A stretch of 63,178 nt of DNA. Origin: Alistipes senegalensis. GTDB taxonomy: Bacteria > Bacteroidota > Bacteroidia > Bacteroidales > Rikenellaceae. The translations under genes were made by a program, and so were the position numbers. The notes under the pieces were generated by a model. The model saw only the letters and a list, made by a program, of their open reading frames with translations. It searched no databases and had not been told where the DNA came from. The stretch is from contig JAMPGH010000001.1 in NCBI GenBank assembly GCA_023664045.1, positions 1,179,021 to 1,242,198 of the forward strand, given 5' to 3'. Numbering within the stretch: position 1 is the stretch's first letter; every line of letters starts with the position of its first letter. Shown here piece by piece: positions 1 to 63,178 of this stretch.

Positions 1-398
1 GCGGCCCCGGCCGGCTCGCCCTGACGGCGTGCCAATCCGCCCGCCGCTTCGCGGGCCGACGTGGGCAGGTCGATGAACGGAAAGTCATAACAGAGAATGC
101 AGGCGTCGGGCATCACGCTGCGCAGGGCATATCCGGCGTAAAGCGACGTCCCGGCCGCAAGCAGGCGCTCGCGGCCGTCGGTCTCCACTTCGATGCGCAC
201 GAATCCCGAGACCGCCGGCGGATAGCGTTCGGCGCGCGCCACGGCGGTGATCCGGCGCTCCAGTTCGTCGACCTCGGGCCGGTATTCGCATTCGAAGAGC
301 GTGCGGGCCGCCTCTGCGAGCGCTTCCGCGTGGAGAGCGACCAGCCGCGGCCGTCCTGCGGCGACGTGAACGGTCTGATAGAGATAGGGTTCGTTCAC
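1..398 (-). CDS. Class IV aminotransferase (PabC/IlvE-like), 3' end outside window
   Basis: Reading the minus strand from a GTG at 398-396 gives an open frame of about 132 codons that runs off the window edge. It begins MNEPYLYQTV and includes LHAEALAEAARTLFECEYRP, which resembles the N-terminal region of PLP-dependent fold-type IV enzymes (4-amino-4-deoxychorismate lyase and branched-chain aminotransferase relatives). The GTG overlaps the TGA of holA in a GTGA arrangement, so the start is supported by likely translational coupling. It is the last visible gene of a tilS-holA-aminotransferase set. The catalytic lysine lies in the missing part or cannot be placed, so the substrate cannot be assigned; folate (PabC) is one possibility. 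Confidence 0.68.
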   Translation of the reverse strand, partial: MNEPYLYQTVHVAAGRPRLVALHAEALAEAARTLFECEYRPEVDELERRITAVARAERYPPAVSGFVRIEVETDGRERLLAAGTSLYAGYALRSVMPDACILCYDFPFIDLPTSAREAAGGLARRQGEPAGA

Positions 399-1465
399 AG
401 CAGGAAGATTTTCAGCAGCAGTTCGCGCAGCAGCTCCCCGTCCGGGGCGCCGCCCGTGTTGATGCCCTTGCTCTTGGCGTCGTATTCGCGCAGCAGGCCC
501 AGAATCCGGAAGACCTTGCGGTTGTCCCAAAGCGCGGCGTGCTGCTTGATCTCGTTGACGACGAAGGTGTTGTTCTTGCGCAGAATGCGCATCAGCTCGG
601 CATCCTGCGGGAAAGGCTGTCCCTTGCGGCGCGAGAGCCAGCGCAGGTAGTTGAGGACGAAGAGATCCCGGAACTGCCCGAAGAGCGCGATGATCGTCAG
701 CAGCAGCGGGTTGTCTTTGGGATTGCGCGCGAAGTGGTCGGCGATCATCAGGGCGCGGGCCATGTCGCGGGTCATGACGGCCTTGCACAACTCGAAGTTG
801 TTGAAATCTTTCGAAATGCCGATATTGGCTTCGATGTCGGCGTCGGTAACTTTCGTCGTGCCCTCGGGCAGGGAGACCGCCAGCTTCTGCAGTTCGTTGG
901 CGATCTTCGAGATGTCGGTGCCCAGATGGTCGGTCAGCATCGAGAGCGCTTTGGGATCGATGGCCAGTCCCCGTTGTTTGGCGAATTGCTGGAGCCATGC
1001 TACGATTTCGTAGTCGCGCGGCCGTATGGATTCGAGTACGACGCCGTGGGCCGCGCACCCTTTGTAGAAAGCCGAACGCCGGTCGACCGTCTTCTCCTTG
1101 TGGCAGATAATGAGAATCGTCGTGGGCGAGGGTTTCTGCGTATAGAGCGAGAGTTTGTCGAGACCCCGCAGCTGCTGCGCCTCCTTGACGATCACCACCT
1201 GATACGACCCCATCATGGGCATCTGGCGGCAGAGGTTGATGATCTGTCCCGCCTCCGAGTCCTTGCCGTAGACCGTGATCTGGTTGAAGGAGCGTTCGGC
1301 CTCGTCGAGCACGCCGGTGGCCAGCTGTTCGCAGAGGGCGTCGATGAAGTAGCTCTCCTCGCCCATCAGCAGGTAGATCGGGGCGTAGCGGCGGGCGGCC
1401 GCCTCGGCGGCCATGCGTTCGTACTGGGCGACCGTGTCGCGGAATCGGATAGCGCTTTTTGCCAT
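395..1465 (-). CDS. holA: DNA polymerase III subunit delta
   Basis: A 356-residue protein matching HolA, the clamp-loader subunit that opens the beta sliding clamp. The N-terminal region has the family pattern YLLMGEESYFIDALCEQL (around residues 30-47), and the length fits the usual 330-360 residues. The central part has the expected segment on cellular thresholds of clamp binding followed by a helical C-terminal collar ending ELLLKIFLL. The ATG lies 4 nt after the tilS stop codon, and the stop overlaps the GTG of the next gene, so the three genes appear to form one transcript. Essential replication gene; nothing unusual seen. Confidence 0.93.
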   Translation of the reverse strand: MAKSAIRFRDTVAQYERMAAEAAARRYAPIYLLMGEESYFIDALCEQLATGVLDEAERSFNQITVYGKDSEAGQIINLCRQMPMMGSYQVVIVKEAQQLRGLDKLSLYTQKPSPTTILIICHKEKTVDRRSAFYKGCAAHGVVLESIRPRDYEIVAWLQQFAKQRGLAIDPKALSMLTDHLGTDISKIANELQKLAVSLPEGTTKVTDADIEANIGISKDFNNFELCKAVMTRDMARALMIADHFARNPKDNPLLLTIIALFGQFRDLFVLNYLRWLSRRKGQPFPQDAELMRILRKNNTFVVNEIKQHAALWDNRKVFRILGLLREYDAKSKGINTGGAPDGELLRELLLKIFLL

Positions 1466-1469
1466 GGGG

Positions 1470-2813
1470 TCAGACGATCTCTTTGATGATGCGTAACACG
1501 TTTTCGGTCTCTGCGGTGAGGCGGTAGCGGTCGTCGATGCGCCGGCCTACGAGCCAGACGATCTCGTCGCCCGACAGCAGCACGAACTGCCGCTGCTTCT
1601 CGGCCGCCGGAACTTTGGCGTCGACCAGAAAGTCGCTCACCTTCTTGCGGCCCGTCATGCCGAAAGGGACGAACCAGTCGCCCTCCTGCCAGCGGCGCAG
1701 CGTGAGGGGATATTGCAGCTTGTCGGCATCGAGCTGTGCGATCTGTTCCGGCACGCCGAAATTGGCGATGTCGTCGATGTCCGTATATTCGTAGTGCAGC
1801 ACCGAGTTGCCGCAGTAGCTGCGCGGGGTGTCGCGGTCGACCTGCGAGGTGCAGGGGTCGTCGTCGGCGATGGGCGCCACGACGATCGTGCCCCGGTCGA
1901 TGCAGGCCATGCGTTCGCGCGAGTAGAAGCGGCGGCCCGTGGCTCCGCAGTCGAGGGCGTGGCAGAGCGAGTCGATCACCTCGCCCTTGAATCCGTAGGC
2001 CGAGCCCAGAAGTTCGTAGATGACGAATCCGCGCGGAAAGGCCGGGTCGATCCGGTCGGGCCGGATGGTGTCGATCCCGCCTTCGGAGGTTACGGCCTCG
2101 CGGCGGATGCGCTCGATGCCGTGGTCGATGAAGCGCTGGGCATCGGTCAGTCGGCCGATGTTGCGCTGCATGATGTGGGTGAAGCGGGGGTTGATCTCCC
2201 GGATGCGGGGAATCAGCCCCAGCCGGATTTTATTGCGCAGGTATTTGGTCGAGCGGTTCGAGGAGTCTTCGCGGAAGGGGATCTTGTTGGCTACGGCGTA
2301 CTCCAGAATCTCCTTGCGCGAGGCAAACATCAGCGGCCGGACGATGCGTCCGATCTGCCGGGAGATGCCCGTCAGGCCGCGCAGCCCCGTGCCGCGCAGC
2401 AGGTTGATGAAGAAAGTTTCGATCGAGTCGTCGGCGTGGTGGGCCACGGCGATGGCCGTGTAGCCGTGCTGGGCCCGCAGCTCCTCGAACCACGCATAGC
2501 GCAGCCGCCGCGCCGCCATCTCCATCGACTCGCCCGTGCGCTCCATTTCGGAGAGCGTGTCGAAGCGGCGGTTGTAGCAGGGAACGCCCGCGCGGGCCGC
2601 CTCGTCGGCCACCAATACCTCGTCCTCGTCGCTCTCGGCGCCCCGCAGCCGGAAGTTGCAGTGCGCCACGCCCACGTCGTAGCCGCTCCCGGTGAAGAGC
2701 GAGAGCATGACCATCGAATCCACGCCGCCCGAGACGGTCAGCAACACCCGGTCGTCGGGCGTGAGCAACCCGTTCTCCTCGATATATCGTCGGAACGCTT
2801 CCGGAAGAGTCAT
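1470..2813 (-). CDS. tilS: tRNA(Ile)-lysidine synthetase
   Basis: A 447-residue PP-loop ATPase. The ATP-binding motif SGGVDS sits at residues 28-33, followed by typical TilS segments such as VAHHADDSIETFFINLLRGT. The enzyme adds lysine to C34 of the CAU-anticodon isoleucine tRNA so that it reads AUA. The C-terminal third is consistent with the TilS C-terminal domain (LRRWQEGDWFVPFGM, then KVSDFLVDAKVP). It is the first gene of the tilS-holA-aminotransferase set; upstream is an AT-rich repeat region and then the end of murB on the same strand. Confidence 0.95.
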   Translation of the reverse strand: MTLPEAFRRYIEENGLLTPDDRVLLTVSGGVDSMVMLSLFTGSGYDVGVAHCNFRLRGAESDEDEVLVADEAARAGVPCYNRRFDTLSEMERTGESMEMAARRLRYAWFEELRAQHGYTAIAVAHHADDSIETFFINLLRGTGLRGLTGISRQIGRIVRPLMFASRKEILEYAVANKIPFREDSSNRSTKYLRNKIRLGLIPRIREINPRFTHIMQRNIGRLTDAQRFIDHGIERIRREAVTSEGGIDTIRPDRIDPAFPRGFVIYELLGSAYGFKGEVIDSLCHALDCGATGRRFYSRERMACIDRGTIVVAPIADDDPCTSQVDRDTPRSYCGNSVLHYEYTDIDDIANFGVPEQIAQLDADKLQYPLTLRRWQEGDWFVPFGMTGRKKVSDFLVDAKVPAAEKQRQFVLLSGDEIVWLVGRRIDDRYRLTAETENVLRIIKEIV

Positions 2814-2822
2814 GATTCTTCG

Positions 2823-2956
2823 AAATTAAAAATTAAGAATGAAAAATTAAAAATGCACATCTGTAAATCGATTCGACTGCCGCATTCCGTTTCGTCCGTT
2901 TTTTTGTCGGGTGGGGCGACTTCACGATTTTTAATTTTTAATTTTTCATTTTTAAT
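2823..2956. repeat. AT-rich inverted repeat between murB and tilS
   Basis: Two ~30-nt AT-rich blocks (2823-2854 and 2927-2956) are near reverse complements built from AATTAAAAATT/GAATGAAAAATTAAAAATG units, and bracket about 70 nt of unrelated sequence. The same unit occurs in both FISUMP-tail repeats (5790-5820 and 14178-14210). It looks like a dispersed intergenic repeat. It may act as a terminator or processing signal between murB and tilS, but no function is shown. Confidence 0.6.
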
Positions 2957-2959
2957 CGG

Positions 2960-3970
2960 TTACAGAATGTTTACCTCCGTGTCGATCTCCACGCCGAATT
3001 TTTCCCGGACGGCGGACTGCACTTTCCGGGCCAGCGCCAGCACCTCGTTTCCCGTAGCGCCGCCCAGATTGACCAGCACCAGCGCCTGCCGCTCGTGTAC
3101 GCCGACGCGCCCTTCGCGATAACCTTTCATTCCGGCTTTGTCGATCAGCCAGCCGGCTGCCAGCTTCGCCTTGCCTGCCTCGGCGGCAGGGTAGAGCGGC
3201 ATCTCGGGCCACCGGGCCTTCAGCTCCGCAGCGATCGATTCTTCGACCGCCGGATTCTTGAAGAAGCTGCCCGCGTTGCCCAGCTCGGAGGTGTCGGGGA
3301 GTTTCGCGCGGCGGATGGCGATGATCGCCTCGCGGATGTTGCGCAGCGTGGCGCCGCCGCGGGCCTCCGCCTCGCGTTCCACGTCGCCGTAACCCAGATG
3401 GGGCTGCGGCGTGCGCGACAGCGCGATTTCGATCGCCGTGATGACGACACGTCCCTTGAGCTCCCGCTTGAAGATGCTCTCGCGATAGCCGAATGCGCAA
3501 TGCGCGGCGTCGAGCATGAGCATCGAGTCGCTTTCCGGGCAGTACATTTCGACCCGTTCGATCGCATCTTTGGCTTCGCGGCCGTAGGCGCCGATGTTCT
3601 GCACCGGAGCGGCTCCGGCCTTGCCCGGTATGAGCGAAAGATTCTCGATGCCCCACAGGTCGCGGTCGACGGCCCATGCGACCAGATCGTCCCACTCGAC
3701 GCCGGCATCGACCCGCACGCGGACCTTTCGGCCGTCGTCCGCGAGGATGCGGATTCCCTGCGATACGGGGGTGAGGAGCACGCCGTCGTAGTCCTGCGTG
3801 AAAAGCACGTTGTTGCCGCCCGCCAGCACCGTCCACCGTTGCGGAATGCCGGCGGCGAAGATCGCCCGCAGCTCCTCCGTCGTTTCGAATTCGACGAGCC
3901 GCGCGGCGCGCTGCACCACGTGGAAGCTGTTGCGGTCGCGAAGGTCGACCGATCGAAATTCTTTCGCCAT
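2960..3970 (-). CDS. murB: UDP-N-acetylenolpyruvoylglucosamine reductase
   Basis: A 336-residue MurB that reduces the enolpyruvyl group of UDP-GlcNAc-enolpyruvate with NADPH and FAD in peptidoglycan precursor synthesis. Visible motifs are LAGGNNVLF near residue 50 (FAD loop), PVQNIGAYGREAKD (flavin-binding), and GSFFKNP, which carries the catalytic serine. I chose the ATG at 3970 (MAKEFRSVDL) over a TTG nine bases upstream. The start is divergent from the DUF4301 gene, and the intergenic space holds promoter-like motifs on both strands. Confidence 0.95.
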   Translation of the reverse strand: MAKEFRSVDLRDRNSFHVVQRAARLVEFETTEELRAIFAAGIPQRWTVLAGGNNVLFTQDYDGVLLTPVSQGIRILADDGRKVRVRVDAGVEWDDLVAWAVDRDLWGIENLSLIPGKAGAAPVQNIGAYGREAKDAIERVEMYCPESDSMLMLDAAHCAFGYRESIFKRELKGRVVITAIEIALSRTPQPHLGYGDVEREAEARGGATLRNIREAIIAIRRAKLPDTSELGNAGSFFKNPAVEESIAAELKARWPEMPLYPAAEAGKAKLAAGWLIDKAGMKGYREGRVGVHERQALVLVNLGGATGNEVLALARKVQSAVREKFGVEIDTEVNIL

Positions 3971-3976
3971 GATGCG

Positions 3977-4004
3977 CAAAGTTAGGAATTATTTCGTATC
4001 TTTG
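3977..4004. promoter_or_regulatory. Divergent -7 elements for murB and the DUF4301 gene
   Basis: TATCTTTG at 3997-4004 on the plus strand fits the Bacteroidetes -7 consensus TAnnTTTG for the DUF4301 gene. TAACTTTG at 3984-3977 on the minus strand fits it for murB and would give a very short leader. No clean -33 TTTG at the right spacing was seen for either, so this is a motif-based call. Confidence 0.5.
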
Positions 4005-4046
4005 GTTACACTCGATACCGACAAAACCTAAATACTTTAAAAAATC

Positions 4047-5480
4047 ATGTTCACTCAGGAAGATCTTCAACAGATCGCCCGGCACGGCCTCACGCCGGAG
4101 GCCGTCGAGGCGCAGATCGAAAATTTCCGACGGGGATTCCCCTTTTTGAAAGTCGTGCGCGCCGCATCGCCCGGCGACGGCGTAACGATGCTGGACGCGG
4201 CGGCCGCCGATGCCGCCGCAGCCCGGTACGAGCGGGCGGCCGCGGACCTCTCGGTGGTGAAGTTCGTGCCCGCATCGGGTGCCGCCACGCGCATGTTCAA
4301 GGAGCTCTTCGAGTTCGTCAACGACGACAAGCGCGGCAAGGGTATCGACACCCTGCTGCAACATATCGAGCGATTCGCATTCTGGCCCGAACTGAAAGCC
4401 GTGCTGCCCGAGGGCGCCGATGACAAAGCCGTCGTCGGGGCGATCGTAGGTCGGGGACTCGACTACGGCAGCAAGCCCAAAGGGCTCGTTACGTTCCATG
4501 CCTATCCCGAGGGTGCCCGCAAGGCCGTGGAGGAGCATCTGGTCGAGGGTGCCGCCTATGCTGCGTCGGACGGCACGGCGAAGATCCATTTCACCGTCTC
4601 GCCCGAACACCGGGCCGGTTTCGAAGCGCTGTTGGCCGAGAAAGTACCCGTTTACGAAAAGCGCTTCGGCATCCGTTACGACATCTCGTTTTCGGTGCAG
4701 AAGTCGTCGACCGACACCATTGCCGTCAATCCCGACAACACGCCGTTCCGGCAGGAAGACGGGAGGCTGTTGTTCCGGCCGGCGGGACATGGCGCGCTGA
4801 TCGAGAATCTCAACGAGATCGCTGCCGACGTGATCTTCATCAAGAATATCGACAACGTAACGACCGACGCCCTGCGCGGCGATACGATCCGTTTCAAGAA
4901 AGTGCTGGCGGGCGTGCTGCTCGGATTGCAGGAACGGACGTTCGGCTATCTGAAGGCGCTGGATGCCGGTACCGCCGACCTGTCGGCCGTCGCCGAGTTC
5001 ATCCGCAAGGAACTCTGCGTCCGCCTGCCCGAGAAATACGATGCGGCTCTGCTGCGCAGCATCCTCGATCGCCCGATCCGCGTCTGCGGCATGGTGCGCA
5101 ACGAGGGCGAGCCGGGCGGCGGTCCGTTCTGGGTGGCCAATCCCGACGGCACGGAGTCGCTGCAGATCGCCGAGTCGAGCCAGATCGCGCCCGAGGATCT
5201 GCCGCTGATGAAATCGGCGACGCATTTCAATCCGGTGGATCTGGTGTGCGGCGTGCGGCGTGCCGACGGCGGCAAGTTCGACCTGCGCGGCTATACCGAT
5301 CCGGCGACGGGATTCATTTCGTCCAAGTCGTCGGGCGGCCGCGAGCTGCGGGCGCAGGAGCTGCCCGGGTTGTGGAACGGTGCGATGGCGCGGTGGAATA
5401 CGGTATTCGTGGATGTGCCCGTGTCGACGTTCTCGCCCGTGAAGGTGGTGCAGGACCTGCTGCGGCCCCAGCATCAATAG
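4047..5480 (+). CDS. DUF4301 family protein
   Basis: A 477-residue protein beginning MFTQEDLQQIARHGLTPEAV. The whole-length pattern (PASGAATRMFKELFEF near residue 75, ENLNEIAADVIFIKNIDNVT near 255, MKSATHFNPVDLVCGVRR near 390, WNTVFVDVP near the end) matches my recollection of the Bacteroidetes family DUF4301, whose function is unknown. The N-terminal KFVPASGAATRMFK and ADVIFIKNIDN segments recall sugar-nucleotide transferase folds, but that is only an impression. It is a single-gene unit with a promoter at 3997 and a terminator at 5498. Confidence 0.82.
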   Translation: MFTQEDLQQIARHGLTPEAVEAQIENFRRGFPFLKVVRAASPGDGVTMLDAAAADAAAARYERAAADLSVVKFVPASGAATRMFKELFEFVNDDKRGKGIDTLLQHIERFAFWPELKAVLPEGADDKAVVGAIVGRGLDYGSKPKGLVTFHAYPEGARKAVEEHLVEGAAYAASDGTAKIHFTVSPEHRAGFEALLAEKVPVYEKRFGIRYDISFSVQKSSTDTIAVNPDNTPFRQEDGRLLFRPAGHGALIENLNEIAADVIFIKNIDNVTTDALRGDTIRFKKVLAGVLLGLQERTFGYLKALDAGTADLSAVAEFIRKELCVRLPEKYDAALLRSILDRPIRVCGMVRNEGEPGGGPFWVANPDGTESLQIAESSQIAPEDLPLMKSATHFNPVDLVCGVRRADGGKFDLRGYTDPATGFISSKSSGGRELRAQELPGLWNGAMARWNTVFVDVPVSTFSPVKVVQDLLRPQHQ

Positions 5481-5497
5481 TTTTTTCAGATTCGATT

Positions 5498-5533
5498 CTT
5501 CCCCGCGGGCATCTCTCCTGCGGGGAAGTTTTT
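5498..5533 (+). terminator. Rho-independent terminator after the DUF4301 gene
   Basis: The stem CTTCCCCGC / GCGGGGAAG encloses a ~12-nt loop and is followed by TTTTT at 5529-5533, 17 nt past the DUF4301 stop codon. Confidence 0.8.
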
Positions 5534-5549
5534 GATGAAATATTCTCCA

Positions 5550-6069
5550 GCAGCTATGGCCCGGAGTGGCGGGAAGTCTTTCATGGCTCCCGTCAGCGCG
5601 GCCGCAGATTCAGCAATCCCCCCGCTAAGAGCGGGGTTTTATGGGGAGATAGGGCCGGACACTTCTGTTCACCCTCATCTGTCCTTTTGCCCTCAGGCGG
5701 GTTTTACATTCCAGTCTGCCGGAAAGTTGGCGAGCTAATGAATAATGTATAGAATGAATGATTGTCGGGGATGCAGAAAATAATTCTTCATTTTTAATTT
5801 TTCATTCTTAATTTTTAATTGCAGCTCCCTTTCCGCCATTCATTCCAGCGATTGCTTTTTTATGGATGCCTCGGGCTTCCGCGACTTCCCGACGGGAGCT
5901 CTGGCGAGTGTCGGCTCGGGCGGTTGGTACTGGTCCGCTGCGCCGTACGCTGCGGGCAATATGTATGCGAGCGGTTTCCGACTTCGACCGGGCGATGTCA
6001 ATCCGATGAACAACTTCGACCGTTCCTACGGCTTCACCGTGCGCTGCGTCCAGCATCTGCAGCTGCTTT
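5550..6069 (+). repeat. Copy A of a ~520-bp repeat with a FISUMP-tail remnant
   Basis: This segment is matched in inverted orientation by 13929-14447. The parts in order are: a conserved ~80-nt block containing a CCCCGCTAAGAGCGGGG hairpin followed by TTTT; a diverged ~70-nt stretch; a block at 5711-5823 identical over 113 nt to the other copy; a short conserved piece around 5828-5850; and a coding remnant for the tail of a FISUMP-type protein ending at 6069. No transposase is seen. It lies between the DUF4301 terminator and the V-ATPase promoter. Confidence 0.85.
5862..6069 (+). pseudogene. C-terminal remnant of a FISUMP / major-paralogous-domain protein (copy A)
   Basis: The frame from 5862 encodes about 69 residues: ASGFRDFPTGALASVGSG, then WYWSAAPYAAGN, then GDVNPMNNFDRSYGFTVRCV. 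This is the hallmark C-terminal pattern of the Fibrobacter succinogenes major paralogous domain (YWSS...SGN...VNP...R..GF.VRCV), common in Bacteroidales surface proteins. There is no signal peptide or N-terminal domain, and the frame runs through the expected end (VQHLQLLF) into unrelated sequence. It is read as a displaced gene tail, not a functional gene. Compared with copy B, the framework is conserved but the internal residues differ. Confidence 0.65.
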
Positions 6070-6236
6070 TCGAGGTGCGGGTTCAAATGCGAAATGCGGA
6101 GCGGGGCTTTGTTTTCCGGGGCCCCGTTCCGGATTCCGCGTCGTTGCGGAACGGAACTTGGTGCCTCTTTTTTGCTGCCGTTCCTCAAATTCGGTCGATT
6201 GTTGGCGAATTGCGGATAAATTGTAGACCTCGCGCC

Positions 6237-6266
6237 TTGTTGTTCTGATAATCTTTTATATATTTG
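6237..6266 (+). promoter_or_regulatory. Promoter of the V-type ATPase operon
   Basis: TTG at 6237-6239, a 19-nt spacer and TATATTTG at 6259-6266 fit the Bacteroidetes consensus. Transcription would start near 6273, about 35 nt before subunit E. The promoter lies inside the segment bounded by the inverted repeats. Confidence 0.7.
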
Positions 6267-6308
6267 TTGCGCAAAGCGGAAAATCAAAATCAAATCGAAT
6301 AAAGCAAT

Positions 6309-6923
6309 ATGGAAAACAAACTTCAACAGTTGACCCAGAAACTCTACGACGAGGGGCTGGAGAAAGGTCGCGCCGAGGCCGACCGGTTGGTTGCCGATGC
6401 CAAAGCGCAGGCCGCGAAGATCGTGGCCGACGCCCGCACCGAGGCCGAGGAGATCGTCCGCAAGGCGCAGGTCAAGGCCGAGGATGTCGAGAAGAACACC
6501 CTCACCGAGATCGCGCTGGCCGGCAAGCAGGCCGTAGCCCGCATCAAGTCGGAGATCGCGGAGCTGATCGTCGCCCGCGCGACGGGTGCCGGCGTCGGGG
6601 AGGCTGCCGTCGACCCCGCGTTCATCAAGGAGATGCTGCTGGCCGTGGCCAAGAACTGGAACGGCGCCGACGCCGGCAAGGTGGAGCTGCAGGCTCTGTT
6701 GCCCGAGGGCGAACGGGAGAAGCTCGACGCTGCGTTCTCGCAGAGCGCTCAGGAGCTGCTTGCGGCCGGTATCGAGGTGGGTTATTCCGAAGAGGTCCGC
6801 ACCGGGTTCAGGGTCGGGGCGAAGGACGGCGGTTACTACATCTCCTTCTCCGATGCCGACATCGAGGCCCTGCTGGGCGAATACCTCCGCGAGAAGGTCT
6901 CCCGAATGCTATTCAAGGCGTAA
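6309..6923 (+). CDS. atpE: V-type ATP synthase subunit E
   Basis: A 204-residue peripheral-stalk subunit. The first ~100 residues are an Ala/Glu/Lys-rich helix (RAEADRLVADAKAQAAKIVA) expected to form the right-handed coiled coil of the stalk. The C-terminal globular half (GFRVGAKDGGYYISFSDADI near residue 165) is typical of subunit E heads that bind the catalytic A/B hexamer. It is the first gene of the operon, directly after the promoter. The next gene starts 3 nt after its stop codon. Confidence 0.88.
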   Translation: MENKLQQLTQKLYDEGLEKGRAEADRLVADAKAQAAKIVADARTEAEEIVRKAQVKAEDVEKNTLTEIALAGKQAVARIKSEIAELIVARATGAGVGEAAVDPAFIKEMLLAVAKNWNGADAGKVELQALLPEGEREKLDAAFSQSAQELLAAGIEVGYSEEVRTGFRVGAKDGGYYISFSDADIEALLGEYLREKVSRMLFKA

Positions 6924-6926
6924 CCC

Positions 6927-7760
6927 ATGTTCGCGACCAATTATTATACGCTCGTCGCGGGACTTCGCGAATATGCGCTCGACGCCGATACCAAAGGCTT
7001 CGACGCCGGGGCCATCGTCTCCGAAATTTTCGAGGCGCTCACGGAGCGCGATGCGAAGCAGGTGCGCCTGCTCGACGCATATTACGACTGCGAGAATCTG
7101 GCCGCTCTGCGTGCCGGACGCACTTCGTTTTCGCCGCTGGGCAACTTTTCGCGCGAGGAGCTCGAAGCCGAGCTGAAGTCGCCGTCGCGGCTGCCCGAGG
7201 AGCTGGCCCGCGTGGTGCGTGCATACGATGATCCCGAGGGCGAGGACGCCGAGACGGTCGATACCGCCCAGCGGTTCGAGAAGTCGCTCTTCGCGGCCTA
7301 TTACGACCTCTGCGAGCGCCGGGGCTGCCGCTTCCTGCGCGCATGGTCCGCATTCGACCGCAACCTGCGCAACCTCACCGCCGCCATCGCGGCCCGGGCC
7401 GCAGGACGTCCCGTCGAGGAGGTTACCGTGGGCGGGGGCGACGTCGTCGAGCAGCTGCAGCGCAGCTCGGCCGCCGACTTCGGACTGCGGGGCGAGCTGG
7501 TTTACATCGACGCGGTGATCGCCGCCGTGGGCGACGAATCCAATCTGCTGGAGAAGGAGCGTCGCATCGACCTCGTCCGCTGGAACGAAGCACTCGAATT
7601 GTCGGCATTCGACTATTTCGACATCGACGCGGTGCTCGCTTATCTGGTGCGGGTCCATATCGTGGCTCGCTGGACGCTGCTCGATCCTGCGCGCGGACGC
7701 GAGATGTTCGCCCGCCTGATGGCCGAGCTGGACGGTAAGGAATTGATAGAAAAACAATAG
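6927..7760 (+). CDS. DUF2764 family protein of V-ATPase operons (subunit C-like role possible)
   Basis: A 277-residue protein starting MFATNYYTLVAGLREYALD. Its position between E and A matches DUF2764 genes in seven-gene V-ATPase operons of Bacteroidetes, spirochaetes and chlamydiae. It is mainly helical by eye, with repeated acidic/aromatic segments and no catalytic motif. The operon has no recognisable subunit C or F, so this protein may link the rotor to the membrane ring in place of C. That role is inferred from its position and from the missing subunits, not from any motif. Confidence 0.75.
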   Translation: MFATNYYTLVAGLREYALDADTKGFDAGAIVSEIFEALTERDAKQVRLLDAYYDCENLAALRAGRTSFSPLGNFSREELEAELKSPSRLPEELARVVRAYDDPEGEDAETVDTAQRFEKSLFAAYYDLCERRGCRFLRAWSAFDRNLRNLTAAIAARAAGRPVEEVTVGGGDVVEQLQRSSAADFGLRGELVYIDAVIAAVGDESNLLEKERRIDLVRWNEALELSAFDYFDIDAVLAYLVRVHIVARWTLLDPARGREMFARLMAELDGKELIEKQ

Positions 7761-7768
7761 AACATAGC

Positions 7769-9523
7769 ATGAAAACAACAGGACGTGTAAACGGTATCAT
7801 TTCGAACATTGTCATCGTCAAGGCCGACGGCGCCGTCGGCCAGAACGAGATATGTTACGTCTATACCGGCGATACGAAGATGATGGCCGAGGTCATCAAG
7901 GTCATAGGCGACGCGGCCTATGTGCAGGTATTCGACAGCACCCGCGGGCTGAAGATCGGCGACCGCGTGGAATTCGAGGGGCACATGCTCGAAGCGACGC
8001 TCGCTCCGGGTCTGCTGTCGCGCAACTACGACGGTCTGCAGAACGACCTCGAGAAGATGGACGGGCTGTTCATCGCGCGCGGTTCGATCACCGATCCGAT
8101 CGATTTCGGCGCCGAGTGGGAGTTCGCGCCTCTGGCGCAGGCCGGCGACAAAGTCTCGGCCGCCTCGTGGCTGGGCGAGGTGAAGGAGCAGTGGCTCACC
8201 CACAAGATCATGGTGCCCTTCACGATGACCGGCACCTATACGGTCAAGTCGGTCGCCGGAGCCGGCAAATACAAGGTTACCGACACGATCGCCGTCATCA
8301 CCGACGCCGAGGGTCGCGACCACGACATCACGATGGTGCAGAAATGGCCCGTCAAGCAGGCTGTGCGCTGTTACGCCGAGAAGCCGCGTCCCGACCGCGT
8401 GATGGAGACGGGCGTGCGCGCCATCGACACCTTCAACCCGATGGCCGAGGGCGGTACGGGCTTCATTCCGGGGCCGTTCGGCGCCGGCAAGACGGTGCTG
8501 CAGCACGCCATTTCGAAGCAGGCCGATGCCGACGTCATCATCATGGTCGCCTGCGGCGAGCGCGCCAACGAGGTGGTCGAGATTTTCAAGGAGTTTCCCG
8601 AGCTGGTCGATCCCCGCACGGGCCACAAGCTCATGGAGCGCACGATCATCATCTGCAACACCTCGAACATGCCCGTCGCCGCGCGCGAGGCGTCGGTCTA
8701 TACGGGCATGACCATCGGCGAGTACTACCGCGCGATGGGTCTGAAGGTGCTGGTCATGGCCGACTCCACGTCGCGCTGGGCGCAGGCGCTGCGCGAGATG
8801 TCGAACCGTCTGGAGGAGCTGCCCGGTCAGGACGCTTTCCCGATGGACCTGTCGGCGATCATCTCGAACTTCTACTCGCGGGCCGGACTGGTCAAGCTCA
8901 ACAACGGGCAGACCGGTTCCGTAACGTTCCTCGGCACGGTGTCGCCCGCGGGCGGCAACCTCAAGGAGCCCGTTACGGAGTCGACCAAGAAGGCGGCGCG
9001 CTGCTTCTACGCTCTCTCGCAGGGCCGTGCCGACTCGAAGCGCTACCCGGCCATCGATCCGCTGGATTCCTACTCCAAGTATCTGGAATATCCCGAAATC
9101 GCCGGCTACCTCGACGAGCATATCGGCAAGGGATGGGTCGAGCAGGTCTACGCCGGCAAGACGATCGTCCAGCGCGGCAAGGAGGCCAACGACCAGATCA
9201 ACATTCTGGGCGACGACGGCGTGCCCGTGGAGTACCACGAGCGGTTCTGGAAGTCGGAACTCATCGACTTCGTGATCCTGCAGCAGGACGCCTTCGACGA
9301 CATCGACGCCAACTGTCCGATCGAGCGTCAGAAGATGATGTACGAAATGGTCCTCGACATCTGCCGCAAGGAGTTCCCGTTCGCCGATTTCGAGGAGTGC
9401 TCGCAGTTCTTCAAGGGGTTGATAAACCTCTTCCGTCAGATGAACTACTCCGAGTGGCAGTCGGAGAAGTTCCGCGACTACAAGAAGCAGATCGAGCAGT
9501 ATGTACTTGCCAAAACCGAATAA
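7769..9523 (+). CDS. atpA: V-type ATP synthase subunit A (catalytic)
   Basis: A 584-residue catalytic subunit. The Walker A sequence GPFGAGKT is at residues 235-242; the A-type insertion domain lies before it, and VMADSTSRWAQALREMSNRL (around residue 328) carries conserved nucleotide-site residues. It hydrolyses or makes ATP at the A/B interface of the soluble V1 sector on the cytoplasmic face. The start (MKTTGRVNGI) is 8 nt after the DUF2764 stop codon. Subunit B follows 3 nt after its end. Confidence 0.96.
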   Translation: MKTTGRVNGIISNIVIVKADGAVGQNEICYVYTGDTKMMAEVIKVIGDAAYVQVFDSTRGLKIGDRVEFEGHMLEATLAPGLLSRNYDGLQNDLEKMDGLFIARGSITDPIDFGAEWEFAPLAQAGDKVSAASWLGEVKEQWLTHKIMVPFTMTGTYTVKSVAGAGKYKVTDTIAVITDAEGRDHDITMVQKWPVKQAVRCYAEKPRPDRVMETGVRAIDTFNPMAEGGTGFIPGPFGAGKTVLQHAISKQADADVIIMVACGERANEVVEIFKEFPELVDPRTGHKLMERTIIICNTSNMPVAAREASVYTGMTIGEYYRAMGLKVLVMADSTSRWAQALREMSNRLEELPGQDAFPMDLSAIISNFYSRAGLVKLNNGQTGSVTFLGTVSPAGGNLKEPVTESTKKAARCFYALSQGRADSKRYPAIDPLDSYSKYLEYPEIAGYLDEHIGKGWVEQVYAGKTIVQRGKEANDQINILGDDGVPVEYHERFWKSELIDFVILQQDAFDDIDANCPIERQKMMYEMVLDICRKEFPFADFEECSQFFKGLINLFRQMNYSEWQSEKFRDYKKQIEQYVLAKTE

Positions 9524-9526
9524 GCC

Positions 9527-10846
9527 ATGACAACACGCGCATTTCAGAAAATATATACCCGAATCGACAACATCACCAAAGCGACCGTTACGCTCCGCGC
9601 GTCGGGCGTGGGCAACGACGAACTGGCTACCGTGGGCGGCAAGCTCGCGCAGGTGGTGAAGATCATGGGCGAGAACGTTACGCTGCAGGTTTTCGCCGGC
9701 ACGGAGGGCATCGCCACCGACTCGGAGGTCGTCTTCCACGGCGAACCCCCGAAGCTCAAGGTCTCGGATAACCTCGCGGGACGTTTCTTCAACGCCTACG
9801 GCGAACCGCTGGAGGGCGGCGAAGCCGTCGAGGGCGAGGCCCGCGAGATCGGCGGTCCGACGGTCAACCCTTTCAAGCGCATCCAGCCCTCGGAGCTCAT
9901 CGCCACGGGTATCGCCGGCATCGACCTCAACAACACGATCGTTACGGGTCAGAAGATTCCGTTCTTCGCCGACCCCGACCAGCCCTACAACGCCGTGATG
10001 GCCAACGTGGCCCTGCGTGCGAAGGCCGACAAGATCATCTTGGGCGGCATGGGTCTCACGAACGACGACTTCCTCTACTTCAAGTCGGTCTTCGAGAACG
10101 CCGGCGCTCTCGACCGCATCGTCTCGTTCGTCAACACCACGGAGAATCCTCCCGTGGAGCGACTGCTCGTTCCCGACATGGCCCTCACGGCCGCCGAGTA
10201 TTTCGCCGTCGACAAGGGCGAGAAGGTGCTGGTGCTGCTGACCGACATGACGCTCTACGCCGATGCCCTGGCTATCGTCTCCAACCGCATGGACCAGATT
10301 CCGTCGAAGGACTCGATGCCCGGTTCGCTCTACTCCGATCTGGCGAAGATCTACGAGAAGGCCGTGCAGCTGCCCAACGGCGGTTCGATCACCATCATCG
10401 CCGTAACGACCCTCTCGGGCGGCGACATCACGCACGCCATTCCCGATAATACGGGTTACATCACCGAGGGTCAGCTGTTTCTGCGCAACGATTCGGACAC
10501 GGGCAAGGTCATCGTCGACCCGTTCCGCTCGCTGTCGCGTCTCAAGCAGCTCGTGATCGGCAAGAAGACCCGCGAGGATCATCCGCAGGTGATGAACGCC
10601 TGCGTGCGCCTCTACGCCGATGCCGCCAATGCCAAGACCAAGCTCGAAAACGGTTTCGACCTCTCGGATTACGACGAGCGCACCCTGAAGTTCGCCCACG
10701 ACTACTCCGAGAAGCTGCTGGCCATCGACGTCAACATCGACATCACCGAGATGCTCGACACCGCGTGGACGCTCTTCGCCGAGTACTTCTCGCGCGAGGA
10801 GGTGGCTATCAAGGAGGAGCTTATCAAGAAATATTGGAAAGCATAA
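9527..10846 (+). CDS. atpB: V-type ATP synthase subunit B
   Basis: A 439-residue non-catalytic partner of subunit A. It has the family start (ITKATVTLRASGVGNDELATV) and the IDLNNTIVTGQKIPFFADP segment at the position of the P-loop, with no functional Walker A, as expected for B subunits. The ALAIVSNRMDQIPSKDSMPG region contributes to the regulatory nucleotide interface. The start MTTRAFQK follows subunit A by 3 nt, which keeps the two subunits close for stoichiometric production. Confidence 0.95.
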   Translation: MTTRAFQKIYTRIDNITKATVTLRASGVGNDELATVGGKLAQVVKIMGENVTLQVFAGTEGIATDSEVVFHGEPPKLKVSDNLAGRFFNAYGEPLEGGEAVEGEAREIGGPTVNPFKRIQPSELIATGIAGIDLNNTIVTGQKIPFFADPDQPYNAVMANVALRAKADKIILGGMGLTNDDFLYFKSVFENAGALDRIVSFVNTTENPPVERLLVPDMALTAAEYFAVDKGEKVLVLLTDMTLYADALAIVSNRMDQIPSKDSMPGSLYSDLAKIYEKAVQLPNGGSITIIAVTTLSGGDITHAIPDNTGYITEGQLFLRNDSDTGKVIVDPFRSLSRLKQLVIGKKTREDHPQVMNACVRLYADAANAKTKLENGFDLSDYDERTLKFAHDYSEKLLAIDVNIDITEMLDTAWTLFAEYFSREEVAIKEELIKKYWKA

Positions 10847-10852
10847 CTCGCA

Positions 10853-11461
10853 ATGGCAATCAAGTTCCAATATAACAAGACTTCGCTCGGCGAGTTGGGC
10901 AAGCAGCTCAAGATGCGTCAGAAGGCGCTTCCGACCATCAAGAGCAAGGAGTCGGCGCTGCGTTCCGAAGTCAAGAAAGCGAAAGACTCCGCTGCGGATT
11001 ACCGCCGTCGGCTCGACGCCCTGAAAGCCGAGTACGACTACATGGCGGCCTTGTGGGGCGAGTTCGATGCCGGGCTCGTGCGCATCGCCGACGTGGAGCT
11101 CTCGACGCAGAAGATCGCCGGCGTGCGTACACCCGTCTTGCGGGAGGTGAAGTTCGAGGAGCGGCCCTACGACCTCTTCTCGGCTCCCGTGTGGTTCGCC
11201 GACGGCATCGAGCTGCTCAAGCGGCTGGCGCGGCTGGCGCTGGAACAGGAGGTCTACGACCGCAAGATGGAGCTTCTGGACTTCGCGCGCCGCAAAACCA
11301 CTCAGAAGGTGAACCTCTACGAGAAGGTGCAGATACCCGGATACGAGGACGCCATACGTAAGATCAAACGCTTCATGGAGGACGAGGAGAACCTCTCCAA
11401 GTCGGCCCAGAAGATCGTCAAAACCAAACAGCAGCAGGCCGGGGAGGGCGCCATGTTATGA
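10853..11461 (+). CDS. atpD: V-type ATP synthase subunit D (central rotor shaft)
   Basis: A 202-residue protein with the expected long N- and C-terminal helices that form the rotating central stalk (KFQYNKTSLGELGKQLKMRQ at the start, EDEENLSKSAQKIVKTKQQQ at the end). Its length fits subunit D. Its stop codon overlaps the subunit I start in an ATGA arrangement, so the two are likely coupled. No subunit F gene follows, unlike the nine-gene archaeal-type operons. Confidence 0.88.
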   Translation: MAIKFQYNKTSLGELGKQLKMRQKALPTIKSKESALRSEVKKAKDSAADYRRRLDALKAEYDYMAALWGEFDAGLVRIADVELSTQKIAGVRTPVLREVKFEERPYDLFSAPVWFADGIELLKRLARLALEQEVYDRKMELLDFARRKTTQKVNLYEKVQIPGYEDAIRKIKRFMEDEENLSKSAQKIVKTKQQQAGEGAML

Positions 11462-13305
11462 TAGCGAGAATGTCGAAATACGATTTCGTGCTCTTCGCGG
11501 CACAGAGCGCCGATTTCATCGACCGGTTGCGCGATCTGGGACTCGTCGACATCACCACGGCAGGCTGGGAGCCTTCGGAGGAGGACCGCCAGCTGCTCCT
11601 CGATATCGAGGCCGGCAATAAGGCCCTCGACTTCCTGAAGGGGTGGCGCGAAGATCCGGAGCACGAGGCGGCGGCCGGCAAGGCCCGGCCTTATGCCTCC
11701 GGCAGCGAGGCGTTCGCCGAGTATCTGCGCGTGCAGCGGGAGATCGCTGCTTCGCGTGCTGAGATCGCAAGGTTCGAAAAGGCGGCCGAGGAGCTGCGCC
11801 CGTGGGGCGAGTTCGACGTCGAGAGGATGCAGAAGCTCGCGGAGCAGGGTATCGTGCTGCGCTATTTCTCTGCTCAGCGCGGCACCTACGACAAGTCGCT
11901 TCCGGTTTGGTCGGAGGAGTATACGATTTCCGAGGTCGATCGGTCCGACGCGACGGTGTGGTTCGTCGTCGTGGCTGCTCCGGGTGCCGAAATCAACCTC
12001 GATGCGCAGGAGATGAAAGCTCCGCAGATGAACGTCCGGCAGACCGAGGAGGCGATCGCCGCCGAGCAGCGGAAGTTGGCGGCCTACGAGGCGGAGATCG
12101 CCCGCGCGGCAGCTTCCTACAAGGCGCTCGCGGCTTACGTAGCGTCGCTCCGGGAGCGTCTGCAGGGCGTCAAGGTCGAGGCTACGGCCCGGCAGGAGGC
12201 CGACGGTACGTTGGTCGTCATGGAAGGGTGGGCCGAAACCGAAACTTCGGCGAAAGTAGATGCCCTCTTGGAGGAGTACCCCAACGTGGTCTACATCAAG
12301 AGCGACCCCACGCCCGAGGACAATACGCCCGTGAAACTGAGGAACGGTTGGTTCTCGCGCATCTTCGAGCTCGTCGGCGACATGTACGCCCGGCCCCGTT
12401 ACGGGACGCTCGACCTCACGCCTTTCTTCGCACCGTTCTACATGCTCTTCTTCGGCATCTGCCTCAACGATGCCGGCTACGGCTTGATCCTGCTGGCGAT
12501 GGGGCTGTGGCTCCTGAAGAAGAACCCCGAGCCCGGGATGATGCGTCAGGCCGCATGGTTCGCCACGATGTGCGCCGCGGCGACGATCCTCTTCGGATTG
12601 TTCTGCGGTTCGTTCTTCGGGCTGAATCTCAAGGAGTACTTCCCCTCGGTGCCGTTCTTCGACTTCCAGGGTAAATTCTTCTCCATTGCGCTGGCGATCG
12701 GCGTCGTGCAGATTCTCTTCGGCATGCTGATCGGCATCTGCGTTACGACCCGCACGTTCGGCATCCGCTATGCGTTCGGTTCGCTGGGGTGGTTCCTGAT
12801 CCTGCTTGCCGCGGCAGTGGCGGGCGGACTTCCGATGCTCGATGAAAGTTGGGTCATCCCCGGATTCACCACCTCGTCCGTCGCTTTCTATGTCGTCGTG
12901 GGAATCGGTGCCGCGTTGATGTTGTTGTTCAATACGCCCGGCCGCAACCCGCTCTTGAACATCGGCTCCGGCGTGTGGAACCTCTACAACAACATCACGG
13001 CTCTGCTGAGCGACGTACTCTCGTACATCCGATTGTTCGCCATCGGCCTGTCGGGCGGCGTGCTGGCACTGGTCTTCAACTCGCTGGCCGAGGGTTTCGT
13101 CCCCGAGGGCGCCAATATCGTCGTGCGGATTCTCATCATGCTGCCGATACTCCTCATAGGCCACGGCATCAACCTCTTCATGTCGGCGATCTCGTCGTTC
13201 GTGCATCCCATGCGTCTGACCTTCGTGGAGTTCTACAAGAATGCGGGCTTCGAGATGGCGACGCGCAACTTCGAACCGCTGGAAAAGGTGAAAATCGAAA
13301 AGTGA
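11458..13305 (+). CDS. atpI: V-type ATP synthase subunit I (membrane stator)
   Basis: A 615-residue protein equivalent to eukaryotic subunit a. Residues 1 to ~320 are soluble with coiled-coil segments. The rest holds about seven hydrophobic helices, starting near FFAPFYMLFFGICLNDAGYG. The conserved arginine of the ion half-channels is in SYIRLFAIGLSGGVLALVFN at about residue 524. The ATG at 11458 overlaps the D stop codon; an internal ATG (MSKYDFVLF) four codons on is an alternative start. It couples ion flow through the K ring to rotation. Confidence 0.93.
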   Translation: MIARMSKYDFVLFAAQSADFIDRLRDLGLVDITTAGWEPSEEDRQLLLDIEAGNKALDFLKGWREDPEHEAAAGKARPYASGSEAFAEYLRVQREIAASRAEIARFEKAAEELRPWGEFDVERMQKLAEQGIVLRYFSAQRGTYDKSLPVWSEEYTISEVDRSDATVWFVVVAAPGAEINLDAQEMKAPQMNVRQTEEAIAAEQRKLAAYEAEIARAAASYKALAAYVASLRERLQGVKVEATARQEADGTLVVMEGWAETETSAKVDALLEEYPNVVYIKSDPTPEDNTPVKLRNGWFSRIFELVGDMYARPRYGTLDLTPFFAPFYMLFFGICLNDAGYGLILLAMGLWLLKKNPEPGMMRQAAWFATMCAAATILFGLFCGSFFGLNLKEYFPSVPFFDFQGKFFSIALAIGVVQILFGMLIGICVTTRTFGIRYAFGSLGWFLILLAAAVAGGLPMLDESWVIPGFTTSSVAFYVVVGIGAALMLLFNTPGRNPLLNIGSGVWNLYNNITALLSDVLSYIRLFAIGLSGGVLALVFNSLAEGFVPEGANIVVRILIMLPILLIGHGINLFMSAISSFVHPMRLTFVEFYKNAGFEMATRNFEPLEKVKIEK

Positions 13306-13391
13306 AGGGGCCCGGGCGAGGTACGGGAGAGACCCCGAACGAAGCGCATAACAAAACAAAATAATCAATAACAAACAAAAAACACACTCTT

Positions 13392-13844
13392 ATGGAAACA
13401 ACAGCATTGGTAATGGCCTACGTGGGCGTAGCTCTGATGGTAGGTCTGGCGGGCATCGCATCCGCCGTGGGTACTTCGATCTGCGGTCAGGCGGCCGTCG
13501 GCGCCATGAAGAAGAACAACGGCGCGTTCGGTAGCTACATGATCCTCTCGGCGCTGCCCGGTTCGCAGGGTCTCTACGGTTTCGTCTGCTTCTTCATGGT
13601 GCAGTCGTTCCTGCAGAACCCCTCCATGTTGCAGGGTGCGGCCGTGCTGGGCGCCGGTATTCTGGTAGGTATCGTCAACCTCGCTGCCGCCGTCTTTCAG
13701 GGCAAAGTCTGCGCAAACGGTATCGCCGCTATCGGAAACGGCCACGACGTGATGGGTAAGACGCTGATTCTTGCCGCTTTCCCCGAGCTTTACGCCATTC
13801 TGACCGTCGCCGCCACGTTCCTTATCTCCAACATCATCCGATAG
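13392..13844 (+). CDS. atpK: V-type ATP synthase subunit K (proteolipid ring)
   Basis: A 150-residue double-hairpin proteolipid with four hydrophobic helices. The carboxylate is Glu132 in FPELYAIL. Residues equivalent to the Na+ ligands of Enterococcus hirae NtpK are present: Leu55, Ser58 (Thr in NtpK) and Gln59 in LPGSQGLYGF, Gln103 in FQGKV, and Glu132. The pattern suggests Na+ rather than H+ coupling. An 86-nt gap separates it from subunit I, possibly with extra translation signals for a high-copy subunit. A terminator follows at 13871. Confidence 0.94.
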   Translation: METTALVMAYVGVALMVGLAGIASAVGTSICGQAAVGAMKKNNGAFGSYMILSALPGSQGLYGFVCFFMVQSFLQNPSMLQGAAVLGAGILVGIVNLAAAVFQGKVCANGIAAIGNGHDVMGKTLILAAFPELYAILTVAATFLISNIIR

Positions 13845-13870
13845 GGACGGGGCCGTTACGGAATCGAAAA

Positions 13871-13897
13871 ACCGCGGATCTCGATCCGCGGTTTTTT
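13871..13897 (+). terminator. Terminator of the V-ATPase operon
   Basis: A near-perfect stem ACCGCGGATC / GATCCGCGGT is followed by TTTTTT (13892-13897), 27 nt after the subunit K stop codon and just before repeat copy B. Confidence 0.9.
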
Positions 13898-13928
13898 CGT
13901 GTTCGGGATTTTGCCTGGCCGAGCGGAT

Positions 13929-14142
13929 AAAGCAGCTGCAGATGCTGGACGCAGCGCACGGTGAGGCCGTGGCCTCGGTTGTGGCTGTTCATCGGGTTCA
14001 CGTTCGTCGACGTGAACCACGGACCGCTCGCATTGGTATTGCCCGCAGCGGCCGGAGACGAGCTGAAACAGCCACCTTGCGTGCCGACAACCGTCAGGGC
14101 TCCCGACGCGAGATCGCGGTAGCCCGAAGCAGACGTATGGAG
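13929..14142 (-). pseudogene. C-terminal remnant of a FISUMP / major-paralogous-domain protein (copy B)
   Basis: The minus-strand frame encodes SASGYRDLASGALTVVGTQ, then FSSSPAAAGNTNASG, then NVNPMNSHNRGHGLTVRCV, followed by QHLQLL. The last ~40 nt are identical to copy A, as is a ~20-nt stretch before the remnant, yet the residues between differ widely (WYWSAAPY in A, GCFSSSPA in B). A one-base length difference puts the shared upstream stretch in different frames in the two copies. There is no start region or export signal, so it is a gene tail without a gene. Confidence 0.62.
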
Positions 14143-14447
14143 CAATCGCTGGAATGAATGGCGGAAAGGGAGCGTGCAATTAAAAATTAAGAATGAAAAA
14201 TTAAAAATGAAGAATTATTTTCTGCATCCCCGACAATCATTCATTCTATACATTATTCATTAGCTCGCCAACTTTCCGGCAGACTGGGATATACACCCCA
14301 CTTGGCCGGGCGGGGACAGATGAGGTCGAACAGAAAGAACCGGCTCCATCTTCCCATAGAACCCCGCTCTTAGCGGGGGGATTGCTGAATCTGCGGCCGC
14401 GCTGGCGGAAGTCCTGAAAGACTTCCCGCCACTCCGGGCCGAGGCTG
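13929..14447 (-). repeat. Copy B of the ~520-bp repeat, inverted relative to copy A
   Basis: This is the reverse-complement counterpart of 5550-6069, in the same order: hairpin block, diverged block, 113-nt identical block (14175-14287), shared linker, FISUMP tail ending at 13929. It lies between the V-ATPase terminator and the 3' end of rnr. The mix of fully identical and strongly diverged blocks suggests mosaic exchange rather than uniform drift. Confidence 0.85.
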
Positions 14448-14498
14448 CTTGAAATTTCGGGAGGGGCAGCGTGCGACCGCCCTCCTCGGAGTCGTTTT

Positions 14499-16724
14499 TC
14501 AGTGTCTTTTCCGTGCGGCCGGGCCTTTCTTCGTCGTGCGTTTTTTCGGCTGCGCCGCTTTCCCGGGCAGCAGCAGTTCGAAGTCCAGCTGCCGTTTCTG
14601 CAGATCGGCGCGCTTGACACGGATGCGGACCGGATCGCCCAGCGTCAGGCGGCATCCCGTCGTGCGGCCGACGGCTTCGTAGTGCTCTTCGTCGAAGTCG
14701 AACCAGTCGCCCTCGATGTCGCGCAGGAACGACATGCCCTCGATGTGCGTATCGTCGAGTTCGACATAGACGCCCCACTCCGTCAGTCCCGAGATGTGGC
14801 CCTCGAACTCTTCGCCGAGGCGGTCTTTCATGAACTCCACCATCTTGTATTTGATCGACGCCCGTTCGGCTTCCGAGGCGACGATCTCGCGTTCCGAGGC
14901 CCGGGCGCACAGCTCCTCGATCGTCTGTTTGTCGGCCGACTTCCCGCCCTCCAGATAGCGGGCCAGCAGGCGGTGCACCATCATGTCCGGATAGCGGCGG
15001 ATCGGCGAGGTGAAGTGCGTGTAGCTCGAAAATGCCAGTCCGTAGTGGCCGATGTTGTCGGTGGTGTAGAACGCTTTGGCCATCGACCGCACGGCCATCG
15101 TCGTTACGGCGTTCTCCTCGGTCGCACCTTTGACTTTCGTAAAGAGCTTGTTCATCTCGCGGGCCACGGCGCGGCCTTTCGAGGCCTTGAATACCAGCCC
15201 GAAGCGGAGGATGAACTGCCGGAAGCGGTCCAGCTTCTCTTCGTTCGGCGCGTCGTGCACGCGGTAGACCATCGTGCGGGGCGTCTTGCGGCCCGCGTCG
15301 CCCATGCGGTGGCCGCAGAATTCGGCGACCCGGCGGTTGGCCAGCAGCATGAACTCCTCGATCATGCGGTTCGAATCTTTCTGTTCCTTGAAGTAGACGC
15401 CTACGGGGCGGCCCGCGTCGTCGAGTTCGAATTTCACCTCCTCGCGGTCGAAGGCGATCGCGCCGTTCTTGAAGCGCTGGCGCCGCAGCTCCTTCGCCAG
15501 CCGGTCGAGCGTCAGCACCTCTTCGGCGTAGTCGCCGCGACCCGTCTCGATCACCTCCTGCGCTTCGGCGTAGGTGAAGCGGCGGTCGGAGTGGATGACC
15601 GTGCGGCCGAACCATTCGTCGAGAATCTCCACGTTCTCGTTGAGCGTGAAGACGGCCGAGAAGCAGAGGCTGTCTTCGTCGGGACGCAGCGAGCAGAGTT
15701 CGTTCGAGAGGCGTTCGGGCAGCATCGGCACCGTACGGTCGACCAAGTAGACCGACGTGCCGCGCGCGACGGCTTCGTCGTCGATGGTCGAGTGGGGGCG
15801 GACGTAGTGCGTTACGTCGGCGATGTGGATGCCCACTTCCCAGACGCCCTCGCGCAGGCGGCGCACCGAGAGGGCGTCGTCGAAGTCTTTGGCGTCGGCC
15901 GGGTCGACCGTGAAAGTTACCGTTTGGCGGAAGTCGCGGCGGCGGGCGATCTCCTGATCCGTGATCCGGGCGTCGATGGCCGCGGCCGCCTGCTCCACCT
16001 CCGCTTCGAAACGGTAGGGGAGTTCGTATTCCGAAAGGATGGCGTGCATCTCCGCGTCGTTCTCGCCCGCCATGCCCAGCACCTCAACCAGCTCGCCTAC
16101 GGGGCTCTTGCTGCCCGGAAGCCAGTCGACGATGCGGACCACCACCTTCTCGCCCTCGCGGACTTGCGGATAGTCTCGTTTGGGGAGGTAGATGTCCATC
16201 GGCATCTTGCGCGAGTCGGCCCGGACGAATATCTGGTGGGCCCCCACCTCGGCGACGCCGACGTAGGGCTTGCGGCTGCGCTCGACGATGCGGGCGATCT
16301 CGCCCTCCAGCTTGCCGTCGTGGCTGCGGTGTATGACGAGCACCTCCACCCGGTCGCCGTCCAGCGCGTTGGCGGTATTGCGCTGGTGGACGAAGATGTC
16401 GTTTTCCAGCCCTTCGACCCGCACGTAGACCGAGCCGCCGGCCGTCATGTCGGCACGGCCCTCGTAGTGTGGCAGGTGTTTGCGCGTGAGGCGGTATTTC
16501 TGGCGGGCGCACTCCTCGACGACCCCTTCGTCGTAGAGCCGGTCGAGGATGGCCAGCGTTTCGCGGCGTCCCTCTTTCGAGGCTCCGCCCGAGGCCGAGG
16601 CCAGATGCTTGAGCGAGAATTTGTTGTTGGGGAATTCGCGGAGCAGGCTCAGAATCATCGATGCCCGGTCGTGTTTTTTCGTGTTCGTGCTCTTGGTCGA
16701 GCGTTGTTTTCTAGTCTGTTTCAT
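14499..16724 (-). CDS. rnr: Ribonuclease R
   Basis: A 741-residue 3'-5' exoribonuclease that degrades structured RNA. In order: a basic N-terminus with a winged-helix-like region, cold-shock domains, the RNB catalytic domain with the Asp cluster in DPADAKDFDDALSV (around residues 273-286), and a C-terminal S1 domain with a Lys/Arg-rich tail (KKRTTKKGPAARKRH). The ATG at 16724 overlaps the stop codon of the M20 amidohydrolase (ATGA), so rnr is the last gene of a metF-amidohydrolase-rnr set. Repeat copy B lies just downstream. Confidence 0.94.
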   Translation of the reverse strand: MKQTRKQRSTKSTNTKKHDRASMILSLLREFPNNKFSLKHLASASGGASKEGRRETLAILDRLYDEGVVEECARQKYRLTRKHLPHYEGRADMTAGGSVYVRVEGLENDIFVHQRNTANALDGDRVEVLVIHRSHDGKLEGEIARIVERSRKPYVGVAEVGAHQIFVRADSRKMPMDIYLPKRDYPQVREGEKVVVRIVDWLPGSKSPVGELVEVLGMAGENDAEMHAILSEYELPYRFEAEVEQAAAAIDARITDQEIARRRDFRQTVTFTVDPADAKDFDDALSVRRLREGVWEVGIHIADVTHYVRPHSTIDDEAVARGTSVYLVDRTVPMLPERLSNELCSLRPDEDSLCFSAVFTLNENVEILDEWFGRTVIHSDRRFTYAEAQEVIETGRGDYAEEVLTLDRLAKELRRQRFKNGAIAFDREEVKFELDDAGRPVGVYFKEQKDSNRMIEEFMLLANRRVAEFCGHRMGDAGRKTPRTMVYRVHDAPNEEKLDRFRQFILRFGLVFKASKGRAVAREMNKLFTKVKGATEENAVTTMAVRSMAKAFYTTDNIGHYGLAFSSYTHFTSPIRRYPDMMVHRLLARYLEGGKSADKQTIEELCARASEREIVASEAERASIKYKMVEFMKDRLGEEFEGHISGLTEWGVYVELDDTHIEGMSFLRDIEGDWFDFDEEHYEAVGRTTGCRLTLGDPVRIRVKRADLQKRQLDFELLLPGKAAQPKKRTTKKGPAARKRH

Positions 16725-17833
16725 CGTTCGTTGAGAATTTGCAGGGCCAGACGTCGCATGAAGTCCGTGCCCGCTTCGATCGCCCGTTCGTCGGGCGCAA
16801 AGGTCGCCGTGTGGGTGCGGCCGGCTGCGGCGCCTACTCCCAGGCGGTAGAAAAGCGAGGGATAGCGCTCGCAGTAGAAGCCGAAATCTTCGGCCGTGGT
16901 GCGCAGGGGAAGCATCTCGGTCTTAAGGCCGGCGGCTGCGGCCTGCGCGAGGGCCGTTTCGACCAGCCGGGCGTCGTTGACCACCGGAGGGTAGCCGCGG
17001 TCGATGTCGACGTCGGTCCCTACGCCGTGGCGGGCGTCTGCCGCGGCGGCAAGTTCCGCGATCCGGCGGTGGAGCCGGGCCCGTTTCTCCTCGTCGAAGG
17101 TGCGGAGCGTACCCTCCATATATACTTCGTCCGGCACGACGTTCGTGGCGCCGGCGGCTTCCACGCGGCCGATCGACAGCACGCATTCCGGTTCGTTGAG
17201 CGCCAGCAGCCCCGTAATCAGTTCGGCACCTGCCGCAACGGGATCTTTCAGCTGGCCGCGCAGGGCTCCGTGGCCTCCCGTGCCGCGGATGCGGAAGCGC
17301 AGTTCGTCGTTGGCGGCCATGTACTTTCCGGCCCGGAACCCGAAAACGCCTACCTCCAGCTGCGGCTCCACGTGTTCGCCGATCACGGCGCGGACCTCGT
17401 AGCCGGCGAAGGGCTCTTCGGCGAGCACGTGCGACGCTCCGCCGGGGTTGCACTCCTCGCCCGGCTGGAAGAGGCCGAAAACGGTGCCGCAGAAGTCGGG
17501 TGCCGCGGCCAGATCGAGCAGCACGCCGTAGAGCACCGCCGCATGGATGTCGTGGCCGCAGGCGTGCATGACGCCGGGGTTCTGCGAGGCATAGGGCAGG
17601 CCGGTGCGTTCGGCGACGGGCAGGGCGTCGATGTCGGCCCGCAGGACGACGGCCCGGCGGTCGGCGCAGGTTCGGCGTCCCTCGATCCGGGCCAGTATGC
17701 CTGTGTCGGCGATCGGGCGGTGCGGGATGCCCGCGGCATCGAGTTGCCCGGCGATGAAGGCTGCGGTCTCCTGCTCCCGGAACGAGAGCTCCGGGTGGAC
17801 GTGCAGGTGGCGGCGGAATGCGATCGAGTCCAT
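16721..17833 (-). CDS. M20-family amidohydrolase (N-acyl-amino-acid hydrolase type)
   Basis: A 370-residue metallopeptidase-like hydrolase. The metal-ligand motif GVMHACGHDIHAA (around residue 90) and the later EECNPGGASHVLAEE segment are typical of the hippurate / N-acyl-L-amino-acid / IAA-amino-acid hydrolase group, which cleaves amide bonds of N-acylated amino acids in the cytoplasm. I chose MDSIAFRRHLHVHPELSFRE as the start because its ATG shares a base with the metF stop codon (TAATG). A longer frame upstream is the shadow of metF. The exact substrate is unknown. Confidence 0.88.
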   Translation of the reverse strand: MDSIAFRRHLHVHPELSFREQETAAFIAGQLDAAGIPHRPIADTGILARIEGRRTCADRRAVVLRADIDALPVAERTGLPYASQNPGVMHACGHDIHAAVLYGVLLDLAAAPDFCGTVFGLFQPGEECNPGGASHVLAEEPFAGYEVRAVIGEHVEPQLEVGVFGFRAGKYMAANDELRFRIRGTGGHGALRGQLKDPVAAGAELITGLLALNEPECVLSIGRVEAAGATNVVPDEVYMEGTLRTFDEEKRARLHRRIAELAAAADARHGVGTDVDIDRGYPPVVNDARLVETALAQAAAAGLKTEMLPLRTTAEDFGFYCERYPSLFYRLGVGAAAGRTHTATFAPDERAIEAGTDFMRRLALQILNER

Positions 17834-18798
17834 TAGAAGATCGTTTTGGCGATTTCGATGATGTTTTCGGCCCGGCCCATCGGGTAGTAGTGGAGCACGG
17901 GCACGCCGGCGGCTTTCAGCTCGCGGCTTTGGGCGATGGCCCATTCGGTGCCGATCTGCCGGACGGCGGCCGGATCCTCCCGGTGGACCAGCACCTCGCG
18001 CCGCAGGTCGTCGGGAATGCGGCAGCCGAACGTTTCGGGCAGCAGCGTCAGGTGGCGCAGCGTCGAGAGGGGTTTGATCCCCGGGACGATCGGTACCGTG
18101 ATGCCCGCTTCGCGGCAGCGGCGCACGAAGTCGAAGAAGCGCGCGTTGTCGTAGAAGAGCTGCGTTACGATGTAGTCGGCGCCGGCGTCGATCTTCTCCT
18201 TGAGGCGGCCGAGATCCTCGTCGGCCGACGGGGCCTCGGCATGCGTCTCGGGATAGCCCGCCACGCCGACCGAGAATTTCGAGTGGTGGGACTTCTCCAC
18301 CTCGCCGTCGACGAATTCGCCGCGGTTCATCGCCGCGATTTGCCGCACCAGATCCGCCGCATGGGCGTGGCCTTGCGGGTGAGGCGTGAAGCGCTCTTCG
18401 GTCTGCGATTTGTCGCCGCGCAGGGCCAGCACGTTGTGCAGCCCCAGAAAATCCATGTCGATGAGGGCATCTTCGATGTCGTAGCGCGAGAGTCCGCCGC
18501 AGATCAGGTGCGGCACGGTCTCCACGTCGTATTTTTTCTGAATGGCCGCCGAGATGCCGACCGTGCCGGGACGGCGGCGCACGACGTGCCGCTCCGTCGT
18601 TCCGTCGGGCAGCGGGGTTTGCTTGAGGGTTTCGCGATGGAACGTTACGTTGATGTAGGCCGGGCCGAATTCGATCAGGGGGTCGATCGCCGCGAAAGTG
18701 CCGCCCATGCCGTCGCCCTTGAGGGGCGGCAGCAGTTCGAAGGCGAAGCGGGTCTTGCCCTGTGCCAGCGCGCTATGGATGATGTCCGTTACGTTCAT
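17833..18798 (-). CDS. metF: Methylenetetrahydrofolate reductase
   Basis: A 321-residue FAD enzyme that reduces 5,10-methylene-THF to 5-methyl-THF, the methyl donor for MetH. Seen: FAFELLPPLKGDG near the start with the conserved Glu, INVTFHRE, and YIVTQLFYDNARFFDFV (around residue 200), a signature of the family. It lies downstream of metH on the same strand with a 197-nt gap that contains a two-hairpin repeat, so it may be cotranscribed with metH or have its own promoter. Confidence 0.94.
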   Translation of the reverse strand: MNVTDIIHSALAQGKTRFAFELLPPLKGDGMGGTFAAIDPLIEFGPAYINVTFHRETLKQTPLPDGTTERHVVRRRPGTVGISAAIQKKYDVETVPHLICGGLSRYDIEDALIDMDFLGLHNVLALRGDKSQTEERFTPHPQGHAHAADLVRQIAAMNRGEFVDGEVEKSHHSKFSVGVAGYPETHAEAPSADEDLGRLKEKIDAGADYIVTQLFYDNARFFDFVRRCREAGITVPIVPGIKPLSTLRHLTLLPETFGCRIPDDLRREVLVHREDPAAVRQIGTEWAIAQSRELKAAGVPVLHYYPMGRAENIIEIAKTIF

Positions 18799-18862
18799 GA
18801 CCGTTCGGGTTCTTTGTGCCGAATACTCATCTTTTCATTCGGTTTTCGGGTTCGTCCGTCGT

Positions 18863-18922
18863 CGTTCGCCGCTCGGGGCGGCGTTTGCAGGTTGGACCCA
18901 CCCCCCCCCGCCTTGGCGGGGG
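18863..18922 (+). repeat. Two-hairpin intergenic repeat, copy 1 (metH-metF gap)
   Basis: A CGCCGC...GCGGCG hairpin, the word CAGGTT, then GACCCACCC and a second hairpin (CCCCCGCCTTGGCGGGGG). A related arrangement with different stem sequences but the same core lies at 29637-29698 after the transketolase. It looks like a REP-type element. No gene fits in this 197-nt gap. Confidence 0.5.
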
Positions 18923-18995
18923 CTTCGGACCGCAGGCCTCCGGGTTTGCCGTGGGGCGCCAGCCGAATCGCCGTTCTCGGTATGTAAAAGCGTGA

Positions 18996-21900
18996 TCATA
19001 CGTTGTTTGGAATGATTTTGCGGATCTCGTCGGGCGTCAGTCCGCGGCGCCGGGCGTAGTCGAGAAGCTGCTCCTCGTCGATCGTCCCCACGGAGAAGTA
19101 GTCGGCGTCGGCGAGCAGGAGACCGCAGAGCGCTTCGCCCGGATCGATCATCCGGTTCTCGGTGAGCCGCATGTCGGTGGTGATCTCCGCGGCCAGCAGG
19201 TCGAAGACCTCGCGCTTGAGTGAATGATCGGGGGTCGCCGGATAGCCGAAAGCCATGCGCCGGCCGCGGTAGTCGCCCCGGATCGCCTGCGCCGGGGTCG
19301 GCATGTCGCCCGTTTCGTAGCCCCACATTTGTCGCCGCACGAAGAGATGCACCGCCTCGGCGAAGGCTTCGGTCAGTCGATCGGCCAGCAGCTTGGCCAT
19401 GATTGCCGAGTAGTCGTCGCCCGCCTCGCGGAAACGGGCGGCGAGCTCCTTGAGTCCGACGCCGGCCGTCAAAGCGAAGCAGCCGATCCAGTCGCCCTCG
19501 GGTGCAATGAAGTCGGCCAGCGAGCGGTTTTCGGCGCCGCGCGTCTGGTTGCGCAACATCGCCAACCGGTATTCGCGCCCTTTGGGGTCGGCGACGACGA
19601 TGTCGTCGCCCTCCGCCCGGGCCGGGAAGATCCCTGCTACCCCCTGCAGCTTCAACAGCCGCTCGTCGCGGATGCGGGCCAGCAGCGCCTGCGCGTCGGC
19701 GAAGAGCTTGCGGGCTTCGGCTCCCTTTTCGGGGTGGTCCAACACTTCAGGATAGCGGCCCGGAAGTCCCCATGCCGCGAAGAAGAAGCTCCAGTCGATG
19801 TAGGGTTCGGCGTCGGCGACGTCGAAGTCGGGGAAGACCATGCGCCCCGGATGCTGCGGCTCGACGGGCGTATGTCTCACGGCCGGGCGATTCTTGCGTG
19901 CTTCCTCCAGCGGCAGGAGCGATCGCTGTCGTTCGCTCGTGCGGTATTTTTCGCGCAGCGCTTCCTGCTGAGCGCGTATTTTTTCTTCGAATGCGGCCCG
20001 GCCGGGACCGAGCAGTTCGGCGAGCAGCTGCGTGTTGCGGCTCGCGTCGGCCGAGCGGACGACGAGGCCCGAGTAGGCCGGGGCGATCTTCACCGCCGTG
20101 TGCATGTCGGAGGTCGTGGCGCCGCCGACGATGACCGGAATGCGCACTCCGCGGCGCTCCAATTCTTCACAGACGCGGATCATCTCGTCGAGCGACGGGG
20201 TAATCAGTCCGCTCAGACAGATGCAGTCGGCCTTTTCGGCCACCGCTTCGTCGGCGATGCGCTGCGGTTCGACCATGACGCCCAGATCGCGGATCGCGTA
20301 GCCGTTGCAGGCCATCACCACGGAGACGATGTTCTTGCCGATGTCGTGTACGTCGCCCTTGACGGTGGCGATCAGCACCTTGCCGGCCGAGCGCTCCGTG
20401 CCGACCTCCCGTTCGATGTAGGGCGTCAGCGCGGCTACGGCGCGTTTCATCACGCGGGCCGTTTTCACCACCTGCGGCAGGAACATCTTGCCCTCGCCGA
20501 AGAGTGCTCCTACCTCCTCCATCGCGGGCATCAGCAGGGTGTCGATCACCGCCATCGGAGATCCTAAGGTGCGGTAACCCTCCAGTGCATCTTCTTCGAT
20601 GAAGTCGGCGATGCCCTTGCGCATGGCATGGCCGATCCGCTCCCGCAGCGACCCTGCGCGCCATGCGTCGGGCGCCTGCGGCTGCGTGTCGCTCGTCTGC
20701 CGGACCTGCTGGGCGTATTCGGCGAGCCGTTCGGCCGCGTCGGTTCGGCGGCAGAGAATGACGTCCTCGACCCGCTCCAGCAGCTCGGGCTCGATGTCGC
20801 TGTAGACCCGCAGCATCTGGGGGTTGACGATGCCCATGTCCATGCCGGCCCGGATCGCGTGGTAGAGGAATGCCGAGTGCATCGCCTCGCGCACCGCGTT
20901 GTTGCCGCGGAATGCGAACGAGAGGTTCGAGACGCCGCCCGAGACTTTGGCGTGAGGCAGGTTGCGCCTGATCCAGCGCGTGGCGTCGATGAAGGCTTTG
21001 GCGTAGCCGTCGTGCTCGGGGATGCCCGTGGCGACGGCCAGTATGTTGGGATCGAAGATGATCTCCTCGGGCGGGAATCCGTCGGCCGTGAGCAGGTCGT
21101 AGGCCCGGCGTGCCACCTCGATCTTGCGCTCGAAGGTGTCGGCCTGTCCGCGCTCGTCGAAGAGCATCACCACGGCGGCGGCTCCGTAGCGGCGGATTTC
21201 GCGGGCCCGCTGCAGGAACGTCGCCTCGCCCTCCTTGAGCGAGATGGAGTTGACGACGGCCTTGCCCTGCGTCGCTTCCAGTCCTGCGACCAGCACTTCC
21301 CACTTCGAGGAGTCGATCATCACCGGCACGCGGGCGATTTCGGGCTCGGAGGCGACCAGATTGAGGAACGTCCGCATCGCCGCGGGGCCGTCGATCAGTC
21401 CGTCGTCCATGCAGATGTCGATCACCTGCGCCCCGGCGTCGACCTGTGCCCGGGCTACGGAGAGGGCCTCCTCGTAGTCGCCCTCGCGGATCAACCGTGC
21501 GAAGCGGGCCGAGCCGGCCACGTTGGTACGCTCGCCCACGTTGATGAAGTTCGCTTCGGGGACGATGCGCAGGGGCTCCAGTCCGCTCAGCACGGTTTCA
21601 TGCCTCGGCGCGGGCAGCGGACGCGGGGCGTAGCGGCCCACGATCTTCTGCAGTTCGTAGATATGTTCGGGTGTGGTGCCGCAGCAGCCGCCCACGATAT
21701 TCAGCAAGCCCCGCCGCAGGTACTCGCCCACATCTTCGGCGAACATGGCCGGGGTTTCGTCGTAGCCGCCCATCACGTTGGGCAGTCCGGCGTTGGGGTG
21801 GGCCGAGATGCGGAACGGCGCCACGGCGGCCAGCCGCTCCAGATAGGGCAGCAGCTGCTTGGCTCCGTAGGCGCAGTTGAAGCCGACGGAGAGCAGCCGC

Positions 21901-22604
21901 GCATGCGATATCGAGGCGCAGAACGCTTCGACGGTCTGCCCCGAGAGGGTGCGGCCGCTGGCGTCGGCGAGCGTGCCCGAGACCATCGTCGGGATTTCGC
22001 GGCCCCGCTCTTCGGAGAGCCGGTCGATGGCGTAGAGCGCCGCTTTGGCGTTGAGCGTGTCGAAGACCGTCTCCACGAGCAGGATGTCCGCACCGCCGTC
22101 GAGCAGTCCGCGCGCCTGCTCGGCGTAGGCGTCGGCCAGTTGCCGGAAGGTGATTTCGCGGGCCGCGGGGTCGGCCACGTCGGCCGACATCGACGCCGTG
22201 CGGTTCGTCGGACCCATCGAGCCGGCGACGAAGCGGGGCTTGAGCGGGTTGCGGGCCGTGAAGTCGTCGGCCGCACGGCGTGCCAGCATGGCTGCGGCCC
22301 GCGAAATCTCGTAGGCGAGGGTCTCCAGTCCGTAATCCTTGAGCGAGACGGCGTTGGCGTTGAACGAGTCGGTGGTGATGATGTCGGCGCCGGCCGCGAG
22401 GTATTTTTCGTGGATCGCCCGCACGGCCTCGGGCTGCGTGAGCGCGAGCAGGTCGTTGCAGCCGCAGAGGCGGATCGTCCCGTCGCGGAAGCGCTCGCCG
22501 CGGTACTCCTCTTCGGTGAATCCGTATTGCTGGATCATCGTGCCCAGACCGCCGTCCAGCAGCAGAATGCGTGTTTCCAGCGCTTCGTAGAGCGTCGTTG
22601 CCAT
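18996..22604 (-). CDS. metH: Cobalamin-dependent methionine synthase
   Basis: A 1202-residue four-module enzyme. The homocysteine-binding domain is at about 1-330, with Zn ligands in GGCCGTTPEHI near residue 305. The pterin-binding domain (FINVGERTNVAGS) lies around 350-620. The B12 domain carries the cobalt-ligand motif GDVHDIGKNIV around residue 750. The C-terminal AdoMet reactivation domain (YIDWSFFFAAWGLPGRYPEV) is complete, so the protein is full length. It methylates homocysteine using methyl-THF made by MetF encoded downstream. Its ATG is 1 nt after the stop of the glutaminyl cyclotransferase gene. I saw no cobalamin riboswitch upstream of that pair. Confidence 0.97.
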   Translation of the reverse strand: MATTLYEALETRILLLDGGLGTMIQQYGFTEEEYRGERFRDGTIRLCGCNDLLALTQPEAVRAIHEKYLAAGADIITTDSFNANAVSLKDYGLETLAYEISRAAAMLARRAADDFTARNPLKPRFVAGSMGPTNRTASMSADVADPAAREITFRQLADAYAEQARGLLDGGADILLVETVFDTLNAKAALYAIDRLSEERGREIPTMVSGTLADASGRTLSGQTVEAFCASISHARLLSVGFNCAYGAKQLLPYLERLAAVAPFRISAHPNAGLPNVMGGYDETPAMFAEDVGEYLRRGLLNIVGGCCGTTPEHIYELQKIVGRYAPRPLPAPRHETVLSGLEPLRIVPEANFINVGERTNVAGSARFARLIREGDYEEALSVARAQVDAGAQVIDICMDDGLIDGPAAMRTFLNLVASEPEIARVPVMIDSSKWEVLVAGLEATQGKAVVNSISLKEGEATFLQRAREIRRYGAAAVVMLFDERGQADTFERKIEVARRAYDLLTADGFPPEEIIFDPNILAVATGIPEHDGYAKAFIDATRWIRRNLPHAKVSGGVSNLSFAFRGNNAVREAMHSAFLYHAIRAGMDMGIVNPQMLRVYSDIEPELLERVEDVILCRRTDAAERLAEYAQQVRQTSDTQPQAPDAWRAGSLRERIGHAMRKGIADFIEEDALEGYRTLGSPMAVIDTLLMPAMEEVGALFGEGKMFLPQVVKTARVMKRAVAALTPYIEREVGTERSAGKVLIATVKGDVHDIGKNIVSVVMACNGYAIRDLGVMVEPQRIADEAVAEKADCICLSGLITPSLDEMIRVCEELERRGVRIPVIVGGATTSDMHTAVKIAPAYSGLVVRSADASRNTQLLAELLGPGRAAFEEKIRAQQEALREKYRTSERQRSLLPLEEARKNRPAVRHTPVEPQHPGRMVFPDFDVADAEPYIDWSFFFAAWGLPGRYPEVLDHPEKGAEARKLFADAQALLARIRDERLLKLQGVAGIFPARAEGDDIVVADPKGREYRLAMLRNQTRGAENRSLADFIAPEGDWIGCFALTAGVGLKELAARFREAGDDYSAIMAKLLADRLTEAFAEAVHLFVRRQMWGYETGDMPTPAQAIRGDYRGRRMAFGYPATPDHSLKREVFDLLAAEITTDMRLTENRMIDPGEALCGLLLADADYFSVGTIDEEQLLDYARRRGLTPDEIRKIIPNNV

Positions 22605-22605
22605 G

Positions 22606-23406
22606 TTACTTCGCGATGATTTCGATTTCGAAAATCCGGCTCCAGTTCTTGCCCGTTACGAAGATGCGCTTCGTTGCGGCGTCGTAGGCGATGCCGTTCA
22701 GCACGTCGGTCTCGGGACCTTGTTCCTCCCGGGGGAGGAGACCGGCGAGGTCTACGACTCCCTCGACGCGGCCCGTCGGGGGATCGATGATGACGATGCG
22801 GTCGGTGGTGTAGACGTTGGCCCAGATCTTACCCTCGATCCACTCCAGCTCGTTGAGGAAGTCGACGGGCTGGCCCTCGAACGTTACCGTCGTGCGCTTC
22901 TCGCGCCGGAACGTCGCCGGGTCGACGGTGTAGATCTTGGCCGATCCGTCGGTCATGTAGAGCTTCTCGCCGTCGGTGGTCAGCCCCCAGCCCTCGCCCG
23001 GATAGCGGAACTCGCGGATCTTCCGTCTGGTTGCGGCGTCGTAGACATGGCAGGTGTTGGCATGCCATGTCAGCTGGTAGAGCTTGCCCTTCAGCAGCGC
23101 GATGCCCTCGCCGAACTGCGAGTGCGGCAGCCGGGCTACGGTTTCGCTGCGGCCGTTCGCGAGGTCGGTTTTGCGGAGGAGCGACTGCCCGTATTGTCCC
23201 GTGCCCTCCCAAAGCATGCCGTCGGCATAAAGCAACCCTTGCGTATAGGCGTCGGTGGGGTGGGGATAGGAGGCCTTGACGCGATAGGTATATTCGGTCG
23301 GCGCGGGAGCGGCTTCGGTGCTCGCCGAGGCGTTATGTCGGGCGCTGCCTCCCCCGCAGGCGAGCAGCAACGCGGCCGGAAAGGCGAGAAACGTTTTCAT
23401 ATTCAT
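22606..23406 (-). CDS. Glutaminyl-peptide cyclotransferase, lipoprotein
   Basis: A 266-residue protein of the bacterial/plant-type glutaminyl cyclase family (beta-propeller). Visible: YPHPTDAYTQGLLYADGMLW, WEGTGQYGQSLLRK, LNGIAYDAATKRIFVTGKNW. It converts N-terminal Gln of peptides to pyroglutamate. A lipobox (LLLACGG) near residue 17 indicates an outer-membrane or periplasmic lipoprotein. There are two possible ATGs, 23406 and 23400. Its stop codon is one base from the metH start. Cotranscription with metH is likely, but a functional link is not obvious. Confidence 0.87.
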   Translation of the reverse strand: MNMKTFLAFPAALLLACGGGSARHNASASTEAAPAPTEYTYRVKASYPHPTDAYTQGLLYADGMLWEGTGQYGQSLLRKTDLANGRSETVARLPHSQFGEGIALLKGKLYQLTWHANTCHVYDAATRRKIREFRYPGEGWGLTTDGEKLYMTDGSAKIYTVDPATFRREKRTTVTFEGQPVDFLNELEWIEGKIWANVYTTDRIVIIDPPTGRVEGVVDLAGLLPREEQGPETDVLNGIAYDAATKRIFVTGKNWSRIFEIEIIAK

Positions 23407-23492
23407 CTTCTATTATAAATAGGGTACAAAGGTAAGGATAATCCGTCGAAGATTTCGTTTTTGACCGGAATATATTCGTAACATGGGTTTTT

Positions 23493-23582
23493 GCCGAAGA
23501 TCCTGCGCCTCGGCACCCTGCTAAGAGCCGGGTTTTGGATTCAACCTTTTGCTTTCCACCTTTTTTCGTATCTTTGACTGCG
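23493..23582 (+). repeat. Composite hairpin-promoter repeat, copy 1
   Basis: The order is GCCGAAGATCCTGCGCCTCGG, then an imperfect CCCTGCT-AAG-AGCCGGG hairpin followed by TTTT, then ~30 nt of pyrimidine-rich sequence, then CGTATCTTTGA. The same arrangement occurs at 30074-30181. It reads like a terminator joined to a new promoter and forms the left end of the promoter array before tig. Confidence 0.55.
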
Positions 23583-23939
23583 TTTTAGATACTATCGCTT
23601 GTTTCTGCGCTCGGCTTATTCGTATCTTTGACTTTATCGAAGATACTGCGCCTCGGCAAAAAAAACGAATGAATTCGTTTTTGCGCTCGGCTTATTCGTA
23701 TCTTTGATTTCATCGAAGATACTGTCGTTCGGGATAAAAAATGAATAAATTCATTTTGTTCTCCCCTCACTTATTCGTATCTTTAACTGCATTTTAGATA
23801 CTTCGCCTCGGTAAAATCAAATTTCATTTGTTTTACTCTCGGCTTATTCGTATCTTTGATTTCATCGAAGATATTATCGTTCGGGATAAAAAATGAATAA
23901 ATTCATTTTGTTCTCCCCTCACTTATTCGTATCTTTGAC
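23565..23939 (+). repeat. Tandem array of six promoter-like units upstream of tig
   Basis: CGTATCTTT(G/A) recurs at 23567, 23621, 23697, 23776, 23849 and 23928, 54-79 nt apart. Most units also carry ATCGAAGATACT after it, making an inverted repeat with the promoter word (GTATCTTTGA / TCGAAGATAC). Some carry the palindrome ATGAATAAATTCAT. An ~80-nt block at 23708-23787 recurs almost verbatim at 23860-23939. Five units match the -7 consensus exactly; the one at 23776 has a final A. No gene lies in the 585-nt gap between the cyclotransferase and tig. Confidence 0.85.
23907..23937 (+). promoter_or_regulatory. Promoter of tig (last unit of the array)
   Basis: TTTG at 23907-23910, 19 nt, and TATCTTTG at 23930-23937 match the Bacteroidetes consensus exactly. 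The predicted start near 23944 gives a ~48-nt leader before the ATG of tig. Confidence 0.75.
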
Positions 23940-23991
23940 CCCGATTCTGCGGAACAGAAAAAGAAAAAACGAATATAACTCATTCATTATT

Positions 23992-25317
23992 ATGAAGATC
24001 GTAAGAGAACAACGCGAGGGAAACAGCTCGTTGCTCCGCGTGAAGGTCGGCGAGTCCGACTACGCGCAGGAGGTCGAGAAGGTGCTGCGCGACTACCGTC
24101 GCAAGGCCAACATTCCCGGTTTCCGTCCCGGCATGGTGCCGATGGGCATCGTCAAGAAGATGTACGGCAAGGGCGTGCTGGCCGAACAGTCGTACCGCAC
24201 GGCCTCGAACGCTGCTTTCGACTATCTCCAGAAAGAGAAGATCGACTATCTGGGCGACGTCATCCCCTCGGACGAGCAGGGCGACTTCGATTTCGAGAAC
24301 GGCAAGGAGTTCGAATTCGTCTTCGAGTTCGGCGAGGCTCCCGAAATCAAGCTCGATCTTTCGGAGAAAGACAAGCTGACCTACAACCGCATCAAGGTCG
24401 ACAAGAAGATGCACGACGACTACCGCTCGAACTTCCTGCGTCGTTTTGGCCGGCTGGTCGACACCGAGAAAGTTACGGCCGACGAGGCCCTGAGCGTAAC
24501 GCTCGACAACGGCGACATGAACATCGCCGATGCCTACGTGGGACTGATCTCCATGTCGGAGGAGGAGCGCAAGCCCTTCATCGGCAAGAAGGTGGGCGCC
24601 AAGATGCAGGTCGATATCAACGAACTCTACAAGAATCCTTCGCAGCGTGCCGCCGTGCTGCAGGTCAAGCAGGACGAGCTGGAGGGTATCAAACCCGAAT
24701 TTTCGCTGGAGATCACCAAGATCCGCAAGTTCGCGGAACCCGAACTCAACGACGAGTTCTTCAAGATGGCGTTCCCGGCCGGCAACGTGAAGTCGGAGGC
24801 CGAGCTCGACACGTTCGTCGACGAGGAGATCTCCAAAGAGCTGTCGCGCGAGAGCGACTACCTCTTCACGCTCCAGCTGCGCGACTACCTCATCAAGAAA
24901 GCCGGTCTGAAGATGCCCGAGGCGTTCCTCAAGCGCTGGCTCTACACCATCAACGAGGGCAAGTTCTCGATGGAGGATATCGAAAAGGACTTCGACCAGT
25001 TCCTGAAGATGTTCACGTGGAACTACCTCCAGAAGCACTTCATTCAGGAGGAGAAGATCGCCGTCTCCAAAGACGAAGCTACGGCCGAGGCCAAAGCGCT
25101 CGCCGCCGCGCAGTTCGCCCAGTACGGCATGCCCTCGGCACCGGACGATATGCTGGCCGGCTACGCCGAGAAGATTCTCGCCGACAAGGAGCAGGGTCAG
25201 AAGATCTACGAAAAACTCTACGAGGTGAAGGTCGTCGAAGCCGTCAAGGGCAAGATCAAGGTAACGGAAAAGGCCGTTTCTGCCGACGATTTCGCCAAGT
25301 TGGCCAAAGAACTCTAA
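23992..25317 (+). CDS. tig: Trigger factor (ribosome-associated chaperone)
   Basis: A 441-residue trigger factor. The N-terminal ribosome-binding domain has the signature region FRPGMVPMGIVKKMYGKGVL (around residue 42), the counterpart of the GFRxGxxP motif. A central region around 150-250 corresponds to the PPIase-like domain, and a long helical C-terminal domain follows. The chosen start MKIVREQREGNSSLLRVKV matches the family N-terminus; in-frame sequence upstream of 23992 is leader. It is followed by clpP and clpX, the classic tig-clpP-clpX order, but a strong terminator separates tig from clpP. Confidence 0.93.
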   Translation: MKIVREQREGNSSLLRVKVGESDYAQEVEKVLRDYRRKANIPGFRPGMVPMGIVKKMYGKGVLAEQSYRTASNAAFDYLQKEKIDYLGDVIPSDEQGDFDFENGKEFEFVFEFGEAPEIKLDLSEKDKLTYNRIKVDKKMHDDYRSNFLRRFGRLVDTEKVTADEALSVTLDNGDMNIADAYVGLISMSEEERKPFIGKKVGAKMQVDINELYKNPSQRAAVLQVKQDELEGIKPEFSLEITKIRKFAEPELNDEFFKMAFPAGNVKSEAELDTFVDEEISKELSRESDYLFTLQLRDYLIKKAGLKMPEAFLKRWLYTINEGKFSMEDIEKDFDQFLKMFTWNYLQKHFIQEEKIAVSKDEATAEAKALAAAQFAQYGMPSAPDDMLAGYAEKILADKEQGQKIYEKLYEVKVVEAVKGKIKVTEKAVSADDFAKLAKEL

Positions 25318-25342
25318 TATTCGGCCGGAAATTCCTCGATTC

Positions 25343-25380
25343 GGACTTTGCAGGCGTGATGTTTGCAAAGTCCTTTTTTT
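25343..25380 (+). terminator. Terminator of tig
   Basis: A perfect 10-bp stem GGACTTTGCA / TGCAAAGTCC with an ~10-nt loop runs directly into TTTTTTT (25374-25380). Confidence 0.9.
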
Positions 25381-25522
25381 GAGTGTGAACGAACCTGGAA
25401 TGAAAAATTAAGAATCGTTGCTTTCCGTTCTCTCGGAGAGCCTGTGAAGAAAAATCCGCCACGGGCGGGTATTTTCCGTCGCGCTCGGTTCTCGATTCTT
25501 CATTTCTAATTAGCAAAGCGTT

Positions 25523-26194
25523 ATGTCCGAATTCGAAAAATACGCACGCGGAAAGTGCGGTATCAGTTCGCTGAAGCTGCACGATTTCAAGTCGGTGGCC
25601 GAGGCCTACGTCTCGCCGACGATCATCGAGGAGCGCCAGCTCAACATCGCCACGATGGATGTCTTCTCGCGTCTGATGATGGACCGCATCATCTTCCTCG
25701 GCGCGCCGATCTACGACGATGCCGCCAACATCATTCAGGCGCAGCTGCTTTTTCTGGAGTCCGTGGACCCCGAGAAAGATATTCAGATCTATATCAACTC
25801 GCCCGGCGGGTCGGTGTCGGCCGGTCTGGGCATCTACGACACCATGCAGCTCGTCGCCTCGGACGTGGCGACCATCTGCACGGGACTCGCCGCTTCGATG
25901 GGCGCCGTGCTGCTGACGGCCGGGGCTGCCGGCAAGCGTTCGGCGCTGCCCCATTCGCGGGTGATGATCCACCAGCCTTTGGGCGGAGCGCAGGGCCAGG
26001 CATCCGACATCGAAATCACGGCCCGCGAGATCATGAAGACCAAGCGCGAACTGTATCAGATTCTCTCCGCGCACTCGGGCGTGCCGATCAAGAAGATCGA
26101 GCGCGATGCCGACCGCGATTACTGGCTCTCGGCCCGCGAAGCCTGCGACTACGGACTGATCGACGAAGTGCTCACCAAACGCGAAAAACAATGA
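25523..26194 (+). CDS. clpP: ATP-dependent Clp protease proteolytic subunit
   Basis: A 223-residue serine peptidase. The nucleophile is in [11 protein letters not shown] (Ser near residue 125), the His in [15 protein letters not shown] (around 150), and the Asp in the [11 protein letters not shown] region (around 200). It forms the tetradecameric chamber fed by ClpX. The extended N-terminus of ~30 residues before the mature-like segment may be a propeptide, as is common in this phylum. Its TGA overlaps the clpX ATG, so the two are coupled. The 205 nt upstream hold the tig terminator and a small GC-rich hairpin near 25456. Confidence 0.95.
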
Positions 26195-27468
26195 CGCAAA
26201 ACCGACACGACGGCCGCCGCCGGGGCGGCGACGACCCGAACGACAGCTGTTCTTTCTGCGGTGTCGGCCGCGACGACGCAGAGCTGATGTTTCAAGGTGC
26301 CAACGGCGCCAACATCTGCGACAAGTGCATCGAGCGGGGACACGACATGCTGCTCGAAAACGAGCGGCTCATCCGCCGGCGCGCGGCCGACGCCTCGTTC
26401 CGCCGGGAGGATCTGCTGAAACCCGCGCAGATCAAGGATTTTCTGGATCAGTACGTCATCGGACAGGATGCCGCCAAGCGCTACCTCTCCGTGGCGGTGT
26501 ACAACCACTACAAGCGGCTGCTTTACCCCTCGAAGGAGAACGAGGTGGAGATCGACAAGTCGAACGTGGTGCTGGCCGGTCCTACGGGTACGGGCAAAAC
26601 CCTGATGGCCCGGACGATCGCCCGTCTTCTGAAGGTGCCTTTCACCATCGTCGACGCCACGGTGCTTACCGAGGCGGGGTATGTCGGCGAGGATGTCGAG
26701 AGCATTCTCTCGCGGCTGCTGCAGGTCGCCGACTACAATGTCGAGCTGGCCCAGCGGGGCATCGTCTTCATCGACGAGATCGACAAGATCGCCCGCAAGG
26801 GCGACAATCCCTCCATCACGCGCGACGTCTCGGGCGAGGGCGTGCAGCAGGCGCTGCTGAAGCTCTTGGAGGGCACCGTGGTCAACGTGCCGCCGCAGGG
26901 CGGGCGCAAGCATCCCGACCAGAAATTCATTCAGGTCGATACGCGCAACATCCTCTTCATCTGCGGCGGGGCGTTCGACGGCATCGAGCGCAAGATCGCC
27001 CAGCGGCTCAATACGCGGGCCGTGGGTTACGGGCGCGGCGCCGGCGAGAAGATCGACCGCTCGAACCTGATGCAGTACATCACGCCGCAGGACCTCAAGT
27101 CGTTCGGGCTGATTCCCGAGCTGGTGGGGCGTCTGCCGGTGCTCACCTACATGCAGCCGCTCGACCGCGGGGCCTTGCGGCGGATCCTCGTCGAACCGAA
27201 GAATGCGATCGTCAAGCAGTACGAACGGCTGTTCGAGCTGGACGGCGTGAAGCTGCGCTTCGACGAGGAGGCCCTCGACTACATCGTCGACAAGGCCGTG
27301 GAGTTCAAATTGGGGGCCCGGGGTCTGCGTTCGATCTGCGAGGCCGTGATGATGGACGCCATGTTCGACCTGCCGTCGGGCGATGCCGCGAAATTCACCG
27401 TTACGCAGCCTTATGCCTCGCAAAAGATCGGACAGGCGAATATTTGTCCGCTCAAACAGGTCGGATAA
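26191..27468 (+). CDS. clpX: ATP-dependent Clp protease ATP-binding subunit
   Basis: A 425-residue AAA+ unfoldase. The N-terminal zinc-binding domain has [12 protein letters not shown] and ICDKCIERG (about residues 20-50). Walker A is GPTGTGKT (around 130-137), the pore loop GYVGEDVES follows, and Walker B is FIDEIDKIA. It recognises substrates and threads them into ClpP. I chose [13 protein letters not shown] at 26191 because it overlaps the clpP stop codon (ATGA) and precedes the zinc finger. Sequence upstream in the same frame is a shadow of clpP. Confidence 0.96.
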
Positions 27469-27534
27469 CCGAAGATTTTTCGTATCTTCGACTGCGAATA
27501 GAGAAACAGCGAAACTGAAAAAAATAGCAAAACA

Positions 27535-29568
27535 ATGTCTTCTACGAATTCCAAACTTACGCGTGTCGCCGACAACATCCGCATTCTGTCGGCTGCGATG
27601 GTCGAGAAAGCCAAATCGGGGCATCCGGGCGGTGCGATGGGCGGTGCCGATTTCATGGCCGTGCTCTTCACCGAGTTCCTGCGCTACGATCCCGACAACA
27701 TGGCTTATCCCTACCGCGACCGCTTCTTCCTCGATCCGGGCCACATGTCGCCGATGCTCTACTCGACGCTGGCGCTCGCCGGCCGCTACTCGGCCGAGGA
27801 TCTGCAATCCTTGCGCCAGTGGGGCAGCGTAACGCCGGGACACCCCGAGGTCGACGTGCTGCGCGGCGTGGAGAATACCTCCGGCCCGCTGGGTCAGGGA
27901 CATGCGATGGCTTTGGGCGCTGCGATCGCCGAGCGTTTCATGGTCGCCCGCTTCGGCGAGTGGATGGCTCACAAGACCTACGCCTACATCTCCGACGGTG
28001 CCGTCGAGGAGGAGATTTCGCAGGGCGTGGGCCGCATCGCCGGCCATCTGGGTCTGGCGAATTTCATCATGTACTACGACTCCAACAACATCCAGCTCTC
28101 GACCAAAGTCGAGGAGGTGGACAGCGAGAACGTAGCGCAGAAATACGAGGCGTGGGGTTGGAACGTCCTCTCGGTCGACGGCCAGAATGTCGACGAGATC
28201 CGCAAGGCGCTCGTCGCCGCCGATGCCGAAACCGAGCGTCCGACCCTCATTATCGGTCGTACGACGATGGGCAAGGGTGCCGTCGCAGCCGACGGTTCCA
28301 GCTACGAGAACAAGGTCTCGACGCACGGCCAGCCCCTTTCGGCCGCCGGCGCCGATCTGGCCGCCACGATCAAGAACCTCGGGGGCGATCCCGAGGAGCC
28401 GTTCGCTTTCTTCGAGGAGAGCCGCGAGGCGTTCGCCGCGCGGCGCGAGGAGCTCAAGGCGTGGGCTGCCGGGCAGGCCGAGGTCGAGAAGTCGTGGCGT
28501 CGGCAGCACAAGGAGCTGTCGCACAAGCTCGACGTGTTCCTCAGCGGCGAGGTTCCCGAGATCGATTACAAGTCGATCGACATGAAGGCCGATGCAGCTA
28601 CGCGTGCCGCTTCGGCTACGGTGCTGGGTGTCTTCGCCGAGAAGATCGAGAACATGATCGTCGCTTCGGCCGACCTCTCCAACTCGGACAAGACCGACGG
28701 CTATCTGAAGAAGACCAAAGCCTTCTCGAAAGGCGACTTTTCGGGCAAGTTCTTTCAGGCGGGCGTTTCGGAGCTCACGATGGCCTGCGTGATGAACGGT
28801 ATGGCGCTGCACGGAGGTGTGATTCCGGCTTGCGGCACCTTCTTCGTCTTCTCCGACTACATGAAACCGGCCGTGCGTCTCTCGGCGTTGATGCGGCTGC
28901 ATGTGATCTATATCTGGACCCACGATTCGTTCCGTGTCGGCGAGGACGGTCCTACGCACCAGCCCGTGGAGCACGAGGCGCAGATCCGTCTGATGGAGCA
29001 TCTGAAGAATCACCACGGCGAGCGTTCGATGGTCGTGCTGCGTCCCGCCGACGGCGAGGAGACGCTGATGGCTTGGAAAACGGCCGTCGAGGAGCATCGT
29101 CCCGTCGCGCTGATCCTCTCGCGTCAGAATATCAAGAATCTGCCGACGTTGGGCCATGCCCGCCGCGAGGAGGCCGCGCAGGTCGCTAAGGGCGGTTACG
29201 TCGTCATGGATGCCGCCAAGCCCGCCGCAGTACTCGTCGCTACGGGTTCCGAAGTCTCGACATTGGTCGAGGGCGCCGAGCTGCTGGCTCAGGAGGGCAT
29301 CGCCGTGCGCGTGGTCAACGTCCCGAGCGAGGGGTTGTTCCGCGACCAGCCCAAGTCGTATCAGGAGAGCGTCCTGCCCGCCGGTATCGTCCGTTACGGC
29401 CTCACGTCGGGTCTGCCCGTCAATCTGCTGGGTCTCGTCGGCGAGAACGGCATGATCCACGGTCTCGACCACTTCGGCTTCTCCGCACCTTACAAGGTCC
29501 TCGACGAGAAGTTCGGGTACAACGGTGCCACCGTAGCCGCCGAGGTCAAGAAGTTGCTTGGGAAGTAA
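27535..29568 (+). CDS. tkt: Transketolase
   Basis: A 677-residue thiamine-diphosphate enzyme of the non-oxidative pentose phosphate pathway. Seen: KAKSGHPGGAMGGADFMAVL at about 23-41, HPEVDVLRGVENTSGPLGQG (around 103), the ThDP motif region ISDGAVEEEISQG (around 152), and THDSFRVGEDGPTHQPVEHE (around 462). All domains are present. A promoter-like TATCTTCG lies at 27483-27490. It ends at GK-TAA, with a hairpin-rich region downstream. Confidence 0.95.
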   Translation: MSSTNSKLTRVADNIRILSAAMVEKAKSGHPGGAMGGADFMAVLFTEFLRYDPDNMAYPYRDRFFLDPGHMSPMLYSTLALAGRYSAEDLQSLRQWGSVTPGHPEVDVLRGVENTSGPLGQGHAMALGAAIAERFMVARFGEWMAHKTYAYISDGAVEEEISQGVGRIAGHLGLANFIMYYDSNNIQLSTKVEEVDSENVAQKYEAWGWNVLSVDGQNVDEIRKALVAADAETERPTLIIGRTTMGKGAVAADGSSYENKVSTHGQPLSAAGADLAATIKNLGGDPEEPFAFFEESREAFAARREELKAWAAGQAEVEKSWRRQHKELSHKLDVFLSGEVPEIDYKSIDMKADAATRAASATVLGVFAEKIENMIVASADLSNSDKTDGYLKKTKAFSKGDFSGKFFQAGVSELTMACVMNGMALHGGVIPACGTFFVFSDYMKPAVRLSALMRLHVIYIWTHDSFRVGEDGPTHQPVEHEAQIRLMEHLKNHHGERSMVVLRPADGEETLMAWKTAVEEHRPVALILSRQNIKNLPTLGHARREEAAQVAKGGYVVMDAAKPAAVLVATGSEVSTLVEGAELLAQEGIAVRVVNVPSEGLFRDQPKSYQESVLPAGIVRYGLTSGLPVNLLGLVGENGMIHGLDHFGFSAPYKVLDEKFGYNGATVAAEVKKLLGK

Positions 29569-29636
29569 TGGTTGTCATATATCGCTTTGTACCGAACTGT
29601 GGTTTTTGTTCCGGTTCCCGCTTCGGACGGTAACGG

Positions 29637-29698
29637 CTCGCCGCCGGTGGCGGCGTATTCAGGTTCTGACCCTACCCCGACCCTCCCTCAGGGAGGGA
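29637..29698 (+). repeat. Two-hairpin intergenic repeat, copy 2 (after transketolase)
   Basis: CGCCGCCGGTGGCGGCG hairpin, CAGGTT, GACCCTACCCC and a CCCTCCCTCAGGGAGGG hairpin. It follows the layout of the element at 18863-18922 while the second stem has changed sequence and kept pairing, which points to selection on structure. Confidence 0.5.
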
Positions 29699-29799
29699 GA
29701 AGTGCCGCTCCCTGTCTGGTCGCGGCAAAATCGGAGCCCTCGGCCGGAGGTGCCGATCGTATGTAGATACTAAGGTGATTCCCGTCATTCCATAAACGA

Positions 29800-29825
29800 A
29801 TCGCCCCGGGAAATTCCGGGGCGAT
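29800..29825 (+). terminator. GC-rich hairpin downstream of transketolase
   Basis: Stem ATCGCCCCGG / CCGGGGCGAT with a ~6-nt loop. There is no clear U-tract, so terminator function is uncertain. Apart from this hairpin, the two-hairpin repeat and the composite repeat, I see nothing gene-like between 29569 and 30229. Confidence 0.4.
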
Positions 29826-30073
29826 CGTTGTATGTTGCCATACGGAAAAGGTCCATCGGAGGATGGGTTCGCGCTGAAAACAACAAAGAAATCGGCTCGG
29901 ATTCTTACTTCCCGGGAAGTTTCCGGTTTCCCGCCTGTAAGAAGATAAGCCGATGTTCTTCGTATGCAGGTCGTCCCCGTTCGGGGATGTCCGTACAAAT
30001 ATAGGGAGAAAGAGGATCGCATGCAAGTCCGTCGAGCGATTAAATAGGATATTTCCTTTTTATTCCGTATTTT

Positions 30074-30181
30074 TGGCTGTGCCGAAGATACTCCCGCTCG
30101 GCACCCCGTTAAGAACGGGGTTTTATGAATTGACTTTTCGACCTTCGTTTTTCACTTTATTCTTCGTATCTTTGAGATAGT
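30074..30181 (+). repeat. Composite hairpin-promoter repeat, copy 2
   Basis: GCCGAAGATACTCCCGCTCGG, then a perfect CCCCGTT-AAG-AACGGGG stem followed by TTTT, a pyrimidine-rich spacer, and CGTATCTTTGAG. It is the counterpart of 23493-23582. The left end of the island begins ~50 nt downstream. Confidence 0.55.
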
Positions 30182-30229
30182 CTGGTGGTATTGATTTCAC
30201 AACCAGCGAAGTAGAAGAATTTCGCAAGA

Positions 30230-30250
30230 GAAAGGGCAACGGATAAGTAA
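30230..30250 (+). repeat. Putative left attachment site (attL)
   Basis: This 21-nt word contains GGCAACGGATAAGTAA and differs from 44690-44710 by one base (GAAAG versus GAAAA before the shared 16-mer). The position matches the change from chromosomal intergenic sequence to island cargo. Confidence 0.62.
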
Positions 30251-30420
30251 GTTGCGAAGCGGTCGGATCACTTCATTCTCATGCTGTCAAACAACTCAAT
30301 GATGTTGCAAATATAGTGTTTTTTGCGGAAAGATCGCATGATGTATACATTCTTCTTGACCGCATGGATTCACCCACTCTCTGTTTAACGTCGATGATTT
30401 TACGAAGCGAAGCCGGAGAC

Positions 30421-30468
30421 AATCCGTAATCCGTCTATCTTGCGCCCGACGGGAAAGCACTACTTTTG
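30421..30468 (+). promoter_or_regulatory. Promoter and putative AraC operator of the SDR-flavodoxin pair
   Basis: TTG at 30440-30442, 18 nt, TACTTTTG at 30461-30468. Immediately upstream (30421-30438) is AATCCGTAATCCGTCTAT. It resembles two sites upstream of the carboxymuconolactone-decarboxylase-like gene (33073-33091 and 33135-33150), so the AraC protein encoded at 32081-32980 may control both units. Confidence 0.6.
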
Positions 30469-30496
30469 CATCGGGAACAAGATAAAATCTACGGAG

Positions 30497-31342
30497 ATGA
30501 TCCATACCGCAAAACAAGTAATGATTCTTACCGGAGCCGGTCGGATCGGCACGGCGATCGCCCGCCGCATGGGCTATGGAATGAAGATCGTCATCGGCGA
30601 TAAAAGTCTGAAAAATGCCGAATCTGTTGCCGAGTCGATGAACCGGGCGGGATTCGACGCCGTGGCGCGGGAGACGGATATTTCGTCGAGCGAATCCATT
30701 CTCGCTATGATTTCCGAAGCGCAAACATACGGCGAAATCGCGATGTTGGTCAATGCCGCAGGCGTATCGCCCAGCCAGGCATCCGTCGAAACCATCTTGA
30801 AAGTCGACCTTTACGGTACGGCCGTATTGCTCGAAGAGGTGGGCAAGGCCATCGCTCCCGGAGGAACGGGCGTGACGATTTCCAGCCAGTCGGGGCACCG
30901 CATGCCTGCCCTGACGGCAGACGAGGACCGCCTGCTGGCTACCGCTCCGACCGAAGAGCTGCTGTCGCTCGATATGTTGCAACCGCAGAACATCCGCGAC
31001 ACGCTGCACGCCTACCAGTTGGCCAAGCGTTGCAACGTGAAGCGCGTGATGGCCGAGGCCGTAAAATGGGGCCAACGCGGCGCTCGCATCAACTCCATAT
31101 CGCCGGGCATCATCGTTACGCCGCTGGCCTTGGACGAGTTCAACGGCCCGCGGGGCGATTTCTACAAGAACATGTTTGCCAAGTGTCCGGCCGGGCGTCC
31201 CGGCACGGCCGACGAAGTGGCTAATGTAGCCGAACTGCTGATGCGTCCGCAGGGAGCGTTCATTACCGGAGCGGACTTTTTGGTGGACGGCGGCGCCACA
31301 GCCTCCTATTTCTATGGACCTTTGAACCCTGAAACCCGATAG
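30497..31342 (+). CDS. Short-chain dehydrogenase/reductase
   Basis: A 281-residue NAD(P)-dependent SDR without a signal peptide, so cytoplasmic. The nucleotide-binding motif is LTGAGRIGTA (residues ~10-19), NAAG follows around 92, the catalytic Ser is in ISSQSGH (around 129), and the YxxxK motif is AYQLAKR (around 173). The C-terminal region ADFLVDGGATASYF is typical. The ATG at 30497 is preceded by ACGGAG; a longer frame reaches into the promoter and is rejected. Seven nt after its stop codon is a secreted flavodoxin gene. The substrate is unknown. Confidence 0.88.
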   Translation: MIHTAKQVMILTGAGRIGTAIARRMGYGMKIVIGDKSLKNAESVAESMNRAGFDAVARETDISSSESILAMISEAQTYGEIAMLVNAAGVSPSQASVETILKVDLYGTAVLLEEVGKAIAPGGTGVTISSQSGHRMPALTADEDRLLATAPTEELLSLDMLQPQNIRDTLHAYQLAKRCNVKRVMAEAVKWGQRGARINSISPGIIVTPLALDEFNGPRGDFYKNMFAKCPAGRPGTADEVANVAELLMRPQGAFITGADFLVDGGATASYFYGPLNPETR

Positions 31343-31349
31343 AACAACC

Positions 31350-31985
31350 ATGAAAACCATTTTCTCCATGCTCGGGCTTTTGGTGCTGGCCTTTTCGCCG
31401 GCGACCCTGCATGCCCGAAACAGCGAACCGAAAACCGATTCCATGCAAAACACCGAAATGAAAACAGACAAGAAAGTATTGGTGGTGTTTTTCTCCCGCA
31501 CGGGCGAGAACTACGCAGTGGGCGACATCACGAAGGGAAACACCCACATCGTGGCCGAGATGATCGCCGAGGCGACGAGTGGCCGACTCTTCGAGATCGT
31601 ACCCGAAAAGGCATATCCCGAGACTTATCAGGAGTGCGTCGAGATCGCCAAGCAGGAAAAGGAGCGCAGCGCACGTCCGGCTATCAAGGGCGACATCGCC
31701 GTCGAAGACTACGACGTCGTGTTCATTGGCTACCCCAATTGGTGGGGCGATATGCCGATGGCGGTCTATACGTTCCTCGAAAAGCACGACTGGCAGGGCA
31801 AGACCATTCTGCCGTTCTGCACCCACGAAGGCAGCGGACTGTCAGGCACCGAGCACCGCATCACCGATGCCTGCAAGGGCGCTACCGTGGGTAAAGGCCT
31901 TGCCGTGCGCGGCGCCACCGCCCAGAACAAACGGGACGAAGCCAAAAAGGCGGTACAAGCATGGATCGAGAAAGCAGACTTTTGA
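31350..31985 (+). CDS. Exported flavodoxin-family protein
   Basis: A 211-residue protein with a Sec signal peptide (hydrophobic FSMLGLLVLAFSPATLHA, residues ~5-22), a short linker, and a flavodoxin_4-type domain: KVLVVFFSRTGENYAVG (phosphate loop), GNTHIVAEMIAEAT, IGYPNWWGDMPMAVYTFLE, TILPFCTHEGSG. Flavodoxins bind FMN and usually act in the cytoplasm, so export is unusual. It is in an operon with the SDR and converges on the AraC gene, with a shared hairpin between them. Its electron partner is not identified. Confidence 0.87.
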   Translation: MKTIFSMLGLLVLAFSPATLHARNSEPKTDSMQNTEMKTDKKVLVVFFSRTGENYAVGDITKGNTHIVAEMIAEATSGRLFEIVPEKAYPETYQECVEIAKQEKERSARPAIKGDIAVEDYDVVFIGYPNWWGDMPMAVYTFLEKHDWQGKTILPFCTHEGSGLSGTEHRITDACKGATVGKGLAVRGATAQNKRDEAKKAVQAWIEKADF

Positions 31986-32026
31986 TTTGCAGCGGTCGAG
32001 TCGACCCTGTAACATCCGCATAATTG

Positions 32027-32057
32027 GAGAAAGGAGGCGAAATTCGTCTCCTTTCTC
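32027..32057. terminator. Bidirectional hairpin between flavodoxin and AraC genes
   Basis: A 14-15-bp inverted repeat of GAGAAAGGAG / CTCCTTTCTC type lies between two convergent genes. It would serve both strands, although U-tracts are weak. Confidence 0.6.
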
Positions 32058-32080
32058 GTAATAGCCTATCCGGACGATGC

Positions 32081-32980
32081 TCAACTTGCCTGCATCCGAT
32101 AATTGTTGGGCGTCATGCCCACCACCTTTTTGAATACGCGGCTCAGGTGATGCGGATAGTTGAATCCTAATTCATAGGCGATTTCGCTGATGGTCTTATC
32201 GGTTTCCGTCAGCAACTCTTTCGCTTTCGACATCACCGTGAGCCGGATATATTCCTGCGCCGATTTGCCGGTCTCTTTTTTAATCAAGTCGCCGAAGTAG
32301 TTGGGCGACAGACACACCTTGTCGGCGCAATACTGCACGGAGGGCAACCCTTCGGTTTTCGGCCGCTCCGATTCGAAATAGTCGCGCAGGATCTCCTCGA
32401 ACCGGTCGAGCACGCTGCGGTTGCTCACCTCGCGTGTGACGAACTGACGTTCGTAGAAGCGCACGCAATGGTTGAGCAGCGTCTCGATGTTGGAAGCGAC
32501 GATCTGTTTGGTATGCTTGTCGATGGCGTGTTCCAGCTCCTCGCGGATTTCATGGAAGCAGTTGAGGATGATTGCCTTCTCGCGTTCGGACATGTGCAGC
32601 GCCTCGTCGCATGAGTAGGAGAAGAACGAGTAGTCCTTCATGCGCCGGGCGAGCGGCGTTCCGTAGAGCAGGTCGGGGTGGAACATCAGCACCAGCCCTT
32701 TCGGGTTGAGCGTCTCGCCGTCGTCATCCACGCCCGCCACCTGTCCCGGGGAAATGAAAAGCATCGTACCCTCCTGATAGTCGTATTTGCTGCGGCCGTA
32801 CTGAATCGTTCCGCACTCCAGCTCCTTGAAGAATACGCAATAGAATCCGAAGTTCTTGCGGCAGTGCCGAATCGATTTGAGCGTCGAGAGGTCGGTAACG
32901 CTGACCAACGGATGCAGCGTCTCGGCTCCCAGCAACCTATTATAGTCCTGTACGCTTTCTAAGCGGATGATATTTTCCAT
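32081..32980 (-). CDS. AraC-family transcriptional regulator
   Basis: A 299-residue regulator. The N-terminal half is cupin-like (ECGTIQYGRSKYDYQEGTML around 75, then FISPGQVAGVDDDG). The C-terminal ~100 residues hold two HTH motifs, with the signature region SEIAYELGFNYPHHLSRVFK followed by MTPNNYR. I chose MENIIRLESV at 32980 over an upstream ATG at 33040 because homologous proteins begin near there and the extra stretch is leader-like. It sits between the two redox transcription units and is divergent from the second. The likely inducer is a small molecule sensed by the cupin part; it is unknown. Confidence 0.9.
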   Translation of the reverse strand: MENIIRLESVQDYNRLLGAETLHPLVSVTDLSTLKSIRHCRKNFGFYCVFFKELECGTIQYGRSKYDYQEGTMLFISPGQVAGVDDDGETLNPKGLVLMFHPDLLYGTPLARRMKDYSFFSYSCDEALHMSEREKAIILNCFHEIREELEHAIDKHTKQIVASNIETLLNHCVRFYERQFVTREVSNRSVLDRFEEILRDYFESERPKTEGLPSVQYCADKVCLSPNYFGDLIKKETGKSAQEYIRLTVMSKAKELLTETDKTISEIAYELGFNYPHHLSRVFKKVVGMTPNNYRMQAS

Positions 32981-33072
32981 ATTGTTTCGTTTGTTGTTAC
33001 CGACGTCAAAGATAGGGATAAAAGACGAGATGCGAACCATGCGTCCGACGGTTTCCGTAATAAGGGTTATTC

Positions 33073-33182
33073 AATCTGTAATTCGTGTTATAACGATGAT
33101 ATACAGAGAAAAGAATCCGTAAAAACGGTTATCCCATCCGTAATTCATGTGCCTATGGTTTGATGGCGGGATCGTAATTTTG
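33073..33182 (+). promoter_or_regulatory. AraC-CMD intergenic region: two direct repeats and -7 element
   Basis: AATCTGTAATTCGTGTTAT (33073-33091) and CATCCGTAATTCATGT (33135-33150) share the core ATCYGTAATTCRTGT on the same strand, about 61 bp apart. TAATTTTG at 33175-33182 is a good -7 element, but no TTTG lies at the proper distance. That fits an activator-dependent promoter with the proximal site next to the -33 region. Confidence 0.6.
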
Positions 33183-33230
33183 CAAAGTCGAAAAAGACGA
33201 AATGTAGAACCCTTAAAATAAAGAATCATT

Positions 33231-33935
33231 ATGAAGCATACGAAAATCATCGGACGCACCGCCCTCTGGATTATGGGCACCGTTATGACACTTTCCGTGT
33301 CGGCACAGTCTCCCAGCGGACTGGATGCCAAAGAACAGGCCGTGGCCGCAATCGCCGCCTTCACGGCGCGGGGCGACATGGAGCGTTTGGCCGCCGAATG
33401 CGAAGCCGGACTCGACGCCGGTCTGACCGTCAACGAAATCAAGGAGGTGTTGGTGCAGATGTACGCCTACTGCGGTTTTCCGCGCTCTTTGAATGCGCTC
33501 AACAGTTTCATGACGACGGTCGAGCGGCGCAAGGCGGCAGGCAAGCAGGATGCCATCGGCCGCGAGGCTTCGCCGATCGCCGAGGGGACGGATATGTACG
33601 AAGCGGGCGAACGGGTACGCACTGCGCTGGTCGGCCGTCCCGTGACGGGTAAGGTATATGAGTTCTGCCCCGTCATTGACGAATACCTGCGCTCCCACCT
33701 GTTCGGCGACATTTTCGCCCGCGACAACCTCAGCCATGCCTACCGTGAACTGGCTACCGTAGGCGCATTGGCGGGCATGAACCTGGCGGGGCAGTTGCGC
33801 TCGCACCTCTCCATCTGCCGCAACATCGGCTTCACGGAGGAGCAGCTCCGCGACTTCGGGTCGCTCGTCGCCCGCAAAATCGGCGACGAAGAGGGACAAA
33901 CCGTCAATCGGGTACTCGACGAGATTTACAAATGA
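33231..33935 (+). CDS. Exported carboxymuconolactone decarboxylase-like protein
   Basis: A 234-residue protein with a Sec signal peptide (IIGRTALWIMGTVMTLSVSA, cleavage before Gln). It has two CMD/AhpD-like helical repeats: GLTVNEIKEVLVQMYAYCGF with a single Cys, then NLSHAYRELATVGALAGMN in the second. Classical AhpD uses a CxxC pair, which is absent here, so peroxidase activity of that type is unlikely. It is the first gene of a five-gene run with cupin, hydrolase, flavodoxin and a broken reductase. The role may be binding or isomerising a small lactone or quinone; this is inferred from family and context only. Confidence 0.86.
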   Translation: MKHTKIIGRTALWIMGTVMTLSVSAQSPSGLDAKEQAVAAIAAFTARGDMERLAAECEAGLDAGLTVNEIKEVLVQMYAYCGFPRSLNALNSFMTTVERRKAAGKQDAIGREASPIAEGTDMYEAGERVRTALVGRPVTGKVYEFCPVIDEYLRSHLFGDIFARDNLSHAYRELATVGALAGMNLAGQLRSHLSICRNIGFTEEQLRDFGSLVARKIGDEEGQTVNRVLDEIYK

Positions 33936-33962
33936 TTTTTGAATTTAACTAAGATAAATCCT

Positions 33963-34466
33963 ATGAACAAGTTTATCATCTTTTCAATCATGGCTATCAT
34001 GACGACTTCGTGCGGCAACGCATCGCACGACAAAAAGAACGACCGGAATACGACGGAGGCAATCACTGTTACGGACGTATTCGCCAAAGGGACACTGCTG
34101 CAAAACAATCCGAACTTCACGGGCGACGCCTGGCTGCAAACCTTCGTCACGGCCGCCGATTCGATGGACTGCACGGTGGGCAACGTGACTTTCGCACCCG
34201 GCGTGCGCAACAGCTGGCATTCGCACCCCGGCGGACAAATTCTGCTCTGCACCACGGGCAAGGGACTCTATCAGGAGCAGGGAAAGGCAATTCGTGTGCT
34301 CCGCCCGGGCGACGTGGTGAAAATCGCTCCCAACGTAATCCACTGGCATGGAGCGGCACCCGACAGCGAGTTCACGCATATCGCCATCGGAACGCAGACG
34401 AGCAAGGGCGGAGCCGAATGGTACGCCCCCGTGACCGATGAAGAGTACGGCAATCACATCGAATAA
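33963..34466 (+). CDS. Cupin-domain lipoprotein
   Basis: A 167-residue protein with a lipobox (AIMTTSCGN, Cys near residue 17). The cupin metal motif is visible: [20 protein letters not shown] then [16 protein letters not shown], giving the usual His/His/Gln/His ligand set. Starting at ATG 33963 places the signal sequence at the N-terminus; the longer frame from 33939 is rejected. It starts 27 nt after the CMD-like gene. Many CMD-cupin pairs occur in bacteria, some fused, which supports a joint function. Confidence 0.88.
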
Positions 34467-34485
34467 ACATAAAAAGTATAACACC

Positions 34486-35571
34486 ATGAAAAAAGCATTT
34501 ATCATGACACTTTGTACACTTGCCGTGTCCGCCGCAGGCATGGCGCAGACCGACGGACAGGTTCCGTTCACGAATGCGGAAGTCAAAAGCCACAATAGTA
34601 ACCCGTGGGGGCTGGTCTATGACCATGCCCTGACGGAAAACATCGAGGGACAGGTGAACATCCACCCGATTACCTATAATCTCGGCGGGTTGAAAATCGC
34701 CGCCAACGTCTATACGCCCGCCGGCTACGACCCTGAGAAAAGCTATCCGGCACTCGTCGTGGCGCACCCCAATGGCGGCGTGAAGGAGCAGGTATCGGGT
34801 TATTACAGCCAGTTGATGGCCGAGCGCGGTTACATCTGTCTGGCATTCGATGCCGCCTATCAGGGAGCCAGCGAGGGCCAGCCGCGCCAGACCGACAAGC
34901 CCGCCAACCGTATCGAGGACATCCGCCGTGCCGCCGACATCTTGGCCCGATACCCCGGTGTAGACCCGCAGCGCATGGGTATTCTCGGCATCTGCGGCGG
35001 AGGCGGCTATACGCTGGCTGCGGCACAGACCGACAAACGGTTCAAGGCGGTAGCCACACTCAGCATGTTCAACTCGGGACTGGTGCGCCGCAACGGATTC
35101 CTCGATACGCAAATCAACTCTGTGCAGGAGCGTCTTGCCGACGCCTGTGCCGCCCGCCAGCGGGAGGCCGATACGGGCACGCCCGAATATGTGGGCGATA
35201 TGAGCGGTGTGACGCCCGAACAGGCTGCGAAACTGCCGTTCGACCTCTATCGCGACGGCTACGACTATTACATCCGCACCTACGCCCATCCCAACTCGAC
35301 GTTCCGCTATACCAAAAGCAGCCTCGTGGACTTGATGGCGTTCGATGCTTCTGCGGATATGTATCTTATCAGCCAACCGCTTCTGATGATTGCCGGCAGC
35401 ATCGCCGATACGTTCTACATGACCGAGCAGTGTTACAGCCGTGCGACCGGCACGCAAGACAAGGAGCTGTTCCTCATCCCCGGCGCCACGCACATCAAGA
35501 CCTATTACGTGCCGGAGTACGTAGAGCAGGTAACGAACAAACTCACGGAATTTTTCGGAAACAAATTATAA
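34486..35571 (+). CDS. Exported alpha/beta hydrolase with Cys nucleophile elbow
   Basis: A 361-residue protein with a Sec signal peptide ([16 protein letters not shown]). The nucleophile elbow reads [12 protein letters not shown] (around residue 168), so the nucleophile is Cys, as in dienelactone hydrolases. Other family segments are [20 protein letters not shown] and [10 protein letters not shown] (oxyanion and lid area). The acid is probably the Asp in the AGSIADT region near residue 308, with the His in [10 protein letters not shown] near 338. The start at 34486 follows the cupin stop codon by 19 nt. The substrate is unknown; a lactone or ester would suit the neighbours. Confidence 0.87.
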
Positions 35572-35588
35572 TCAGCGATTCGCACGAT

Positions 35589-36230
35589 ATGAAAAAGTAT
35601 TTGATTTATCTGATGATGGCTGCGGCCGTCGTGGCATTCGGGGCTTGCTCGCCCGAAGATGAAAATGAACCTCAAACACCGGGAACGGAAATCCCGGATA
35701 CACCCGATGACGGCGACACGGATAATCCTGAAAATCCGGGTACGCCCGACATTCCCGTCGGCGACGGCAAAATTCTGGTCGCCTATTTCTCGTGGGGCAG
35801 CACGACGCAGCGCATGGCGCAGGAGATTGTCCGTCAGACCGGAGCCGACGTGTTCCGCATCGAACCGGTCGTGTCTTATCCTACTGAATATACTCCTTGT
35901 ACCGAAGTGGCACGCGAAGAACGCGACAACGATGCCCGGCCGGCCATCAAGGCGACGGTTGAGAATTGGGAGGACTACGACATGGTGTTCATCGGCTGCC
36001 CCGTGTGGTGGCACACCGCACCGATGATTATCTCGACCTTCGCCGAGAGCTACGATTTCGCGGGCAAGACCGTCGTGCCGTTCTGCACCTATGCCGCAAC
36101 CTACCGGGACGAAACGTTGCAGAAAATCGTCGACCTGACGCCCGCGGCCGAACATCTCTACGGTTTCGGATCGACGGGCAGCACCTCCGGCGTAGAGAAC
36201 TGGCTGCGCGGGATCGGCATGGTCGAATAG
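35589..36230 (+). CDS. Flavodoxin-family lipoprotein
   Basis: A 213-residue lipoprotein. The lipobox is VVAFGAC (Cys ~19), followed by a ~35-residue Pro/Asp/Glu/Thr-rich linker. The flavodoxin domain then starts KILVAYFSWGSTTQRMAQEI and continues with DMVFIGCPVWWHTAPMIIST and TVVPFCTYAATY. It is related to, but not the same as, the flavodoxin at 31350-31985. An acylated, linker-tethered flavodoxin would sit on the outer face of a membrane. It starts 17 nt after the hydrolase gene. Confidence 0.88.
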   Translation: MKKYLIYLMMAAAVVAFGACSPEDENEPQTPGTEIPDTPDDGDTDNPENPGTPDIPVGDGKILVAYFSWGSTTQRMAQEIVRQTGADVFRIEPVVSYPTEYTPCTEVAREERDNDARPAIKATVENWEDYDMVFIGCPVWWHTAPMIISTFAESYDFAGKTVVPFCTYAATYRDETLQKIVDLTPAAEHLYGFGSTGSTSGVENWLRGIGMVE

Positions 36231-36257
36231 TATTACTTATCGAAACAGAAAGGAAAT

Positions 36258-36963
36258 ATGCGACCGAAAGTCATCTGCCATATCATGGGCTCCGTAGACG
36301 GACGCCTGATGAACAAACGTTGGACCCCGCCGTGCGACGGACGCCCCCAAAGCGATCTGCTTGCCGTATATGCCGGAATCGGCAAGGAGCTGGGAACCTC
36401 CGCTTGGATGTTCGGGCTCAATACGGCACGGGCCTTCTTCCCGGACATTTACCGCCCGGCAGATGGCATTCCCGCCCACGCATCCGAGACGTTCTGCGCT
36501 CCCGAAATTTCGGAACGCCGGTTCGTCGTTTCCGATCCGGACGGTACGATCCGCTACGACAAGAACACGGTACGGGGTGATGGCATCATCGCACTGCTGG
36601 GACGGCGGGTGTCGGAGGATTACCTCCGGCATCTGCGCTCGGCGGGGATCTCCTATACCTTTGCCGGAGACGACGGATGCGACCTGCGCGAAGCACTCGA
36701 AAGCCTCCACGACCGTTTCGGCATTACGTCTTTGTCCTTGCAGCATCATCAACGGGGCATTCCTGAAAGCCGGACTGCTCGACGAACTGAGTCTGGTCGT
36801 ATATCCGGGTATCGACGGACTGGCGGGCGTGCCCTCGATTTTCGAATGTCCCGGCATGCCGGACGAACGTCCCGCAACGGGGCAAAGTCTGGAATTAGTG
36901 TCCGTGCGACAAATGCCTTACGGGGTCGTATGGTTGAGGTATCGAATACTGAAATCCATATGA
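36258..36963 (+). pseudogene. Frameshifted RibD/dihydrofolate-reductase-like protein
   Basis: The frame from 36258 (MRPKVICHIMGSVDGRLMNK) follows the RibD C-terminal / DHFR-like family up to FGITSLSL near 36740. The conserved continuation IINGAFLKAGLLDELSLVVY...PYGVVWLRYRI is in another frame, ending with the TGA at 36961-36963. The join lacks the glycine-rich EGGG segment expected just before IING, and the shift fits loss of 8 nt (or 2, 5 or 11). That segment helps bind NADPH, so both frame and function are affected. The remaining sequence is well preserved, so the lesion is probably recent, unless it is a sequencing error. Confidence 0.75.
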
Positions 36964-37027
36964 TGCACCGCGCAGTATATTTGTACCGGAAATGCGCACA
37001 GTCCAGATTCCATAACCAAAATTATAA

Positions 37028-37873
37028 ATGACAGAATTTATCCGCACACTCGAAAAGGATGTCGAGAAGAAACTGAAAAAGATAGAGGGTTCTGATTTGA
37101 ATATCTTGAAGAAGTCGTTGGAGGCATCGCTCGTTCTGGGCGATGCCTTTCAGCGAATGCGGGATTTCGTTGCTACCTACACATTCAAGAACGAAGCCGA
37201 AGAGATCGAGTTTTTCAAAACGGTCAAACCTCGGTTGTATCATCGGTTGATCTATTATCGCAAGGTCTACAACATCGAGATGAATCGTCCCGTTGGCATA
37301 GATTCTCAACGGGCTTATTTGAACGACGAGTTGGTAGCTATCAACCGATACAACAATAAGCGCTCCGATTTCATTCACTACTACCGTTCGGGACTTACCC
37401 ATCTGGATTCGCTCTACTATCTGCGCGGCCGGGCCGATACGGCTCTTTATCTCGAATCTTTCCATTACGAGCGCGATCCGAAGTTCTCGACCAATGCCGA
37501 TTTCAAGGTGGCGAAGTTGTTGGCCAATGAAATGCTGTCGGTCTATCTGAAAGGCGAATTGGAAGCACTGGAATATGTAAGACACAAAACCTCCGACGAT
37601 TCGCTACCTGCTGTCCGACTGACGTGGCAGGACAGCAAAACGGATTTGACAGAATTGATTTACATGCTCGACAGCAAGCGGAGTTTCGGTAATGTTCCGC
37701 TCACGCAGTTGGCGGCTTATATCGCTAACGTTTTCAACATCCAGATCGATACGAACCTTTCGCGCACGTTCTGCGATATGAAATTGCGCAACAATCCCAC
37801 TCCGTGGATCGACAAGGCGAAACAGACCCTGCTGCAACGGATGCAGACATGGAGGCCGAAGAACAAGAAATAA
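37028..37873 (+). CDS. rteC: RteC-family protein
   Basis: A 281-residue protein matching RteC of Bacteroides conjugative transposons such as CTnDOT, where RteC activates the excision operon under tetracycline induction. Visible family features: FKTVKPRLYHRLIYYRKVYN (around 71), NKRSDFIHYYRSGLTHLDSL, and a C-terminal winged-helix-like region (TDLTELIYMLDSKRSFGNV). A -7 element TATATTTG is at 36976-36983. No tetQ or rteAB is present, so its input is unknown; it may control the two small HTH genes nearby. Confidence 0.87.
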   Translation: MTEFIRTLEKDVEKKLKKIEGSDLNILKKSLEASLVLGDAFQRMRDFVATYTFKNEAEEIEFFKTVKPRLYHRLIYYRKVYNIEMNRPVGIDSQRAYLNDELVAINRYNNKRSDFIHYYRSGLTHLDSLYYLRGRADTALYLESFHYERDPKFSTNADFKVAKLLANEMLSVYLKGELEALEYVRHKTSDDSLPAVRLTWQDSKTDLTELIYMLDSKRSFGNVPLTQLAAYIANVFNIQIDTNLSRTFCDMKLRNNPTPWIDKAKQTLLQRMQTWRPKNKK

Positions 37874-37882
37874 CGGGAAAGA

Positions 37883-38290
37883 TTACCATCGTTCTCTGAA
37901 CTCTTCGCAAAGCGCAATGATCCGTTGCCCGACCACAGCCAGTTCGCGCGTTTCATTCTCCAATTTGTAGAGCATAGCGAGTGCTTTTCGCTCCGAGAAA
38001 TGGGTGTGCAGCAGCTTCACGATCTGGTTATAGTTCGTTCCTATGGCTCGGAATTGAGCGTGGAACTGCGTCAGCTTGGCTACGTATTCCATCGTTCCGC
38101 GATCGGTTTTAATTACACGGAACACGTCGCCGAAGACCCGCGCTTTGATAAAAGCTGCCGATTGCTCGTACATCATCAGAAATCGGGCGTGTTCCTCTGC
38201 CGAAAGATTGACCGAATACCGGTATTTGGCCGTGTCGATTTTTGGTGGCCGACCGCCTTTTCCCCTGCGGGGCGATTTATACTTTTCCAT
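37883..38290 (-). CDS. MobA/MobC-type relaxosome accessory protein
   Basis: A 135-residue protein beginning MEKYKSPRRGKGGRPPKIDT, with a ribbon-helix-helix-like region (KYRYSVNLSAEEHARFLMMY) and the C-terminal pattern AQFRAIGTNYNQIVKLL, common to mobilization accessory proteins of Bacteroides elements. These usually precede a relaxase gene, but here the stop codon is 9 nt from the convergent rteC end, so the relaxase and coupling-protein genes are missing. A longer upstream frame is rejected as non-coding. Confidence 0.8.
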   Translation of the reverse strand: MEKYKSPRRGKGGRPPKIDTAKYRYSVNLSAEEHARFLMMYEQSAAFIKARVFGDVFRVIKTDRGTMEYVAKLTQFHAQFRAIGTNYNQIVKLLHTHFSERKALAMLYKLENETRELAVVGQRIIALCEEFRERW

Positions 38291-38559
38291 ACATCGAGAT
38301 TTTTCAGTCGTGAATATTTCGATTCTTTCGTGGCGGAGCCGCCTATCGAAAAGCGCCGACTTCGGAGGTGCTTTCCCCCCCCCTGTGGGCAAGCTGTTCT
38401 CCGATGCAAAAAACTTTTTGTGCAGCAGAAAACACAGCTTGCTGTTTGCCTTTTGCAAACATGTCCGTCCGCCCGTCGGACGAGCTATTGAACAAGCCGC
38501 CGTAAAAACGGGCAAGGCGGCTTCAATCCACGTCGGAATCGTTTTACGGAGCAAAGATA

Positions 38560-38880
38560 CTGACCTATTCAACAATCTGCACAACAGTTGATTGCGCCAC
38601 TCGATACCACTTCGATGCCACAAGTGACCATAAATTCATAATGCAAGGATAAAGGTAGGATAGTTCGGCAGTCGTATGTCAGGTCGGATGATTGTAATGT
38701 CGATTGATCGTATGTCTGACTGCGCAAATACACGATCAACTGTACGAGTAGTTGCCTGCCCATATGTATAGTTGGCCCAATGATCATACAGTCATACGTA
38801 TGGTTGTATGGCCAGTTAGCCGGATGAATGGATAATCGACTGTTTACGCAACAGTATGCTTGCATGCCAGCATCCGATGA
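38560..38880. other. Low-complexity intergenic region upstream of the mob gene, possible oriT
   Basis: The 1.1-kb gap from 38291 to 39428 has no convincing gene. Its 38660-38830 part is full of short related words (CGTATG, CATAC, CATATG, TGATCATAC, GTATGGTTGTATGG) in both orientations. Similar low-complexity stretches occur next to mobilization genes in Bacteroides elements, where oriT lies. The 38884-39400 part carries an open frame of 168 codons without family resemblance, which I do not call. Confidence 0.35.
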
Positions 38881-39428
38881 CCTGCCCTTGTTATGCCAAG
38901 TGGAAGGGTGGAGGATTTCTGTTTCCGTTTATTTTTCTCTGTGCTTCTCATAACCTTCGACTTTTTTTTATATGCCGTAGCGGAGCCGGTATGGATGGAA
39001 TCTGTTTCAGTAGCTTCAAAGGTTCGGGATTCGCTCACGACAAGATTTTTGCGGGAAATACGCTTCGACCGCAGGGCGCAAGGAAGATTTTCCGCAAAAC
39101 CGCCCGGCGGCCCGATCTTGCACGAGCGTGAAGCCCGAAAATACCTTTGCTACTGCAACAGGTTCATCCGCTCTATACCGGTTTCGTCGGATGGTAAAAA
39201 GATGGAGGAAAAGGTTATGGAAGAGAAGCTCGGAGAGAAAAAGCAATACCGTGAACGGATGCGGAACGTTCACGGCCAAAGTACGACGCTACCGAACTGC
39301 ATACGGCAAAGCACGGAGCCACGTGCCGCCACTTCGGCGCCACAGGCTACCATAAGCGAATCGAAGTTCATCGGGCAACGTCTATTTGGCTATATTTGAG
39401 CGTCCGGGAAGCAAAAACGAATCAGAAT

Positions 39429-39722
39429 ATGGAAATCGTAAGTATAGATACGCGGATTTTCGACGAGATGATCCGACAGGTGAAATCCGTCGAAGATAAA
39501 GCGGTTTCGCTATACCGCCGACAGGAAGATTTGGGGTTGAAGAAATGGCTGGACAATCAGGAGGTATGCCAGATATTGGGAATATCCGTGCGTACTCTGC
39601 AAACCTATCGGGAAAAAGGGCTGTTGGCGTATAGCTGCATCAAGCACAAAATCTTCTACAAGCCCGAAGATGTAGAGGCCCTTTTGAAATCGTCATATCA
39701 TCAGCAAAATCAAACGAAATGA
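39429..39722 (+). CDS. Small HTH protein (excisionase/MerR-like), first of pair
   Basis: A 97-residue protein with an N-terminal helical part and a C-terminal helix-turn-helix (WLDNQEVCQILGISVRTLQT, residues ~48-67) followed by a wing-like YREKGLLAYSCIKHKIFYKP. This layout matches the helix_turn_helix_17 proteins adjacent to integrases in Bacteroidales elements, some of which act as excision factors (Xis2c/Xis2d type). I chose the ATG at 39429; a -7 element TATATTTG lies at 39391-39398. It overlaps the next gene by ATGA. Confidence 0.83.
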   Translation: MEIVSIDTRIFDEMIRQVKSVEDKAVSLYRRQEDLGLKKWLDNQEVCQILGISVRTLQTYREKGLLAYSCIKHKIFYKPEDVEALLKSSYHQQNQTK

Positions 39723-40030
39723 AAAACTATCTGATGGGGCAGCAAGACCCCTGCATCAAGGATATTCTTCAACGGTTGAAACACACGGACAAGGTGCTCG
39801 ACAGGTTGAGCAAAAGCACCAAGCGGACGTTCAACGGTGAACGGTTCATTTCTGACAGCGAACTGTCCCGTGTATTGAGAATCAGCCGCCGAACATTACA
39901 AGAGTATCGGAGTGCCGGTATACTGCCTTACTACCTTATTTCCGGCAAGGCGCTCTACAAAGAATCCGATGTTCAGCGGATGTTGGAGAGGGCATACCGA
40001 GCGCCTTTCGATAGTCGGAATTTGATGTAA
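39719..40030 (+). CDS. Small HTH protein (excisionase/MerR-like), second of pair
   Basis: A 103-residue protein with the same architecture as its upstream partner: an N-terminal helical part, then FISDSELSRVLRISRRTLQE as the HTH (around residues 43-62), then the wing YRSAGILPYYLISGKALYKE. The two genes overlap by 4 nt and end in a perfect terminator, so they form an operon. By analogy to CTnDOT, where two small proteins in the rteC-controlled operon promote excision, this pair may direct recombination by the integrases at 41.9-44.5 kb. Confidence 0.83.
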   Translation: MKNYLMGQQDPCIKDILQRLKHTDKVLDRLSKSTKRTFNGERFISDSELSRVLRISRRTLQEYRSAGILPYYLISGKALYKESDVQRMLERAYRAPFDSRNLM

Positions 40031-40042
40031 TGGCATATGAAT

Positions 40043-40084
40043 AAAATTAGGAGACAGCTTGAACAACTGTCTCCTAATTTTTTA
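40043..40084 (+). terminator. Terminator of the HTH pair
   Basis: A 15-bp perfect stem AAAATTAGGAGACAG / CTGTCTCCTAATTTT with a 9-nt loop, followed by T-rich sequence. Confidence 0.93.
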
Positions 40085-40178
40085 TTGATTTATGGGGCTG
40101 TATATTCGCAGATTTAGTTTGCAATCAAACAGGTAATAGACATTGAAAGAATACTACATTGTTTTTGGTCGACGAGAG

Positions 40179-40352
40179 CTACATTATTGTTTCGGCTATC
40201 TTGCTTTGGGCCTTCATGTTGGAAGCGAATCCTGCTGAAAGTTCATTGTCGTCGGCTATGACAACCCTTTCTCCATATCCTCTTGCGTGATGTTCAATAC
40301 ATTCGCTGCATATTTTAAGGGCTATACGAATATAGTACTTTATTGGTTTCTT
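40179..40352 (-). pseudogene. Orphan 3' coding remnant without a start codon
   Basis: The minus-strand frame 40352-40179 is open for 57 codons between a TAA and a TAG and reads like real protein (ICSECIEHHARGYGERVV, IADDNELSAGFASNMKAQ, SKIAETIM). It has no ATG, GTG or TTG near its beginning. It lies directly after the stop codon of the 339-residue gene in a different frame. It may be the tail of a deleted gene or a frameshifted extension. I do not recognise a family. Confidence 0.4.
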
Positions 40353-40362
40353 TTAAAGAACA

Positions 40363-41382
40363 TCAGTGATTAAAATTCAGCAGTTTTTTCACTTCAGGGA
40401 TATAGTCTTTCAAGAAGTATTCTCGTACCAAACTATCTCCTGTATAGAACTGCGAAACAAACTCGCTCCATATATCGACAGGGATAATCCCATCCATTCG
40501 AAATAACTTTACAGACTGGGCTTTAATTTGTTTCGACAGCTTATTGTCATAATTCAGATCTAAGTCTTTACGAGCAGCATATTCAACATTATTGTACAAA
40601 TGTATCGCGCCGTCTAAATGCCTGAACGTCTTAGTTTGTGGGTCATATTCTGCATGCACGTATCTTCCGGGATGATATTTGCAACTTTCTACTTCCACCT
40701 GCACATCCTCAGTCATAAAGTCTTCTGCTTTGAATACTCTTATCCCATTGTTATCCGTAGGCCAACAAGGATAAAAAGCGTATATATTGGGATAAAACCA
40801 ATTTCTCAGACCATCTTGCAATGCTACTGGCGGAACAAGTTTAGATACTCCATCTTTGATTTGGTCAATATTTTGATTGAATGGTGCTCCATACCAAGTA
40901 TCTTCTTCAATTATCCAACGATTGTCTGTGTGGACACGCACACGATCCATATCCATAGCAATTTTTACTATGATGTTCGGATTATTCAATTTCCATAGTT
41001 TATGGAGAAACAAAGGGGCAAACACAGCATTATAGCAATATCCTCGTCTGAAATAGTGGTGGGCAAATACCATGTAGTCATCTATCACATAATAACCTTC
41101 CTTAATCGAATATCTCTCACCTAACTCATCCAACTGCGACAACGATACAAGACCATCTTTATCTTGCGTAAGGTCAGGCAATAAAATTTTAATAATATTA
41201 GGATAAGAGGCTGTCACCCCTATGCCATACGAAGGTGCTATTTCAACGTCTATCCCAAATTGTTGCTTGCATCTATTTACAAAACGGTCTGAATCTGGTT
41301 TATATCTACTAAGCTGTTGTTCTTGCTGTCGTTTGATATCTTCCATATAACGTTTCTGTAATTCGTCTATATAATTCATCAT
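40363..41382 (-). CDS. Unrecognised 339-residue protein
   Basis: Starts MMNYIDELQKRYMEDIKRQQ with a charged helical N-terminus, then a globular soluble region rich in aromatic residues (VIDDYMVFAHHYFRRGYCYN around 100; NWFYPNIYAFYPCWPTDNNG around 195; HAEYDPQTKTFRHLDGAIHL around 243). There is no signal peptide, membrane segment or catalytic motif I can name. It is clearly more AT-rich than the rest of the window, suggesting separate acquisition. It is next to the recombinase operon but not overlapping it. In such elements this position often holds cargo, including defence genes; that is only a positional guess. Confidence 0.72.
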   Translation of the reverse strand: MMNYIDELQKRYMEDIKRQQEQQLSRYKPDSDRFVNRCKQQFGIDVEIAPSYGIGVTASYPNIIKILLPDLTQDKDGLVSLSQLDELGERYSIKEGYYVIDDYMVFAHHYFRRGYCYNAVFAPLFLHKLWKLNNPNIIVKIAMDMDRVRVHTDNRWIIEEDTWYGAPFNQNIDQIKDGVSKLVPPVALQDGLRNWFYPNIYAFYPCWPTDNNGIRVFKAEDFMTEDVQVEVESCKYHPGRYVHAEYDPQTKTFRHLDGAIHLYNNVEYAARKDLDLNYDNKLSKQIKAQSVKLFRMDGIIPVDIWSEFVSQFYTGDSLVREYFLKDYIPEVKKLLNFNH

Positions 41383-41515
41383 TTTGCCAATTCATATTAT
41401 AATGCAAAAATAAACAAAATTTCACAGAGATAGTGTGTTGATGCAACTGACAAGTAATGCCCCCAAGCAAATATTAAGACGCCCCTTGAATCCGTCTTTT
41501 CTTTTTGTTCGGTGT

Positions 41516-41875
41516 TCAATTCAGCACTCCGTCGTTTGCCGCAGGTATCTTCCATACAATCGTTGGTTTAGTTGCCCGCTCGATAATCCATTTACGGAAT
41601 ACCTCTGCTTTTTCGGATTTCAGTCGGAATGCCAATGCCGTAATCATTTCAAGGTCATAGCGTTCGACCAGATTTCCGTTTTGGCTGCGGGTGCGGCGGA
41701 AAACACGCTCTTCATCCAGAATGCCGCTTTTGAGGATTGCTCGGATGTTCGCACTTACAGCGGGTGTGAATACGTCGAACAGGTCTGCAATTTGAGCCTG
41801 CGTAAACCAAACGCCGGTTGCACTGGGACGGATCGTTACCTGCCCGTGCTCAATAGTTATAGGTGGAGTTTTCAT
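41516..41875 (-). CDS. RhuM-like small DNA-binding protein
   Basis: A 119-residue protein with VWFTQAQIADLFDVFTPAVS (HTH-like, around 22-41) and QNGNLVERYDLEMITALAFR, a pattern seen in RhuM/Fic-adjacent virulence-type proteins and in small genes linked to Bacteroidales integrases. It is much shorter than full RhuM proteins (~330 residues), so it corresponds to the N-terminal domain only. Its ATG overlaps the integrase stop codon (ATGA), placing it as the third gene of the recombinase operon. A regulatory role in excision or stability is possible. Confidence 0.72.
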   Translation of the reverse strand: MKTPPITIEHGQVTIRPSATGVWFTQAQIADLFDVFTPAVSANIRAILKSGILDEERVFRRTRSQNGNLVERYDLEMITALAFRLKSEKAEVFRKWIIERATKPTIVWKIPAANDGVLN

Positions 41876-43161
41876 AGATGCTTGTGTTTATAGGGTGCTT
41901 GCATTTTTATATTCTGCGGTTCTTCATAAAGTTCGAGTTTGCGGCTGGCAGACAGTTGCCGTAATTGCTTCGTGTCTTCATCTACTTTCTTGTCCGTAAC
42001 ATGGGCATAAATCTGTGTCGTTACGAGCCGTTTGTGTCCCATCATGCGGCTGACGGTTTCGAGCGGTACGCCCAATGAAAGCGTGATGTGCGTTCCGAAA
42101 TTATGCCGCGCCATATGAAAGGTCAGGTCGATGCCGTAAGCCTGCCCCAACTTCTTGGTTAGTTGGATAAGGCGTGCACGACTGTATAGATTGAAAATCT
42201 TGTCGTTCTTTCGTTCGTGTCGGTATTTCTCGATAATCCGCATAGGTATATCCAACAGTCGTATAACCGATTCGGTATCGGTTTTCTGTCGTCGGATATG
42301 TATCCACCATACACCCTCGTCATCTTGCGAGATGTGTTTTGCCGACAACCGTTTCAAGTCGGCATAAGCCAGTCCCGTGAAGGTGGAGAAGATAAACCAA
42401 TCCCGCACCCGTTGCAGTACCAGATCGGCGACTTGTTCGGCAAGCAGACGTTTCAGGTCGTCGAGTTTCAGATGGCGACTTTTGCGTTTGGGTAATTCAG
42501 GATGCAGATTGCAGTAGGGATCACGGCGCAGCGTTCCTTGATTGACCGCCCGCACGGTCATCTTCTTCAACCGATACAAATGTTCGTGCACGGTTTTCTG
42601 GCTCATCTTGCAATCCGTTCGCAGAAACAGGTCGAACGTGTCGTAGAACTCTTGGTCGAGGCTTCGTAATAATATGTCTTCTTGTCCGCATTTCTCCTGC
42701 ACGAACTCCCGCAGATGATTGTAAGACCGAACATAGCACGCATAGGTTTCTTTCGTGCGGTCTATCCCCACTCGTTTGGAAAACTCTTCGTTGTGTTCTC
42801 GAAACAGAACCAGCAGCGTCAGCGGCTTCTGTCCGATGCCCACGGCATTCTTGACCAATTCGGCCGTTACAAAACCTAACGACAAATTGATGCGCTTGTA
42901 ATGCGCCTTGATTTCATCCGTCAGGGCATCTATTGCCCGGTTCACTTCGTTGGCATTGCGGCTGCGCCCGTCGGCACGTCCCGTCGTGGGATTCCAGATA
43001 GCAGGATCGAACGCGACTTTGGTTCCGATTTGTGCCGCCTCGGCGTCAATGCTGACTTTACACAAAAGTTGGCACATGCCGTCCTTGCGGACTTTCGTGC
43101 GATTGATATAGAACAGTATGGCGAATGTACTTCGTCGCCTAATATCTTTATTCTTTTCCAT
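41872..43161 (-). CDS. Tyrosine recombinase, second of pair
   Basis: A 429-residue integrase with an N-terminal arm-binding part, a SAM-like core-binding domain (residues ~110-210), and a catalytic domain. Catalytic residues seen: Lys in RRQKTDTESV, HxxR in HMARHNFGTH, GH in MMGHKRL, and Tyr in TTQIYAHVT. The first catalytic Arg is replaced: FTGLAYADLKRL has Ala where FTGLR is expected, a loss also known for IntDOT of CTnDOT. It overlaps the upstream recombinase stop codon (TGATG). Confidence 0.93.
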   Translation of the reverse strand: MEKNKDIRRRSTFAILFYINRTKVRKDGMCQLLCKVSIDAEAAQIGTKVAFDPAIWNPTTGRADGRSRNANEVNRAIDALTDEIKAHYKRINLSLGFVTAELVKNAVGIGQKPLTLLVLFREHNEEFSKRVGIDRTKETYACYVRSYNHLREFVQEKCGQEDILLRSLDQEFYDTFDLFLRTDCKMSQKTVHEHLYRLKKMTVRAVNQGTLRRDPYCNLHPELPKRKSRHLKLDDLKRLLAEQVADLVLQRVRDWFIFSTFTGLAYADLKRLSAKHISQDDEGVWWIHIRRQKTDTESVIRLLDIPMRIIEKYRHERKNDKIFNLYSRARLIQLTKKLGQAYGIDLTFHMARHNFGTHITLSLGVPLETVSRMMGHKRLVTTQIYAHVTDKKVDEDTKQLRQLSASRKLELYEEPQNIKMQAPYKHKHL

Positions 43162-44453
43162 CAGATTGCAATTGTAAAACGTTGTGAAATTTTCTCGTTG
43201 AGCGACTGCGTGTCGGTTCCGATTTTGTTGTCGGTTACTTGTGCGTATATCTGTGTCGTATCGACACGGCTGTGTCCCAACATCCGGCTGACCGTTTCCA
43301 TCGGCACGCCGTGCGAAAGGGCGATTTCCGTAGCATATGTATGGCGGGCCATGTGGAAGGTCAACTTCCGGTCGATGCCGCAGGCTGCGGCGAGTTGTTT
43401 CAGCCCCTTGTTCAACTCCGAGTTTCCGTACATCGGGAGCAACTTACCGCCCTGCATTGTGTCCCGATATTTGTCGATAATATGCCGCGTCAGGTCGAGC
43501 AGCGGTATCTCGAACTCCACGCCTGTTTTCTCCCGTGTTGCTTTGATCCAAACCGTTCCGTCTTCGGCCGTTTCGAGGTTTTCGACGGTCAGACGGCACA
43601 TGTCGCCGTAGCTGATGCCCGTATAGCAGGAGAACAGAAACAAGTCTCGGACGAGATAAAGCCGCGATGCAGGGAGTGGCGTAGTCATCAGTCGTTTCAG
43701 TTCTTCGCGTGTCAAGTAACGCCTTTTGCGTTCGGGACGCGGCGGCTCGTAACCAGCGAACGGATCGGCGGTGATGATTCCGGCGGCAAAAGCCCTATTG
43801 ATTACCGTATGCAGACGCGACATGTAGAGAACAATAGTGCGCGGAGCAAGTCGCCGTTCGGTACGAAGATATAAATCGAACTTATCTACAAACGACTTGT
43901 CTAATGCGGAGAACGGAATATCTGAAAGCTGCAGCCGCTCCGACAAGAATCGTTCGACATGCTCGTAGGTGCAACGATAGGTGCGTGCCGATTTGGATGT
44001 GCGGTTTATGCCTACTCGCTTTTCGAAATGCTCGATGAACATGCGGAAATAGTCGAGCAACGTCTCTTGTCCGGCAGCCATACCTAACAACAGACACTTG
44101 ATTTCCTCGGCCGTTACCCGTTCACGAACGGCCGACTGCTCGCGGTATATGGCGAGTGCCGAAGCACGATATTCGTCTAATTGGCGGTTGATTGCAACAG
44201 CCTCGGCACTTTTGCCTTTGGCACGACCTGATGACCATAACGATGCGGGAATGGACAGTTTTGCGCTGAACACGCATTCCGACCCTCCGACGGTCAAACG
44301 TCCCATGACAGGACAGCGACCTGCGGCATTCGATTCGTTCACATTCGTGCACCTTTTCTCGCCTCGGCATAGTCCGCCAGCGGCCTCTGCTCTCGGCTTA
44401 CCGAAAACGTTCTTTTTGAGGTAGAACGAGACCTTTACAGCTTCTTGATTCAT
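43161..44453 (-). CDS. Tyrosine recombinase, first of pair
   Basis: A 430-residue integrase of the same architecture as its partner. It has Lys in TREKTGVEFE, HxxR in HMARHTYATE, GH in MLGHSRV and the nucleophile Tyr in TTQIYAQVT. The position of Arg I reads YTGISYGDMCRL, with Ser, exactly as reported for IntDOT. It lies closest to the right attachment site (237 nt away). A 10-bp inverted repeat overlaps its start codon. Having two full recombinases suggests either heterodimeric action or separate integration and excision roles. Confidence 0.93.
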   Translation of the reverse strand: MNQEAVKVSFYLKKNVFGKPRAEAAGGLCRGEKRCTNVNESNAAGRCPVMGRLTVGGSECVFSAKLSIPASLWSSGRAKGKSAEAVAINRQLDEYRASALAIYREQSAVRERVTAEEIKCLLLGMAAGQETLLDYFRMFIEHFEKRVGINRTSKSARTYRCTYEHVERFLSERLQLSDIPFSALDKSFVDKFDLYLRTERRLAPRTIVLYMSRLHTVINRAFAAGIITADPFAGYEPPRPERKRRYLTREELKRLMTTPLPASRLYLVRDLFLFSCYTGISYGDMCRLTVENLETAEDGTVWIKATREKTGVEFEIPLLDLTRHIIDKYRDTMQGGKLLPMYGNSELNKGLKQLAAACGIDRKLTFHMARHTYATEIALSHGVPMETVSRMLGHSRVDTTQIYAQVTDNKIGTDTQSLNEKISQRFTIAI

Positions 44454-44495
44454 AACTCTATTAACCGTTTATAAAATTAACTGATATAGAGTTAT
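44452..44495 (-). promoter_or_regulatory. Inverted repeat over the recombinase start (putative operator)
   Basis: ATAACTCTAT (44452-44461) and ATAGAGTTAT (44486-44495) are perfect 10-bp reverse complements separated by 24 nt. The left arm overlaps the ATG of the first recombinase. The arrangement suggests control of translation or transcription, or a recombinase-binding site. Confidence 0.5.
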
Positions 44496-44689
44496 TTGAA
44501 CTCATGAAAAACGAAGCGGAACATAGAATAAGATACTATGTCATCTCCTCTGAATCCGTCTTTTCTCGAAACTCTCCGAAAAACGACTATCTTTGCCGTG
44601 AAGTTTCGCAAGAAAACCGACGTTCCTTGAAGTGCAGAACCGGTTCCGAGAGCGAAAGCAAAGTCTTTTGCGACCTATTTCCTGCCTCT

Positions 44690-44710
44690 GAAAAGGCAAC
44701 GGATAAGTAA
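44690..44710 (+). repeat. Putative right attachment site (attR)
   Basis: This 21-nt word contains GGCAACGGATAAGTAA, as at 30230-30250. The region 44496-44689 between the recombinase operon and this site has no gene; it holds promoter-like TATCTTTG near 44590. Confidence 0.62.
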
Positions 44711-44886
44711 CGAATCCTTTGCTTAACTTCTCGAAATCCTGCTTTTCGCCATTCGGCAAACAACAGAAGTTCTATCCGTTACGATTCTACGCTTCAATCA
44801 CTTACATTATTACGCTCCGATTGCCCGTTTTTACGCGATTTCTTCGTATCTTTGTCGATCGGAAAAATCAAAAAACACAAAATACG

Positions 44887-46431
44887 ATGACGCAGGAAGA
44901 ACTTTTCAAAAAACTGGTCGCCCATTGCAAGGAGTACGGTTTCGTATTCCCGTCGAGCGAGATTTACGACGGTCTGGGTGCCGTCTACGACTACGGTCAG
45001 AACGGCGTGGAGCTCAAGAACAACATCAAGCGCTACTGGTGGGATTCGATGGTCAAGCTCCACGAAAACATCGTGGGTCTCGACGCCGCGATCTTCATGC
45101 ACCCCCGCACGTGGGAGGCTTCGGGCCATGTCGGCGCCTTCAACGACCCGTTGATCGACAACCGCGATTCGAAGAAGCGTTACCGCGCCGATGTGCTCGT
45201 CGAGGAGTGGCTGGCCAAGCAGGACGAGAAGATCGAGAAGGAGGTCGAGAAAGCCCGCAAGCGCTTCGGCGAGTCGTTCGACGAAGCCAAGTACCGCGAG
45301 ACCTCGCCTCGCGTGCAGGAGACCGCGGCCAAGCGCGACGCCGTGCACAAGCGTTTCGCCGACGCGCTGAACGCCAACGATCTGGGCGAGCTGCGCCAGA
45401 TCATCCTCGACTGCGAGATCGTCTGCCCCATTTCGGGCACGCGCAACTGGACCGAAGTGCGGCAGTTCAACCTGATGTTCTCTACGCAGATGGGCTCCAC
45501 GGCCGAGGGTGCCAACACCATCTACCTGCGTCCCGAGACGGCGCAGGGCATCTTCGTCAACTTCCTCAACGTGCAGAAGACCGGCCGCATGAAGTTGCCG
45601 TTCGGCATCGCGCAGATCGGCAAGGCTTTCCGCAACGAGATCGTCGCGCGGCAGTTCATCTTCCGCATGCGCGAGTTCGAGCAGATGGAGATGCAGTTCT
45701 TCGTGCGCCCCGGCACCGAGATGGAGTGGTGGAACACGTGGAAGAACACCCGCATGGCTTGGCACCGGGCCCTCGGCTTCGGCGACGACAACTACCGCTT
45801 CCATGACCACGAGAAGCTGGCCCATTACGCCAACGCCGCCACCGACGTCGAATACAACTTCCCGTTCGGCTTCAAGGAGGTCGAGGGCATCCATTCGCGC
45901 ACCGACTTCGACTTGGGCAACCACCAGAAGTTCTCCGGCAAGAAGATCCAGTATTTCGATCCCGAGACGGGCGAGAGCTACGTGCCCTACGTCGTCGAAA
46001 CGTCGATCGGCGTCGACCGCATGTTCCTGCAGGTGATGTCGGCGGCCTATACCGAAGAACAGCTCGACGGCGGCGATTCGCGCGTCGTGCTGCGTCTGCC
46101 CGCAGCACTGGCGCCCGTCAAGGCGGCCGTGCTGCCTTTGGTGAAGAAGGACGGCATGCCCGAGATCGCGCAGAAGATCGTCGACGAATTGAAGTACGAC
46201 TTCAATGTGGTCTACGACGAGAAGGACTCCGTGGGCAAGCGCTATCGCCGGCAGGATGCCATCGGCACGCCGTTCTGCATTACGGTCGACGGTCAGACCG
46301 CCGAGGACGGCACGGTTACGGTGCGCCACCGCGATTCGATGCAGCAGGAGCGCGTCAAGATCGAGGCTCTGCATGCGATGGTCGAGGAGGAGTGCTCCTA
46401 CCGCAAGCTGTTCAAGAAACAGAACCTTTGA
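44887..46431 (+). CDS. glyS: Glycyl-tRNA synthetase (class II, alpha2 type)
   Basis: A 514-residue single-chain GlyRS. Motif 1/2/3 regions are visible: YDYGQNGVELKNNIKRYWWD (around 36), RPETAQGIFVNFLNVQKTGR (around 218) and FRNEIVARQFIFRMREFEQM. It has a C-terminal anticodon-binding domain. It charges tRNA-Gly. I start at MTQEELFKKL (44887); in-frame sequence upstream belongs to the leader. A -7 element TATCTTTG is at 44847-44854. It is the first gene to the right of the island. The pre-insertion chromosome would have had it just after the composite repeat. Confidence 0.96.
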   Translation: MTQEELFKKLVAHCKEYGFVFPSSEIYDGLGAVYDYGQNGVELKNNIKRYWWDSMVKLHENIVGLDAAIFMHPRTWEASGHVGAFNDPLIDNRDSKKRYRADVLVEEWLAKQDEKIEKEVEKARKRFGESFDEAKYRETSPRVQETAAKRDAVHKRFADALNANDLGELRQIILDCEIVCPISGTRNWTEVRQFNLMFSTQMGSTAEGANTIYLRPETAQGIFVNFLNVQKTGRMKLPFGIAQIGKAFRNEIVARQFIFRMREFEQMEMQFFVRPGTEMEWWNTWKNTRMAWHRALGFGDDNYRFHDHEKLAHYANAATDVEYNFPFGFKEVEGIHSRTDFDLGNHQKFSGKKIQYFDPETGESYVPYVVETSIGVDRMFLQVMSAAYTEEQLDGGDSRVVLRLPAALAPVKAAVLPLVKKDGMPEIAQKIVDELKYDFNVVYDEKDSVGKRYRRQDAIGTPFCITVDGQTAEDGTVTVRHRDSMQQERVKIEALHAMVEEECSYRKLFKKQNL

Positions 46432-46508
46432 TTCAATGAATCGTTAATAAGGAATAATGGTTCGCGGATGAAGGAACCCTTATCCATTATTGATTATTCA
46501 TCGGATTC

Positions 46509-46922
46509 GTGTCGCGCATTCTGGCCATAGACTACGGTACCAAGCGTACGGGGATCGCCGTGAGCGATCCCCTGCGGTTGATTGCCGGCGCTTTGGCGAC
46601 GGTCGAGACCCGGCAGTTGGAAAAGTGGCTGGCGGATTATTTCGCTCGCGAGGAGGTCGGCACGATCGTCGTGGGCAAACCTGCGCAGATGAACGGCACG
46701 CCCTCCGAGACGTGGCGCTTCATCGAGCCGCTGGCACTCCGGCTGCAGCGGGCGTGGCCCGACAAGGAGGTGGTGTTCTACGACGAGCGGTTCACCTCGG
46801 TGCTGGCGCATCGGACGATTCTCGACAGCGGTCTGGGCAAGATGGCCCGCCGCGACAAAGCGTTGGTGGATAAGATTTCCGCCACGATCATTTTACAAAG
46901 TTACATGGATTCCCGCAAATGA
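46509..46922 (+). CDS. ruvX: Putative pre-16S rRNA nuclease / Holliday junction resolvase-like YqgF
   Basis: A 137-residue RNase H-fold protein with GTG start. Seen: RILAIDYGTKRTGIAVSD (catalytic Asp), VVGKPAQMNGTPSE, FYDERFTSVLAHR, and the acidic cluster ALVDKISATIILQSY. The length is typical. The gap from glyS (46432-46508) contains nested inverted repeats (GGTTC/GAACC within AATAATGG/CCATTATT). Its TGA overlaps the def ATG. Confidence 0.9.
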   Translation: MSRILAIDYGTKRTGIAVSDPLRLIAGALATVETRQLEKWLADYFAREEVGTIVVGKPAQMNGTPSETWRFIEPLALRLQRAWPDKEVVFYDERFTSVLAHRTILDSGLGKMARRDKALVDKISATIILQSYMDSRK

Positions 46923-47464
46923 TTTATCCGATTGTCATCTATGGCGACGAAGTGCTCCGCAAGCAGTGCGAGCCCGTCCCGACCGATTTTCCCGATCTTA
47001 AGAAGCTGATCGACGACATGTTCCTCACCCTCGGGGAGGCCGAGGGCGTGGGGCTGGCCGCACCGCAGATCGGCAAGAACCTCCGGCTCTTCATCGTCGA
47101 CTGCACCCCGTGGGCCGAGGAGGATCCCTCGTGCGTCGACTATCGCCGCGCCTTCATCAACGCCGAGATCTACGCCATGTCCGAGGAGACCAGGACCTAC
47201 AACGAGGGCTGTCTCTCGTTTCCGGGCATCCATGCCGACGTGCAGCGGTCGCTGGCCATCAGGATGCGTTACCTCGACGAGGATTTGAAACCTCACGACG
47301 AGGAGTTCACCGGGCTCAAGGCGTGGGTCATCCAGCACGAGTACGATCACATCGAGGGCCGCGTCTTCGTCGACCGCATTTCGCCGCTGCGCCGCAACCT
47401 CATCAAGGGCAAGCTGCTCAATCTGGCCAAAGGAAAGTTCCGCTGCGGCTACAAAACCCGATAG
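46919..47464 (+). CDS. def: Peptide deformylase
   Basis: A 181-residue metalloenzyme that removes the N-formyl group of nascent proteins. All three motifs are present: GVGLAAPQIG (around 42), EGCLSFPGI (around 98, with the metal-binding Cys) and QHEYDHIEG (around 139, HExxH-type). It overlaps ruvX by 4 nt. The coupling of ruvX and def is common in Bacteroidetes. Confidence 0.96.
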   Translation: MIYPIVIYGDEVLRKQCEPVPTDFPDLKKLIDDMFLTLGEAEGVGLAAPQIGKNLRLFIVDCTPWAEEDPSCVDYRRAFINAEIYAMSEETRTYNEGCLSFPGIHADVQRSLAIRMRYLDEDLKPHDEEFTGLKAWVIQHEYDHIEGRVFVDRISPLRRNLIKGKLLNLAKGKFRCGYKTR

Positions 47465-47563
47465 AAAAGGCGGATATTGTCCTTATTTTTCGTATCTTCG
47501 CCCTATCGGAGTCTGCCATTTCCGACGAAAACTTATTTTCTAACCTTTTCAAACAATCGGATC

Positions 47564-47872
47564 ATGAAAAAGATTTTTGTCGCCCTGTGCGCCGCGCTCT
47601 TCTTCGTAAGCTGCGGCGGAATCAAGAGCCCTGTCGCGGGCGTTCTCTACACCGACGTCAAGGACGGCGTCGCCGTAACCGCCAATGCAGGTTCCAGCAA
47701 GGTCGGTACAGCCGAGGCCATCGGCATCCTGTGTCTCGTCGCTACGGGCGATGCCAGCATCGAGGCCGCAGCCAAAGATGCCGGTATCACGCGCATCCAC
47801 CACGTCGACTACCAGAGCAAGTCCTATCTGGGCGTCTACAACGTCTATACGACCATCGTTTACGGTGAGTAG
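47564..47872 (+). CDS. TRL-like family lipoprotein
   Basis: A 102-residue lipoprotein: signal sequence FVALCAALFFVSC with lipobox Cys near residue 17, then the TRL-like pattern GVLYTDVKDGVAVTANAG, GTAEAIGILCLVATGDASIE, AGITRIHHVDYQ and TTIVYGE. Proteins of this family are small envelope lipoproteins of unknown function. The chosen ATG places the signal peptide at the N-terminus. A promoter-like TATCTTCG lies near 47493. Its end overlaps the next gene by 8 nt. Confidence 0.83.
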   Translation: MKKIFVALCAALFFVSCGGIKSPVAGVLYTDVKDGVAVTANAGSSKVGTAEAIGILCLVATGDASIEAAAKDAGITRIHHVDYQSKSYLGVYNVYTTIVYGE

Positions 47873-48386
47873 AGGCCTGATTCTCTTCGCCGCTTTGGTT
47901 CTGGCCTGCGGTTCGGCCGCAGGTCAGAACATCCGCGGCCGCTACGTCTCCCGGGCCGATGACGACGGAACGATCTACCATCTCCTGCCCGTTACGCTTT
48001 TCGAGAGCCGTTCGGAGGGCGACCTGACGTTCGACCTTACCTACAAGGCGGGGCCGCAGGGGCGTGCCGTCCTCAATTTCACGTATTTCGCCTCGGCTCC
48101 CACGCCTGCCGATTCCGTGTCGTTCGACGCCGGGCGGATCTCGCTGGCCGGTCCTGCGGAGCGGTTCTACATCGAGCCGGACAAGAAAAGCTGGAAACAT
48201 CGTTATTCCCTGCAGACCGATGCCGAACTCGTGCGCGCTTTCTTCGACGAGACGGCAGTGCCCCGGGTCATCGTCTATTCCGGGGGCGTGCCTCATCCTT
48301 ACGAGGTCAAAAAATCCGCGTGGCGTTCCTATGCGCCCGTCGGTCGGAAGATCTTCGAGATGATCCGGCTCAACGAAGCCCGGTAG
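47865..48386 (+). CDS. Secreted hypothetical protein, GTG start
   Basis: A frame from GTG 47865 gives 173 residues: signal peptide RGLILFAALVLACGSAAGQ, then a beta-rich mature part (GTIYHLLPVTLFESRSEGDL, GRAVLNFTYFASAPTPADSV, SWKHRYSLQTDAELVRAFFD). The longer same-frame reading upstream is a shadow of the TRL gene; the GTG is supported by the signal peptide and the 8-nt overlap. I do not recognise a family. The two genes are probably made together and may act together in the envelope. Confidence 0.72.
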   Translation: MSRGLILFAALVLACGSAAGQNIRGRYVSRADDDGTIYHLLPVTLFESRSEGDLTFDLTYKAGPQGRAVLNFTYFASAPTPADSVSFDAGRISLAGPAERFYIEPDKKSWKHRYSLQTDAELVRAFFDETAVPRVIVYSGGVPHPYEVKKSAWRSYAPVGRKIFEMIRLNEAR

Positions 48387-48545
48387 CTGTGAGGAGGGCG
48401 GCAGATCGGGCCCGGAGGAGAGTGCCGATGGGCGAGCGGTGCCTTGCTGCGGATAGCCGGGGGAGCATCCCGTGAAGGAAGAAGGAGGGGGGGGGAGAAT
48501 AAACCGTGCATTCGCGACTGCGTTCCGACAGCGGGGCGCATAGAT

Positions 48546-48584
48546 AAAAAAGGGAGAACCGATCGAAATCGGTTCTCCCTTTTC
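48546..48584. terminator. Bidirectional terminator
   Basis: Perfect stem AAAAGGGAGAACCGAT / ATCGGTTCTCCCTTTT with a 4-nt loop, between the plus-strand secreted protein and the minus-strand outer-membrane protein. A- and T-runs on either side suit both strands. The preceding 150 nt contain no gene. Confidence 0.9.
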
Positions 48585-48602
48585 ATTCGGGCATCGGCGG
48601 CG

Positions 48603-49070
48603 TCAGAACTTGTAGGTCGCGCCGACGTTGATGATGATCGGATTTTTCCAGTATTTGTGGGTCTGGATCATCCACTTGAATCCGGCCGAGACATCCCAGC
48701 GGCGGGTGATGTTGAAGTCCGTGCCGGCGCCGACGTTGATGCCGCACGACCAGTCGCCGATGTCGTTGGCGCTCAGACCTACCTGCGGATAGAGATTCCA
48801 GAAGCGGGCCGGGTGGAACAGATACTGGATGTCGGCGCTGATGTCCACCGAGCAGTTTTTCTTGCAAAGGAACGTTACGGCCGGCTGCACGCGCCATGCG
48901 TCGCTGATCGAATAGCGGCTGACGGCTCCGATGCCGAAAATGGCGCCGTCGGCTCCCGTGTTGGTGTAGATGCCGATCTGCGGTCCCAACGCCCATTTGC
49001 CTTTGTCCTGTGCCGAAACGGCTCCTACTGCGAGGATAGCGGCGAAAGCCGTAAGAAGAATCTTTTTCAT
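48603..49070 (-). CDS. Small outer-membrane beta-barrel protein
   Basis: A 155-residue protein with signal peptide ILLTAFAAILAVGAVSA, then alternating hydrophobic strands (KWALGPQIGIYTNTGADGAI, QYLFHPARFWNLYPQVGLSA, WDVSAGFKWMIQTHKYWKN) and a C-terminal aromatic residue (ATYKF), the usual end for barrels inserted by BAM. It probably has eight strands. The function is unknown; it resembles the small OmpA-barrel / porin-family proteins of Bacteroidales. Confidence 0.8.
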   Translation of the reverse strand: MKKILLTAFAAILAVGAVSAQDKGKWALGPQIGIYTNTGADGAIFGIGAVSRYSISDAWRVQPAVTFLCKKNCSVDISADIQYLFHPARFWNLYPQVGLSANDIGDWSCGINVGAGTDFNITRRWDVSAGFKWMIQTHKYWKNPIIINVGATYKF

Positions 49071-49214
49071 TTCCGGTTATTTTAATTGTACGATGTTAAG
49101 TCTTAGTCCGTTCGCCTGCCAAATATAGAGAAAAATCCCGCATCGGGCAAGCTGATTCGACGAGGTCGCATCTTTCGACGACGAACAGAACAAGCAACAC
49201 TCGTGCCGTCCCTG

Positions 49215-49250
49215 AAAAAACGACGCCCGACCTTTCGGGCCGGGTGTCGA
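49215..49250 (-). terminator. Terminator of ppdK
   Basis: On the minus strand, stem CGACACCCGGCC / GGTCGGGCGTCG (one G-T pair) runs into TTTTTT, 116 nt after the ppdK stop codon. Confidence 0.75.
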
Positions 49251-49365
49251 AAAACGGACGGAGCAGCGGCGGAGAGCATCTTTCGCGGTTCGGACCTCGA
49301 TCGGGATCTCGTTCCGATTCGGAATCCGGCGGATCCGATGCCCTTTCGCCCCTCCCCTGCAGGGA

Positions 49366-52095
49366 TTACTTTTGGTTGAGGGCTGCGTGTGCGGCTGCCA
49401 GACGTGCGATGGGCACGCGGAAGGGCGAGCAGCTCACGTAGTTCAGTCCGGCATAGTGGCAGAACTCCACCGACGAGGGTTCGCCGCCGTGTTCGCCGCA
49501 GATGCCGCACTTGAGGTTTTCGCGCGTGCCGCGGCCCTTGAACACCGCTTCGCGGATCAGCTGGCCTACGCCGTTGCGGTCCAGAATCTGGAAAGGGTCG
49601 TTCTTCAGGATGCCCTTTTCCAGATAGACGGGCAGGAACTTCGAGATGTCGTCGCGCGAGAAACCGAGGGTCATCTGCGTCAGGTCGTTGGTGCCGAACG
49701 AGAAGAACTGCGCCACTTCGGCGATCTGGTTGGCCGTTACGGCGGCGCGCGGCACCTCGATCATCGTGCCGACCATGTATTCGATCTTGTCGTTGCGCTC
49801 GGTGAATACCTGCTCGGCCGTGCGGTCGATGATGTTCTTCTGGTAGCGCAGCTCCTTGTGGTTGCCCACCAGCGGCACCATGATCTCCACGTGCACGGGC
49901 AGGCCCGAAGCCTTGACGTTCATGGCCGCTTCGATGATGGCGCGGGTCTGCATCTCGGTGATTTCGGGGTAGGTGTTGCCCAAACGGCAGCCGCGGTGTC
50001 CCAGCATGGGGTTGAACTCGGCCAGCGACTCCACTTTGGCCACGATCTTCGAGAGAGGTTCGTGCATCTCCTCGGCCATCTCTTTCTGCCCCTTTTCATC
50101 GTGGGGCACGAACTCGTGCAGAGGGGGATCCAAGAGACGGACCGTTACAGGATAGCCGTTCATCGCCTTGAACAAGCCTTCGAAGTCGCCCCGCTGAATG
50201 GGCAGCAGCTTCTGCAGCGCGATGCGGCGGCCGGCTTCGTCGTCGGCGAGGATCATCTCGCGGATCGCCTTGATGCGGTCGCCCTCGAAGAACATGTGTT
50301 CCGTGCGGCAGAGGCCGATGCCTTCGGCACCGAACTCGAATGCCTGCGCGGCATCTTTCGGCGTGTCGGCATTGGCGCGGACCTTCAGCACCGAGTATTT
50401 GCCGGCCAGCTCCATGAGCTTGCCGAAGTCGCCGCTCAGGTCGGCGGCTTTGGTGGCCACTTCGCCCAGGTAGACTTCGCCCGTCGAGCCGTTGAGCGAG
50501 ATCCAGTCGCCCTCCTTGACCGTGAAGCCGTTGACCTTGATCGTGCGGGCCTTGTAGTCGATTTCCAGCTCGCCGGCGCCCGAGACGCAGCACTTGCCCA
50601 TGCCGCGGGCTACGACGGCCGCGTGGGAGGTCATGCCGCCGCGGGCCGTCAGGATGCCGGCTGCGTCGAGCATGCCCTTGAGATCCTCGGGCGAGGTTTC
50701 GATACGTACCAGCACGGCTTTCTGACCCGTCTTGGCGAAGGTCTTTTCGGCATCGTCGGCGAAGAAAACCACGGGACCCGTGGCGGCGCCGGGCGAGGCG
50801 GGCAGACCTTTGGTGATGACCTGCGCTCCGGCGATCGCCTTCTTGTCGAAGACGGGGTGGAGCAGTTCGTCCAGCTTCGCGGGCTCGCAGCGCAGCACGG
50901 CGGTCTTTTCGTCGATCAGACCCTCGCGGAGCATGTCCATCGCGATCTTGACCATCGCGGCGCCCGTACGTTTGCCGTTGCGGCACTGGAGCATCCACAG
51001 CTTGCCGTCCTGAATCGTGAACTCGATGTCCTGCATGTCGGTGAAATACTTCTCCAAGTGGTGCTGGATGTCGTCGAGCTCCTTGTATACTTCGGGCATC
51101 ACCTCCTCGAGCGACGGATATTTCGACTTGCGCTCCTCCTCGGAGATGTTCTGCGCTTTGGCCCAGCGCTTCGAGCCTTCGACGGTGATCTGCTGCGGGG
51201 TGCGGATGCCGGCCACGACGTCTTCGCCCTGTGCGTTGATGAGGTATTCGCCGTTGAAGATGTTTTCGCCCGTCGCGGCGTCGCGCGAGAATGCCACGCC
51301 CGTCGCCGAGTTCTGGCCCATGTTTCCGAAGACCATCGCCTGCACCGATACGGCCGTGCCCCATTCGGCGGGGATGTTGTTGAGTTTGCGGTAGAGAATG
51401 GCGCGTTCGTTCATCCACGAGCCGAAGACGGCGCAGATGGCGCCCCACAGCTGATCCCACGGATTGGCCGGGAACTCTTCGCCGGTCTGTTTCTTGACGG
51501 CGGCCTTGAAGCTCTTGACCAGCTCCTTCAGGTCGTCGGTCGTCAGGTCGGTGTCGTTCTTCACGCCGCGCTTCTCCTTCTGGGCGTCGATGATCTCCTC
51601 GAAGGGGTCGTGATCCTCTTTCGAAACGGGTTTCATGCCCAGCACCACGTCGCCGTACATCTGTACGAAACGACGATACGAGTCCCATGCGAAGCGGGGG
51701 TTGCCCGTACGCTTGGCCACGGCCTCGACGGCCTGATCGTTCATGCCCAGATTGAGGATCGTGTCCATCATGCCGGGCATCGAGGCGCGGGCGCCCGAGC
51801 GGACCGATACCAAGAGGGGCATCTCCTTGTCGCCGAACTTCATGCCCGTGAGGCGTTCGATGTTCTTCATCGCTTTCTCCACCTCGGGACGCAGCATTTC
51901 GATGACGGCCTGCTTGCCGTGCTTGTAGTATTCGGCGCACACCTCGGTGGTGATGGTGAATCCCGGGGGTACGGGGATGCCGATGAGATTCATCTCCGCC
52001 AGATTGGCACCCTTGCCGCCGAGCAGTTCGCGCATTTTGCCGTTTCCTTCGGCCTCCTTGTTGCCGAAGGTGTAGACCCGTTTAACGTCTGCCAT
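49366..52095 (-). CDS. ppdK: Pyruvate, phosphate dikinase
   Basis: A 909-residue enzyme interconverting pyruvate, ATP and Pi with PEP, AMP and PPi. N-terminal ATP-grasp region: GGKGANLAEMNLIGIPVPPG (around 28). Phosphohistidine loop: GGMTSHAAVVARGMGKCCVS (around 484-503). C-terminal PEP/pyruvate barrel: GTNDLTQMTLGFSRDD and CGICGEHGGEPSSV (catalytic Cys near 863). Full length. A single-gene unit with a weak promoter motif (TATATTCG) near 52165 on the minus strand. It likely serves PEP supply or glycolysis with PPi. Confidence 0.97.
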   Translation of the reverse strand: MADVKRVYTFGNKEAEGNGKMRELLGGKGANLAEMNLIGIPVPPGFTITTEVCAEYYKHGKQAVIEMLRPEVEKAMKNIERLTGMKFGDKEMPLLVSVRSGARASMPGMMDTILNLGMNDQAVEAVAKRTGNPRFAWDSYRRFVQMYGDVVLGMKPVSKEDHDPFEEIIDAQKEKRGVKNDTDLTTDDLKELVKSFKAAVKKQTGEEFPANPWDQLWGAICAVFGSWMNERAILYRKLNNIPAEWGTAVSVQAMVFGNMGQNSATGVAFSRDAATGENIFNGEYLINAQGEDVVAGIRTPQQITVEGSKRWAKAQNISEEERKSKYPSLEEVMPEVYKELDDIQHHLEKYFTDMQDIEFTIQDGKLWMLQCRNGKRTGAAMVKIAMDMLREGLIDEKTAVLRCEPAKLDELLHPVFDKKAIAGAQVITKGLPASPGAATGPVVFFADDAEKTFAKTGQKAVLVRIETSPEDLKGMLDAAGILTARGGMTSHAAVVARGMGKCCVSGAGELEIDYKARTIKVNGFTVKEGDWISLNGSTGEVYLGEVATKAADLSGDFGKLMELAGKYSVLKVRANADTPKDAAQAFEFGAEGIGLCRTEHMFFEGDRIKAIREMILADDEAGRRIALQKLLPIQRGDFEGLFKAMNGYPVTVRLLDPPLHEFVPHDEKGQKEMAEEMHEPLSKIVAKVESLAEFNPMLGHRGCRLGNTYPEITEMQTRAIIEAAMNVKASGLPVHVEIMVPLVGNHKELRYQKNIIDRTAEQVFTERNDKIEYMVGTMIEVPRAAVTANQIAEVAQFFSFGTNDLTQMTLGFSRDDISKFLPVYLEKGILKNDPFQILDRNGVGQLIREAVFKGRGTRENLKCGICGEHGGEPSSVEFCHYAGLNYVSCSPFRVPIARLAAAHAALNQK

Positions 52096-52175
52096 AGTTT
52101 TCGATCGTGTTGAATTTTATTGTGTTATTTTGTTCTTTTTGTCGTCGGGATTGCGAATATAACGAAATTTTTCCG

Positions 52176-53066
52176 TTATTCCAAATAATTCTTCCGCTCC
52201 ACATAGACGTAGATCGGCAGGGCGCGGCTCGTTCCTCCGGCGTAGCGTCGGCGTTCGTATGCAGGCAGCGGGCGGACGCCTGCATCGTCGAGCAGGAAGC
52301 GCCGGATGTAGACTTCGCCCGCCACGATGCGCAGCAGGGTATCGACCGCCATGCGGTCGCGCATGCGCCAGCCCGAGCGGCTGCGGACATTGCCCCGGCC
52401 CGCTCGTTCGGCCCGGGCGTGGGCGTCCCGGAGTCCGTATCGCTCCAACCCGCGGTCGGGCAGCCGTCCCATGACGATCATCCGGGCTCCGGGGCGTTCG
52501 TCGCGCAGCTCTCCGATCGTGCGGCCGATCGTGCGGGCGTCGCCGCAGAGCAGCAGCCCGAGGGTGTCGCGGCGGAACCGATGCGCCGCTTTTGGTTGAG
52601 CGGGGCGGCGCAGCGTACCTTCGACGTAGAGGTAGCGGCGTCCCGGCTCGACGTAGTGCGGGAAGAAGAGGTCGCCATGATAGAGCAACGCGAAATCCAT
52701 GCCGTCCAGCGTATTGAGCGTGCGATGCAGATAGAGGTAGTCGCCTGTGCAGGCGGCCGAAATATCGCGGACCACGGCTTCGTTCTCTACGCCCTGCAGC
52801 GCCACGATCGGCAGGCCCAGCGAGTCGACGAGCGCCGCCATGCGGGCGACTTTATGACGATAGCGGGTCGTGTTCCAGCGCAGGCGTCCCTGCGGCGTGT
52901 AGTCCGTGTCGTCGTAGAAGAGCGAGGGGATTGTGTCGTAAAGATAATCGGCGTCGCAGCAGGCGATTCCCAGCGGCTGGGCGGCACCCGGCCGGGCTCC
53001 GAAAAGCAGAAGCAGAAGAACGGTCCGCAGAAAGTTTCCGGGGAAGTCCGTCGGTCGTTGCGCCAT
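52176..53066 (-). CDS. Degenerate endonuclease/exonuclease/phosphatase-fold protein
   Basis: A 296-residue protein with a signal-like N-terminus (FLRTVLLLLLFGARPGAA). The scaffold of Bacteroidetes EEP proteins is recognisable: YDTIPSLFYDDTDYTPQGRL, RYRHKVARMAALVDSLGLPI, LDGMDFALLYHGDLFFP. Catalytic positions are altered: LQGVEN where L(Q/C)EVEN carries the metal-binding Glu, GTSRALPIYV where SDHLPV carries the Asp-His, and no NHWPSR-like His segment. It is probably a non-catalytic secreted relative. It lies 15 nt downstream of mnmA. Confidence 0.68.
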   Translation of the reverse strand: MAQRPTDFPGNFLRTVLLLLLFGARPGAAQPLGIACCDADYLYDTIPSLFYDDTDYTPQGRLRWNTTRYRHKVARMAALVDSLGLPIVALQGVENEAVVRDISAACTGDYLYLHRTLNTLDGMDFALLYHGDLFFPHYVEPGRRYLYVEGTLRRPAQPKAAHRFRRDTLGLLLCGDARTIGRTIGELRDERPGARMIVMGRLPDRGLERYGLRDAHARAERAGRGNVRSRSGWRMRDRMAVDTLLRIVAGEVYIRRFLLDDAGVRPLPAYERRRYAGGTSRALPIYVYVERKNYLE

Positions 53067-53081
53067 GTCGGTGGATGTCGT

Positions 53082-54281
53082 TTATTCCGCGATTACTCCC
53101 GAGCCGACTACTTCGTCGCCGTCGTACCACGCCGCGAACTGTCCCGGTGCGATGCCGCGCTGGGGAGTGTCGAAGAGGATGAACGCCCCCTCGTTGCGGA
53201 CATAGAGCGTCGCCTCCTGCAGGGGTTGGCGGTAGCGGATGCGCACCCGGAAGCGGGCTTCGCCGCCCGCGGGGATCGTGCGTGCCGGGTCTATCCAGTG
53301 GATCTCCGAGGGGGCGATGCGGAGCGCCGGGCGCCACAGTCCGGGGTGGGCGTCGCCTTCGCCTACGTAGATGGTATTGGTCTCCACGTCGGTCGCCAGA
53401 ACGAACAGCGACTCCTTGCGGCCGCCGATGCCCAGACCCTTGCGTTGGCCGATGGTGTAGAAGTGGGCGCCGTTGTGGGTGCCGATCTTCTTGCCGTCGC
53501 GCACGGTGTAGCGCCACGGCGCCGCCAGCGCGGCCAGTTCTTCGGTCGTGGGTTCGCCCTCGGGCACCGCGATCCGCTGCCCGAACTTGGGCCATGCGGG
53601 GAGTATTTCGTGCACGTTGCCCGATTTGGCCGCCAGTTTCTGTTGCAGGAATACCGGCAGGTCGACCTTGCCCACGAAGCAGATGCCCTGCGAATCCTTG
53701 CGCTTGGCCGTGGCAAGTTCCTGCTCCTCGGCGATGCGTCGCACTTCGGGTTTCAGGAGGTCGCCGACCGGAAAAAGGGCGTAGCGCAGCTGCTCTTGCG
53801 AGAGCTGGCAGAGGAAGTAGCTCTGGTCCTTGTCGGGGTCCGTGCCGGCCAGCAGTTTGTAGCGTATGGTGCCGTCGGCCGCGACTTCTTCGGTTTTGCG
53901 GCAGTAATGGCCCGTCGCCACGTAGTCGGCACCTAATTCGAGCGCTTCGCGCAGGAAGACGTCGAACTTGATTTCGCGGTTGCACAGCACGTCGGGATTA
54001 GGCGTGCGGCCGCGTTCGTACTCGGCGAACATGTAGTCGACCACGCGCGTGCGGTAGTCGGCCGAGAGGTCGACCACGTGCAGCGGAATGTCGAGTTTCT
54101 TGGCCACCAGCTCGGCGAACACGCGGTCGTCGTGCCACGGGCAGTCGCCCTCCAGAGTGCCCGTCGTGTCATGCCAGTTGACCATGAAAAGTCCGATCAC
54201 TTCGTGCCCCTGCTGCTTGAGGAGCCACGCCGCCACCGACGAATCCACGCCGCCCGAAAGTCCGATCACTACGCGTGCCAT
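53082..54281 (-). CDS. mnmA: tRNA-specific 2-thiouridylase
   Basis: A 399-residue PP-loop enzyme making s2U34 in Lys, Glu and Gln tRNAs. Seen: GLSGGVDSSVAAWLLKQQGH at the N-terminus, NPDVLCNREIKFD (first catalytic Cys, around 100), and KDSQGICFVGKVDLP (second Cys, around 199). The C-terminal beta-barrel domains are complete. Its start is 1 nt from the rimM stop codon, so rimM-mnmA are cotranscribed. Confidence 0.96.
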   Translation of the reverse strand: MARVVIGLSGGVDSSVAAWLLKQQGHEVIGLFMVNWHDTTGTLEGDCPWHDDRVFAELVAKKLDIPLHVVDLSADYRTRVVDYMFAEYERGRTPNPDVLCNREIKFDVFLREALELGADYVATGHYCRKTEEVAADGTIRYKLLAGTDPDKDQSYFLCQLSQEQLRYALFPVGDLLKPEVRRIAEEQELATAKRKDSQGICFVGKVDLPVFLQQKLAAKSGNVHEILPAWPKFGQRIAVPEGEPTTEELAALAAPWRYTVRDGKKIGTHNGAHFYTIGQRKGLGIGGRKESLFVLATDVETNTIYVGEGDAHPGLWRPALRIAPSEIHWIDPARTIPAGGEARFRVRIRYRQPLQEATLYVRNEGAFILFDTPQRGIAPGQFAAWYDGDEVVGSGVIAE

Positions 54282-54282
54282 A

Positions 54283-54810
54283 TCATTCCAGTTCCAGCAG
54301 TCCTGCGGGCAGGACGAATTTGATTCGCCGCTCCTCGAAATCGATGCGGGCGATGAACTCTTCGACGGCCGGCACCAGCACGCGGCGACCTTCGATCTCC
54401 AACTCGAAAAGCGGGTTGGCGTCGCTGTCGTAGTAGTCCGTCAGGGTGCCTGCGCTGTGCCGGGGCGCCGTTTCTTCCGTTCCGGTTTCTTCGACTTCCA
54501 CGGTGAAGCCGATCAGATCTTCCATGTAAAATTCGTCGTCGGGTTCTTCGTGTCGTTCGATGCGGAACTCCAGTCCCAGCAGCTCGGTCGCCCGGCGGTC
54601 GGTATTCAGATCGGCGAATGCCGCCACGGCTCCCGTTTGTCCGCGGCGTTCGAAGCGCTCACACCACAGGGGTACCTCCAGTCCGTCGATCGTTACCATG
54701 AGCGGTGTGGTTTCGGGGTCGAAATCGTCGGGGAATGCGGCGTGGAGCGAGAGCATCACACCGCCGTCGGTGCCGAAAAGTCGGTTGATTCTGCCTGCGG
54801 GAGAGGTCAT
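54283..54810 (-). CDS. rimM: 16S rRNA processing protein RimM
   Basis: A 175-residue protein with the N-terminal RimM barrel and the C-terminal PRC barrel (FYMEDLIGFTVEVEETG, LFELEIEGRRVLVPAVEEFI). It binds S19 and helps mature the 30S head. It follows rpsP on the same strand, the usual rpsP-rimM order. A terminator-like hairpin lies between them, so part of the rpsP transcripts probably end before rimM. Confidence 0.9.
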   Translation of the reverse strand: MTSPAGRINRLFGTDGGVMLSLHAAFPDDFDPETTPLMVTIDGLEVPLWCERFERRGQTGAVAAFADLNTDRRATELLGLEFRIERHEEPDDEFYMEDLIGFTVEVEETGTEETAPRHSAGTLTDYYDSDANPLFELEIEGRRVLVPAVEEFIARIDFEERRIKFVLPAGLLELE

Positions 54811-54942
54811 ATCCGTGTTTGATGATTGAAATGTTCGCAGCCCGCGTAACCGTCGGGTTCATCTTCGGCGGCCGGGGCCGGTCGTGCTGAAAGCGCGAGC
54901 CGCCGAAGATGGCGATGCCTTGCATCGCGATTACTTCTTAAA

Positions 54943-54983
54943 TAAAAAAAACGGTAAATCTCCCGCTGCGGGAAATTTACCGG
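54943..54983 (-). terminator. Terminator downstream of rpsP
   Basis: On the minus strand, stem CGGTAAATTTCCCGC / GCGGGAGATTTACCG (one G-T pair) runs into TTTTTTTT. It lies between rpsP and rimM and is probably leaky. A further small inverted repeat follows at 54911-54930. Confidence 0.85.
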
Positions 54984-55007
54984 GAATCAATCTATGCGGT
55001 CCGTGCC

Positions 55008-55583
55008 TTATTCGGCGGCGGGAGCTTCGGTCTCGGCTTCGGGAGCGGCCTCTTCAGCGGCGGGTGCTTCTTCGGCAGCTTCGGCCGTAGCTTCTTCCTC
55101 GGCCTGCTTGGCAGCAGCTTCGGCGGCGGCTTTCTTCTCGGCGATGGCTTTCGCGCGCTCCTCGTTTACTTTGGCTTCGGCCGCCAGACGGGCTTTCTCG
55201 GCCGACTTGGCGTCGGTGGCCAGCTTGTTGGTCTTGGCGTCGATCTTGCCGTTCTTGGCTTCGATCCACTTGTTGAAGCGGGCTTCGGCTTCGGCTTCGG
55301 TGAAAGCGCCTTTGGCGACGCCGCCCAGCAGGTGTTTCTTGTAGAGTACGCCCTTGTACGAGAGGATAGCCCGACAGGTGTCCGTAGGTTGTGCGCCTTT
55401 CTGTAACCAACCCAGTGCTTGCTCGAAGTTCAGGTCGATCGTAGCAGGATTCGTGTTGGGATTGTAGGTTCCCAGCTTCTCGATGAATTTACCATCACGT
55501 GGCGCTCTGCTATCTGCGGCAACGATGTGGTAGAAAGCGTAGCCTTTCTTACCGTGGCGTGCCAGACGAATTTTAACAGCCAT
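55008..55583 (-). CDS. rpsP: Ribosomal protein S16 with long C-terminal tail
   Basis: 191 residues. The first ~85 residues are the S16 core ([38 protein letters not shown]). Residues ~90-125 are Lys/Asp-rich, and the remainder is an Ala/Glu/Lys helix ending in an acidic Ala-Glu repeat. S16 is normally 80-90 residues in other phyla; long tails are known in Bacteroidetes. The tail would extend from the 30S surface; its function is unknown. Confidence 0.95.
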
Positions 55584-55645
55584 TTTGCTTTAAAATTTGT
55601 TTGTTTGGTTAATTAACGCTCACCCTTTCTCGGGTTATCAGCCTG

Positions 55646-55676
55646 CAAATGTAGACAAAATATCGTTCCCGGCAAA
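55646..55676 (-). promoter_or_regulatory. Promoter of rpsP
   Basis: On the minus strand, TTTG (55676-55673), 19 nt, TACATTTG (55653-55646): a full consensus match. The leader is ~55 nt and includes a small stem around the CCCTTTCTCGGG segment. Confidence 0.75.
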
Positions 55677-55736
55677 ATAAATCGCAAAATTTTAAGGCGG
55701 AAGTCTCCCGAAGCACGGGAGGAATAAAAGTAGAAG

Positions 55737-55768
55737 TTTGATAGTATAAGAAAAAATCCCTATTTTTG
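55737..55768 (+). promoter_or_regulatory. Strong promoter upstream of the rod-like RNA
   Basis: TTTG at 55737-55740, 20 nt, TATTTTTG at 55761-55768: a consensus promoter facing right. The next features are a TGCCCGC/GCGGGCA hairpin (55772-55788), the rod-like element, and only at 56035 a coding start. Confidence 0.7.
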
Positions 55769-55829
55769 TCATGCCCGCATTGCGGGCAGACATATCGATA
55801 GTTGCACGAAAGTGTTTAGCTTAGTTCTC

Positions 55830-55952
55830 TCGGACGAAATCTGGTAAATTTCAAAAGGCGGAGAATAAGCTGACGGCTCTCGCGCCCTGTACTTGTACAG
55901 GCGTGAGGACTGTCGCTTGTTTCACGCCATAGGTTTACCAGAGCCAGTCCGA
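55830..55952 (+). ncRNA. Candidate rod-like structured RNA (6S-like or long leader)
   Basis: The segment folds into one long imperfect hairpin by hand: TCGGAC/GTCCGA, CTGGTAAA/TTTACCAG, GGCG/CGCC, AAGC/GCTT, GACGG/CTGTC, TCTCGCGC/GCGTGAGG, then the perfect CCTGTAC-TT-GTACAGG tip at 55886-55901. Internal loops are mostly symmetric (5 by 5 near the base). It follows a strong promoter and precedes the gene at 56035 by 83 nt. It may be an independent RNA such as 6S, or a structured 5' leader. No conserved 6S sequence could be verified. Confidence 0.42.
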
Positions 55953-56034
55953 TGAAATAGGTTGACAGCCCCACGCTTTCATTTTTCGTATAATCTTCTC
56001 CTCGGGGCTCGGAGATGCCGAAACCTATTTGCAA

Positions 56035-56826
56035 ATGGCAAAAATCGACGGCCTCGATGCCTTGCGCTCGCTCTTCGGGAGCGACGATGCCTTCATCGAA
56101 CACATTCTGACGCACACGCTCTTCTTCGACCGCGACATGGTCCGACGGCAGGCGCACGACATCTGTGTTTGGATTCCTACCGGTCAGGCGATTCCGGCGC
56201 GTTTCACCTCCAACGCCAATTTCCGATTGAAGCATGCGGTCAAGACCACCGCGCCGCGTTTCAAGAACAAGGGCGAGGCGGTGCGTTTCACCAAGTACGA
56301 ATGCGATCCCGACGGACATGTCGACGAGACGAAATGTCTCTTCCACCACGAGACGAAAATCCGCGTCAAGATCGACTCCGACGGCAACTACGCCCCCAAG
56401 TGCACGATTCAGCGCTACACCAACCACTTGGTCAGCTGGGGCCAGCGCAGCACGGTGGTCAACTACACCATCGCGCACATCTGGGCCAAGACCGACAATC
56501 CGCTCTACTTCAATTCGCTGTGGAACTACGCCCTGCTGCCTACGCATTGCGCTTTCATTACCGACAAGCGCGACGATTCCCACGCGTTGGTGGCTCGCGT
56601 CAAGGCGTTGATCCGCGCCATCAGTTGGGAACTCTACAAACCCAACAGCATCATGGACTGGAACCAGGATGTCATCGCCGGCGACGACGTACCCTCGGCG
56701 GTCGCCCGTTCCGAGGCTCGGCGGCTCATCAAGGAGGGCCGGATCCGGTTCCTGCCCAAGAACGAGGAGGCTCCCACGGAGGTGCCCGCCGAACCTGAAC
56801 CTGAAACGGAAGACTGCGACAATTAA
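56035..56826 (+). CDS. Unrecognised soluble protein with HNH-like segment
   Basis: A 263-residue protein from ATG 56035 (a TTG six bases upstream is less likely). It is basic and Cys-poor, with no signal peptide. The segment VVNYTIAHIWAKTDNPLYFN followed by SLWNYALLPTHCAFITDK has the His...Asn...Asn/His spacing of an HNH-type core (compare IxHI...NLVLLC). The C-terminus is a Glu/Pro-rich acidic tail (EEAPTEVPAEPEPETEDC). The nuclease suggestion is weak. It has a ~260-nt structured leader and a lipoprotein gene 14 nt downstream. Confidence 0.68.
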   Translation: MAKIDGLDALRSLFGSDDAFIEHILTHTLFFDRDMVRRQAHDICVWIPTGQAIPARFTSNANFRLKHAVKTTAPRFKNKGEAVRFTKYECDPDGHVDETKCLFHHETKIRVKIDSDGNYAPKCTIQRYTNHLVSWGQRSTVVNYTIAHIWAKTDNPLYFNSLWNYALLPTHCAFITDKRDDSHALVARVKALIRAISWELYKPNSIMDWNQDVIAGDDVPSAVARSEARRLIKEGRIRFLPKNEEAPTEVPAEPEPETEDCDN

Positions 56827-56840
56827 AAATTTTTCGAATC

Positions 56841-58448
56841 ATGAAAAAACTGATTATTCTGTTGGCAGCAGCGGCTGTAGCGGTCGCCTGCTCCCCGAGT
56901 ACCGAATCCTTCGAACCCGAGCCTCCGGTTCCTCCCGAAACGCCCGAAACTCCTGAAACGCCCGAGGAACCCGAAACTCCGGAGACGCCCGAACTGGCGA
57001 TTTCATTCGAGCGGACGGACAACATAGCGGTATGGCCCGGCCGAAGCATAGATGTGGCCTACACCCTCACCGGTGTAAACAGCGGTACGCAGTTCGAGTG
57101 TTCCGCAGACAACGGATGGAGGGTCGAAATTCATGCGACATCGGCATCTTCGGGCTATCTTCACGTAACAGCCCCGTCGCAGGTTGTCGATGGCGATGTT
57201 ACGATGAGGGCAAGCAATGACGAGTCGGATTTTACCCAACAGACTTTGCATTTCGTCGGCGGTTTTTTCGAAAAACTCGAACAAGACTTTTATTACCTCG
57301 ATGCAACGGAGCAGGAACTCGAAATCGCTGTAACGACCAACATACCGTATGAGGCGGTCATACCCGACGATGCTGCGTGGGTCGAGTGGACGACCGACCC
57401 GACTGCCGTCGAGACCGGAACCGCACGATTCTCCATCGCCCGCAATTCCGATTGGAAATTGCGTCAAACAAAAATCGCATTCACAGTAGATGGTGAGGTG
57501 GTTCAAATGTTTACGCTCATTCAACGTGCCGCTCCTGCGGATGAAGCCGAGATTATCCGGTTCGCCGACAAGACGCTCGAAGCACTTCTTGTAAAGGATT
57601 ACGATCTGAACGGGGACGGTTCGTTGTCCTATCGGGAGGCTGCCGCCATCACCGAGTTGAAAGAGAGGTTTTTCGCAAACTCGTCTATCGCTTCATTCGA
57701 TGAATTACAGCATTTTACAGGTCTGACAGAACTTCCCGAAGGGTTATTCGAAAAATGCAGCGAGTTGAAATCGATCATACTTCCGGAGAGCGTCATAACA
57801 ATCCGTTCGTACGCTTTTTATGGTTGCAGTTCGTTGACAAACATCGTTTTGCCTGTCGGTCTGCGAACAATCGAATGGGATGCTTTCGAGCTTTGTACCT
57901 CGTTGACGAGCATCATTCTTCCGGATGGTTTGGAAAAAATCGGCGGTTTCTGCTTTATGGGTTCCGGTTTGACGTCGATAAAATTGCCTGAAAATATCAC
58001 CGTTCTCGATGGATGGGACACATTCGGAGGTTGTCGTAATCTGACATCGGTAGAATTACCCGAAGAACTTGTCGAAATAGGCACCGGTACGTTTCGCGGA
58101 TGCAGTAATCTGACATCGATAGATTTACCCGAAAAACTTGTCAAAATAGGGATATCAGCGTTTTTGGGTTGTAGTTTTAGCAAAATAACCTTTCCGAGCA
58201 GTGTAAGATTTATGGGTTCTAACATATTGACCCAGACCGAGCCGTCATCCGTGTTGTCCATTACATTCTTGAGCCCTACACCGTCTGTTATTTTTTCTTC
58301 AGGAGGACAATGGAATCCGACATCGGATGATTGGCTTACGAACAATCCTGCCGCAAAAATCTACGTCCCGGCCTCTTCGGTAGAGGCGTACAAAACAGCC
58401 CGCGGATTCTCCTTTTATGCCGACCGTATTTTTCCGATAGAGGAGTAG
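56841..58448 (+). CDS. BspA-like leucine-rich-repeat lipoprotein
   Basis: A 535-residue surface protein. Lipobox AAVAVAC (Cys 17); PE/TPE-rich stalk (residues ~25-52); two BACON-like beta domains (about 55-150 and 150-235, ending FTLIQRA); an EF-hand/dockerin-like loop DLNGDGSLSYREAAAI (around 255-270); then about eight LRR_5 (BspA-type) repeats such as LTSIILPDGLEKIGGFCFMG and LTSIDLPEKLVKIGISAFLG; and a C-terminal region ending YADRIFPIEE. It is probably displayed on the cell surface for adhesion or binding. A hairpin follows at 58474. Confidence 0.88.
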   Translation: MKKLIILLAAAAVAVACSPSTESFEPEPPVPPETPETPETPEEPETPETPELAISFERTDNIAVWPGRSIDVAYTLTGVNSGTQFECSADNGWRVEIHATSASSGYLHVTAPSQVVDGDVTMRASNDESDFTQQTLHFVGGFFEKLEQDFYYLDATEQELEIAVTTNIPYEAVIPDDAAWVEWTTDPTAVETGTARFSIARNSDWKLRQTKIAFTVDGEVVQMFTLIQRAAPADEAEIIRFADKTLEALLVKDYDLNGDGSLSYREAAAITELKERFFANSSIASFDELQHFTGLTELPEGLFEKCSELKSIILPESVITIRSYAFYGCSSLTNIVLPVGLRTIEWDAFELCTSLTSIILPDGLEKIGGFCFMGSGLTSIKLPENITVLDGWDTFGGCRNLTSVELPEELVEIGTGTFRGCSNLTSIDLPEKLVKIGISAFLGCSFSKITFPSSVRFMGSNILTQTEPSSVLSITFLSPTPSVIFSSGGQWNPTSDDWLTNNPAAKIYVPASSVEAYKTARGFSFYADRIFPIEE

Positions 58449-58473
58449 CGTTTCGGAACTGCGTGCCCGATGG

Positions 58474-58514
58474 ACGGCCGACGATTTACCGCAACGGTAA
58501 ATTGCCGGCCGTCT
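58474..58514 (+). terminator. Long hairpin after the BspA-like gene
   Basis: A ~19-bp imperfect stem (GACGGCCG...ATTTACCG / CGGTAAAT...CGGCCGTC) with a CAA loop, 25 nt past the stop codon. The U-tract is weak, so this is a probable rather than typical terminator. Confidence 0.6.
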
Positions 58515-58562
58515 TCCGCTTCCGTACGACCGTCGGAAGCTCGCTTCCGCAAGAGACTCCGC

Positions 58563-58590
58563 AAAAAAAGCGACCGAAGAACTCGGTCGC
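58563..58590 (-). terminator. Terminator after tRNA-Arg
   Basis: On the minus strand, stem GCGACCGAG / TCGGTCGC with a ~4-nt loop is followed by TTTTTTT. It is 16 nt past the tRNA 3' end. Confidence 0.85.
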
Positions 58591-58605
58591 CTGTCGTAAA
58601 AAGAG

Positions 58606-58679
58606 TGATTCCGGAGCGGTTCGAACGCTCGACCCACAGCTTAGAAGGCTGTTGCTCTATCCAACTGAGCTACGGAACC
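58606..58679 (-). tRNA. tRNA-Arg (anticodon TCT)
   Basis: A 74-nt cloverleaf with acceptor arms GGTTCCG / CGGAATC, discriminator A, D-arm GCTCAGTTGGATAGAGC, anticodon stem ACAGC / GCTGT, loop CTTCTAA (anticodon TCT at 58645-58643), and T-arm with GTTCGAACC. CCA is not encoded. It reads AGA codons, and probably AGG. It lies 72 nt downstream of the M23 peptidase gene on the same strand. Confidence 0.95.
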
Positions 58680-58750
58680 ATCGCTTTGCACTCTCGAAGA
58701 GAGGGATTGCGCGGCTGCGAAGATACGAAAAAATTTCGAATTGCGCTTTT

Positions 58751-60487
58751 CTATCGGTAGAATGTCCCCTCCCAGTGCGCGGCGTTGCCGGCTCCGTCGC
58801 GGACGGTGAGTTGCACGGTGTGGGTGCCGTGCGTGGGCGGCGTGTCGAACACATGCACCAGCCGTCCGGTCATCGGATAGCGGTCGCAGGGAACCCATTC
58901 GCCGTCGATGCGCAGCGCGTAGGAGGCGATTCCCGAGAAGTTGTCCGCAGCACGGAAGCTCAGCGAGGAGCTTTTCGAAAGGTCGGCGCCCCGCTTGAAG
59001 CGGGCCGCGACCGTGGGCGGCAGCGTGTCGGCCACCACGAAAAGAGGATCGGCCGTGTAGGTCGACGCCGTTACGGCTCCGTCGCCGTATTTGCCTCCTA
59101 CGTAGGCCGCTTTGCCTTGCGGCGTGCGGCGTGCGAGCGTGGCATGCAGCTGCAATTTCGAGGGTACCTCCGTGCGGATCGAAACCTCCATCGTGCGGCG
59201 CAGGGGCGTGGCGGCCGGCAGAATCCGGTAGGCCGGCGAGAGGACCACGACGCCCGTGTCGGTTTTCGGGGCTGCGACTTCTTCGGGTCTGCAGGCTATG
59301 GTTTCGTGGAGCGCTCCGGCAGGAATCCGGGCGATCGTTCGGCGATCGACGGCGATCGTCGAGGCCTCTGCGGGCCGGAGGATCCGGGCCAGCGTGTCGG
59401 CTTGCGCCCGGAACTCCTCTTCGCGGCCCCGGATATCGAACTCGATCCGCGAGCGGTTGCCGCTGTCGTCTTCGGCTTCGATGCGGATGCGGCGCACTTC
59501 GCCGGGGGCCGTGCGGACTACTCCGCGGTCTACCATGATCGGATAGAAGCATTCGGGCGCCGCTTCCAGCCGCGCCAGCCGGATCGCTTCGTTGCGCGTG
59601 GCGAGTTGCATGGGATAGCAGCTCACGGCGTCGCAGCAGCGCGACTGGTCGAACGTGAAGCCGTCCATGCGGTACTCGAAGTAGGGTTCGTCGTCGAGCC
59701 ACGCCGTTACGCGCCAGAGCCCGAAGGTGTTGTTCACGCCGTTGCGGCGGTCGGTGATTTCAGCCACGAAGTAGCCTTTGCGGCCTACGGCGACGGCCTC
59801 TTCGCGCGTCAGCCGGTAGTGCCCTTCCGAGGTGCGGACCGCCGCGTAGCTCTCGGCCTTGCGCTGGACGCAGAGCCCGTCGGGCAGCGAGTCGATCTCG
59901 ATGTAGTGGATCTTGGCCATGCGGGGCGGCAGCGAGTCGACCGGACGGATGATCCCTTCGTGCACGGTGTTGTAGAGGCGTTGCGTCGGGGTGTCGCGGA
60001 TTTCGAAATGCAGATGGGGCCCCGACGAGGAGCCGCTGTTGCCCGAGTAGCCGATCACGTCGCCTTGCTGCACGGGCCATGCTTCGGGTCCGAAGAAAAG
60101 GTTGATGCTGTTTTTGCGCTGGGCTCGGCGTTCGGCGGCAAGGTGCCGTTCGATGTCGTCGCGGAAGCGTTGCAGGTGGCCGTATACGGCCGTCGTGCCG
60201 TTGCGTAGCGTCAGGTAGATGGCCCGTCCGTAGCCGCCGGGCGTTACGGCGATGCGCGAGACATAGCCGTCGGCCACGGCGACCAGTTCCTTGCCTTCGC
60301 TGCCGCCCGTGCGGATGTCCACGCCGGCGTGGAAGTGCCCGGGGCGCATCTCGCCGAAGTTGGCCGAGCAGGTGCCGTCGACGCCGCGGATAGGGTAGAT
60401 GTAGTCGGCAGGATCGAGCGCCTGGGCCCGTGCCTGCATGCCGGCCGCAAGGGCCGCGAGGATCGGAAGTATCAGAAATCGTCGCAT
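58751..60487 (-). CDS. Secreted M23-family (LytM) peptidase
   Basis: A 578-residue protein with a signal peptide (FLILPILAALAAGMQARA). The LytM zinc motifs are near the N-terminus: GHFHAGVDIR (His53...Asp57) and the later GPHLHFEIRD (around 155). It should cleave peptidoglycan cross-links in the periplasm or regulate that. The ~350-residue C-terminal part is beta-rich and Ig-like (SRIEFDIRG, LSFRAADNFSGIASYALRID, VQLTVRDGAGNAAHWEG). The ATG at 60487 overlaps the end of recX by 16 nt. Confidence 0.9.
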   Translation of the reverse strand: MRRFLILPILAALAAGMQARAQALDPADYIYPIRGVDGTCSANFGEMRPGHFHAGVDIRTGGSEGKELVAVADGYVSRIAVTPGGYGRAIYLTLRNGTTAVYGHLQRFRDDIERHLAAERRAQRKNSINLFFGPEAWPVQQGDVIGYSGNSGSSSGPHLHFEIRDTPTQRLYNTVHEGIIRPVDSLPPRMAKIHYIEIDSLPDGLCVQRKAESYAAVRTSEGHYRLTREEAVAVGRKGYFVAEITDRRNGVNNTFGLWRVTAWLDDEPYFEYRMDGFTFDQSRCCDAVSCYPMQLATRNEAIRLARLEAAPECFYPIMVDRGVVRTAPGEVRRIRIEAEDDSGNRSRIEFDIRGREEEFRAQADTLARILRPAEASTIAVDRRTIARIPAGALHETIACRPEEVAAPKTDTGVVVLSPAYRILPAATPLRRTMEVSIRTEVPSKLQLHATLARRTPQGKAAYVGGKYGDGAVTASTYTADPLFVVADTLPPTVAARFKRGADLSKSSSLSFRAADNFSGIASYALRIDGEWVPCDRYPMTGRLVHVFDTPPTHGTHTVQLTVRDGAGNAAHWEGTFYR

Positions 60488-61008
60488 AAGTCGGTGTCGG
60501 TCAGCAGGGTGCCGATCGTGTCGCGCACGGTCTCGTAGTCGTAGCCGAGGGCCAGACCGTAGCGCAGAAGTTTGGTTTTCAGTTCGTATCCCGTTCCGGT
60601 GTGGAGCAGCCGGATTTTGCGTTCGAGTTGCGTGCGCAGCCGCGCGGCCATGCCCGTGCGGTCGACAGCGGCCAGCGCGGCGTCGATCGTCTCGCGGGCT
60701 ATCTCCTTGCGCTGGAGCGCTGCGCGGATCTTGTATTCGCCCCAGCCGCTCAGGCGCATCTTCTCGCGGACGAACGCTTCGGCGTAGCGTGCGTCGTCGA
60801 TGAAGCGTTCGCCGACCAGCCGGGAGAGCACTTTTTCCGCGTCGGCGGCGCTCACTCCCCAGCCGCGCATCAGGCGCCGGGCGTCGCTCTCCGACTTCTC
60901 GGCCCGGGCGCAGAGGCGCATCAGCGCGGCGAGCGCCTGTTCGGGCGTCTTGTCGCGGCGGGGTTTCGGGGCGGTCGTGGCGGCGGGTTTTACACGAGTC
61001 GTGCGCAT
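60472..61008 (-). CDS. recX: RecX-family regulatory protein
   Basis: A 178-residue all-helical protein with the RecX pattern (ALAALMRLCARAEKSESDAR, LVGERFIDDARYAEAFVREK, GWGEYKIRAALQRKEIARET). RecX modulates RecA filaments. The start MRTTRVKPAA overlaps the prmC end by 19 nt. recA is not in this window, so the gene is separated from its target. A longer same-frame reading upstream is a prmC shadow. Confidence 0.87.
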   Translation of the reverse strand: MRTTRVKPAATTAPKPRRDKTPEQALAALMRLCARAEKSESDARRLMRGWGVSAADAEKVLSRLVGERFIDDARYAEAFVREKMRLSGWGEYKIRAALQRKEIARETIDAALAAVDRTGMAARLRTQLERKIRLLHTGTGYELKTKLLRYGLALGYDYETVRDTIGTLLTDTDLCDDF

Positions 61009-61832
61009 AGCATGCGGGGTTTGGCGTTGAGGTCGTCGCGCAGGCGGATCGCATCGTAACCTTCGGCGGCGAGCATCCGGCGGAGGGCTTCGCCCGCCTG
61101 ATGGTGGATCTCGAAGTAGAGGCGGCCGCCGGGGACGAGCAGCTGCCGTCCCGCCCGGGCGATGGCCCGGTAGAAGCGGAGCGGATCGTCGTCGGGGACG
61201 AACAGGGCTTCGGCCGGTTCGTAATCGCGGACGTTGGGGTGCATGGCGGCGCGTTCGCGCTCGGGGACGTAGGGCGGGTTGGAGACGATCGCGTCGAACC
61301 GTTCCGGGAACTTCTCGACCAGATCGCGCAACGCATCGGCCCGGCGCAGCGTTACGGCGGCACCCGACGTCCGGAAGTTCTCGGCTGCGACGGCCAGCGC
61401 CTTGTCCGAAATGTCGGCGGCGAAGAGCCCGGCGTCGGGCAGCCCGAGAGCCAGCGTCGCGGCGATGCAGCCGCTGCCGGTCCCCACATCCAGTATGCGG
61501 CGGGCCTGCCGTTCGTCGGCCAGCACCCAAGCCGCCAGTTCTTCGGTCTCGGGACGGGGTATCAGCACCCCCTCGCGTACGGCGAAACGGCGGCCGAGAA
61601 ATTCGGTCGCCCCGACGACGTATTGTACCGGTTCGCCCGCCGCCAGCCGGTCGACCGCCCGGTCGAGCCCTTCGATCTCGAGCGGCGCGTCGGGATCGGT
61701 CAGCAGGGCGGAGACCGGCAGTCGCGCCGCTTCGGCAATGTAAAGCCGTGCGATGCTGCGGGCTTCGCGCGCATCGTAAAGCGGTGTCAATGCAGCCGCT
61801 ATGCGGTTCGTTATGTCGCGGCGGGTCTTCAT
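60990..61832 (-). CDS. prmC: Peptide chain release factor N5-glutamine methyltransferase
   Basis: A 280-residue SAM-dependent methyltransferase that modifies the GGQ glutamine of RF1 and RF2. Seen: PRPETEELAAWVL, the SAM motif ILDVGTGSGCIAATLALGLP (around 110), and the catalytic NPPYVPE (around 182). The ATG at 61832 overlaps the aroC stop codon (ATGA). Confidence 0.95.
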   Translation of the reverse strand: MKTRRDITNRIAAALTPLYDAREARSIARLYIAEAARLPVSALLTDPDAPLEIEGLDRAVDRLAAGEPVQYVVGATEFLGRRFAVREGVLIPRPETEELAAWVLADERQARRILDVGTGSGCIAATLALGLPDAGLFAADISDKALAVAAENFRTSGAAVTLRRADALRDLVEKFPERFDAIVSNPPYVPERERAAMHPNVRDYEPAEALFVPDDDPLRFYRAIARAGRQLLVPGGRLYFEIHHQAGEALRRMLAAEGYDAIRLRDDLNAKPRMLCARLV

Positions 61833-62806
61833 CTTCGCATCAGGTCGGCCAGCGCCACGGCTACGGCGGCTTCGACGACGACGGCCCCGCGCAAGGCGAT
61901 GCAGACGTCGTGGCGACCGCGGATGACGAGCGGTTCGATCCGGCCGGAGAGCCGGTTGTAGGTGTTTTGTTCGCGGCCGATGCTGGCCGTCGGCTTGAAT
62001 GCTGCGCGCACGACCAGTTCGTTGCCGTTGGTCAGGCCGCCGACGATGCCTCCGGCATGGTTGGTCGCCGTGCGGCCCGCGGCGTCGAGAATCGGATCGT
62101 TGTGTTTCGAGCCCCGCATGCGGGCGGCGGCGAATCCGCTGCCGAACTCCGCTCCCTTGATGCCGGGTACGGCGAAGAGCAGGCGGGCGATCACGCTTTC
62201 GACCGGGTCGAAGAAGGGTTCGCCCCAGCCCGTCGGTACGCCTGCGACGCGGCATTCGACCGTTCCGCCTACGGAATCTCGGTCGGCCGCCGCGGCCTGC
62301 AGGATTTCGTCGAAGCGCGTCGGATCGTCGCAGCCGCCTATCTCGGCGACCCTCGTCGCGAAGCGGATCGTCGGGGGCAGCACTTTCTTGGCTACGACGC
62401 CTGCCGCGACGAGCGCCAGCGTCAGGCGGCCCGAAAAGTGTCCGCCGCCGCGGGGATCGTTGTACCCGCCGAAGCGCTCCCACGCCACGCGGTCGGCATG
62501 CGAGGGACGGTCATGTCCGGTGATGGCGGCATAATCTTGCGGTCGAGCGTCGTCGTTGTCGAAAATCACGGTGAGCGGGGCTCCGGTCGTGCGGCCCTCG
62601 CAGAGCCCCGAGACGATCCGGGGTGCGTCGGCTTCGCGGCGCGCCGTGGTGCCGGCGGCTCCGGATTTCCGGCGCGCCAGATCGGCGGCGAAATCTTCTT
62701 CCGCAAGGGGAATGCCCCCCGGCAGGCCGTCGATCGTAACGCCGATCTGCGGCCCGTGCGACTCGCCCCAGAGGGCTATCCGGAAATGTTCGCCGAAACG
62801 GTTCAT
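61829..62806 (-). CDS. aroC: Chorismate synthase
   Basis: A 325-residue FMN-dependent enzyme, slightly shorter than usual (~350-360). Signature regions: WGESHGPQIGVTIDGLPGGI near the start, HDRPSHADRVAWERFGGYND (around 97), GGHFSGRLTLALVAAGVVAK, and ASIGREQNTYN near the C-terminus. It makes chorismate from EPSP. The ATG at 62806 overlaps the aroA stop codon (ATGA), so the last two shikimate steps are coupled. Confidence 0.95.
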   Translation of the reverse strand: MNRFGEHFRIALWGESHGPQIGVTIDGLPGGIPLAEEDFAADLARRKSGAAGTTARREADAPRIVSGLCEGRTTGAPLTVIFDNDDARPQDYAAITGHDRPSHADRVAWERFGGYNDPRGGGHFSGRLTLALVAAGVVAKKVLPPTIRFATRVAEIGGCDDPTRFDEILQAAAADRDSVGGTVECRVAGVPTGWGEPFFDPVESVIARLLFAVPGIKGAEFGSGFAAARMRGSKHNDPILDAAGRTATNHAGGIVGGLTNGNELVVRAAFKPTASIGREQNTYNRLSGRIEPLVIRGRHDVCIALRGAVVVEAAVAVALADLMRR

Positions 62807-63178
62807 AGCTTGATTTTTGCCAATTCTTCGAAGAAGCCGGGGTAGCTTTTGGCTACGCACTCGGCCCCCTCGATCTTCACGGGATCCGAGGCCCTCAGCG
62901 CGGCGACGGCCAGCGACATGGCCATGCGGTGGTCGCCGTGACTCCGCACGACGGCCGGACGGATCTCGCCGCCGCGGATGCGCATGACGTTCTCTTCCGA
63001 GAGATCGACTTCGATGCCCAGCTTGCCGTACTCTTCGCGGATCGCCTCGGCCCGGTCGCACTCCTTGTGCCGCAGACGCGAGGTGCCTCGCAGGAGGCTG
63101 ACCCCGTCGGCCGCGGCGGCCAGTGCGGCCAGCGCCGGAAAGAGGTCGGGGCAGTGGGTCGCGTCGAACTCGAAAGCC
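62803..63178 (-). CDS. aroA: 3-phosphoshikimate 1-carboxyvinyltransferase, 5' part outside window
   Basis: The C-terminal ~124 residues of EPSP synthase, open to the window edge. Visible: FDATHCPDLFPALAALAAAA, GTSRLRHKECDRAEAI (conserved Arg/Lys/Glu of the active site) and SHGDHRMAMSLAVAAL. The frame continues beyond 63178. It produces EPSP for AroC encoded immediately downstream. Confidence 0.93.
   Translation of the reverse strand, partial: AFEFDATHCPDLFPALAALAAAADGVSLLRGTSRLRHKECDRAEAIREEYGKLGIEVDLSEENVMRIRGGEIRPAVVRSHGDHRMAMSLAVAALRASDPVKIEGAECVAKSYPGFFEELAKIKL

Follow-up and report, generated by a model that had tools for sequence, protein, structure and literature searches.

The question raised by this locus, found in a 63,178-nucleotide stretch of Alistipes senegalensis DNA (the window, meaning the whole stretch that was analysed), is what two flavodoxins with export signals may do beside a CMD-family protein, a cupin and a hydrolase. 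The answer that we favour, tentatively, is an AraC-controlled system, spread over two compartments, for the reduction and hydrolysis of small electrophiles, in which the flavodoxins would move electrons outside the cytoplasm.

Gene content and predicted compartments

The set at 30497-36230 comprises an SDR oxidoreductase, an exported flavodoxin (FldA), a divergent AraC-family regulator, an exported CMD protein, a cupin lipoprotein, an exported Cys-type hydrolase and a flavodoxin lipoprotein (FldB), and it adjoins an integrative element. All the products named in an earlier sequence-only reading were recovered, to which the AraC gene, lying within the set, is an addition. The SDR (30497..31342, plus strand) carries no signal and passes the cut-off of the PRK06940-type model NF005395 (456 against 280 bits), with adh_short_C2 as its domain. 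FldA follows on the same strand (31350..31985; Flavodoxin_4, 87 bits, cut-off 24) with the Sec-type start MKTIFSMLGLLVLAFSPATLHA/RN. The regulator gene (32081..32980, minus strand; HTH_18, 79.7 bits) is, given its divergent position, the presumed activator of both transcription units. A second AraC gene in the genome is 71% identical to it at the DNA level.

The remaining genes are all on the plus strand. The CMD-family protein (33231..33935; CMD family, 81 bits, two CMD stretches) begins with MKHTKIIGRTALWIMGTVMTLSVSA/Q, a Sec-type signal as judged by eye. A CxxC pair is the mark of AhpD-type CMD proteins; as the sequence-only reading had noticed, the pair is absent here, and by that criterion the protein is not AhpD-type. 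The cupin (33963..34466) is a putative lipoprotein with the lipobox TTSC and the metal motif WHSHPGGQ / HWHGAAP. The alpha/beta hydrolase (34486..35571) resembles YcjY and PA2218, and the Cys nucleophile claimed for it agrees with the motif at its predicted elbow, GICGGG. FldB (35589..36230; Flavodoxin_4, 114.5 bits, cut-off 24) has the lipobox FGAC followed by SPEDENEP and a Pro/acidic stalk, which is disordered in the predicted structure. Last in the set stands a gene (36258..37031) that is RibD_C-like in relatives and whose reading frame is broken here. The stretch just after the lipid Cys of FldB, SPEDENEP, was compared with SDDDD, the surface-export signal (LES) proposed for B. fragilis lipoproteins in the part of PMC5080379 consulted; the corresponding cupin stretch, GNASHDKK, does not fit it.

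Export signals were judged by eye and with a simple home-made rule rather than with SignalP. The rule flags FldA, the cupin and the hydrolase; the CMD protein escapes it because its hydrophobic core is weak, and FldB because the called ORF begins upstream of its ATG. Among unlabelled genes 99 of 391 are flagged, and the chance of finding five exported products among the seven window genes, with CMD and FldB counted by eye, is P ~0.014. The rule errs both ways, with false positives such as flavin reductase starts lacking a convincing signal and the window CMD as a false negative. The main weight for export comes from its family-wide conservation: among members of the flavodoxin, hydrolase, cupin and CMD families 86 of 96 appear to be exported, compared with 4 of 70 SDR, Fe-ADH, RibD and AraC proteins, counts that take in the window's own genes. 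This family-wide pattern rules out accidental export calls in the window, and the export that the earlier reading proposed for five products (FldA, FldB, CMD, cupin and hydrolase) is supported by signal sequences as well as by relatives.

A promoter element common to both transcription units

Both transcription units carry CCGTAATYYRT-N26-TAMTTTTGC, an AraC-like box at a fixed distance from a -7 box. The copies lie 5' of SDR-FldA (30424..30469, plus strand) and 5' of CMD-cupin-hydrolase-FldB (33138..33183, plus strand), each with 0 mismatches to the pattern, and the genome contains two perfect copies of the 12-mer core, both at this locus. A 35-bp direct repeat (33054..33150, plus strand; copies 83% identical and 62 bp apart) is the presumed AraC operator. 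That the element also precedes SDR-FldA rules this pair out as an unrelated neighbour and upholds the suggestion that a cytoplasmic SDR is tied to the exported proteins. Judging from these sites, both units are apparently switched on together, with AraC as the presumed activator.

In Bacteroidales loci the element stands 5' of 46 of 86 redox-family first genes and of 7 of 297 other first genes, a count that leaves out 20 element-anchored loci but in which the window and the random regions are represented. With ten defining sites removed, by our own choice of sites, 36 of 76 redox first genes retain it, and among the spacers tested enrichment before redox genes was observed for spacer 26 only. 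The 12-mer core alone, at one mismatch, is only about twofold enriched (29 occurrences in loci against 13 and 16 in random sequence). Across 393 Bacteroidales genomes, 37 element sites were found in 29 genomes, compared with 8 for the reversed pattern. Twenty regions were fetched around 21 of the 37 sites, chosen blind to their genes, G096:C17 and some of the genomes being known beforehand. Fourteen of the 20 hold a redox-family gene, the number used in the test (15 when a region with only an FMN reductase is counted), against 1 of 18 random control regions (20 were asked for and 18 existed). The lone positive control region contains a cupin-hydrolase pair that itself lies behind a 2-mismatch element. 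The fixed element is a marker by which the regulon can be recognised in genomes of Bacteroidales, and through it inducer and substrate become testable.

Relatives and the proposed chemistry

The locus search (one protein query against one collection) retained 78 loci, of which 30 were taken as Bacteroidales by similarity, although two of these (L025 and L032) have Clostridia names. L032 holds the flavodoxin-AKR fusion. The sequence-only reading had made its case depend on conserved co-occurrence, and the genes do co-occur across Bacteroidales; the exact order that it envisaged is not kept. From one genome to another the parts are reordered, swapped or joined. Fusions in relatives are of the types cupin-CMD (7 ORFs), hydrolase-CMD, hydrolase-cupin, flavodoxin-AKR and flavodoxin-esterase (3), and the flavodoxins are the most constant members. 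Relatives also have exported aldo-keto reductases (AKRs) and NapH-like membrane ferredoxins; in L213, L224, L225 and L226 a NapH-like gene lies directly 3' of the element and is followed each time by an AKR with an RR-F-type start. DUF4405 cytochromes accompany exported flavodoxins in Clostridia.

Gene content, the compartment pattern by sequence, the promoter element with its conservation, and the fusions are directly supported, and a scheme can be built on them in which we infer AraC binding, FMN binding, electron flow and the substrate. On a signal, the AraC protein would bind the paired half-sites and turn on the two promoters. The SDR would be a cytoplasmic enzyme using NAD(P)H, while FldA, the CMD protein and the hydrolase would reach the periplasm and the cupin and FldB would become lipoproteins, in the case of FldB perhaps exposed on the cell surface. 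In this outer compartment the flavodoxins would carry electrons, and the CMD, metal-cupin and Cys-hydrolase would act on a small reactive compound that has not yet entered the cytoplasm. NapH-like polyferredoxins in Bacteroidales and DUF4405 cytochromes in Clostridia are candidate membrane donors.

The electrophile, quinone or lactone proposed earlier as substrate would follow from family chemistry and from the E. coli YqhC-YqhD-DkgA analogue. The compound class is probably reactive carbonyls: aldehydes, ketones, lactones or related electrophiles are the likeliest substrates because the element drives aldehyde and ketone reductases in other Bacteroidales, namely YqhD-type Fe-ADHs (35-37% identical to YqhD) and DkgA-type AKRs (~39% to DkgA). 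The counterpoint is that Fe-ADH and AKR, the enzymes behind the carbonyl reading, are both missing from the window. When six exported or fused AKRs were aligned with DkgA, the catalytic tetrad, at the positions which we take to be those of DkgA, was kept and the IPKS....R stretch read as IPG/IPR-type. Other AKR families with such sequence bind NADPH, and no conclusion on NADPH use by the exported AKRs is therefore drawn.

A more specific version, which we consider rather unlikely as a whole, is an undescribed Bacteroidales AraC regulon (box-N26-(-7)) in which a donor, a membrane ferredoxin or another, would pass electrons to flavodoxins with non-covalent FMN and on to exported AKRs together with CMD, cupin and hydrolase, the electrons coming from flavodoxins instead of NADPH.

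The NapH-like ferredoxins and DUF4405 proteins next to exported flavodoxins, together with the Fe-S AKRs and EFR1-type flavodoxin-ferredoxins with RR starts in relatives, would suit extracytoplasmic respiration or electron disposal, a credible but improbable reading in which the flavodoxins hand membrane electrons to an organic gut acceptor prepared by hydrolase, CMD and cupin, for energy and not protection. However, no NapH-like, Fer4_5 or DUF4405 protein was found in the genome searched (a MAG, 86% complete), and detoxification fits better because the element is also carried by genes for cytoplasmic reductases of the Fe-ADH, AKR and RibD-like kinds.

It is also conceivable, though unlikely, that CMD, Cys-hydrolase and cupin form a periplasmic pathway for aromatics or lactones, like part of the beta-ketoadipate route, with the flavodoxins as auxiliaries. 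The hydrolase is similar to DLH in profile comparison, the three enzymes are fused pairwise in relatives, and the CMD protein resembles PcaC; yet its score against the PcaC model TIGR02425 (62.9 bits) lies below the cut-off of 155.7, no ring-cleaving enzyme occurs among the window genes scanned, and the constancy of the flavodoxins argues against an auxiliary role. A loose stress island, whose genes merely have a regulator and joint travel in common and act on different compounds in no single chain, would accommodate the unkept gene order, the AraC-hydrolase-FldB locus without CMD and cupin (L014, the same contig as L228 by length and gene map), the adjoining integrative element and the signs of recent transfer (ClpX served for comparison with genome G458, transketolase giving only a split distant match), but is quite unlikely in view of the several kinds of fusion between parts and the strict compartment split.

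Should the two-compartment detoxification that we favour be correct, gut Bacteroidales would be able to treat reactive small molecules by inducible redox reactions while these are still outside the cytoplasm, and flavodoxins would be the electron carriers.

Comparison with known systems

The claim that no such system had been described holds for the gene set, for which our literature searches found no description, but not for exported Flavodoxin_4 proteins: according to the part of PMC11334425 consulted (Huang et al., 2024), extracytosolic members are flavinylated by ApbE and found with DUF4405, as opposed to unflavinylated cytosolic ones. FldA and FldB share with that system the Flavodoxin_4 domain, putative export signals and, in relatives, the pairing with membrane carriers. 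They differ in lacking the ApbE-motif insertion between strand 1 and helix 1: the loop of FldB is short, and the 13-residue loop of FldA, RTGENYAVGDITK, has no [S/T]GA[S/T]-like flavinylation motif. The partners differ too, being CMD, cupin, hydrolase and SDR under an AraC box; neither apbE nor DUF4405 is labelled near the set within the window, DUF4405 being absent from the genome search as well. Of the 66 Bacteroidales flavodoxins in the loci examined, 52 appear to be exported and have a short loop that lacks the flavinylation motif, so that FMN would have to be retained or replenished outside by non-covalent means.

The literature search on exported flavodoxins returned one paper, seen in part, on a flavodoxin-like archaeal domain (PMC5898192). 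The parts consulted of two others concern iron-regulated fldA (PMC10434189) and a glyoxal operon without mention of CMD or cupin (PMC12274486).

Structure prediction and fold search were applied to FldB alone. The single model matches 3klb and 3edo, both FMN-binding, and its predicted fold is like that of B. fragilis 3klb (with 4ici and 4j8p) at TM-scores of 0.79-0.83 by target length; a figure legend in PMC11334425 has 3klb binding FMN non-covalently. FldB, for its part, is a predicted lipoprotein on a stalk. The hydrolase shares fold family and Cys/His positions with YcjY (5xb6) and PA2218 (2hdw) but has a signal peptide. In alignments, the cupin has the His/Gln metal motif of TM1010 (2f4p) and the GtHNL-type cupins (4bif, 4uxa), whose residues are presumably the metal ligands, and near whole-domain similarity to them; it differs as a lipoprotein, and with the (R)-mandelonitrile lyase model NF049940 it reaches 132 bits, below the cut-off of 140.

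The E. coli YqhC-YqhD-DkgA unit (L250) has no exported flavodoxin among its annotated neighbours, its Fe-ADH and AKR have counterparts in relatives and not in the window, and YqhC resembles the locus AraC only in the HTH (29% over 107 aa) and is not orthologous. YqhD and DkgA are induced through YqhC by glyoxal or furfural (PMC5297802, in the part consulted), and the likeness lies in the arrangement, an AraC activator beside reductases, with the element carried by Fe-ADH and AKR genes in other Bacteroidales.

Gene set, folds and mobility

The genes between 30497 and 36230 are ordered SDR, FldA, AraC, CMD, cupin, alpha/beta hydrolase and FldB, with the AraC regulator gene divergent within the set. 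FldA (31350-31985) and FldB (35589-36230) are the only Flavodoxin_4 matches in G000, the genome holding the window (1.97 Mb, 5 contigs, 86% complete). The SDR matched NF005395 with 456 bits against a cut-off of 280. The CMD-family protein contains two CMD stretches, is closest to 4g9q and 2af7, falls under the PcaC cut-off and carries no CxxC. The hydrolase Cys and His match those of YcjY (5xb6) and PA2218 (2hdw), and the motif G(I/V)CGGG was present in 20 of the 25 proteins labelled hydrolase. Alignment of the cupin with TM1010 and a GtHNL entry runs through the metal motif, HWHGA being found in 16/16 labelled cupins and the pattern WHSH..GQ in 10/16. The FldB model (mean pLDDT 81.9, with a disordered stalk) gave TM scores of 0.79-0.83, by target length, against 4ici, 3klb and 4j8p, and also matched 3edo, an FMN complex.

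After FldB, a RibD_C-like reductase gene (36258-37031) has its reading frame interrupted near 36740, which could reflect decay or an assembly error. The edge of an integrative element (37028-44453), encoding RteC, MobC_2 (MobC), two HTH_17 proteins and two tyrosine integrases, lies directly after the redox set. AraC, hydrolase and FldB share 92-94% DNA identity with locus L014 (G458:C13), where no CMD-cupin stretch separates AraC from hydrolase; the genome, G458, is assigned to another family. The ClpX proteins of G000 and G458 are 64% identical, and this contrast points to recent transfer.

FldB as query retrieved 78 loci belonging to Bacteroidales, Clostridia and a small number of other groups, in which hydrolase, RibD-like, AKR, Fe-ADH, CMD, cupin, AraC, SDR and further flavodoxin genes recur in variable order. 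CMD is uncommon, with a match at E 0.001 in 8/61 relatives, G000 itself counted. Several families are also fused: cupin-CMD in seven ORFs (L032, L034, L132, L134, L142, L216 and L222), hydrolase-CMD in L138, hydrolase-cupin in L147, flavodoxin-AKR in L032 and flavodoxin-esterase in three cases (L033, L038 and L039).

A shared promoter element

A 35-bp direct repeat (83% identity, copies 62 bp apart) lies between AraC and CMD, and its core recurs upstream of the SDR. This core, TCCGTAATYCRT, a pattern picked after the sites had been seen, occurs without mismatch twice in all of G000, both times at these window sites (before SDR and before CMD); allowing one mismatch gave 28 matches in G000 versus 4 for the reversed pattern. 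The core alone deserves limited weight, since its one-mismatch matches also turn up in random sequence (29 in 743 kb of loci versus 16 and 13 in two same-size random sequences). Across loci the layout is fixed as CCGTAATYYRT, 26 bases and TAMTTTTGC, the last being a Bacteroidetes -7 box, and in many loci another half-site lies some 20 bases further upstream. The whole element, with at most one mismatch, was found at 37 sites, four of them used in its definition, in 29 of 393 Bacteroidales genomes, versus 8 for the reversed pattern.

Allowing up to four mismatches, the element preceded 46/86 redox-family first genes of transcription units, 7/297 other first genes and 2/28 AraC genes, and the reversed pattern preceded none. 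Without the ten defining sites, the counts were 36/76 for redox first genes versus 7/297 for others. By family, it was found before FldB (17/21), CMD (4/4), FldA (3/4), AKR (8/19), Fld (3/6), DUF362 (3/8), CUP (2/4), SDR (2/4), HYD (2/5), Fe-ADH (1/3) and RibD-like (1/4) genes, and before neither esterase (0/2) nor FMN reductase (0/2) first genes. When spacers of 20 to 32 were compared, 26 alone reached the 46/86 enrichment, 27 giving 8 and the rest at most 4. Among regions fetched around element sites, 14 (or 15) of 20 contained a redox-family gene, as did 1 of 18 random regions. G000 also has a second AraC gene (L140, G000:C1:1760000-1778000; 71% DNA identity to the window AraC), which has degenerate sites resembling the box, with a DUF362-labelled (lipoprotein-like) and an SDR-labelled gene close by.

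Predicted export and candidate electron donors

FldA, CMD and the hydrolase begin with Sec-type signals, and cupin and FldB with lipoboxes. A simple sequence rule applied to the labelled genes of Bacteroidales loci predicted export for 86/96 genes of these families (FldB 38/39, Fld 12/13, FldA 6/9, HYD 18/20, CUP 7/8 and CMD 5/7), 4/70 genes labelled Fe-ADH, RibD/DHFR, SDR or AraC, and 99/391 unlabelled genes as background; the AKRs were mixed (15/53). For 48 non-Bacteroidales loci, the rule flagged 80/98 flavodoxins against a background of 65/373. The residues after the lipid Cys of FldB are SPEDENEP, and SDDDD is the surface signal put forward for B. fragilis (PMC5080379), so FldB may be exposed at the surface.

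Two enterobacterial plasmid CMDs (L120 7986-8627 and L121 7989-8618), 51-56% identical to the window CMD, begin at about its residue 31 and thus have no signal; they lie beside genes for AKR, SDR and quinol monooxygenase, or for cupin and alcohol dehydrogenase. Sec-type signals occur on AKRs at L032 7845-9620, L016 6703-7653 and L143 3714-4688, one fused to a flavodoxin lipoprotein; these retain the catalytic tetrad, with the DkgA IPKS....R stretch altered.

Candidate electron donors are encoded in other loci. Scans of L212 and L224 identified a NapH-like membrane protein that carries ferredoxin domains, and its counterparts in L015, L213, L225 and L226 are similar at more than 770 bits. The element lies immediately upstream of the gene in L213, L224, L225 and L226 and nearby in L212. 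In five of the six loci (all but L015) the NapH-like gene is followed by an AKR gene whose product has a start of RR-F type. All three RR-F-type AKRs scanned have 4Fe-4S domains, and L225 gave a TAT_signal match. L132 and L138 encode EFR1-type flavodoxin-ferredoxins that score above the family cut-off, and proteins of this type are also present in L015, L028 and L215. Among the 48 non-Bacteroidales loci, DUF4405 was found in 18 and ApbE in 9, often ordered flavodoxin-DUF4405-ApbE. Loci of L225, L226 and L263 type (closely related G423, G263 and G356; G263 not fetched) have the element immediately upstream of a NapH-like gene, together with genes for an RR-type Fe-S AKR and for a DUF362 protein that looks exported, and nine Clostridia-type loci (L043, L046, L052, L057, L058, L060, L061, L067 and L068) cluster genes for a flavodoxin lipoprotein, DUF4405 and an ApbE lipoprotein. 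A search of G000 found no NapH-like, Fer4_5 or DUF4405 donor and only weak EFR1-type matches confined to the ferredoxin part; this failure to find any such donor is the main gap.

Comparison with known systems

Full-text searches of open-licence papers, for the gene set and for exported flavodoxins, turned up no account of this regulon. A 2024 paper (PMC11334425) described extracytosolic flavodoxins of the same Pfam family as substrates of ApbE that occur with DUF4405, and it sets flavinylated extracytosolic members against unflavinylated cytosolic ones. When classed by loop length and motif, 52/66 Bacteroidales and 46/98 other flavodoxins looked exported and had a short loop lacking the motif, 3/66 and 15/98 had a long loop with the motif, and 2/66 and 21/98 were not classifiable.

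The window AraC regulator differs from YqhC in not being an orthologue by sequence; YqhC, the activator of YqhD/DkgA, responds to glyoxal and furfural (PMC5297802). The suggestion that reactive carbonyls are the probable target is made because the regulon elsewhere includes Fe-ADH and AKR members similar to YqhD and DkgA, the Fe-ADHs being 35-37% identical to E. coli YqhD and the AKRs about 39% to DkgA among the best eight hits each.
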